Assembly: GCA_014859375.1 (NCBI GenBank)
Contig: JACUUH010000025.1
Span: 1-33,610, forward strand
Direction: 5' to 3'
DNA length: 33,610 nt
From: Gammaproteobacteria bacterium
GTDB taxonomy: Bacteria > Pseudomonadota > Gammaproteobacteria > Nitrosococcales > Methylophagaceae
Within the stretch, counting starts at the first letter, position 1, and each line of letters begins with the position of its first letter. The translations under genes and the position numbers were made by a program. The notes below the pieces were generated by a model. That model did no database searches. It had not been told where the DNA came from and saw only the letters and a program-made list of their open reading frames with translations. This document shows, one piece after another, positions 1 to 33,610 of the stretch.

Positions 1-55
1 TCATTGTTCGTTATAGGGTAGCTGACTATTCTTATCCAGAACTGAGGTTAATTAA
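1..55. repeat. End of a MITE-like inverted-repeat element, cut by the window edge
   Basis: Positions 2-55 match 26290-26343 with a single visible mismatch, in the same orientation. The segment ends in TTAATTAA, preceded by the terminal repeat that reads TATCCAGAACTGAGG. It is therefore the right end of the same element that is complete at 26101-26343; the left part lies outside the window. There is no coding capacity in it. Confidence 0.8.
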
Positions 56-78
56 TCTGATGGAATGACCGGTATTAG

Positions 79-162
79 CCTTTTAACCGGCACAAATTCG
101 ATGTCAGGGTGTTCAACGGCTTTACAAATAGCCCCGCGCTACGCATTGGCGGCATCATTTGA
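79..162 (-). pseudogene. IS110-family transposase fragment (decayed)
   Basis: Read on the minus strand this short stretch gives SNDAANA, a stop, then AICKAVEHPDIEFVPVK. This resembles the conserved block of IS110-type transposases (typically NDA-x2-AEAIC-x-AV followed by a FVPVK-like stretch), which lies just after the DEDD-type catalytic region. It has an in-frame stop and a small indel and has lost both ends, so it cannot be functional. The remaining bases from 163 to 221 show nothing recognisable. The call rests on one short block of similarity read by eye. Confidence 0.5.
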
Positions 163-221
163 TACTGACGCTATCGGTTTTAGGTTTACTAGGGCTTGTT
201 GATCTTTAAGCTACAAAATTG

Positions 222-1607
222 TTATATAACTTTTGAAAACTGCTGGTCTGTTTTGTGTTGAATATAATAATCAAAGGCCATGCAGATGTTACGAATTAGT
301 AGATGACCAACCGGCAAAACTTCAATTGTTGTCGCATCGTAATAAACCAAGCCATCAGCAACAAATTGATCGAGTTGTGGGTAAACATCGGCGAAATAGT
401 CAGCAAAAGTGATGTTGAATTTCGCTTCAATAGCTGTGATGTCGAGTGAGAAGTGACAGATCAATTGGGTAATAACTTGCCGCCTTATTTTATCATCATC
501 ATGTAATGTGATACCTCTAAATACTGGCAGTTGGTTAGTGGCAATGCACTGAGCATACGCTTCTAGGGTACGTTGATTTTGAGAATATGAATCGCCGACG
601 CTACCAATAGAGGTAATGCCAAGGCCAATCAGGTCACATTCTGAATGGGTTGAGTAGCCTTGAAAATTTCGATAAAGCTTGTTTTCACGTTGTGCTATCG
701 CAAGTTCATCATTGGGTTTAGCAAAATGATCCATGCCTATATAGATATAGCCGGCAGCAGTGAGTTTATCTATTGAGTGATGCAAAATATCAAGTTTGAC
801 TTCTGGCGATGGTAAGTCTTCACTATTGATTTGACGTTGAACTTTAAAGCGCTCTGGCATATGAGCATAATTAAAGATGGATAGACGATCCGGATCTGCA
901 ATGTTAATTACTTTGTCTAATGTTTCTAAAAAGCTTGTCGTTGTTTGGTGAGGCAAGCCGTAGATTAAATCAAGGCTGATCGATTTAAATCCATGGTGGC
1001 GAGCTGCATCAATAACGGCAAATGTTTCGCTTTCACTTTGAATACGATTGACTGCTTTTTGAACCGTCGGATTAAAATCCTGAACACCAAGACTGAGGCG
1101 ATTGAAACCAATTTCGCGCAGTACGGCAATGGTTTCAGCGTCGGCTTCACGTGGATCAATTTCAATTGAGAACTCACCTGTTTCATCATCGGCTAAGGAG
1201 AAATGTTGACGCGTTTTAGTCATCAAGTCACGCATTTGCTGGTGGCTCAAGAAAGTTGGTGTGCCGCCGCCCCAGTGTAATTGTTCAACAATGCGGGCAG
1301 AGTCAAACAAAGCCGCTTGCATTTCAATTTCTTTATGAAGATTGGCTAGATAAGGTTGTGCATGGTTACGATTTTTAGTAATGATTTTATTGCAGGCACA
1401 ATAAAAACAGACGGTATCACAGAATGGCAAGTGGAAATAAAGTGATAGTGGGCCGCCACGTTGATTGGATAATGCAACCTGTTGTTTATATTCAACGCTG
1501 GCAAAATTAGGATTAAATTCAACAGCAGTAGGGTACGAGGTATAACGAGGCCCAGCTTTGTCATAGCGTTGGATTAGATCTAGATCGAAGGTAATTTTTT
1601 GTTCCAA
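222..1607 (-). CDS. hemN: Oxygen-independent coproporphyrinogen III oxidase
   Basis: Radical-SAM enzyme that decarboxylates coproporphyrinogen III to protoporphyrinogen IX without oxygen, in the cytoplasm. The 461-residue length fits HemN rather than the shorter HemW. The [4Fe-4S] ligands are the CxxxCxxC motif at Cys63, Cys67 and Cys70, followed by the HemN-typical Cys72-Asn-Lys. The N-terminal RYTSYPT block is also typical of HemN. The start is TTG at 1607, with an AAGG about 10 bases upstream. It is transcribed away from purD. An FNR-like site upstream suggests induction at low oxygen. The oxygen-dependent isoenzyme hemF lies 3 kb away at 4854, so both routes are available. Confidence 0.95.
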   Translation of the reverse strand: MEQKITFDLDLIQRYDKAGPRYTSYPTAVEFNPNFASVEYKQQVALSNQRGGPLSLYFHLPFCDTVCFYCACNKIITKNRNHAQPYLANLHKEIEMQAALFDSARIVEQLHWGGGTPTFLSHQQMRDLMTKTRQHFSLADDETGEFSIEIDPREADAETIAVLREIGFNRLSLGVQDFNPTVQKAVNRIQSESETFAVIDAARHHGFKSISLDLIYGLPHQTTTSFLETLDKVINIADPDRLSIFNYAHMPERFKVQRQINSEDLPSPEVKLDILHHSIDKLTAAGYIYIGMDHFAKPNDELAIAQRENKLYRNFQGYSTHSECDLIGLGITSIGSVGDSYSQNQRTLEAYAQCIATNQLPVFRGITLHDDDKIRRQVITQLICHFSLDITAIEAKFNITFADYFADVYPQLDQFVADGLVYYDATTIEVLPVGHLLIRNICMAFDYYIQHKTDQQFSKVI

Positions 1608-1636
1608 AGCAGTAACCTTATCGCATTAAATGTTTG

Positions 1637-1695
1637 ATTATAGTCTGCCTACAGGCAAAGTGATAAAAACTAGCACGTTTATTGATTTCGATCAT
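1637..1695 (-). promoter_or_regulatory. FNR/Anr-like box and -10 element upstream of hemN
   Basis: TTGATTTCGATCAT at 1682-1695 matches the FNR consensus TTGAT-N4-ATCAA at nine of ten defined positions. On the hemN strand a perfect TATAAT lies at 1637-1642. If transcription starts near 1630, the box is centred roughly 58-60 bases upstream, close to the class I activator position. The -35 region is poor, as expected for an activated promoter. FNR control of hemN is known in other gammaproteobacteria; here it is inferred from sequence alone. Confidence 0.55.
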
Positions 1696-1772
1696 AGTGT
1701 ATCGCGAATGTTGTCGGTCACGCTGTTCAGACAAATAATGAACCTGTTGGCATGCCTTGAGCGAGGTAGCTT

Positions 1773-1955
1773 CGTTCCCACGCGCGACTGTGGCAACGAG
1801 TGACGATCGTTACCGTGGGTTGGACTTTAGTCCAACATTTCAGTCTTACTAGCTGCTCCCACGCTGTCGGGTTAATCGAAAATTGCTGCTGTATGTTCGT
1901 CATACCGCCCATCCATGGAATATTTATGCGTTCCCACGCGCGAGTGTGGGAGCGC
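1773..1955. repeat. REP-like palindromic repeats between hemN and purD
   Basis: Two copies of an imperfect palindrome are visible. Positions 1773-1799 run from CGTTCCCAC through GTGGCAACG. Positions 1928-1955 read GCGTTCCCACGCGCGAGTG and continue GTGGGAGCGC. A further partial copy (GCTCCCACGC) lies near 1853. The arms pair to form GC-rich hairpins in an AT-rich spacer. Such GTTCCCACGC-type repeats are common as intergenic REP families in gammaproteobacteria and are often mobilised by RAYT transposases; no RAYT gene is present here. No gene is supported between 1608 and 2045. Confidence 0.6.
1819..1836. repeat. Perfect hairpin inside the REP-like region
   Basis: GTTGGACTTTAGTCCAAC is a perfect inverted repeat with 7-base arms and a TTTA loop. 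There is no T-tract after it, so it is not an obvious terminator. Its position between the two GTTCCCAC palindromes suggests it belongs to the same composite repeat. Confidence 0.5.
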
Positions 1956-2045
1956 GTAGCAAATATCTTCAAATTGATTGGGTATATATATAAGCTGGTG
2001 TGAGGTATCATTGTCGGTTTATATTTGTATGATTGGCAGGCAGTT

Positions 2046-3344
2046 ATGAAGGTTTTAGTCATTGGCAGTGGTGGTCGTGAACACGCATTAGCATGGAAAT
2101 TATATCAATCGCCAAAGTGTACACAGGTGTTTGTGGCACCGGGAAACCCAGGTTGTGCCAATGAAGAAGGCGTAGAAAATATAGCGATTGATGTTGATGA
2201 CATTGAGGGCTTAGTTATTTTCGCTAAGGATAATGACATTGGTTTAACCGTTGTTGGTCCAGAAGTACCTTTAGTTATGGGTGTGGTTGATGCCTTTACC
2301 GAAGCCGGTTTACGTTGTTTTGGACCGACACAGGCAGCCGCGCAATTAGAAGCATCAAAAAGTTTTACAAAAGATTTTCTTGCTCGCCATGCTATTCCTA
2401 CAGCGGCATATCGTGTATTTACAGAAGTTGAGCCAGCTATCGCCTACATCAAGAAACAAGGTGCTCCTATCGTCGTCAAAGCCGATGGATTGGCTGCGGG
2501 TAAAGGCGTAATTGTTGCCCAAACTGAGCAGCAAGCGATTGATGCTGTTAATGATATGTTGTCTGGTAATGCCTTCGGTGATGCAGGACATCAAGTTGTT
2601 ATTGAAGCGTTTATGGCAGGAGAAGAAGCGAGTTTTATCGTCATGGTCGATGGTAAACATATTCTGCCTTTAGCAACATCGCAAGATCATAAAGCGCGTG
2701 ATAATGCTGATAAAGGCCCGAATACTGGCGGTATGGGTGCCTATTCGCCAGCGCCGGTAGTGACGGCTGATGTACATAGTCGTATTATGAATGAGGTGAT
2801 TAAACCTACTGTTGCGGGCATGGCTGCTGATGGACGTCCGTATACCGGCTTTTTGTACGCTGGTTTGATGATTGATCCAGAGGGGAATCCTCGTGTTGTT
2901 GAATATAATTGTCGTTTCGGAGATCCTGAAACCCAGCCAATTTTATTGCGACTACAGTCTGATTTGCTTGCTTTGTGTGAAGCCGCATTAGATGGCGAGT
3001 TAGATCAAGTGCAAGTACAATGGGACTCACGTGCGGCAATTGGTGTTGTATTGGCTGCTGGTGGTTACCCTGATAACTATAAAAAGGGTGATGTGATCAG
3101 TGGTCTTGATGGTCTTGATAGTGCTGAATCAAAGGTATTTCATGCAGGAACAGCATTTGATGAGCAAGGTCATGTTGTGACAGCAGGTGGTCGGGTTTTA
3201 TGTGCTACAGCATTAGGCGTTACGGTAGCTGAGGCGCAACAAAAAGCCTATGAAATGATTAAGCAGATAACATGGCATGACATGTATTATAGAACTGATA
3301 TTGGTTATCGAGCGGTTGCAAGAGAGAAAAAAACTAATTCATAA
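2046..3344 (+). CDS. purD: Phosphoribosylamine-glycine ligase (GAR synthetase)
   Basis: ATP-grasp ligase that joins glycine to phosphoribosylamine, the second step of de novo purine synthesis. From the ATG at 2046 it is 432 residues, the usual PurD length. The N-terminus MKVLVIGSGGREHALAWKL is the family signature. Inside are an ATP-grasp core (VKADGLAAGKGV near residue 145) and the PNTGGMGAYSP loop. The seven-codon upstream extension to 2025 is not needed. In many gammaproteobacteria purD follows purH; here it stands alone after a REP-rich spacer and is followed 26 bases later by phosphoribulokinase, probably on the same transcript. Confidence 0.96.
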   Translation: MKVLVIGSGGREHALAWKLYQSPKCTQVFVAPGNPGCANEEGVENIAIDVDDIEGLVIFAKDNDIGLTVVGPEVPLVMGVVDAFTEAGLRCFGPTQAAAQLEASKSFTKDFLARHAIPTAAYRVFTEVEPAIAYIKKQGAPIVVKADGLAAGKGVIVAQTEQQAIDAVNDMLSGNAFGDAGHQVVIEAFMAGEEASFIVMVDGKHILPLATSQDHKARDNADKGPNTGGMGAYSPAPVVTADVHSRIMNEVIKPTVAGMAADGRPYTGFLYAGLMIDPEGNPRVVEYNCRFGDPETQPILLRLQSDLLALCEAALDGELDQVQVQWDSRAAIGVVLAAGGYPDNYKKGDVISGLDGLDSAESKVFHAGTAFDEQGHVVTAGGRVLCATALGVTVAEAQQKAYEMIKQITWHDMYYRTDIGYRAVAREKKTNS

Positions 3345-3370
3345 ATTTAACGTTTTAAGGAGCAGGCTGA

Positions 3371-4243
3371 ATGTCAGTATCTCATCCTATTGTTGCAGTA
3401 ACAGGGTCATCAGGAGCTGGAACATCAACAGTTAAGCACGCATTTGAAGATATTTTTCGTCGCGGTGGTGTCAAGCCAGTTGTTATTGAGGGTGATAGTT
3501 TTCACCGCTATGACAGACAAGCAATGCGTGAAGCCGTGACAAAGGCAGAGGCGAATGGAGAAACGTTGACCCATTTTGGTCCTGAAGCAAATTGCCTGGA
3601 TCGTCTTGAAAATTTGTTCCAAACCTATTCTGAATCCGGTAAAGGTGAAAGACGTTTTTATATTCACAGTGATGGCGAAGGTATTCCTTTTGGCCAACCT
3701 GCAGGTACGTTCACACCTTGGGAAGAAATCGATCGAAATAGTGATTTATTGTTTTATGAAGGCTTACATGGTGGTGTCGTGACCGATGAAGTCAATATCG
3801 CCCAGTTTGTTGATCTATTGATTGGTGTTGTACCGGTTATTAACCTTGAATGGATCCAAAAGATCAAACGTGACTGTTCAAACCGTGGTTATTCACAAGA
3901 AGCCGTAATTGATATTATCTTAAAACGGATGCCTGATTATATTCACCACATTACTCCTCAATTTTCTCGTACCCATATCAATTTTCAGCGTATCCCCTTA
4001 ATTGATACGTCAAATCCGTTTGTGATGCGTGAAATTCCTACGCCTGATGAAAGTTTGGTTGTGATTCGATTTAAAAATCCTAAAATGGCTGATTTCCCTT
4101 ATTATTTAACAATGTTGAAAGATGCGTTTATGTCTCGTCCAAATAATCTAGTTATTCCAGCGGTTAAAATGGGGCTTGCAATGGAGATCATCTTGACACC
4201 ATTCATTGAAGATATGATGGAGAAAAAACGTCAGCGGGGATAA
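3371..4243 (+). CDS. Phosphoribulokinase
   Basis: Kinase of the P-loop PRK/uridine kinase family, expected to phosphorylate ribulose 5-phosphate to ribulose 1,5-bisphosphate. The 290 residues match bacterial class I PRK. The Walker A loop GSSGAGTST lies near residues 12-20. EGDSFHRYDR, FGPEAN, LFYEGLHGGVV, NLEWIQKI and the DTSNPF / PTPDES blocks follow in order. The wording MPDYIHHITPQFSRTHINFQR and the IPTPDESLVVIRF stretch look closer to CbbP-type Calvin cycle enzymes than to E. coli PrkB, by eye. A strong AAGGAG ribosome site precedes the ATG. No RuBisCO or other cbb gene is visible. A perfect terminator follows, so purD-PRK looks like a two-gene unit. I left the symbol blank because cbbP and prkB cannot be separated with certainty. 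Confidence 0.92.
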   Translation: MSVSHPIVAVTGSSGAGTSTVKHAFEDIFRRGGVKPVVIEGDSFHRYDRQAMREAVTKAEANGETLTHFGPEANCLDRLENLFQTYSESGKGERRFYIHSDGEGIPFGQPAGTFTPWEEIDRNSDLLFYEGLHGGVVTDEVNIAQFVDLLIGVVPVINLEWIQKIKRDCSNRGYSQEAVIDIILKRMPDYIHHITPQFSRTHINFQRIPLIDTSNPFVMREIPTPDESLVVIRFKNPKMADFPYYLTMLKDAFMSRPNNLVIPAVKMGLAMEIILTPFIEDMMEKKRQRG

Positions 4244-4264
4244 TGGTCGTTCATGAGTAATTGT

Positions 4265-4298
4265 CGATACCGCTTTTTAGCGGTATCGTTGTTTTTAT
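4265..4298 (+). terminator. Rho-independent terminator after phosphoribulokinase
   Basis: A perfect 10-base stem, CGATACCGCT and AGCGGTATCG, encloses a TTTT loop and is followed by TTGTTTTTATT. It closes the purD-PRK unit and separates it from tsaC, whose start lies 14 bases further on. Confidence 0.9.
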
Positions 4299-4311
4299 TA
4301 GGTAGAAAGCT

Positions 4312-6871
<2,560 letters not shown>

Positions 6872-6875
6872 AGTG

Positions 6876-8129
6876 TTAATCCTTGATATTGAAGAGGTTT
6901 CTAGCCGCTTCGATCAAATTGTTTTCAGTATTTAGTCCAGATTGACGCAATTGCCGGCTTGGTTCATGGATCAATTTATTGGTCAGTGTTCGAGCCAGTT
7001 CAGTGACAACATGGTTTGGATCAATGCCTTGGTCTAATTGTTTTTTTGCTTTTGTAAGTAAAAGCTCACTTTCTTTTTCTGCTAACTCTCTAATAGTTCG
7101 GATAATCGGCACAGCATCTTGTGCTCGCAACCAAGCGATAAAGTGCTCAACCTGGCTATCGATAATTTCTTCAGCTTGAGTCGCAGCGTCACGGCGAGAT
7201 TGTAAGTTTTCTTCGATAATATCGTGTAAATCATCAACGCAATAAAGGTAGATATCATCTAAGTCAGCGACTTCAGGTTCAATATCGCGAGGAATGGCGA
7301 TGTCGACCATAAAAATAGGTTTACGTTTACGTATTTTCAGGGCACGTTCGACCGAGCCTTTGCCTAAAATAGGCAGTTGACTAGCGGTAGAACTGATAAC
7401 GATATCTGCTTCTGGTAAGTGTGCTGGCAACTCACTTAAACTGATGGCATAACCATTCAATTGCATCGCTAAGTTATGAGCACGTTCAATCGTTCGGTTG
7501 GCAATGATTATGCGACCAATACCATTGTCAGCTAAATGGCGCGCAGCTAGCTCTATGGTTTCACCCGCACCAATTAATAACGCGGTTGATTCAGATAATT
7601 GACTAAAAATTTGTTTGGCAAGACTAACAGCTGCAAATGCAACCGATACTGGGCTATTGCCGATTGCGGTATCGGTACGCACTTGTTTGGCTACAGTAAA
7701 GGCATGTTGAAATAAGCGCCCTAGGGATTTACCAACGGATTGTGCATTCACGGCCTGGCTATATGCCGTTTTTATTTGACCTAAAATTTGTGGTTCGCCG
7801 AGAACCATTGAATCAAGACCAGAAGCAACGCGTAATAAGTGGCGAATCGCATCATTATTTTGATGGCAGTACAGATAATCAGATAGAGCACCTTCAGGTT
7901 GGTGATGAAATTGATGCAACCAAGTGCTCAAAGCATCAACATTATCGTCAGCAAGATGACAATAAATTTCGGTGCGATTGCATGTTGATACAATCACAGC
8001 TTCAATGACGCCAGGACATTGTTTTAGCGAGTTAAGCGCATCCGGCAACACATCACAATTAAATGCAATGCGTTCACGAATCGCAACAGGTGCTGTTTGA
8101 TGATTTATGCCGAAGGTGACAAGTTGCAT
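6876..8129 (-). CDS. hemA: Glutamyl-tRNA reductase
   Basis: NADPH-dependent reduction of glutamyl-tRNA(Glu) to glutamate-1-semialdehyde, the committed step of the C5 tetrapyrrole pathway. The 417 residues match E. coli HemA. The catalytic cysteine is Cys50 in [10 protein letters not shown] Rossmann segment ([16 protein letters not shown]) begins near residue 184, and the C-terminal helical dimerisation domain is intact. It starts at ATG 8129 with [15 protein letters not shown], the standard N-terminus. It is divergent from the TPR-lipoprotein gene, with 127 bases between them. Confidence 0.97.
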
Positions 8130-8156
8130 ATATTTTGATGATTTGTTGTCATAGAA

Positions 8157-8185
8157 TTGCTGGTAGACTCTACCGCTATTATTAA
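8157..8185 (+). promoter_or_regulatory. Candidate promoter with internal palindrome, hemA/TPR divergent spacer
   Basis: TTGCTG at 8157-8162 and TATTAA at 8180-8185 are 17 bases apart and could serve the rightward operon. The perfect palindrome GGTAGACTCTACC (8162-8174) fills the spacer and could be an operator. No known regulator site is recognised, so this is only a candidate. Confidence 0.3.
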
Positions 8186-8256
8186 TTAATGTTTTTGTTA
8201 GTTTTGTTCATTCAGTGCGCCATTCTATCAAAATCAATCGATCAGGTCGTTTTATT

Positions 8257-10023
8257 ATGGAATTATCACATTTACAGTCGATGAAACTCGGTCATTTGGC
8301 TAAATTTGGGGTTTTGTTGAGTGTAGCAATGGTGCTTGTTGCGTGCGTATCGTCACCTCCGCACTCCGAGGATCAACATGTTATTGAGGCCGAGCCAGTC
8401 AATCTGGAACAGAGCAAGCCACAAGTAAAACCGTTGCCGCTTACTTCAGAGCTCGTTTATTACGTTCTAATGGCAGAAATTGCCGGCCAGCGCGGTGAAA
8501 TTGGAGTTGCAGCAGATTTATATAACAAAGCCGCAGAGACAATTGAATCGCCGGCTTTAGCGGGAAGATCAACGCAAGTCGCCAACTTTACCCGCAACCA
8601 AGAACGTATACATCGTGCTTTAGAACGTTGGATAGACGTTGATCCTGGCGATGCTGATGTCTACATCATGCAAACACCCTTTTTGATGCTAAGAAATGAG
8701 TATGACGGTGTCGTTAAGGCTGTTGATAAAGCCTTGGGATTAGCACCAGAGCGTACACGTCATTATTTGATTCAGGTTGCTGATAACATGTCAGAACTGG
8801 CACAGCCAGAGCAAGCCTTAGATGTAATCAAACAACTAAAAGCCTATCAAGCCAATAATCCTGAAGCTTTGTTTGTTTATGCGCGTTTGGCCGCTTTTTT
8901 TAAACAAAATGAAGCTGCTTTAACACATGTTAAACAGGTGTTGGATCAACAAGCTGGCCGTGAAGATGCGCTTATTCTTAATGCGGAGCTACTGCAAAAT
9001 ACAGGTCAGGGTAGGGATGCTTTAGCCTTGCTAAAACCTTATGCTAATAGAGCGTCAGCATCACTTGAGCTTCGATTTGCTTATGCTAAATTATTGGGGG
9101 AAAACGGTAAAATTCAACAAGCACGGGTGGTGTTTGAACAAATTGCTTTAGAGCAGCCTGATAATCAAGAAGCACTATTTGCATTAGGTTTATTAGCCTT
9201 AGAAGACAGAGATGGTGAATTAGCAAAAAATTATTTTAGTAAACTTGTGCAGATGGGCGACCCTGGCAAACAAGCATCGTATTTCATGGCGTTGTCAGAG
9301 GAGTTAAATAATAATATTGAAGCTGCACTGGTTTGGTATGCATCAGTACCTGCTGCGAGTCCGCGTTTTCAAGCAGCTCAGACTAGGTATATAAATTTGC
9401 TGGCAGATAATGGCCAATTAGAAAAAGCGCGTTTACACCTCAAGTTGCTTCGAAATGAAGATCCAGATCGCGCCAAGCAATATTTTGCGTTTGAAGCTGT
9501 TTTTCTACGTGACCGTGGTCAATATCAAAGTGCCTACAATGTCTATACCGAAGCGTTAACAGCCTACCCAAATGATATGGAGTTGCTATATGGGCGAGCT
9601 ATGACAGCGGAACCTTTGGGTAAGCTTGATGTGCTCGAACAGGATTTGAGCAAGATTTTAGCAGTTGAACCGAATAATGCATCAGCATTAAATGCGCTTG
9701 GCTATACCCTGGCAGACAAAACAGATCGTTATTCAGAAGCGTTAGAATTAATACAAAAGGCGTTAGTTATTAGTCCTAATGACCCTTTTTATCTTGATAG
9801 TTTAGGCTGGGTTTATTATCGAATGGGTAAATTGGAAGCAGCGGCACTTTATTTGAAACAAGCCATAGCTATTCAGGATGATCCGGAGTTTGTTGCACAT
9901 CTTGGCGAGGTATTGTGGCAACAGAACAAACATGAACAAGCAAAACAACTCTGGCAAAAAGCCTTGGAGCAGGCACCTGATAATGTGCTACTGAAAGAAA
10001 CAATGGGACGATTTGTACAATAA
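8257..10023 (+). CDS. Tetratricopeptide-repeat outer-membrane lipoprotein
   Basis: About 588 residues, built almost entirely of TPR-like helix pairs with the A-x3-Y/F and N/D-P capping pattern; good units are seen around ALNALGYTLADKT and FYLDSLGWVYYRMGKLEAA. A lipoprotein signal ends in VLVAC, the lipidated Cys being residue 30 from the ATG at 8257, or 22 from the ATG at 8281; either start is possible. Ser at +2 to +4 and no Asp at +2 favour the outer membrane. It is the ortholog by position of the TPR protein found between hemA and lolB in Pseudomonas and relatives. Its precise role is not established; a scaffolding role beside LolB is only a guess. The stop overlaps the lolB start by one base. 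Confidence 0.85.
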   Translation: MELSHLQSMKLGHLAKFGVLLSVAMVLVACVSSPPHSEDQHVIEAEPVNLEQSKPQVKPLPLTSELVYYVLMAEIAGQRGEIGVAADLYNKAAETIESPALAGRSTQVANFTRNQERIHRALERWIDVDPGDADVYIMQTPFLMLRNEYDGVVKAVDKALGLAPERTRHYLIQVADNMSELAQPEQALDVIKQLKAYQANNPEALFVYARLAAFFKQNEAALTHVKQVLDQQAGREDALILNAELLQNTGQGRDALALLKPYANRASASLELRFAYAKLLGENGKIQQARVVFEQIALEQPDNQEALFALGLLALEDRDGELAKNYFSKLVQMGDPGKQASYFMALSEELNNNIEAALVWYASVPAASPRFQAAQTRYINLLADNGQLEKARLHLKLLRNEDPDRAKQYFAFEAVFLRDRGQYQSAYNVYTEALTAYPNDMELLYGRAMTAEPLGKLDVLEQDLSKILAVEPNNASALNALGYTLADKTDRYSEALELIQKALVISPNDPFYLDSLGWVYYRMGKLEAAALYLKQAIAIQDDPEFVAHLGEVLWQQNKHEQAKQLWQKALEQAPDNVLLKETMGRFVQ

Positions 10024-10637
10024 TGAAACGAACCCTTGCTTCAATCGCTGGTGTATTGGTATTTACTCTGCTAACTTCGGCTTGTGTACCGATTTGGCAG
10101 CAAGGCCCAACTGTTGAACCTGCCACATTATGGCAACAACGACAGACAGCTTTATTGCAGCTTGAGAAATGGCAAATTAAGGGACGAACGGTAATTCGCC
10201 AAGGTAATGAAGCCTGGAATGCCGGGCTTAACTGGCAGCAAAAACAGGATCATTTTAAAATCAAGTTATCAGGTCCTTTTGCCCAAGGTGGCGTCATACT
10301 TGACGGTAATTCTGATCACGTTGTTTTAACAATGGATGATGGCAGTCAGATGGCGGCACAAACTCCCGAAGCACTGTTGATGGAGGCATTAAACGTACAC
10401 ATGCCTGTGAGTGCACTACGTGATTGGATTCGTGGACTGCCCTATGCCATGAATAGCATCGATGAAGTTCAATACGATGAACAAGGTAGAATTAGCCACC
10501 TGAAACAAAATGCTTGGGAAATAGAATACCTGCGATACGTTCCATTTAAACAGTATTCGATGCCTGCAAAAATATTTATAAATCACCCCAAGCTAAGCGT
10601 AAGAGTTATCGTTGATGATTGGGATGCGGTTGAATGA
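10023..10637 (+). CDS. lolB: Outer-membrane lipoprotein receptor LolB
   Basis: Accepts lipoproteins from periplasmic LolA and inserts them into the outer membrane. The 204-residue length fits. A signal peptide with lipobox LTSAC places the lipidated Cys at residue 21, followed by Val. The mature part has the expected LEKWQIKGR start, a WQQKQDHFKIKLSGPFAQG strand pair and the LRDWIRGLP segment typical of LolB. It starts within the TAATG junction with the TPR gene and overlaps ispE by four bases, so all three genes form one operon. Confidence 0.95.
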   Translation: MKRTLASIAGVLVFTLLTSACVPIWQQGPTVEPATLWQQRQTALLQLEKWQIKGRTVIRQGNEAWNAGLNWQQKQDHFKIKLSGPFAQGGVILDGNSDHVVLTMDDGSQMAAQTPEALLMEALNVHMPVSALRDWIRGLPYAMNSIDEVQYDEQGRISHLKQNAWEIEYLRYVPFKQYSMPAKIFINHPKLSVRVIVDDWDAVE

Positions 10638-11497
10638 TAGATTGGCCAGCTCCAGCAAAAATTAATCTTTTTTTGCATATTACAAAACAGCGAGATGATG
10701 GCTATCATGAGTTACAAACGGCTTTTCAGTTTTTAGATTATTGTGATTATTTACAATTTGAAATTACAGATGACACGACAATACAACTGCTGACACCGAT
10801 TCCGGGTGTAGATAATGATTCCAACCTAATAGTGCGCGCAGCCCGCCTGTTGCAACAAAAAATTAATGGTGCTCAAGGCGCAAAGATCCGACTGGATAAA
10901 CGATTACCAATGGGTGGCGGTCTAGGTGGTGGTAGTTCAAATGCGGCAACAACATTAGTCGCATTAAATCATCTGTGGCATGCAGGCCTATCGGTCGATG
11001 AATTAGCGCAAATGGGACTTGTTCTAGGCGCAGACGTGCCGGTTTTTATCCGTGGATACGCGGCTTGGGCAGAAGGTGTGGGTGAGAAATTAACAAGGAT
11101 AACACCGCCTGAGCTATGGTATATCGTCATTGTGCCGGCATGTCACATATCGACTGCTGAAATTTTTTCGTCTCCAGAATTGACACGGGATTGCGAACCT
11201 ATCACAATACCGCGCTTCCTTTCGGGAGAAGGCAGAAATGTCTGTGAACAGGTAGTAAAACAGAACTACCCGCCTGTTTCAGAAGCGATTGATTGGTTAA
11301 AGCAGTATGCACAACCAAGAATGACCGGAACAGGAGCTTGTGTATTTGCCGGGTTTGAAAGCCAGGCGCAAGCGCAAAAAGTCATGACTAATTTGCCAGT
11401 AGATTGGCATGGGTTTGTAGCAAAAGCATGTAATCAGTCACCATTGATTACAGGTATAATCAAGTTTAAAGTTATGACGCATCTGCAAAGATGTTAG
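10634..11497 (+). CDS. ispE: 4-diphosphocytidyl-2-C-methyl-D-erythritol kinase
   Basis: GHMP kinase of the MEP isoprenoid pathway, phosphorylating CDP-ME. At 287 residues it has the normal size. The N-terminus WPAPAKINLFLHI carries the conserved substrate lysine. The GHMP ATP loop PMGGGLGGGSSNAA lies at residues 92-105, and the C-terminal RMTGTGACVFAGF glycine motif near residue 235 completes the fold. The final ~25 residues after DWHGFVAKACNQSP are somewhat longer than in many homologs. It overlaps lolB by four bases and is followed by tRNA-Gln after 16 bases. Confidence 0.96.
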   Translation: MIDWPAPAKINLFLHITKQRDDGYHELQTAFQFLDYCDYLQFEITDDTTIQLLTPIPGVDNDSNLIVRAARLLQQKINGAQGAKIRLDKRLPMGGGLGGGSSNAATTLVALNHLWHAGLSVDELAQMGLVLGADVPVFIRGYAAWAEGVGEKLTRITPPELWYIVIVPACHISTAEIFSSPELTRDCEPITIPRFLSGEGRNVCEQVVKQNYPPVSEAIDWLKQYAQPRMTGTGACVFAGFESQAQAQKVMTNLPVDWHGFVAKACNQSPLITGIIKFKVMTHLQRC

Positions 11498-11513
11498 AGT
11501 TAAATTTATCAGT

Positions 11514-11588
11514 TGGGGTATCGCCAAGCGGTAAGGCACAAGGTTTTGATCCTTGCATTCCCAGGTTCGAATCCTGGTACCCCAGCCA
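11514..11588 (+). tRNA. tRNA-Gln (UUG)
   Basis: Full cloverleaf: acceptor TGGGGTA pairs with TACCCCA, D arm GCC/GGC, anticodon stem CAAGG/CCTTG with loop TTTTGAT (anticodon TTG), T arm CCAGG-TTCGAAT-CCTGG, discriminator G and encoded CCA. The weak U1-A72 pair is a known tRNA-Gln feature. It lies between ispE and prs, its conserved place in Pseudomonas and related genera, and is probably cut from the operon transcript. Confidence 0.97.
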
Positions 11589-11678
11589 TTCTTTTTTGTT
11601 TTTTTGATAGAAACCGGCGTCTTTACCGTGGCAAAAAACAGACTTCTTCAGTTACAACAACGCACCGCAGATAGCAGC

Positions 11679-12614
11679 ATGATGGTATTTACCGGAAATG
11701 CCAATCGCGAGTTAGCGCAAAATATAGCTAAAGTACTCAATATTCCTCTAGGGAAAGCAACCGTTGAGGCATTCAGCGATGGCGAAGTCATGGTTGAAAT
11801 TTTGGATCATGTTCGCGGCAAGGATGTGTTTATCGTTCAACCAACATGCATGCCTTCAAACGATAATTTAATGGAATTGATGGTGATGACTGATGCAATC
11901 CGTCGCGCATCCGCCAGACGTATCACCATGGTTGTACCCTACATGGGCTATTCACGCCAGGATCGCCGCCCTCGTTCAGCTCGTGTTGCTATCACGGCTA
12001 AGGTCGTTGCAAATATGCTCACTGGTGTTGGCGCTAACCGCGTTTTAACTGTAGATTTGCATGCCGATCAAATCCAGGGTTTCTTTGAGTGTCCTGTTGA
12101 TAATGTTTATGCATCCCCTGTTTTATTGGGCGATATTTGGAAGAATAAATACGAAGACTTAGTTGTCGTGTCTCCAGATGTGGGTGGTGTGGTACGTGCC
12201 CGCGCGCTTGCTAAATTATTAGATGTTGAACTGGCGATTATTGATAAACGTCGGCCACGCGCCAATGTTGCCAAAGTCATGAACATTATTGGTGAAGTTG
12301 AAGGCCGTGTTTGTGTCTTGATAGATGACATGGTTGATACCGCTGGAACACTGTGTGCTGCTGCTGCTGCATTAAAAGAAAAAGGTGCCGTTCGAGTTGT
12401 TGCCTACTGTACACATCCCGTTTTATCGGGTGCCGCAATCCAAAATTTAGAAAACTCAGTGTTAGATGAGTTGGTTGTAACCAATACTATTCCTTTGCAG
12501 GCTAATGCTGCTGATTGTGACAAGATTCGTGTTCTGAGTATTGCTGAAATGCTGGCAGAAGCGATGTATCGAATTAGTAACGAGGAGTCTGTTAGTTCTT
12601 TGTATATGGATTAA
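11679..12614 (+). CDS. prs: Ribose-phosphate pyrophosphokinase (PRPP synthetase)
   Basis: Transfers pyrophosphate from ATP to ribose 5-phosphate, giving PRPP for purines, pyrimidines, histidine, tryptophan and NAD. Family blocks: [11 protein letters not shown] at the N-terminus, FSDGE, SRQDRR for [15 protein letters not shown], the flexible loop DKRRPRAN, and the PRPP loop [13 protein letters not shown]. From ATG 11679 the protein is 311 residues, close to the family norm of about 315. A GTG at 11628 would add 17 residues ([16 protein letters not shown]-like) not seen in E. coli; neither start has a clear Shine-Dalgarno, so the start is uncertain. It follows tRNA-Gln. Confidence 0.93.
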
Positions 12615-12712
12615 TTGCCCTAAAATAACGCATTTAACAGAAACAGCGAGACTATAATTTAAATTTAGGCGTTGTTTCTTTATGTCATTTCTGGTCGCGG
12701 GAATGGCAGAGC

Positions 12713-12735
12713 GCCGCCGAAGGGCGGCATTTTTA
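12713..12735 (+). terminator. Rho-independent terminator between prs and rplY
   Basis: GCCGCC-GAAG-GGCGGC is a perfect six-pair GC stem with a stable tetraloop, followed by ATTTTTAA. It ends about 100 bases after prs and 43 bases before rplY. It could end the prs transcript, or act as an attenuator ahead of rplY if transcription reads through from prs. Confidence 0.8.
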
Positions 12736-12778
12736 ATGGACAAAATTGTGTTTTGTTCATGATTTTTTGGAGAAAAAA

Positions 12779-13432
12779 ATGGAAAATTTATTTGAAGTTA
12801 AAGCTGAACTTCGTACTGACGAGGGGAAAGGTGCGAGCCGCCGCCTACGTCATGCCGGTAAAGTTCCAGCTATCGTTTATGGTGCTGAAGAAGCACCTGT
12901 TTCAATCACCTTAGATCATAATCAATTTTTGCGTCATCTTGCTGAAGAAGCATTTTATGCTCATGTTTTGACATTAAATATTGATGGCAAAAAAACTAAA
13001 GTTGTATTAAAAGATTTACAACGTCATCCAGCTAGTGATGTGAAAATCATGCATGCTGATTTCTTACGTGTTGATGCTAAACATGCAATGACCATGGTTG
13101 TGCCTTTACACTTTATTGGTGAAGAGGCTGCTTCTGGTGTGAAAGCGGGTGGTATTGTTGCTCACTTGATGTCAGATGTTGAAGTAGCATGTTTACCTCA
13201 AGATCTACCTGAATATATTGAAGTAGATGTTGCTAAATTAGGGCTTGATGGAACAATTCATTTGTCTGAACTTGTCTTGCCTAAAGGCGTTACATTAACA
13301 GCGTTAACTCATACTCAAGAAGAACACCTGGAAGATGGCGAGCGTTCTGCTTATGACCAAGCAGTTGTTAGTATTCATGCAGCTCGTGGTGCTGCAGACG
13401 CTCAAGAAGAAGGCGAAGAAGCAACTGAATAA
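12779..13432 (+). CDS. rplY: 50S ribosomal protein L25, CTC/TL5 form
   Basis: Binds 5S rRNA in the large subunit. The 217 residues mark the long two-domain form (L25 N-domain plus TL5 C-domain), not the roughly 94-residue E. coli form. The start ATG 12779 is chosen for its ribosome site (TTGGAG, then an A-run) and for the N-terminus MENLFEVKAELR. The block GKGASRRLRHAGKVPAIVYG is diagnostic. The C-terminus is acidic (AQEEGEEATE), as usual. The pairing with downstream pth, after 25 bases, is conserved. Confidence 0.95.
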   Translation: MENLFEVKAELRTDEGKGASRRLRHAGKVPAIVYGAEEAPVSITLDHNQFLRHLAEEAFYAHVLTLNIDGKKTKVVLKDLQRHPASDVKIMHADFLRVDAKHAMTMVVPLHFIGEEAASGVKAGGIVAHLMSDVEVACLPQDLPEYIEVDVAKLGLDGTIHLSELVLPKGVTLTALTHTQEEHLEDGERSAYDQAVVSIHAARGAADAQEEGEEATE

Positions 13433-13457
13433 TAAAGTTGTTTCCTGAGGAGTTGTT

Positions 13458-14030
13458 ATGGCTAACTGGTTAATCGCCGGATTGGGCAATCCAGGTCCTC
13501 AATATGAACACACTCGACATAATGTCGGGTTTTGGTGGCTGGACCAATTGGCGCATGATTTGGGGTCAACATTTACGGTTGAAAACAAATATCATGGTCA
13601 ATTGGCTCAGTGCCAACTTGCTGGGCACAAATTGTTTTTATTAAAACCGCTGCTATTCATGAATCGTAGTGGCCAATCTGTTGCTGCCCTAGCCAATTTT
13701 TTTAAAATCCCCCTCAATAATATCCTTGTTATTCATGATGAGCTTGATCTTGAGCCTGGCGTGGCAAAATTGAAACGTGATGGTGGTCATGGTGGCCATA
13801 ATGGATTAAAAGATATTATTGCTCATATGGGTGGTAAAGAATTTTTACGCTGTAGACTTGGCATTGGACACCCTGGCGATAGCCGACAGGTAGCTGATTA
13901 TGTCCTCAGCAAACCCTCACAAACTGATCGACAACTCATTTTATCGGCAATTGACAATTCCTTACGTGTCTTGCCTGACGTGTTGTCAGACGATTTAGAA
14001 AAAGCCATGCACTGGCTACATTCACAATAG
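13458..14030 (+). CDS. pth: Peptidyl-tRNA hydrolase
   Basis: Releases peptides from peptidyl-tRNA that drops off stalled ribosomes. The 190 residues match the family. Catalytic and substrate residues are visible: His21 in HTRHNVGF, Asn69 in LLFMNRSG, Asp94 in [11 protein letters not shown] and Asn115 in [20 protein letters not shown] ribosome site precedes the ATG. ychF follows after eight bases; the pth-ychF pair is conserved in gammaproteobacteria and the two are probably cotranscribed with rplY. Confidence 0.97.
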
Positions 14031-14038
14031 GAAATATC

Positions 14039-15130
14039 ATGGGATTTAAATGTGGCATCGTTGGCTTGCCAAATGTTGGTAAATCAACCTTATTTAATGC
14101 GCTTACTGAAGCCGGTATTGACGCACAAAACTATCCGTTTTGTACCATTGAGCCTAATGTTGGAATCGTGCCGGTGCCCGATCCACGTATGGATGCCCTT
14201 GCAGAAATAGTTAAGCCTGAACGAGTATTGCCAACTACGATGGAATTTGTGGATATCGCCGGTTTGGTTGCCGGAGCGTCAAAAGGTGAAGGCTTAGGCA
14301 ATAAATTTTTGGCCAACATTCGTGAAACCGATGCTATTGCCCATGTAGTACGCTGCTTTGAAAATGACAATGTTATTCATGTTGCCAATAAAGTTTCGCC
14401 ATTAGATGATGTTGAGGTCATTAATACTGAATTATGTCTTGCAGATTTGGAAAGTGTTGAAAAAGCAATCACCAAAACGTCGCGTGATGCTAAAGGTGGC
14501 GATAAAACGGCTAAAGCCCGACTCGACTTGTTGACAGAAATTCGTGATGTGTTGAATGAGGGTAAATTGGTCAGAACGATGGATCTGGATGCCGATCAAT
14601 TAGCATTATTGAAAGAAGTTCATCTGATTACGATCAAACCGACTATGTATATTGCTAATGTCGCTGAAGATGGTTTTAACAATAATCCGTTGCTTGATGC
14701 GTTAACTGCATTTGCTGAAAAAGAAGGTGCACCGATTGTTACTATTTGTGCTGCGATAGAATCAGAAATTGCAGAATTGGCCGAAGAAGAAAAAAAAGAG
14801 TTTTTGACTGAATTAGGTCAGGATGAGCCAGGTTTAAACCGAGTTATTCGAAGTGGTTACGCTTTATTAGGCCTACATACATACTTTACCGCTGGTGTAA
14901 AAGAAGTTCGGGCGTGGACTGTTCGAGTGGGTGCAACTGCTCCTGAAGGTGCAGGCGTGATTCATACCGATTTCCAAAAAGGGTTTATTCGGGCTGAAGT
15001 TATCAGCTATGACCACTTTGTTGAATTTAAAGGTGAACAAGGTGCAAAAGATGCGGGTAAATGGCGTTTGGAAGGCAAGGACTACATCATTAAAGATGGT
15101 GATGTGATGCATTTCCGTTTCAATGTCTAA
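14039..15130 (+). CDS. ychF: Ribosome-binding ATPase YchF
   Basis: OBG-family P-loop protein that prefers ATP to GTP and is linked to ribosome function and the oxidative stress response. The 363 residues are standard. The P-loop GLPNVGKST lies at residues 9-17, switch II is [20 protein letters not shown], and the base-recognition motif is the altered NVAE form (IANVAEDG near residue 206) in place of NKxD, the hallmark of YchF. A coiled coil fills the middle and a TGS domain the C-terminus (from about 278, including [13 protein letters not shown] and the final MHFRFNV). Confidence 0.97.
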
Positions 15131-15155
15131 CGTGTTTTAATTCTGATTCTAGCTT

Positions 15156-16172
15156 ATGGATCTTCGCCTTGCGCTGATAATTGTTGGTTTGGTTTACATA
15201 CCAATTCAAGGCGTTCACGCTCTAACATTTGAACACTGTTTGCAACAACAGTTTGAACAATCAGACGATAATAAAACACTCGGTGAGTTGCGCCGCTATT
15301 GCCAAAAAGCGGTTATTGATGACAACGTTGCGAGTATCACTAATCAAGATGAGTTAGTAGGATCGTTTGAAACATCTGCGCTGACACAACGCTTAAAGTT
15401 TGAGCAGAGAGTCGATCAAAATCCGTTCACATTGTTACCACATAAGCCAAATTATATTTTGATCAGTAATAATCTTGCTTCACCCAATGAGCAGCCTTTT
15501 CAACAGGCTTTTCCTGATAGAGCGATCAATATTCAGCCTTGGGAAACCAAGTTTCAGATAAGTTTGAAATTACCAGTCGCGCGAGGCTTATTTGACGGCA
15601 ACGGTGACTTGTTTGTCGCCTATACCAACCGCTCGTTTTGGCAGCAATTTAATAAACAAGGATCATCTCCATTTCGAGATTCGAATCATGAGCCCGAAAT
15701 ATGGCTATCTTTCAAAAATGATAAATCAATTTTTGGGCTACATAACTCAATTATCCGAACAGGTGTCGCACATCAATCCAATGGACAGTCTGGTTCACTG
15801 TCACGTAGTTGGAATAGAATCTATGCCGACTTTATTTTTGAACAAGGTAACTGGTATTTTTCATTAAAACCGTGGTGGCGAATTCCTGAGTCAGCTAAAA
15901 ACGATGATAATCCTGATATTGACAACTATTTAGGCAATTTTGAGTTCGGCGCTTTGTATAAAAAAGGCAAGCATAGCTTTGATGTTTTAGCGAGAAACAA
16001 TCTTGACTTTGGTGATAATCATGGCGCTGTTCAACTTGGCTGGAGCTTTCCGATTAGTAATAATGTTCATGGTTATGTGCAATGGTTTAACGGCTATGGC
16101 GAAAGTTTGATTGATTATAATTCCTATTCTAATAGTATAGGTTTAGGTATTAAGCTGACCGACTGGTTATAA
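15156..16172 (+). CDS. pldA: Outer-membrane phospholipase A (OMPLA)
   Basis: Beta-barrel enzyme that hydrolyses misplaced phospholipids in the outer leaflet of the outer membrane, active as a calcium-bound dimer. The 338 residues start with a signal peptide (cut likely after HA at about residue 22) and a longer-than-E.-coli periplasmic N-terminal stretch to about residue 95. The catalytic triad is in place: His206 and Ser208 in AHQSNGQSG and Asn220 in SRSWNRIYAD, with the same +2/+12 spacing as E. coli. Alternating aromatic strands continue to a C-terminus ending GLGIKLTDWL. It stands 25 bases after ychF; downstream lies IS debris. Confidence 0.92.
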   Translation: MDLRLALIIVGLVYIPIQGVHALTFEHCLQQQFEQSDDNKTLGELRRYCQKAVIDDNVASITNQDELVGSFETSALTQRLKFEQRVDQNPFTLLPHKPNYILISNNLASPNEQPFQQAFPDRAINIQPWETKFQISLKLPVARGLFDGNGDLFVAYTNRSFWQQFNKQGSSPFRDSNHEPEIWLSFKNDKSIFGLHNSIIRTGVAHQSNGQSGSLSRSWNRIYADFIFEQGNWYFSLKPWWRIPESAKNDDNPDIDNYLGNFEFGALYKKGKHSFDVLARNNLDFGDNHGAVQLGWSFPISNNVHGYVQWFNGYGESLIDYNSYSNSIGLGIKLTDWL

Positions 16173-16189
16173 AAGTGCAAAAACTTCTT

Positions 16190-16615
16190 GATATTTTATC
16201 CTTCATTAAGGTGACAGTTCGATAGATACCGAGCTTAAATCCTTTCATTGCTAATGCGACTTTCATGCGTCGTCTACCATAGGTTGAGCCGGTTTCAACA
16301 GCAATGTCTTTGATAGCCGTCATGATCTTTGCTTGTTCAGCCCTGACTGATTTTGGGCGAATTTGAGCATAATAGGTGCTTTCACTCAGCTGGAATAATC
16401 AATACAGTTCGTAAACTGAATAATCAGGGTTGGCCTTCTTCATATCGATAATCAGCTTAAACTGCTGTTTTCTCGGGCATCGATGTCAGCAGCCTTGTTT
16501 TAAGATTTCATTATCCTTTTGGCTCGCCATAACTGCTTTTCTAAGTCCTGTATTTTTTGTTGGTCGGGCGTTAATGCGTTCTTATCGTGCTGTGTATGAC
16601 CGTTTATTTCTTCTA
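16190..16615 (-). pseudogene. IS3-family transposase remnant (OrfA end and OrfB start)
   Basis: Minus-strand reading gives the OrfA tail LTPDQQKIQDLEKQLWRAKR followed after a one-base shift by NEILKQ. It then gives the OrfB helix-turn-helix region with the stretches MKKANPDYSVYEL, STYYAQIRPKS and ETGSTYGRRRMKVALAMKG, ending near YRTVTLMKD. This is the classic IS3 layout. It has lost the DDE catalytic core and both inverted repeats and carries internal stops and frameshifts, so it is dead. It sits exactly between the conserved pldA block and the accessory lipid cluster. From 16616 to about 16770 I see nothing recognisable. Confidence 0.8.
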
Positions 16616-16772
16616 ATTTATGATCACCTGTTTTAGAATTTAATGTCTTAACAGAATGAAAAGTCACCGCTATCATTCACTTTTTGGAACTTGCTCCAAG
16701 CCAAATCAGTCAATCCTACAACATTATTTTGCTACCTTCGTCACAGATCTCCTCTCGCCGCTATAACTGTAG

Positions 16773-16800
16773 TGATTGATATCAGTGATTCACATAAACA
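16773..16800 (+). promoter_or_regulatory. Weak ECF-type promoter candidate before the lipid cluster
   Basis: TGATTG and TAAACA stand 16 bases apart. They resemble the TGATCC / TAAGA elements reported for the RpoE-ChrR singlet-oxygen sigma factor of Rhodobacter. The match is partial, and a start here would leave almost no leader before the ATG at 16811. An alternative E. coli sigma-E-like pair, GGAACTT at 16686 and TCAATC at 16710, lies upstream. Neither is secure. Confidence 0.2.
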
Positions 16801-16810
16801 TAGAGGAGAT

Positions 16811-16903
16811 ATGATGGCGAGCATTGTCATTACAAACGGACATGACTCAGTGGTCACACAGCTTGATCTTGTGACGCAACTGCATGGTTGGTCATATGAA
16901 TAA
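16811..16903 (+). CDS. Small ORF (30 residues) coupled to the FAD protein gene
   Basis: A strong ribosome site (TAGAGGAGAT) directly precedes ATG-ATG, opening MMASIVITNG and ending in LHGWSYE. The product has a short internal repeat (VVTQL, LVTQL) and no signal peptide or recognised domain. Its stop at 16901-16903 overlaps the start of the FAD-protein gene at 16896, whose own ribosome site is poor. Translation of this ORF may therefore deliver ribosomes to the next gene, or it may be the remnant of a lost upstream gene. Function unknown. Confidence 0.45.
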   Translation: MMASIVITNGHDSVVTQLDLVTQLHGWSYE

Positions 16904-18188
16904 AAAAATTGCTGTAATAGGCTCTGGTATTGCTGGCATGGCAAGTGCGTGGCTGTTAAATAAGCATTACCAGGTCACTTTAATTGATAAAAATGCCTAT
17001 ATAGGTGGGCATACCAATACGGTGTCTGTTACTGATGTCGAGACCGGTAAACATTTGGCTGTTGATACAGGGTTTATCGTCTATAACGAGCCCAATTATC
17101 CTAATTTAGTTGGGTTATTTAATGCCTTAGGTGTGCAATCTCGCCCAACATCGATGTCATTCTCAGCTTCTATTTTTAACACTGGTTTAGAGTATGCCGG
17201 TAGTGATCTCAACACCTTATTTGCTCAGCGAAGAAACCTATTTTCGCCCCGCTTTTTGAAGTTAATCTATGACATTCTAAAGTTTAATCGCGTTGCAAAA
17301 GCCCTGATTAACGATACGACACTTAGCTCTGAACTGACGCTGGGTGAGTTTTTACAAATGCATAACATTGGCAAAGCAATGCAGAACGATTATTTACTGC
17401 CAATGGCGGCGGCTATTTGGTCATGTCCGCCCAGTCAAATGGCTGCCTTCCCTGCTAAAAGTTTTGCACAATTTTTTGATAATCATGGCTTGCTTAATGT
17501 TAAAGATAGACCTCAATGGCGAACGGTAAATGGTGGAAGCCAAGCTTATGTTGCCAAACTACTCGATTCTTTTTCTGGCCAAATAATCACTAATAATGCT
17601 GTAGTAAAGGTTGATCGAACAGCAGATCAGGTAACACTTACGCTTGCAGATCGACAACAACTCGAGTTTGATGATGTCATTATTGCTACGCATGCTGATG
17701 AAGCCCTAGCACTGTTAGCGCAAGCAACTAATGATGAGCAGCGATATTTATCTGCATTTCGTTATCAACAAAATGACACCTATCTCCACACCGATGAGCG
17801 GTTGATGCCCAAGCTTAAAGCGGTATGGTCTTGCTGGAATTATATTGCTGACAACAGTGATGATATGACCCCAGCCGTGTCGGTAAGTTACTGGATGAAT
17901 GCATTGCAAGGCCTTGATACAGCTTCTGATTTTTTTGTCAGTTTAAATCCTATAGTGGCTATCAATCCCGCTAAAGTTGTCAAGCAAATACAGTATATGC
18001 ACCCTGTTTTTGACAATGCCGCGATCGCAGCCCAGAAGCAACTTGAATGTCTCCAAGGTAAACAGCACACATGGTATGCCGGTAGTTACTTTGGATATGG
18101 TTTCCATGAAGATGCATTAAGCTCTGCCGTATCGGTTGCCAAAGCATTTGGTATTCAGATCCCGTGGCAAGAGGGATTGTATGAGTAG
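16896..18188 (+). CDS. FAD-dependent amine-oxidase-like oxidoreductase (lipid-cluster flavoprotein, UfaD-like candidate)
   Basis: About 430 residues from ATG 16896, which gives MNKKIAVIGSGIAGMASAWL, the dinucleotide-binding fold at the very N-terminus; the in-frame ATG at 16884 would add four residues. The flavin motif continues as LIDKNAYIGGHTNTV, and a C-terminal FAD block (TWYAGSYFGYGFHEDAL) is present. This COG2907-type flavoprotein is regularly found with DUF1365 and a Cfa-like methyltransferase. In Rhodobacter such a flavoprotein (UfaD) desaturates a methylated acyl chain on the way to furan fatty acids. That function is inferred here from gene context. It overlaps the next gene by eight bases. 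Confidence 0.85.
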   Translation: MNKKIAVIGSGIAGMASAWLLNKHYQVTLIDKNAYIGGHTNTVSVTDVETGKHLAVDTGFIVYNEPNYPNLVGLFNALGVQSRPTSMSFSASIFNTGLEYAGSDLNTLFAQRRNLFSPRFLKLIYDILKFNRVAKALINDTTLSSELTLGEFLQMHNIGKAMQNDYLLPMAAAIWSCPPSQMAAFPAKSFAQFFDNHGLLNVKDRPQWRTVNGGSQAYVAKLLDSFSGQIITNNAVVKVDRTADQVTLTLADRQQLEFDDVIIATHADEALALLAQATNDEQRYLSAFRYQQNDTYLHTDERLMPKLKAVWSCWNYIADNSDDMTPAVSVSYWMNALQGLDTASDFFVSLNPIVAINPAKVVKQIQYMHPVFDNAAIAAQKQLECLQGKQHTWYAGSYFGYGFHEDALSSAVSVAKAFGIQIPWQEGLYE

Positions 18189-18963
18189 TCAATTATATTT
18201 CGGCAAGGTGATGCATCAACGCATGATGCCGATGCGCTATCGCTTTAGCTATAAGGTATTTGGCCTATTACTTGATATTGATTCCATTGAGCAAGAAGCC
18301 CATGCAATGAAGTGGTTCAGTTATAACCGCTTTAACTTGTTGAGTGTAAAAACCAAAGATCATGGTGCTTGTAATGAGTCCTCATGGCGTTCGTGGGTTG
18401 TCAACATGCTAGCTGATAGTGGTATGAAAGATATTGGTAAAGTCCAACTGTTATGTTTTCCAAGAGTGCTTGGATACAGCTTTAACCCGCTGTCTGTTTG
18501 GTATTGTGAAAATACAGCGGGGGAAACCATTGCCATCATAAGTGAGGTGCGTAATACCTTTGGCGGCCTATATCATTATGTTCATCATAATAATGGTGAT
18601 GCACTGAGTTGGCCTGTTGAGTGTATCGCTGATAAACGCTTTGATGTTTCACCTTTTATCAATATGAACCAGCAATACCATTTTAAATTCACTAAGTCAC
18701 AGTCAGCACTCACTATCCTAATTAATGAGTATCAAGATGACGTTCTTCATTTAATTGCTTCGCAAACTGCCGTGACGGAAGCAATGACAAACACTAAGCT
18801 GCTACGCGCATTCTTTATGATGCCGATGATGTCATTCAAAATAATACTGATGATTCATTGGCATGCGTTAAAAATTTGGCTTGGTGGCGGTAAATTTCAC
18901 TCCTACGACAAAGCAAACCAACACGAGGTCAAAAGCGAATGGCTAGTCAAAACGCCGAAGTAA
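18181..18963 (+). CDS. DUF1365 family protein
   Basis: About 260 residues from ATG 18181 (MSSQLYFGKVMHQRMMPMRY); this start overlaps the previous stop by eight bases. An upstream in-frame ATG at 18136 would lie deep inside the flavoprotein gene and is less likely. Typical DUF1365 (COG3496) blocks are present: HQRMMPMRYRFSYKVF at the N-terminus, RVLGYSFNPLSVWYC, EVRNTFGG and the FSFxF-like segment before residue 190. The biochemical role of this family is not known, but it is almost always encoded between the flavoprotein and the methyltransferase of this cluster. The 3' end overlaps the next gene by 25 bases, indicating coupled translation. Confidence 0.88.
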   Translation: MSSQLYFGKVMHQRMMPMRYRFSYKVFGLLLDIDSIEQEAHAMKWFSYNRFNLLSVKTKDHGACNESSWRSWVVNMLADSGMKDIGKVQLLCFPRVLGYSFNPLSVWYCENTAGETIAIISEVRNTFGGLYHYVHHNNGDALSWPVECIADKRFDVSPFINMNQQYHFKFTKSQSALTILINEYQDDVLHLIASQTAVTEAMTNTKLLRAFFMMPMMSFKIILMIHWHALKIWLGGGKFHSYDKANQHEVKSEWLVKTPK

Positions 18964-20156
18964 CCCTGTTACCCAACTCAAATGCACCTATCGCAATTAG
19001 GTTGCTATACAAACTGCTATCTAATTGTAAAGTCGGCACTCTTCATATCAAGTTGGGTGAGGAAGTTTATCTTTTACAGGCACAGCAATCTGGGCCAGAG
19101 GCTCATATTGAGCTGCATAATCCACTTAAAATGATCAAGCGTTTCAGCCGGCATGGTGAAGTTGGCTTGGCGGAATCATATATGAGTGGTGACTGGGAAA
19201 CAGAGAACTTATCCACTCTACTTTATTGGGGCGCACTTAACTTGGAAAGTTTGTTTGATGCACTACAGGCAAACTTTTTTGTTAAATGGTTTAACCGATT
19301 TCGTCACCTGATTCGTCATAATAGTGAACAGGGAAGTAAACGTAATATTGCTGCACATTATGATCTTGGTAATGATTTTTACGCGCTGTGGCTAGATTCG
19401 ACAATGACCTATTCGAGTGCAATATTCTCATCAGAAGGCCAGCCACTTGAGCAGGCACAAATAGGTAAATACCAACAACTACTGGACTCGTTGAATGCCA
19501 AACCCGGCGAGCATATTCTCGAAGTTGGCTGTGGTTGGGGAGGTTTTGCCGAATATGCAGCTCAACGTGGCTATCGTGTGACAGGCATTACCCTATCGAC
19601 TGAACAATTGGCGTGGGCGCAAAAACGTATTTCAGATGCTGGCTTAAGCCATTTGGTTGAACTCAAACTTCAAGACTATCGTCACCTCACCGATGTGTTT
19701 GATCATATTGTGAGTATTGAAATGTTTGAAGCAGTTGGTGAACGTTATTGGCCTGAGTATTTTACTATGTTGTATGCCCGACTCAAGCCAGGCGGCAGAG
19801 TCGCCTTGCAAGTGATTACTATTGATCATAACTATTTTGATTATTACAGGCAAACGGTCGATTTTATTCAGCTTTATATCTTTCCCGGTGGCATGTTGCC
19901 ATCCCCGCAAGTTTTTGCTGAGCATGCACATAAGGCAGGCTTGGTTATCGATAAAGCAACGGATTATGGTCATGATTATGAACAGACACTAAAACTATGG
20001 CATAAGCGTTTTAACGAGGTTATTCATGATATTGAAGCCCTTGGCTATGATCAACGCTTTATCAAAATGTGGCGTTACTATTTGTCGTATTGTGAAGCTG
20101 GATTCCGTAGCGAACACACAGGGGTTTATCAGTACCTAATGTCAAAACCCATTTAG
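18939..20156 (+). CDS. Cfa-like SAM-dependent fatty acyl phospholipid methyltransferase (UfaM-like candidate)
   Basis: 405 residues with the N-terminal lipid-binding domain of the cyclopropane synthase family and a Rossmann methyltransferase domain. The SAM loop is VGCGWGG at 196-202, followed by VTGITLSTEQ. By eye alignment, E. coli Cfa Cys139 (YSCA) is Ser160 here (YSSA), and the HTIG histidine (His266) is replaced within VITI, while the glutamate of IEMFEAVGERYW is kept. Cys139 and His266 bind bicarbonate during ring formation, so this enzyme may methylate without closing a cyclopropane, as UfaM does in furan fatty acid synthesis. It acts at the inner membrane surface. The MFS gene begins at the next base. 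Confidence 0.88.
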   Translation: MASQNAEVTLLPNSNAPIAIRLLYKLLSNCKVGTLHIKLGEEVYLLQAQQSGPEAHIELHNPLKMIKRFSRHGEVGLAESYMSGDWETENLSTLLYWGALNLESLFDALQANFFVKWFNRFRHLIRHNSEQGSKRNIAAHYDLGNDFYALWLDSTMTYSSAIFSSEGQPLEQAQIGKYQQLLDSLNAKPGEHILEVGCGWGGFAEYAAQRGYRVTGITLSTEQLAWAQKRISDAGLSHLVELKLQDYRHLTDVFDHIVSIEMFEAVGERYWPEYFTMLYARLKPGGRVALQVITIDHNYFDYYRQTVDFIQLYIFPGGMLPSPQVFAEHAHKAGLVIDKATDYGHDYEQTLKLWHKRFNEVIHDIEALGYDQRFIKMWRYYLSYCEAGFRSEHTGVYQYLMSKPI

Positions 20157-21452
20157 ATGCTAATCAAAAAGATACATTATTGGTTTTATGGTTTGCCCGC
20201 CTTGCCGCTGGCAGCATTAGGGTTGCCACTTTATATCTATCTGCCAACGTTTTATGCTGATCAACTTGGCTTGGGTCTTACCCTTGTAGGCACTATCCTG
20301 TTGATTTGTCGTATTACCGATGTTATTTCAGACCCATTGATTGGTTTGCTATCGGATTGGTTGCCCATTAAATCACGACGAAAATGGTTAATGGCTATCG
20401 CCACGCCTTTATTGTTAGTGGCCGTGTGGGCCTTGTTCATACCCCCAGCTAATGCTGGTATGTGGTGGTTATTCAGCTGGAGTATTTTGGTCTATTTAGC
20501 TTGGAGTTTGTTAACCTTGCCCTACACCGCATGGGGGGCTGAATTATCGACAGATTATGATCAGCGCAGTGTTATTACAGCAAGTAGAGAAACCTTCGTA
20601 CTTATTGGCACATTGATTGCCGCTGGGCTACCGCTAGCCATGGGATTAACCAGCGACCAACCTGGTCAAGCATTAAGGCTCCTCGCACACTTTTTAGTGG
20701 TGATGTTACCCGTCACCATTTTGATCTGCTTATTCAAGGTTAAGGAAGAATTCACGCCTTCTCGCCCGATTAACTTTCTAGCAGGCTTATCATTATTGAA
20801 CGACAATCATCTATTTAAGCGCTTGTTATTTGCTTACTTAATGAATGGAATAGCCAATGGATTGCCGGCTACCTTATTCTTATTATTTGTCAGTTATGTT
20901 TTGGTGGCACCCGAGCAATTTGGTATGTTGCTCTCTGTTTATTTCTTGAGTGGCTTGTTGGGTTTACCTCTGGGACTTGCCTTATCTAAACGGTTCAGTA
21001 AGCACCGAATTTGGAGCATATCGATGCTGTGGGCGGCCGTTATTTTTATGTGGGTGCCTGTTCTAGGTGAAGGTGATGTCATTGCCTTTTTAGTGATTTG
21101 TATTTTATCTGGTCTTAGTTTGGGTATAGACATGGCCTTGCCAGCATCGATCCAAGCCGATGTTATCGATATCGATAATGTTAAAGGTGGCGGTCAACGC
21201 AGCGGGTTTTTCTTTGGCATTTGGGGCATGGTAACCAAATTGTCGTTGGCATTAGCCGTTGGAATTGCCTTTCCTTTATTAAGCTTCTTGGGTTTTGATA
21301 CCATCCATACCGTTACAGTCAATAATACAATCGCTCTCTCTTTACTCTATGGCTTAATGCCTATTCCGTTTAAACTAATTGCTGCATGGTCGATGTGGAA
21401 ATTTCCTCTCGATCGACAACAACACTTTGTGCTTCGCCAACAACTTGATTAA
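20157..21452 (+). CDS. MFS transporter, GPH (glycoside-pentoside-hexuronide) type
   Basis: 431 residues with about twelve hydrophobic segments and the cytoplasmic loop DVISDPLIGLLSDWLPIKSRRKW, matching the D-P-x-x-G-x-x-SD pattern of the MelB/GPH family. A transporter of this family also sits in the sigma-E-linked lipid cluster of Rhodobacter, so the gene is probably part of the unit and not a sugar importer. A lipid or lysolipid substrate is only a guess. The ATG follows the methyltransferase stop with no gap, and a hydrophobic C-terminus ends ten bases before the lipoprotein gene. Confidence 0.85.
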   Translation: MLIKKIHYWFYGLPALPLAALGLPLYIYLPTFYADQLGLGLTLVGTILLICRITDVISDPLIGLLSDWLPIKSRRKWLMAIATPLLLVAVWALFIPPANAGMWWLFSWSILVYLAWSLLTLPYTAWGAELSTDYDQRSVITASRETFVLIGTLIAAGLPLAMGLTSDQPGQALRLLAHFLVVMLPVTILICLFKVKEEFTPSRPINFLAGLSLLNDNHLFKRLLFAYLMNGIANGLPATLFLLFVSYVLVAPEQFGMLLSVYFLSGLLGLPLGLALSKRFSKHRIWSISMLWAAVIFMWVPVLGEGDVIAFLVICILSGLSLGIDMALPASIQADVIDIDNVKGGGQRSGFFFGIWGMVTKLSLALAVGIAFPLLSFLGFDTIHTVTVNNTIALSLLYGLMPIPFKLIAAWSMWKFPLDRQQHFVLRQQLD

Positions 21453-21462
21453 GGAACTTCTA

Positions 21463-21987
21463 ATGAAAAAATACTTCCTATTGTTGCTTCTTGTTTTATC
21501 TGGGTGCAGCAGTATGTCTATAGAAAGCTACCGTGACAGTTCACCGCGTTTTATTGTTGAAGATTATTTTGTTGGCCAAACACGGGCTTGGGGTATCTTT
21601 CAAGGTCGAAATGGTCAAGTTGAGCGACAGTTTACGGTTGATATTATTGGCCGAATGGAGGGCGATAAGTTAATTTTAGAAGAAGATTTTCTCTATGCCG
21701 ATGGCCAGCGTGATCGTCGTGTGTGGACTATTACTAAACGTGATGAACATAACTATGAAGGTCATGCCGCTGATGTAATTGGTGCGGCATCGGGTAAGGC
21801 GTTTGGCAACGCGCTTAATTGGTCTTATACGATGGACCTACCATACAAAGATGGCACCGTTAAAGTGAAGTTTGATGACTGGATGTTTTTACAGCCTGAT
21901 GGCGTGTTAATCAACAAGGCAAAAATGACCAAGCTGGGTATCTACCTTGGTGAAGTGACGCTGGTGTTCCAAAAAGAGGAGCAATAA
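21463..21987 (+). CDS. DUF3833 lipoprotein
   Basis: 174 residues from ATG 21463, chosen for its AAGGAAC ribosome site and for the lipoprotein signal that starts there (lipobox LSGC, Cys15). The mature protein follows the DUF3833 pattern: FIVEDYFVGQTRAWGIFQGR, RQFTVDIIGRMEGDKLILEE, DGQRDRRVWTI and LNWSYTMDLPYKDG, a predicted lipocalin-like beta barrel. The family has no proven activity; a lipid-carrying role at the membrane is plausible from its constant association with this cluster. The next gene follows after three bases. Confidence 0.85.
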   Translation: MKKYFLLLLLVLSGCSSMSIESYRDSSPRFIVEDYFVGQTRAWGIFQGRNGQVERQFTVDIIGRMEGDKLILEEDFLYADGQRDRRVWTITKRDEHNYEGHAADVIGAASGKAFGNALNWSYTMDLPYKDGTVKVKFDDWMFLQPDGVLINKAKMTKLGIYLGEVTLVFQKEEQ

Positions 21988-21990
21988 AAC

Positions 21991-22536
21991 ATGCGTTTAC
22001 TTGTCTTTTTTACCTTTTTATTTTTAATGGGCTTGGCTCAGGCTACGCCAATAAGTCATCCTAATTTTAAATCGGCACGAGGGGAGCTTGAGTTAAAAGC
22101 AACTGCTACTGCCAAATGGTTAGCATTTGTCTCGGTATATGACATTGGACTTTATGCGAATCCGAATGCTAAAACTGATGATGTACTTCATACAAACATG
22201 CCGTTATCGCTTGAAATATATTATTGGGTGAATCTAAAGAAGGAACAATTAATTGAGGCAGCGGAGGTTGCTTTGGGGCGACAACATTCCGATAAAACAC
22301 GTCGACAATTTCAGATCTTTGTCGATGAGTTACATCATTTTTATCAAGATGTTGAGCAGGGGGATAGATTTAGAATGGATGTTAGACCGGATTCTGGTTT
22401 AGCGCTGTATTTTAATGATGAATTACGTTACCAAAATGCCCGCTTAGACTTTGCAAATTACTACATAGGACTGTGGCTGGCTGAAAATCCATTATCAGAT
22501 AAAGTCAGAGCATCATTACTTAACTGGCCACTTTAG
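21991..22536 (+). CDS. Secreted chalcone-isomerase-like protein
   Basis: 181 residues with an N-terminal signal peptide (hydrophobic FFTFLFLMGLAQA, cut near residue 18). The mature part resembles the bacterial chalcone isomerase-like domain: a strand ending WLAFVSVYDIGLYAN, PLSLEIYYWVNLKKEQLIEAA, then a long helix and GLALYFNDELRY. The domain binds fatty-acid-like ligands in other proteins of the fold. It is the last gene of the rightward cluster. Its last 17 bases overlap the end of the NTF2-like gene on the other strand. Confidence 0.8.
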   Translation: MRLLVFFTFLFLMGLAQATPISHPNFKSARGELELKATATAKWLAFVSVYDIGLYANPNAKTDDVLHTNMPLSLEIYYWVNLKKEQLIEAAEVALGRQHSDKTRRQFQIFVDELHHFYQDVEQGDRFRMDVRPDSGLALYFNDELRYQNARLDFANYYIGLWLAENPLSDKVRASLLNWPL

Positions 22537-22960
22537 TCGCGCTTACTTGGCGTTGAATAAACCGAAGTAAAGCACCAATGATCGGCAGTTTCATATAAAA
22601 TTGTTCACTGGCATCCCAATAGTCACTATGTTCTGATACCAAGCCTTGCTGATTAAAAACAACTCTGCTTATACCAACTAATGTCATGCCTTTGCTGTTG
22701 ATTTGAGCGCTAAATTGCCACTTAATATAAGCAATATCATTGTTCAATAGCGCTTCATCAACACGGAAGCTTGGATTTTTCACGGTAGTGAACATATGCT
22801 CAAAAATATGACGAATTTTGTCTAAGCCGTGAACGTCATTAAAAGGGTCTTTGAAGTGGGCGTTTGATGTGAAAAAGCGATCTAAGTTGACAAGATCATC
22901 CCTTTTCATATTTTCAAACAACGCTACATAATCATTTAACACTTGTTGATGGTTTGCCAT
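22520..22960 (-). CDS. NTF2-like (SnoaL-type) protein
   Basis: 146 residues of the alpha+beta cone fold: an N-terminal helix VALFENMKRDDLVNLDRFF, the conserved FKDPFNDVHGLDKI segment, then a curved sheet (IAYIKWQFSAQINSKG, VSEHSDYWDASEQFY). These proteins are small enzymes or ligand-binding accessories; no specific reaction can be read. NTF2-like and SDR genes accompany the flavoprotein/DUF1365/Cfa cluster in other proteobacteria, which supports membership here despite the opposite strand. It starts six bases after the SDR stop and is co-transcribed with it. Confidence 0.85.
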   Translation of the reverse strand: MANHQQVLNDYVALFENMKRDDLVNLDRFFTSNAHFKDPFNDVHGLDKIRHIFEHMFTTVKNPSFRVDEALLNNDIAYIKWQFSAQINSKGMTLVGISRVVFNQQGLVSEHSDYWDASEQFYMKLPIIGALLRFIQRQVSATKVAS

Positions 22961-22966
22961 GACCCG

Positions 22967-23722
22967 CTATTTCCCAGTGATTTTTGAGACAATATAGAAA
23001 TACCAGCGATAGGGTAAGCAGCGTAATAACTTCACGCTATAAGTAAAACGCTTTGGAAAGGTAATTTCAAAACTATCATTATCTAAGGCATTTATTATTT
23101 CTTCGGCCGCCTTTTCTGCTGAAATTTGTGCTGGCATCTTGAAATCGTTTTGGTCGGTTAACTGAGTAGATACAAAACCGGGGTTGACTACTCGCAGTAA
23201 TACGCCTTCTTTTTTGAGGGGAATATGTAACGATTCAGCAAAATTAATCAATGCTGCTTTAGTTGCACCATAGGGTGCTGCATCGGGTAAGCCACGATAA
23301 CCCGCGACACTCGACATCATTAAAATTTGTCCTTTATGTGCCGCTTTCATTGCTGGCAACGCACTGGCCAGACCATTTATTACACCGAGGTAATTGACCG
23401 AGTTTAGTTTGTAAATCAAATCTAAGTCGAACTCTTGAGCGGGCATTGGCGTGTAATCACCAGCATTCAGGATAACTAGAGATGGGCAGCCCCACTGATT
23501 TAGGATGGTATCAAACACCGTTACATTTGCTGCCTTGTCGGTCACGTCAAGTGTCAGATAGTCAATTGATTGATGTTCGTCCGACAGCAACTTAAGTTTA
23601 GATGTTGTCCTGCCAGAAATAATGACATGCCAACCTAATCTCGTTAAAGCTATCGCTAGGGCTTTGCCTATGCCTGAACCACCACCGGTTATCCATGCTA
23701 ATCTGTTTTTTTCAGCAATCAT
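22967..23722 (-). CDS. Short-chain dehydrogenase/reductase
   Basis: 251 residues of the classical SDR type. The NAD(P) motif TGGGSGIG lies near residues 12-19, NAG at about 85, the catalytic Ser in MMSSVAGYRG near 133, and the YxxxK pair in APYGATKAALINFAESL near 148-152. Arg in the SGRTTSK turn after the second strand favours NADPH. The C-terminal hydrophobic segment (LRCLPYRWYFYIVSKI) suggests membrane contact, consistent with a lipid substrate. It leads a two-gene unit with the NTF2-like gene. Confidence 0.9.
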   Translation of the reverse strand: MIAEKNRLAWITGGGSGIGKALAIALTRLGWHVIISGRTTSKLKLLSDEHQSIDYLTLDVTDKAANVTVFDTILNQWGCPSLVILNAGDYTPMPAQEFDLDLIYKLNSVNYLGVINGLASALPAMKAAHKGQILMMSSVAGYRGLPDAAPYGATKAALINFAESLHIPLKKEGVLLRVVNPGFVSTQLTDQNDFKMPAQISAEKAAEEIINALDNDSFEITFPKRFTYSVKLLRCLPYRWYFYIVSKITGK

Positions 23723-23783
23723 TGTTGGATTTCACTGGTCAATGTATTTATCAAAATGAGCACGGTCCTTAGCCGCATCGATC

Positions 23784-24032
23784 TCAGGTTGATGGATTTG
23801 TCGTTTTCGATTTTTCTAATATTGTTAGTATCCCTGAATTAGTCATTCGCCAAGGCTTTCCTTCACATTTTGAAATATAGATACAATCAGCTAAACAACC
23901 TCTGCAAGGTACGAGTAGATTTTCAGCATTAGCTTTTGGGGGGATGGACGTATTTGAACACATAACTTCTCTGCTTTTATTAGATTGATAATGGCAATGT
24001 TTTAAATAGCCAGACGGAGATTTTTCATTCAA
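23784..24032 (-). CDS. Small Cys-rich hypothetical protein
   Basis: Up to 82 residues; an internal ATG at 23963, with AGAGAAG upstream, would give 59. The core VPCRGCLADCIYISKCEGKP has the spacing C-x2-C-x3-C-x5-C, which could bind zinc or an iron-sulfur cluster or form disulfides; a further Cys follows the internal Met. There is no signal peptide. After the stop another frame stays open for about 20 codons, with a plausible protein-like ending (QPEIDAAKDRAHFDKYIDQ), so a frameshifted or truncated older gene is possible. I do not recognise the family. Confidence 0.4.
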   Translation of the reverse strand: MNEKSPSGYLKHCHYQSNKSREVMCSNTSIPPKANAENLLVPCRGCLADCIYISKCEGKPWRMTNSGILTILEKSKTTNPST

Positions 24033-24128
24033 TAATGACTAGGGTCTATAATCTTCAATATTGAATTATCAGACAATATGATAAGTGTGTAAATTACTTG
24101 ACCAAAACTAACCGCCACAACCGAATCA

Positions 24129-24167
24129 GATCTAGATCGATATTACCAGATCAAGACTGATCAGATC
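24129..24167. promoter_or_regulatory. Cluster of five GATC sites upstream of the HD-GYP gene
   Basis: GATC occurs at 24129, 24135, 24149, 24159 and 24164, five sites in 39 bases, where chance would give one per about 256. Two lie in overlapping palindromic contexts (AGATCT twice). The cluster ends about 97 bases before the TTG start at 24264. If the host has Dam methylase this could be a methylation-sensitive control region or a SeqA-type binding cluster. Between 24033 and 24263 no gene is supported. Confidence 0.5.
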
Positions 24168-24263
24168 TAATCTAGTGCCGATAATTTGAAGTAGTTTTAA
24201 ATCTCAAACCATAGGTATACTGTATTCAAATGCATATATAAACCTTAATCATCGGAATCTCAT

Positions 24264-24869
24264 TTGAATAAAAATCAAACTCTTATTATTTCATGTAAAA
24301 CCGGCGAAGCACTGCAAGCCGCACTTAAGCACCGCGATGAATACACCCAAAATCATTGCGAACGTGTTAGTTATATTGCCATTGAAACCGGTAAGCAATT
24401 AGGCTTTGATCACGACTTACTTGCTGAACTTGAAATCGCAGCACTTTTTCACGATATCGGAAAAATAGGCATTCCTGACGAAATATTATTAAGCCCCAAC
24501 AAGTTAACAGAGCAACAATTTGAGCTAATGAAAACCCATGTTGATGTTGGCGCAAGTATCGTTGAAAAACTAGACCTTCCTCATGCACAAAAAATAGCGG
24601 AGATCATTCGCCATCATCATGAAAACTATGATGGTTCTGGTTATCCAATAGGATTAAAAGGCGAAGAAATACCTTTAGCATCACGTATTATTAAGGTTAT
24701 TGATGTGTTTGATGCATTAAGTTCACGACGTATATATCGTAATGCGACCAGCCCGCACAAAACGCTCTCAATAATGTCAAAACAAATGTCTCATGAGTTC
24801 GATCCTATCGTGTTTGATGCCATTTATCAGGTAGTAATGGCAAGTGAAGATCTGATATCTGAACTTTAA
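24264..24869 (+). CDS. Stand-alone HD-GYP domain phosphodiesterase
   Basis: 201 residues formed by the HD-GYP domain alone, with no receiver or sensor domain. The metal ligands are visible: His31 in QNHCERV, His63-Asp64 in FHDIGKIGIPDEIL, His92, the HHHENYDGSGYP block with His117-His119 and the GYP at 126-128, and Asp147 in KVIDVFDAL. The full motif set suggests an active c-di-GMP phosphodiesterase (to pGpG or GMP). The start is TTG, as no nearby ATG fits. The MFS gene begins six bases after its stop, so the two are co-transcribed. Confidence 0.88.
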   Translation: MNKNQTLIISCKTGEALQAALKHRDEYTQNHCERVSYIAIETGKQLGFDHDLLAELEIAALFHDIGKIGIPDEILLSPNKLTEQQFELMKTHVDVGASIVEKLDLPHAQKIAEIIRHHHENYDGSGYPIGLKGEEIPLASRIIKVIDVFDALSSRRIYRNATSPHKTLSIMSKQMSHEFDPIVFDAIYQVVMASEDLISEL

Positions 24870-24875
24870 ATATCA

Positions 24876-26108
24876 ATGGACTCAAACACTCCGCAAAACT
24901 ATCTGAACCTGATAAAACATCACGCTGGATTACTTTCCATAGCTTTTCTAGCCGTATTTACTGGCAATTTGGGCCAAAGTTTTTTTATCGGGCTGTTTCA
25001 AGCCCCAATCAGTCAGCAACTAAATTTGTCTGCTGGCGAGTTTGGCAGCATCTATTCTGCGATTAGCATCTTTGGTGGTTTTATGGTGATGTATTTTGGA
25101 CCCAAAATAGACTGGGTTGCCCCAAAACGTTATGCGATAACACTACTAATTACATTAACTATCGGCCTATTGATATTAACCTTATCGCCATGGTGGGCAA
25201 TGGCTATTTTAGGTTTGGGGTTACTGCGTTTATGTGGTCAAGGTTTAATGACGCATTTGGGTAGTACCCTAGCAGGGCGCGAATTTAATCTTAATCGTGG
25301 GCGCGCGCTCGGCTTTGTCGGATTGGCAATGCCATCGGGTGAAATTATTCTGCCTCCACTCACCGCTTTATTATTGGTCTGGCTGTCTTGGCAACACGTT
25401 TGGTGGTGCATACTCGCCATCATCATCGGCTTATGGGTGTGTCTTTTTATGTTTATTGATTGGCCAGAAGCTCCACACCAACATAAGGCCGTAGCGAAGC
25501 AACACTATAACGGCAAAAGTCCATTGCGAGAATGTCGCTTTTGGTTAGTGATGCCAATGTTGTTAGCATTACCATTCACACTTACCGGTATTTTTGTATA
25601 TCAGGCACAAATGACCCAAAGTCTGGGCGCATCAACTACAACCTATGCACTCGCGCTCACCAGCATGGGCTTGATTCGCTTTCCAATGGCATTATTGGGT
25701 GGGCGCTGGATAGATGAGCTTGGCGTTAGCCTTATCGCCCGCCTTTATTTGGCCCCTTTTGCAATTGCATTAACCGCGGCAGCCTTATTCGGTGGCAATA
25801 GTGGCATCTGGTTGTTAATGATCGGGGCAGGCTTATCAATGAGCATGTCATCTGCCGTAGCTGACAGTCTGTTAGTTCAACTTTGGGGTAAACAACATCT
25901 CGGGCGGGTTCGTTCTTTACGATCAGCATTTCTAGTATTTTCTACTGGCATTTGCCCAGCATTGCTAGGTTATCTACTAGATGTGAATGTTCACTTTCAA
26001 ACTATTCTATGGGGCATGTTAGTGTTTGTCGTCATAGCATGGTTAATGGCGCAAGTGCCTATAAAACAAGCACAACACGACTCAAATATCAGCTCGAGCA
26101 TTAATTAA
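24876..26108 (+). CDS. MFS transporter
   Basis: 410 residues with about twelve membrane segments. N-terminal half: FTGNLGQSFFIGLFQAPIS, then the loop around YFGPKIDWVAPKRYA, in place of the usual GxLaDrxGrr. An oxalate/formate- or monocarboxylate-like subgroup is possible, but the substrate cannot be read. The C-terminal tail (HDSNISSSIN) ends in a TAA supplied by the inverted-repeat element at 26101, so the native 3' end may have been replaced. It follows the HD-GYP gene by six bases. Confidence 0.82.
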   Translation: MDSNTPQNYLNLIKHHAGLLSIAFLAVFTGNLGQSFFIGLFQAPISQQLNLSAGEFGSIYSAISIFGGFMVMYFGPKIDWVAPKRYAITLLITLTIGLLILTLSPWWAMAILGLGLLRLCGQGLMTHLGSTLAGREFNLNRGRALGFVGLAMPSGEIILPPLTALLLVWLSWQHVWWCILAIIIGLWVCLFMFIDWPEAPHQHKAVAKQHYNGKSPLRECRFWLVMPMLLALPFTLTGIFVYQAQMTQSLGASTTTYALALTSMGLIRFPMALLGGRWIDELGVSLIARLYLAPFAIALTAAALFGGNSGIWLLMIGAGLSMSMSSAVADSLLVQLWGKQHLGRVRSLRSAFLVFSTGICPALLGYLLDVNVHFQTILWGMLVFVVIAWLMAQVPIKQAQHDSNISSSIN

Positions 26109-26343
26109 CCTCAGTTCTGGATAAGCACAGCCATCCAGCACCTTTTTTTTAGCGGCTATCCGCGTTAGATTTTCTTGCAATAGCTGGGCTATTGCTACGT
26201 AAATCTGCCTTGATATCCACTAAAACAAAGGCACTGGTTATGTCATTAAAACTAGTTTTAGTGGTTTTAGTAGCTATTTGTTGGTAAGGCATTGTTCGTT
26301 ATAGGGTAGCTGACTATTTTTATCCAGAACTGAGGTTAATTAA
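26101..26343. mobile_element. MITE-like element with terminal inverted repeats
   Basis: The left end TTAATTAACCTCAGTTCTGG (26101-26120, continuing ATAAG) is the inverse of the right end, which reads TATCCAGAACTGAGGTTAAT from 26322 and finishes at 26343. The 243-base body has no transposase ORF and contains an internal hairpin (GCAATAGCTGGGCTATTGC). A second right end is present at the window start. Short size, terminal inverted repeats, TTAA-rich ends and multiple copies define a non-autonomous element. The parent IS family is not determined. Confidence 0.78.
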
Positions 26344-26360
26344 CCTCAGATTTGGTTAAG
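26336..26360. repeat. Degenerate additional terminal repeat next to the element
   Basis: TTAATTAACCTCAGATTTGG, continuing TTAAG, closely resembles the left terminal repeat at 26101 with a few substitutions. It shares the TTAATTAA with the right end of the complete element, and together they form the palindrome GAGGTTAATTAACCTC. It may be the start of an older neighbouring element. Positions 26361-26679 hold a weak minus-strand ORF (26356-26544) that I do not recognise and nothing else clear. Confidence 0.45.
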
Positions 26361-26679
26361 AAACTAAAATCCTGCTCGCCAGTACGCTCACGTTTTGAGG
26401 TGTACCTAAAAAATTAGCCATTTGACCGAATGCGCTGAAAAAAGGTTTTGCAGGATCTGCTGCAATCTTACTCTGCACGCCACTGAAAGCTCGACTTAAA
26501 TTGAATGTAGGCAAAGACCAATCAGTACAGCAGCTTGCCACCATATAGAGATGATGTAAATGCAGATCATCCAGTCAATCAGCTAAATATAGTTTATCCG
26601 AATAAACATGATTAGCCGTTAGTTCTGATGAGTATGATCTTGCCTTGGCCTTCTTTGAAAAGAAAAGCGATCTAAGGCT

Positions 26680-26707
26680 TTGCTTTTTGGAAAAATTTTC
26701 GTACAAT
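26680..26707 (+). promoter_or_regulatory. Sigma-70 promoter of the rpsU-dnaG-rpoD operon
   Basis: TTGCTT (26680-26685) and TACAAT (26702-26707) are separated by 16 bases. Transcription from here would give a leader of about 35 bases with an AGGA ribosome site ahead of rpsU. The position fits the conserved promoter of the macromolecular synthesis operon. Confidence 0.6.
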
Positions 26708-26746
26708 TGTGGGCTTTTCCATAAAAACTTGTTTAGGATTTTATTA

Positions 26747-26962
26747 ATGCCATCAGTACGTTTAAAAGAAAACGAGCCGTTTGATATCGCTTTACGCCGC
26801 TTCAAACGCGCTTGTGAAAAAGCGGGTACAGTTGCAGAAGCACGTGCACGTGAAGCTTATGAAAAACCAACTACAGTACGCAAACGCGCTGCAGCTGCTG
26901 CAGTTAAACGTCACCAGAAGAAAGTATCTCGCGAAAGCGCTCGTCGCATCCGCATGTACTAA
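26747..26962 (+). CDS. rpsU: 30S ribosomal protein S21
   Basis: Small basic subunit protein needed for initiation at the mRNA-16S pairing site. The 71 residues are exactly the family length, starting [20 protein letters not shown] and ending in the usual RRIRMY. The start at 26747 is chosen over an upstream in-frame ATG at 26645 because it gives the canonical N-terminus. It opens the macromolecular synthesis operon. Confidence 0.98.
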
Positions 26963-26978
26963 GAGTTAAGACGTTTCT

Positions 26979-27440
26979 ATGCCACAACAATCTAGCCCAT
27001 TAAAGCTCACTATCCAAGATAGTATTAAAGCAGCCATGCGCGCTAAACAAAAAGAGCGTCTTGCTACTTTGCGCCAAATATCGGCCGCAATTAAGCAATA
27101 TGAAGTTGATAACAGACATGATCTTGATGATGATGGCATTATCACCATTCTAACCAAGATGTGTAAGCAACGCCGCGATTCATTAAGCCAATTTGAACAA
27201 GCAGGTCGCGATGATCTTGCTGCCATTGAAATTGCAGAATTAGCAATCATTGAAGAGTTTATGCCAACGGCAATGACTGACGATGAGATTGCTAGTGCGA
27301 TAGCTGCGGCAATTGCCGAATCTGGCGCTTCTAGCCCCAAAGATATGGGTGCGGTTATGAATCTGTTGAGACCAAAACTTCAAGGTCGAGCTGACATGGG
27401 CGCTGTTAGTGGACTTGTTAAGGCTGCTCTTACGGCATAA
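26979..27440 (+). CDS. yqeY: GatB/YqeY domain protein
   Basis: 153 residues of the YqeY family, related to the tail domain of the GatB subunit of tRNA-dependent amidotransferase. Typical blocks are LKLTIQDSIKAAMRAKQKER, LATLRQISAAIKQYEVD, QRRDSLSQFEQAGRDDLAA, EEFMPTAMTDDEI and the C-terminal KDMGAVMNLLRPKLQGRADM. A role in tRNA charging is suspected but unproven. It lies between rpsU and dnaG, its conserved place. Confidence 0.95.
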   Translation: MPQQSSPLKLTIQDSIKAAMRAKQKERLATLRQISAAIKQYEVDNRHDLDDDGIITILTKMCKQRRDSLSQFEQAGRDDLAAIEIAELAIIEEFMPTAMTDDEIASAIAAAIAESGASSPKDMGAVMNLLRPKLQGRADMGAVSGLVKAALTA

Positions 27441-27513
27441 TTGATGAGCTTGCAAAGCCTCACTATCGGCAAGCTTATTACACACTATCAAAACCGGTCA
27501 TAGGCGTTTAGTC

Positions 27514-29241
27514 GTGGCCGGTCAGATCCCCACACAGTTCATTGATGATTTATTGACCAGAGTTGATATTGTCGATGTTATTGATGCGCGGGTCCCACTA
27601 AAAAAAGCAGGGAAAAATCTTAGCGCCTGCTGTCCTTTTCATAATGAAAAATCCCCTTCATTTACGGTAAGCCCTGACAAACAGTTTTATCACTGTTTTG
27701 GTTGTGGCGCTCATGGTACTGCGGTCGGTTTTTTGATGGAATACGATCAAATGAGCTTTCCTGAAGCAATTCATGAGCTTGCTGATCTGGTTGGGATGAC
27801 GGTGCCGACTAGCCACACTACATCAAACTCACCCGCTCAACAAAACTTATACGATGTATTGGATAAAGTCAGCCAATATTACGTGCATCAGTTACAAAAT
27901 AATCCCAATAAAAGCCAGTTCATAGCCTATCTAAAACAACGTGGTCTATCAGACCAAATCATTCAGCACTACGATATTGGTGTTGCACCAGATGGCTGGG
28001 ATAATGTACTTAAAACCTTTGGTACCAGTGACTTAAACAGAAAACAATTGGATGAAGCTGGCTTACTAAGTAGCAATGATAATGGTAGAACATATGATCG
28101 TTTTCGCAAGCGCATAATGTTTCCAATTCGTGATCGCCGTGGACGTGTTATTGGATTTGGCGGTCGCGTGCTTGATGATAGTACCCCCAAATATTTAAAC
28201 TCGCCTGAAACCCCTATATTCCATAAAGGTCATGAGCTTTATGGCCTATATCAAGCCAAGAAAGCAAATCGTAAACTAGAACGGATTATCATCGTTGAAG
28301 GTTATATGGACGTGATTGCCTTGGCTGAAAAAGGTATTACTAATGCAGTTGCAACCTTAGGAACAGCAACAACGCCCGATCATTTACGTTTATTACAACG
28401 AAGCACACCGGAAGTTGTTTTTTGTTTTGATGGCGATCGTGCTGGTCGTGAGGCGGCATGGCGTGCTGCTGAAAATGCCTTGCCATTACTTGGTGGTAAT
28501 CATCAATTAAAATTTATGTTTTTACCTGATGGTGAAGATCCTGACACGATAGTTCGCAGTGAAGGAGCCGAAGCGTTTAATCAACGCGTCGCCAATGCCC
28601 AAAACTATTCAGACTTCTTTTTTGCAACGCTTGAAAGTCGGGTTGATGTAACCTCAATGGACGGACGAGCACGATTAATTGAAATGGCAAAGCCCTATCT
28701 CAGACATATACCGGTCGGCGTTTATCGCGATATGCTAGAACAGCAATTAGCTGACAGAGCCAAAACCACTACCGCCATATTAAATAAACACATTGAAAAA
28801 CCTGTAGAAAATAAACCGAAGAAGTTTACTTCTCGCGCAAAACACACTGGTGGATTTTCAGCGGTGAGAATGGCGATAACCATTATTCTGCAACATCCGG
28901 AATTACATGCTGCTGTTGGTGATGTTGACAAAGTGGCAAGCTTGGATAAGCCTGGTATAAAAATATTAGTACAAATGCTTGAAACCTTACGCCAAAATCC
29001 CCATTTAAATACTGCAGCGCTATTGGAACGATCACGAGGTGGTGAGTCTGAAGCGCATTTACAAAAACTGGCACAACAAACGTTGCCTTTAGAAGCAGAT
29101 GCATTGAAGCATGAGCTCATCGGAATTATGCAACAGTTACAACATGATGCTATCGAGGCACGATTAAAAATATTAACGGATAAGCCTTTCAGCCAACTTA
29201 CACAAGCAGAAAGAGCTGAAATTCGTAATATTCAATCTTAG
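27514..29241 (+). CDS. dnaG: DNA primase
   Basis: Synthesises RNA primers at the replication fork with DnaB. 575 residues, GTG start (MAGQIPTQFIDDLL). The N-terminal zinc domain has Cys40, His43, Cys61 and Cys64. The catalytic core contains the GFGGR and TPKYLNSPETPIFHKG motifs; Toprim follows with the EGYMD glutamate near residue 263 and FDGDRAG near 304. The C-terminal DnaB-interaction domain (from about 430) is present but diverged, as is usual. It is the third gene of the operon, 73 bases after yqeY. Confidence 0.97.
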   Translation: MAGQIPTQFIDDLLTRVDIVDVIDARVPLKKAGKNLSACCPFHNEKSPSFTVSPDKQFYHCFGCGAHGTAVGFLMEYDQMSFPEAIHELADLVGMTVPTSHTTSNSPAQQNLYDVLDKVSQYYVHQLQNNPNKSQFIAYLKQRGLSDQIIQHYDIGVAPDGWDNVLKTFGTSDLNRKQLDEAGLLSSNDNGRTYDRFRKRIMFPIRDRRGRVIGFGGRVLDDSTPKYLNSPETPIFHKGHELYGLYQAKKANRKLERIIIVEGYMDVIALAEKGITNAVATLGTATTPDHLRLLQRSTPEVVFCFDGDRAGREAAWRAAENALPLLGGNHQLKFMFLPDGEDPDTIVRSEGAEAFNQRVANAQNYSDFFFATLESRVDVTSMDGRARLIEMAKPYLRHIPVGVYRDMLEQQLADRAKTTTAILNKHIEKPVENKPKKFTSRAKHTGGFSAVRMAITIILQHPELHAAVGDVDKVASLDKPGIKILVQMLETLRQNPHLNTAALLERSRGGESEAHLQKLAQQTLPLEADALKHELIGIMQQLQHDAIEARLKILTDKPFSQLTQAERAEIRNIQS

Positions 29242-29339
29242 GCGCATGTTGCGCATAAAAATATGTGCATAATTATAGGCTTGTCGTTATAATATGCGGT
29301 TACGCTAGCGTCCCCACGCACAGAAATTAAAGAGGTCGA

Positions 29340-31142
29340 ATGAAAGATCAACAGTCACGCATTAAAGCGCTTATCACGCTAGGTAAAGAACGCGGTTACT
29401 TGACCTACGGGGAGATAAACGATCACTTGCCTGAAGATTTGGTTGATGCAGATCAAATTGAAGACATTATCGGTATGTTCAGCGACCTCGGGATCATGGT
29501 TCATGAAGATGGCATGGATACCGATGAAATGGAACGTTTAGCGGAAGCAGTATCAAGCAATGATGATGTATCTGCAGATGAAGCCGCTGCCGTATTAGCA
29601 AGCTCTGATGGTGAATTCGGTCGAACAACTGATCCGGTACGTATGTATATGCGTGAAATGGGTTCTGTTGAACTACTGACGCGTGAAGGTGAAATCGTTA
29701 TTGCGAAACGGATCGAGGCTGGCCTTCGTGAAAGTTTATACATGCTATCTACCTATCAACCCTGTATCAATGCTTTTATCGCACAATCAGAAGCTATAGA
29801 AGCAGGTGAACTTCGTCTAAATGAGTTAATTAAGGGCTTTATCTCGCCTGAGGAAGAAACCGATGATGCAACAGTAATAGATGATAGTGATGATGATACT
29901 GCTGTTGTTGTTGCTGACGATGACGATGACGAATCAGCCGCAGGTATTGATCCTGAAGAAGCACGCGTACGTTTCCAAGCACTAAAAGAAGCGAATGCTG
30001 CAGCACAAACAGCAACCGGTGATGATTACATCGCTGCTCGTGAATTAGTAAGTAACTTATTCATGGAGTTCAAACTGACGCCTAAAACATTAAACTATCT
30101 GAATAGTTTGATGACGGAAACAGTTGAAATTATTCGTAAACAAGAACGCCTTATAGCTAAAATTGTCGTTGACGAAGCACACATGAACCGTCGTGATTTT
30201 ATCGACTCATTCACCGGCAATGAAGCAAATATTGAATGGACTAACAAACACATACGTGCCAAAAAACATTATTCATCAACTATCAAAAAGCATCTTGATG
30301 ATATTGTGAAAGCACAAACAAAAATGGCAGAACTAGCTGAAGATCGTGGTATGTCGATCGCTGAGATCAAAGAAATTAGTCGCCAAATGACCATTGCTGA
30401 AGCAAAAGCACGTCGTGCCAAAAAAGAAATGGTCGAAGCGAATTTACGCCTTGTGATTTCGATTGCAAAAAAATATACTAACCGCGGTTTGCAGTTCCTG
30501 GACTTGATTCAAGAAGGTAATATCGGCTTGATGAAAGCAGTTGATAAGTTTGAATATCAACGTGGTTATAAATTCTCTACCTATGCAACATGGTGGATTA
30601 GACAAGCAATCACACGCTCAATTGCAGACCAGGCACGTACAATTCGTATCCCAGTGCACATGATTGAAACAATCAACAAACTGAATCGAATTGCGCGCCA
30701 AATGTTACAAGAAATGGGTCGTGAACCAACACCGGAAGAACTAGCTGAACGTGTTGACATGCCAGAAGATAAAGTACGTAAAGTACTTAAAATCTCAAAA
30801 GAACCGATTTCAATGGAGACACCAATTGGTGATGATGAAGACTCTCACCTAGGTGATTTTGTGGAAGATATTAATGTCATGTCACCACAAGATTCAGCAA
30901 TGATCGAAGGTTTAAGAGAAGCAACTCAAGGTATGTTGAGTGGTTTAACCGAACGTGAAGCGAAAGTACTTCGTATGCGTTTTGGTATCGACATGAACAC
31001 CGACCACACTTTGGAAGAAGTGGGTAAACAATTTGATGTAACACGTGAACGTATTCGCCAGATTGAAGCGAAAGCATTACGTAAATTACGTCACCCGACT
31101 CGTTCGGATCAGTTACGTAGCTTCTTAGATAGCGATAACTAA
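29340..31142 (+). CDS. rpoD: Primary sigma factor RpoD (sigma-70)
   Basis: Housekeeping sigma factor, 600 residues. Region 1.1 occupies about 1-80. Region 1.2 ([21 protein letters not shown]) starts at 98. A strongly acidic stretch at about 171-207, with a run of Asp, forms part of the non-conserved region. Regions 2.1-2.4 run from about 363 to 440 and include the -10-binding [10 protein letters not shown]. The region 4.2 helix-turn-helix [14 protein letters not shown] is near 566. An AGAGG ribosome site precedes the ATG. A TATAAT at 29288-29293 in the 98-base gap could give an internal promoter. Confidence 0.98.
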
Positions 31143-31152
31143 ACCGTTTTTC

Positions 31153-31229
31153 GGGCCTATAGCTCAGTTGGTTAGAGCAGGGGACTCATAATCCCTTTGT
31201 CCGGGGTTCAAGTCCCTGTGGGCCCACCA
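31153..31229 (+). tRNA. tRNA-Ile2 (CAU, lysidine-modified)
   Basis: Acceptor GGGCCTA/TGGGCCC, D arm GCTC/GAGC, anticodon stem GGGGA/TCCCT with loop CTCATAA (anticodon CAT), T arm with TTCAAGT, discriminator A, encoded CCA. A CAT anticodon could mean elongator Met, but C4-G69 and C5-G68 in the acceptor are known TilS (lysidine) recognition pairs. The sequence also resembles E. coli ileX more than metT, and a separate clear tRNA-Met lies at 32638. It follows rpoD by ten bases, a recurrent place for this tRNA. Confidence 0.85.
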
Positions 31230-31240
31230 TATATATCAAG

Positions 31241-31274
31241 GCCTCAGCATCTATTTGGTGCTGGGGCTTTTTTG
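31241..31274 (+). terminator. Rho-independent terminator after tRNA-Ile2
   Basis: GCCTCAGCA and TGCTGGGGC pair over nine positions (one G-U) with a short loop and are followed by TTTTTTG. It ends the rpsU-rpoD-tRNA transcription unit. Confidence 0.88.
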
Positions 31275-31632
31275 TTGGTGTAACTTTGAAGTTAAATCAA
31301 CCATCTTGTCGGGCTCATTTTCTGGTTGAATAAAAGGTTATTCTTCGCTTTGTTGAGTCAATTTAAGCTGCAAAATAAAACATAGATTTATCATCAGCAA
31401 GGGATGATTACCTGATCGTGAGCTTAAAGTACCCAGTATTCCTGATATCTCTAGCGCTTACCGATTATATCAGTGCTGATATTTCCAGCTTCGATTCTGG
31501 CGCTAATGGTATTGAGCGTTTTTTGAATCAAGCCAAGCGCGATATGGGCAAATTTTGTGTGCATCTTATCTGGTGCGCACAATGAGATAACTTAACGTTA
31601 TATTGTCAAATCTGCATGCACACAGTGTGGGC
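31275..31632. other. Non-coding or degenerate stretch after the rpoD operon
   Basis: No recognised gene. A 55-codon plus-strand ORF from GTG 31418 to the stop at 31585 contains the stretch SGANGIERFLNQAKRDMGKF, which looks protein-like but matches nothing I know; it may be a remnant of a mobile gene. The stretch lies between the tRNA-Ile2 terminator and the dead integrase. Confidence 0.4.
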
Positions 31633-32527
31633 TTACAGGCAATAAAAAGGGGTTGCCAAAAAATGGACTGAAGGCTCCTGCTCCCTAATATCTCGGCTAT
31701 TTCGAGCAAGATTCCATGACTTTTTATAATCGAACGGTGAATTTGGATTGGTGCTAGACGGAAAGATCAAGCCGTTAGCGATTTGGCAGTAATGGGCGAG
31801 AAGATCGAGTATTGGCGCGGGAAGAGGTGTGGATCGGAACGCCATTTTTTGTTTTATCGATCGAAAGCAAACCTCGGGTAAAATAAACATCGGACCATCG
31901 AAGGCCTAGCAAATTTCCTTTTCGCATGCCAGTTGAAATAGCAATCAAAAAATGAACGTAAAAACGGCCACCGATGGTTTTACATGCAGTTATCAGCCGT
32001 TGTTTTTCATTGTCTGAAAAAAACCTTACCCGTTGATTGTTAAGCGGTTTATTGCGGATTGGTTTAACCGGATTGACTGTTATATATGTTCGTTGATTGT
32101 CTTCATTTTGAATGAGCGCAAAGTTAAAAACTGAGGCAAGGATCGCTCTATATTTGTTATGCGTCGCTGGGGTTGATTTTTTCCATGTCCGTAGCAGAAC
32201 ACGGCGATCATCAGTGGTTATTTTGTCTATTTTTTGTGAGTCAAAATGACGAAAAAAGCGAGAGACGGCTGTCAGTCGGACGGTGTCCGTACCCGTCCAC
32301 TTGCGCATATATTCATCTGCCAATTGTGCAAAAGTGATGTCACAAGGCTTTTTGCCGGTGACGGCAAAATTTTCAATGTCCGCTAAAAAACGAGCTGCCC
32401 ATTCGGCAACATCTCGCCTACGCCTGAATGTTTTTGTCTTAAAGTTACGTGATTCGTGGGTGATAGTGGCAACGTAATGGACATCGCCTGATTTGAGTGT
32501 TTATTTAGTGATGAAATAACCAGCCAT
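31633..32527 (-). pseudogene. Tyrosine recombinase/phage integrase, disrupted
   Basis: A tRNA-linked integrase starting at ATG 32527 (good GGAGAT ribosome site). After MAGYFITK comes an in-frame TAA at codon 9, then open reading resumes with KSGDVHYVATITHESRNFKT and a core-binding domain. The catalytic domain begins with ISTGMRKGNLLGLRWSDV (first catalytic Arg in TGMRKGN). A one-base shift near 31835-31840 separates KTKNGVP from STPLPAPILDLLAHY, and the frame ends before the HxxR box and catalytic Tyr. At least two or three lesions make it inactive. It runs away from the 3' end of tRNA-Met, the usual island layout. Confidence 0.85.
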
Positions 32528-32637
32528 ACTAATCTCCAATTCATGGCTATTTCTAAAGTAACTATATAAATTAAATATCAGTACGCAGCTGTACAAGGCT
32601 AATCTTCCTGAAAGCCTTACCCTGCAAGGGTTTTGTT

Positions 32638-32714
32638 TGGTGGCTATGGGTGGATTCGAACCACCGACCCCATCATTATGAGTGATGTGCTCTAACCAAC
32701 TGAGCTACATAGCC
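32638..32714 (-). tRNA. tRNA-Met (CAU), elongator
   Basis: Minus-strand cloverleaf with acceptor GGCTATG/CATAGCC, D arm GCTC/GAGC, anticodon stem ATCAC-TCATAAT region giving anticodon CAT, T arm GGTGG-TTCGAAT-CCACC, discriminator A and encoded CCA. It closely resembles E. coli elongator tRNA-Met (metT). The perfect 1-72 pair excludes initiator tRNA. The 3' end faces the integrase pseudogene 111 bases away, marking it as the likely attachment target. Confidence 0.93.
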
Positions 32715-32728
32715 ATGTGAAGCAGGGA

Positions 32729-32757
32729 ATTGTACGTTTGTATAGATAAAATATCAA
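32729..32757 (-). promoter_or_regulatory. Promoter of tRNA-Met
   Basis: On the minus strand TTGATA (32752-32757) and TACAAT (32729-32734) are 17 bases apart, a near-consensus sigma-70 promoter. It would start transcription just ahead of the tRNA, whose 5' end is at 32714. Confidence 0.7.
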
Positions 32758-32952
32758 GAAGTTCCTCCACTTTTATCAAGGCAATCACATGTAGAGGTCT
32801 AATAAAAGTGAAGTAATTTATAGCCTATAATTTTATAAATTTATTTTGTTGCGTGTTAAAGGTGCCTAACCCTGACTCATATAGTACGAAAGAAATTAAC
32901 GGTATCGAGGACTGATTTAGAAAAGAAATACTAGAAAAAAGTCACAAAGGGC

Positions 32953-32980
32953 TGAACAATTTTTTTTTTGTGTGTATAAT
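32953..32980 (+). promoter_or_regulatory. Promoter of tRNA-Leu
   Basis: TGAACA (32953-32958) and a perfect TATAAT (32975-32980) are separated by 16 bases that include a run of T. The tRNA 5' end follows ten bases later. Between 32758 and 32952 I see no feature. Confidence 0.7.
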
Positions 32981-32989
32981 TGTCGGAAT

Positions 32990-33076
32990 GCCTAGGTGGT
33001 GAAATTGGTAGACACAAGGGACTTAAAATCCCTCGCCTTCACGGGCGTGCCGGTTCGATTCCGGCCCTAGGTACCA
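32990..33076 (+). tRNA. tRNA-Leu (UAA)
   Basis: Class II tRNA of 87 bases with a long variable arm (CGCCTTCACGGGCGT). Acceptor GCCTAGG pairs with CCTAGGT (G1-U72 wobble), anticodon loop CTTAAAA (anticodon TAA), T arm GCCGG-TTCGATT-CCGGC, discriminator A and encoded CCA. The truncated integrase at 33116 lies just beyond its 3' end, so this tRNA also looks like an integration target. Confidence 0.95.
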
Positions 33077-33084
33077 ACAAATTC

Positions 33085-33113
33085 AGGCACTTACGTAAGT
33101 AGGTGCCTTTTTT
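33085..33113 (+). terminator. Rho-independent terminator after tRNA-Leu
   Basis: AGGCAC and GTGCCT (with flanking pairs) form a stem around TTACGTAAGTAG and are followed by TTTTTTG. It terminates tRNA-Leu. Its AT-rich loop is also palindromic (TTACGTAA). Confidence 0.8.
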
Positions 33114-33115
33114 GT

Positions 33116-33484
33116 TTAAGCAGCCTGTACCGTATTTGTACCGTGAGGACCTTCTCCCACCAGTACGTTTCCAACAAATTGCTCCAAGTGTGTCGAATCA
33201 AAATGGGCATACTTTTCGACCATCGATAATGTTTTCCAGCCACCCAATTCTTTCAGAACATAAATCGATGTGCCGTTCTGTACATGCCATGATGCCCACG
33301 TATGGCGTAAATCATGCCAGCGAAAGTTTTCAATTCCAGCCTGCACTAATGCTTTTCGCCAATCCTGATTATTCGGATTCATAATTGGCTTACCATTTCG
33401 TACAAAGACATACGCTGGATCGGCGCCTCTCGCAAGCCTTAAGACCCTCAAGGCATCTTCATTCAACGGCACCAATTTCAGCAT
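33116..33484 (-). pseudogene. Tyrosine recombinase C-terminal fragment
   Basis: 122 residues carrying only the end of the catalytic domain: WHDLRHTWASWHVQNG (the HxxR box), then LKELGGWKTLSMVEKYAHF, with the second His/Trp position and the catalytic Tyr in EKYAH. The core-binding domain and first catalytic Arg are missing; the open frame begins at KLVPLNEDALRVL, which in full integrases lies past the first Arg. The 5' part was lost, probably at the junction near 33480, so it is inactive unless complemented. Its stop lies 40 bases from the tRNA-Leu 3' end. Confidence 0.85.
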
Positions 33485-33610
33485 GAAGAACTTTTGTCTG
33501 AATATGATGAGTCATAGATTAGAAAAATTGCCCGATGTTTTGGCTGTCACTCAAAAAGATAACAAAGTCAAAAACCTTCTACAAGCTATGAAACAAGAGG
33601 GATTGATTGA
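33483..33610 (+). CDS. Partial ORF running off the window (unknown)
   Basis: From ATG 33483 (or 33504/33507) the plus-strand frame stays open to the last base, with SHRLEKLPDVLAVTQKDNK and then KVKNLLQAMKQEGLI. The second part looks like a winged-helix segment near a protein's end or a small DNA-binding domain. A different frame just before it reads EELLSEYDES then stops, so a frameshifted gene whose 5' part is missing is also possible. No family assigned. Confidence 0.35.
   Translation, partial: MKNFCLNMMSHRLEKLPDVLAVTQKDNKVKNLLQAMKQEGLI

Follow-up and report, generated by a model that had tools for sequence, protein, structure and literature searches.

A predicted furan fatty acid gene cluster of a Methylophagaceae bacterium and its MFSD2A-like transporter

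Introduction

In R. sphaeroides, the furan fatty acid genes are RSP1091-1087 and RSP2144, where RSP1091 is UfaD and RSP1090 is UfaO, a DUF1365 protein that puts O2-derived oxygen into the furan ring; ufaM has a separate chromosomal location, and a chrR mutant shows increased activity of the pathway (PMC7380195). In R. palustris the three genes are consecutive (RPA2571-2570-2569, coding for UfaD-UfaO-UfaM) and are enough for synthesis in R. sphaeroides (PMC7380195). Furan fatty acids have also been reported in marine gammaproteobacteria (PMC3528120), and in Halomonas sp. YLGW01 ufaD, ufaO and ufaM are consecutive, the UfaM of this strain producing 11-methyloctadec-12-enoate in E. coli (PMC12089945). 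Clusters controlled by MerR/LitR regulators are known in other organisms. A class II LitR system in Pseudomonas governs a set of light-induced genes, among them phrB and ufaM (the latter up 25-33 fold in light), and photolyase, SDR, FAD oxidoreductase and ufaM genes share a light-related region (PMC9758184).

Organization of the locus

The window analyzed here is the whole stretch of 33,610 nt from Gammaproteobacteria bacterium (Methylophagaceae; GCA_014859375.1, contig JACUUH010000025.1, positions 1-33,610). Pfam matches and ORF coordinates confirmed eight gene families and their order (Table 1), bearing out the tight rightward series of six genes, with SDR and NTF2-like genes converging on it, that the initial annotation had described. 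The eight-gene content of that description stands, whereas its left edge at 16811 does not: the ufaD ORF is open from 16884, the start aligning with ten genus mates is 16899, and 16811-16898 is non-coding DNA upstream of this gene. With the refined starts, the UfaD/UfaO/UfaM junctions overlap by 8 nt and 25 nt, the intergenic gaps downstream of ufaM are 0, 10 and 3 nt, and the NTF2 gene overlaps the chalcone-isomerase-like gene tail-to-tail by 17 nt. A lipobox (LSGC) in the DUF3833 protein and a signal-peptide-like N-terminus in the chalcone-isomerase-like protein were read from the sequence. All 11 DUF1365-carrying genomes among the 29 genus genomes searched have the identical eight families in identical order, so the arrangement is not due to chance.

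Table 1. Features of the locus, in window coordinates
Feature	Position	Strand	Evidence
IS3-family transposase remnant, degenerate; pldA-ufaD interval	16174..16676 (limits approximate)	-	frames read
ufaD-like FAD-dependent desaturase, methylated acyl chain (putative)	16899..18188	+	PF01593 Amino_oxidase, E 1e-18; gene order as RPA2571-2569
ufaO-like DUF1365 protein, predicted O2-dependent furan-forming enzyme	18181..18963	+	PF07103, E 2e-70; model pLDDT 89
ufaM-like SAM-dependent acyl methyltransferase (putative)	18939..20156	+	PF02353 CMAS, E 3e-86; residues; tree
MFS_2 (GPH) transporter, closest solved relatives MFSD2A	20157..21452	+	PF13347, E 2e-73
DUF3833 lipoprotein, predicted calycin-type barrel	21463..21987	+	PF12915, E 2e-66; model pLDDT 93
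Chalcone-isomerase-like protein	21991..22536	+	Chalcone_3 PF16036, E 1.5e-17
SnoaL/NTF2-like protein	22520..22960	-	PF12680
Short-chain dehydrogenase/reductase (SDR)	22967..23722	-	PF00106, E 5e-40

The putative furan fatty acid core

A CMAS methyltransferase, a FAD desaturase and a DUF1365 protein are all present in the window according to Pfam, and the three genes are adjacent in the D-O-M order published for R. palustris (PMC7380195). By family and order, the core matches the methylated-furan-fatty-acid pathway, the flavoprotein being the putative UfaD, the DUF1365 protein the putative UfaO and the Cfa-like protein the putative UfaM. This agrees with the lipid-modification cluster of the furan-fatty-acid type proposed in the initial annotation, which gene families, gene order and the residues and phylogeny of UfaM support; the same annotation held the role of DUF1365 to be undescribed, and this was mistaken, as UfaO is a DUF1365 protein (PMC7380195). 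The pathway core is already known, which makes the cluster itself ordinary. The window UfaO shares 23-48% identity with relatives outside the genus, and its predicted model gives weak matches to calycin folds (best Z 7.3). Among the matches listed, a UfaM match accompanies UfaO at 32 of 36 loci outside SAR11 and the genus and at all 40 SAR11 loci. SAR11 makes up 40 of the 80 UfaO loci among these matches.

Several described loci resemble this one in part. The consecutive trio is shared with Halomonas sp. YLGW01, likewise a gammaproteobacterium, in which UfaM activity was demonstrated in E. coli (PMC12089945). The three enzyme families are shared with R. sphaeroides, whose operon also extends past ufaO (RSP1089, 402 aa; RSP1088, 186 aa; RSP1087, 245 aa), a likeness by position alone; unlike that organism, the window has DUF3833 and chalcone-isomerase-like genes and no chrR was found in it. 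A plasmid cluster of Azoarcus sp. KH32C has the eight families in one block, also with no rpoE-chrR in the region examined, although its accessory genes are in a different order, its SDR and NTF2 genes are co-directional and a divergent MerR gene with a B12 domain adjoins ufaD.

The methyltransferase

The initial annotation had tied its reading to a methyltransferase of the UfaM group, and the part of that comparison that was run (tree and residue 266) agrees with it. In the tree, the window protein and every one of the 59 cluster-linked rows share a clade of 61 rows (100/98), and E. coli Cfa and the second Cfa of the same genome fall outside; the R. sphaeroides and R. palustris sequences are absent from this tree, and a Paracoccus cluster with adjoining rpoE-chrR (L049), together with synteny, serves as a proxy for them. 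At Cfa positions 139/239/266/268/317 the window protein has Ser/Glu/Gln/Ile/Tyr. It shares Glu239, Ile268, Tyr317 and the CMAS family with E. coli Cfa and differs from it in clade, at position 139 (Cys in Cfa) and at position 266. The latter is a bicarbonate ligand in E. coli Cfa, along with Glu239 and Tyr317, and mutations of the ligands lower activity (PMC11387697); the window protein keeps Glu and Tyr and replaces His266 by Gln. Gln occurs at position 266 in all but one of the 96 cluster-linked rows (95 of 96) and in 1 of 19 stand-alone CMAS proteins, the other 18 having His; among 9 further CMAS rows (non-adjacent or from broken loci) one has Gln. Judged on clade and residues, the window methyltransferase is not a typical cyclopropane synthase. 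This residue mark (139 and, above all, His266 to Gln) separates cluster-linked UfaM from cyclopropane synthases within the same Pfam family.

The transporter and the accessory proteins

The transporter scores 86 bits against MFSD2A and 34 against MelB (profile comparison, 162 versus 102), and two sugar-type symporters used as controls behave in the opposite way (MFSD2A versus MelB: UidB, 63 versus 129; YagG, 76 versus 166). In sequence it is therefore closer to MFSD2A, a lysophospholipid symporter (sodium-dependent lysophosphatidylcholine symporter 1) and its closest solved relative, than to sugar symporters; unlike MFSD2A it is bacterial and encoded inside a biosynthetic cluster, and its lysolipid substrate is a prediction. 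The MelB sugar residues D19 and D124 are absent from it, a loss that does not discriminate because UidB and YagG also lack both. Asp55, Asp59 and Lys377 (MelB numbering), residues that presumably have functional roles, are kept in 33 of 33 cluster transporters. The Paracoccus transporter adjoining its ufa genes gave no PDB match, and an MFS_2 protein is still present in 5 of 18 UfaO-negative genus genomes.

The DUF3833 protein is predicted to be a calycin barrel: its model is a ten-stranded up-and-down barrel with calycin matches in Foldseek and VIA (VIA Z of 15.2 for BFA1, 14.6 for DUF3598, 13.2-14.0 for nitrobindins and 12.8 for CpeS, with 128-142 residues aligned), a designed transmembrane barrel scoring Z 15.7 as well. 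DUF3833 occurs in 12 of 18 UfaO-positive relatives, missing from the other 6, versus 0 of 41 UfaO-negative ones (Fisher p 1.7e-8, relatedness not corrected). The model offers a fold prediction for a family that, across these 59 genomes, occurs only alongside UfaO.

Regulation

A search of the window with four-sequence HMMs detected neither rpoE nor chrR, in line with the initial description. It had been proposed that the IS3 remnant upstream of the cluster separated it from these regulators. The remnant is there (its OrfB piece matches Pfam HTH_21 with 28.8 bits over a cut-off of 28.1, the only Pfam match of the remnant; the OrfA part was assigned by eye), and synteny breaks at the upstream edge, where DNA similarity to two sister species sets in with the ufaD start. 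These two observations favor the proposal that an IS3 event split the cluster from an rpoE-chrR pair and left it unregulated. Against it, the neighborhood comparison suggested in the initial annotation found no rpoE/chrR beside any of the 11 genus copies across the flanks examined (1.2-8.4 kb upstream for the ten mates, none of which has an IS3-like remnant there); none of the 29 genus genomes has a ChrR above the family cut-off (weaker matches in 12, mostly to the cupin part only), and the own genome has none at E <= 0.1; and rpoE-chrR is missing from the flanks examined at 40 of 40 SAR11 loci among the matches listed. Upstream of the cluster, the nearest sister has an FtsX gene and ABC and GDSL-lipase genes (the latter two by size and order), and no regulator. 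The proposal is largely refuted as stated and has almost no chance of being right; the cluster does not appear to have been parted from a former regulator. The recurrence of these families beside rpoE-chrR is common and not universal: among the 36 listed loci outside SAR11 and the genus, 9 have rpoE and chrR, another 6 carry a chrR-like gene but no rpoE, and a MerR gene occurs at 6.

Direct control by a LitR-type MerR, part of a light-sensing system encoded elsewhere in the genome, has the Pseudomonas precedent in its favor. The own genome has RudS-MerR-phr, unlike the Pseudomonas clusters on another contig than the ufa genes, and MerR occurs in 10 of 11 UfaO-positive versus 3 of 18 other genus genomes (p 2.6e-4, uncorrected), lying 2-5 kb from ufaD in two mates; the four genus proteins scanned with Pfam have the HTH only and no B12 domain. 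In a scan for LitR-like operators (TATACA-N12-TGTATA type, N10 between heptamers, at most 2 mismatches), all 11 loci showed one with 0-1 mismatch ahead of MerR or its operon, a control that is not independent because the motif was derived from those loci, although its agreement with the published LitR consensus is an independent check (PMC9758184). With the same settings neither the window nor any of the 10 mates has an operator before ufaD, and before SDR the only match is in one mate (L026), with two mismatches, inside the FtsX gene ~430 bp away; another mate (L025) has an off-spacing (N8) two-mismatch match ~30 bp before ufaD. The ufa genes of the window thus have no convincing operator, and direct LitR control, although conceivable, is doubtful.

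Proposed function and alternatives

The gene set very probably serves to build a methylated furan fatty acid on membrane phospholipids and to handle the resulting lipid. The steps of UfaM, UfaD and UfaO were shown in other organisms and are carried over to this cluster by inference from family, order and residues: UfaM would act on a cis-unsaturated acyl chain of a phospholipid (cis-vaccenate in R. sphaeroides), methylating the double bond to give a methylated trans-monoene, UfaD would turn this into a conjugated methyl-diene, and UfaO would close the furan ring with an oxygen atom from O2, the furan chain presumably scavenging singlet oxygen or radicals. The remaining genes may act after synthesis, the transporter by moving lipid or lysolipid in cation-coupled symport, the DUF3833 lipoprotein and the chalcone-isomerase-like protein as periplasmic or outer-membrane acyl-lipid carriers and the SDR/NTF2-like pair in processing the oxidized lipid. 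Single deletions of RSP1087, RSP1088 or RSP1089 in R. sphaeroides left the fatty acid profile the same (PMC7380195), for which reason these accessory roles are put forward by inference; a post-synthetic role predicts exactly such an unaltered profile.

An ordinary cyclopropane synthase, with cyclopropane fatty acids as the only product, would be in keeping with the CMAS family match, with a match over a long stretch of the NCBIfam model for cyclopropane synthase (272 bits, below the cut-off of 400) and with the cyclic fatty acids that E. coli expressing Halomonas ufaM contained as well (PMC12089945), but the separate clade, the changes at 266 and 139 and the presence in the genome of another, canonical Cfa that retains all five Cfa residues make it highly improbable. 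It is rather unlikely that the pathway ends elsewhere (in a methylated diene, another oxidized acyl chain or another chain length) through divergence of UfaO or UfaD; the low UfaO identity to non-genus relatives and a product predicted from sequence leave room for this, whereas the trio is together and in order at most of the listed loci, and 23 columns are invariant throughout a 47-row UfaO alignment that includes the window, none of the rows being a verified UfaO. Nor is it likely that the transporter is a sugar or glycoside symporter with no lipid link, as its match to the GPH family model (158 bits, below the cut-off of 231) might suggest, since its closest solved relatives are MFSD2A, the two sugar-type controls behave oppositely and its gene belongs to the lipid cluster in every one of the 11 genus copies.

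Implications

Furan lipid synthesis being the preferred reading, a more specific and tentative model, for which the chances are rather low, is an eight-gene make-and-deliver system: synthesis would take place at the inner membrane, the MFSD2A-type symporter, a secreted carrier of the chalcone-isomerase fold and the DUF3833 calycin lipoprotein would carry the furan lysolipid or acid to the outer membrane, and recycling of the oxidized (dioxo-ene) form would fall to the SDR/NTF2-like pair. The comparison yields a predicted substrate for a transporter whose family is one of sugar symporters; if the model is true, this protein would be MFSD2A's bacterial equivalent, linked to a defined lipid. The UfaO matches also place the trio in many SAR11 genomes, a point relevant to the origin of the furan fatty acids that occur in marine food webs.

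Composition and Occurrence of the Cluster

The locus in the window is a known kind of furan fatty acid cluster, and the initial annotation, which had read it in this way, was sound: its core is composed of genes of the UfaD, UfaO and UfaM families, in the same order as in R. palustris, where RPA2571, RPA2570 and RPA2569 correspond to UfaD, UfaO and UfaM. In the work of Lemke et al. 2020 (PMC7380195), methylation of cis-vaccenate by UfaM is reported to give 11Me-12t-18:1, from which UfaD (RSP1091) produces the 10t,12t diene; UfaO (RSP1090) closes the furan with an O2-derived oxygen. The predicted NAD-FAD-binding domain of UfaD marks it as a flavoprotein. Because UfaO carries DUF1365 (PMC7380195), the role of this domain had been wrongly called undescribed. 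A fold search with the UfaO model returned middling calycin matches alone, so no cofactor can be named. Consecutive ufaD, ufaO and ufaM genes are described in Halomonas, whose UfaM produces 11-methyloctadec-12-enoate in E. coli, with cyclic acids also present (PMC12089945), and furan fatty acids are reported for Shewanella, Marinomonas and other gammaproteobacteria (PMC3528120).

The genome is a 2.35 Mb draft of 106 contigs (96.7% complete), one of which (C77) is the window. All eight genes were recovered with the order, strands and families first proposed (ORF coordinates, Pfam): ufaD, ufaO, ufaM, an MFS_2 transporter, a DUF3833 gene and a chalcone-isomerase-like gene rightward, overlapping or almost touching, and NTF2-like and SDR genes leftward. 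The starts of the ufaD-like flavoprotein in ten genus mates (the other UfaO-positive genomes of the genus) align at its most likely start in the window. DUF1365 was found in 18 of the 59 relatives searched and in 11 of the 29 genomes of the genus, own genome counted; the eight families adjoin in identical order in all 11 genus copies and in Thiothrix lacustris, and the Azoarcus sp. KH32C plasmid likewise holds all eight in one block. Integrase-like ORFs and tRNA genes at the right end of the window suggest a mobile-element insertion site there.

Coordinates of the features discussed (in the window unless another locus is named)
Feature	Position	Remark
pldA	15156-16172	PLA1 family (Pfam); upstream of ufaD
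Degenerate IS3 remnant	~16174-16676	between pldA and ufaD
Non-coding stretch	~220 bases	upstream of ufaD, after the IS3 remnant
Eight-gene cluster	16899-23722	six genes (+), two (-); 16899 is the most likely ufaD start
Two integrase-like ORFs (from translations), two tRNA genes	31775-33484	right end
RudS-MerR-phr operon	L157:7282-10518	own genome, contig C76
Interrupted DUF1365 region	L036:8154-12312	relative of the same order
GDSL-lipase and ABC/FtsX genes	L026:881-4670	genus mate

Many SAR11 (Pelagibacteraceae) genomes also encode the trio, with UfaD-UfaO-UfaM in 40 of the 40 SAR11 loci among L077-L135 of the loci listed, DUF3833 in 39 and SDR in 38; a literature search on Pelagibacter or SAR11 with furan fatty acids or UfaM gave nothing on the subject among the matches listed. 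Other gammaproteobacterial loci (L020-L023, L035 and L036) have an FA_desaturase gene upstream of UfaD (PF00487, Pfam-scanned in L020 and L035), which could supply the olefin substrate, and some of them DUF2878 downstream of UfaM. In L036 a stop lies within the DUF1365 frame and a second DUF1365 piece follows downstream, the trio region being apparently in decay.

Regulation of the Cluster

The initial annotation had proposed that an IS3 insertion separated the cluster from rpoE and chrR, and comparison of neighbourhoods does not support this. ChrR was not found in the own genome nor, at the family cut-off, in any of the 29 genus genomes; the weaker profile matches in 12 of them fall mostly within the cupin portion and are not taken as ChrR. 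Neither rpoE nor chrR lies beside any of the 11 genus copies in the flanks examined, which for the ten mates extend 1.2-8.4 kb on the upstream side of ufaD. The 80 UfaO loci listed comprise 40 from SAR11 (no rpoE/chrR in the flanks examined), 4 from this genus and 36 others; among these 36, rpoE and chrR occur together in nine, a chrR-like gene occurs without rpoE in another six, and MerR is present in six. Eight plasmid copies carry rpoE with ChrR or another anti-sigma gene in four cases (L049, L050, L051 and L053), MerR in two (L052 and L054) and neither in two (L055 and L056). Synteny does break at the IS3 remnant, with similarity to two sister species setting in at the ufaD start, and the adjacency of ychF and pldA is common to the window and a genus mate lacking ufa. 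The loci of the ten mates showed no comparable remnant, and there is no sign of a lost regulator, because in the nearest sister an FtsX gene lies upstream, along with what size and order indicate to be ABC and GDSL-lipase genes. An 820-aa protein of the own genome, beside RudS-MerR-phr, was considered as the FtsX/YbbP of the sister clusters and rejected: a direct search of the genome gave no such ortholog, and Pfam assigns the protein to GGDEF-EAL.

A LitR-type MerR is encoded in this RudS-MerR-phr operon, in which RudS is a TudS-DUF1722 protein, the third gene codes for a photolyase and a LitR-like operator stands in front. Unlike the Azoarcus MerR, the four genus MerR proteins scanned have no B12-binding domain in Pfam. 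MerR occurs in 10 of 11 ufa-positive and 3 of 18 other genus genomes (p 2.6e-4, uncorrected). The sequences before MerR or its operon at 11 loci yielded a candidate operator, TATACA-N12-TGTATA, in line with the consensus given for class II LitR (PMC9758184). A search for it at that spacing, allowing up to two mismatches, gave no match before ufaD in the window or the ten mates; the same search before SDR gave one match, inside a coding gene (L026), and an off-spacing match lies before ufaD in L025. No shared promoter element was found in the alignment of the ufaD upstream regions, and predicted sigma-70 sites did not exceed those in shuffles (18 vs 23.1); terminator-like sites numbered 12 vs 6.3. 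No regulator can be assigned to the cluster here.

The Methyltransferase UfaM

By its residues and its place in the tree, the window UfaM (METHYLTRANSFERASE) is not a typical cyclopropane synthase. Among the methyltransferases encoded next to UfaO on its downstream side (96 rows, 90 distinct), 95 have Gln at position 266 (E. coli Cfa numbering), including all 39 SAR11 rows tested, and 85 have Ser at position 139; Glu239, Ile268 and Tyr317 are invariant. Stand-alone CMAS proteins (n = 19, including E. coli Cfa and the second Cfa of the own genome) have Cys139 in every case and His266 in 18. The mark has exceptions: L065 has His266, the solo row L178 has Gln266, and 11 of the 96 have a residue other than Ser at position 139. 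Nine rows located away from UfaO or in the broken L036 were counted apart (139: Cys 6, Gly 3; 266: His 8, Gln 1). The count took sequences of at least 330 aa, and the genus loci L057-L060, which by length and position repeat the contigs of L025, L029, L034 and L033, were kept among the 96 rows and excluded from the tree and the genus counts. Cys139 of Cfa belongs to the bicarbonate site. His266 is a bicarbonate ligand of the E. coli enzyme, and ligand changes reduce its activity (PMC11387697); the change at 266 would fit a reaction in which the adjacent carbon gives up a proton and a methylated double bond remains.

In an 87-row tree, which took 6 of the 39 SAR11 cluster-linked rows, the window UfaM and those of the ten mates form one group (100/100) within a 61-row clade (100/98), which consists of all 59 cluster-linked rows in the tree plus two further rows; E. 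coli Cfa and the own-genome Cfa fall outside it. Because the tree contains no verified UfaM sequence, the probable grouping of the window protein with characterised UfaM rests on gene order, residues and proxies.

Transporter and Accessory Proteins

The transporter is GPH by family; among solved structures it comes closest to MFSD2A, a lysophosphatidylcholine symporter, at 86 bits (E 2e-23), with MelB behind at 34 bits. A profile of 23 cluster transporters scored 162 bits with MFSD2A vs 102 with MelB, and two E. coli sugar-type symporters used as controls scored higher with MelB (UidB, 129 vs 63; YagG, 166 vs 76); the diverged Paracoccus cluster transporter had no match among solved structures. 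All 33 of the 33 cluster transporters compared retain Asp55, Asp59 and Lys377 (MelB numbering), the roles of these and of the sugar-site residues being presumed from MelB. Loss of the sugar-site Asp residues, tried as a mark of lipid carriers, was uninformative, since UidB and YagG lack them too. MFS_2 is present in 11 of 11 UfaO-positive vs 5 of 18 UfaO-negative genus genomes. Among the papers listed by the literature search, none linked a bacterial MFSD2A relative to furan lipids. Enzymes that can make or cleave lysophospholipids adjoin the cluster in different genomes: pldA in the window and, in a genus mate, a GDSL lipase accompanied by ABC/FtsX genes.

Of the 59 relatives, 12 of the 18 with UfaO and 0 of the 41 without it gave a DUF3833 match (Fisher p 1.7e-8, uncorrected for relatedness). 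The protein carries a lipobox. Its model (pLDDT 93) forms a barrel of ten strands, with BFA1 (Z 15.2), DUF3598 (14.6), nitrobindins (13.2-14.0) and CpeS (12.8) as matches over 128-142 residues, which supports a predicted calycin-type barrel; as a designed barrel scores 15.7, the matches back the fold class and not a ligand. Phmmer gave no credible PDB match for DUF3833 or the chalcone-isomerase-like protein. Chalcone_3 also occurs outside the cluster, with higher-scoring matches in several UfaO-lacking genomes. Proteins of the chalcone-isomerase fold are known as fatty-acid binders, and a dioxo-ene is an oxidation product of furan fatty acid. Single deletions of RSP1087, RSP1088 and RSP1089 left synthesis unchanged (PMC7380195), which by analogy would fit a post-synthetic role of the accessory genes and proves none. 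For this known kind of cluster, the residue mark of UfaM, the MFSD2A-like transporter, the DUF3833 barrel tied to UfaO and the occurrences in SAR11 are useful new points.
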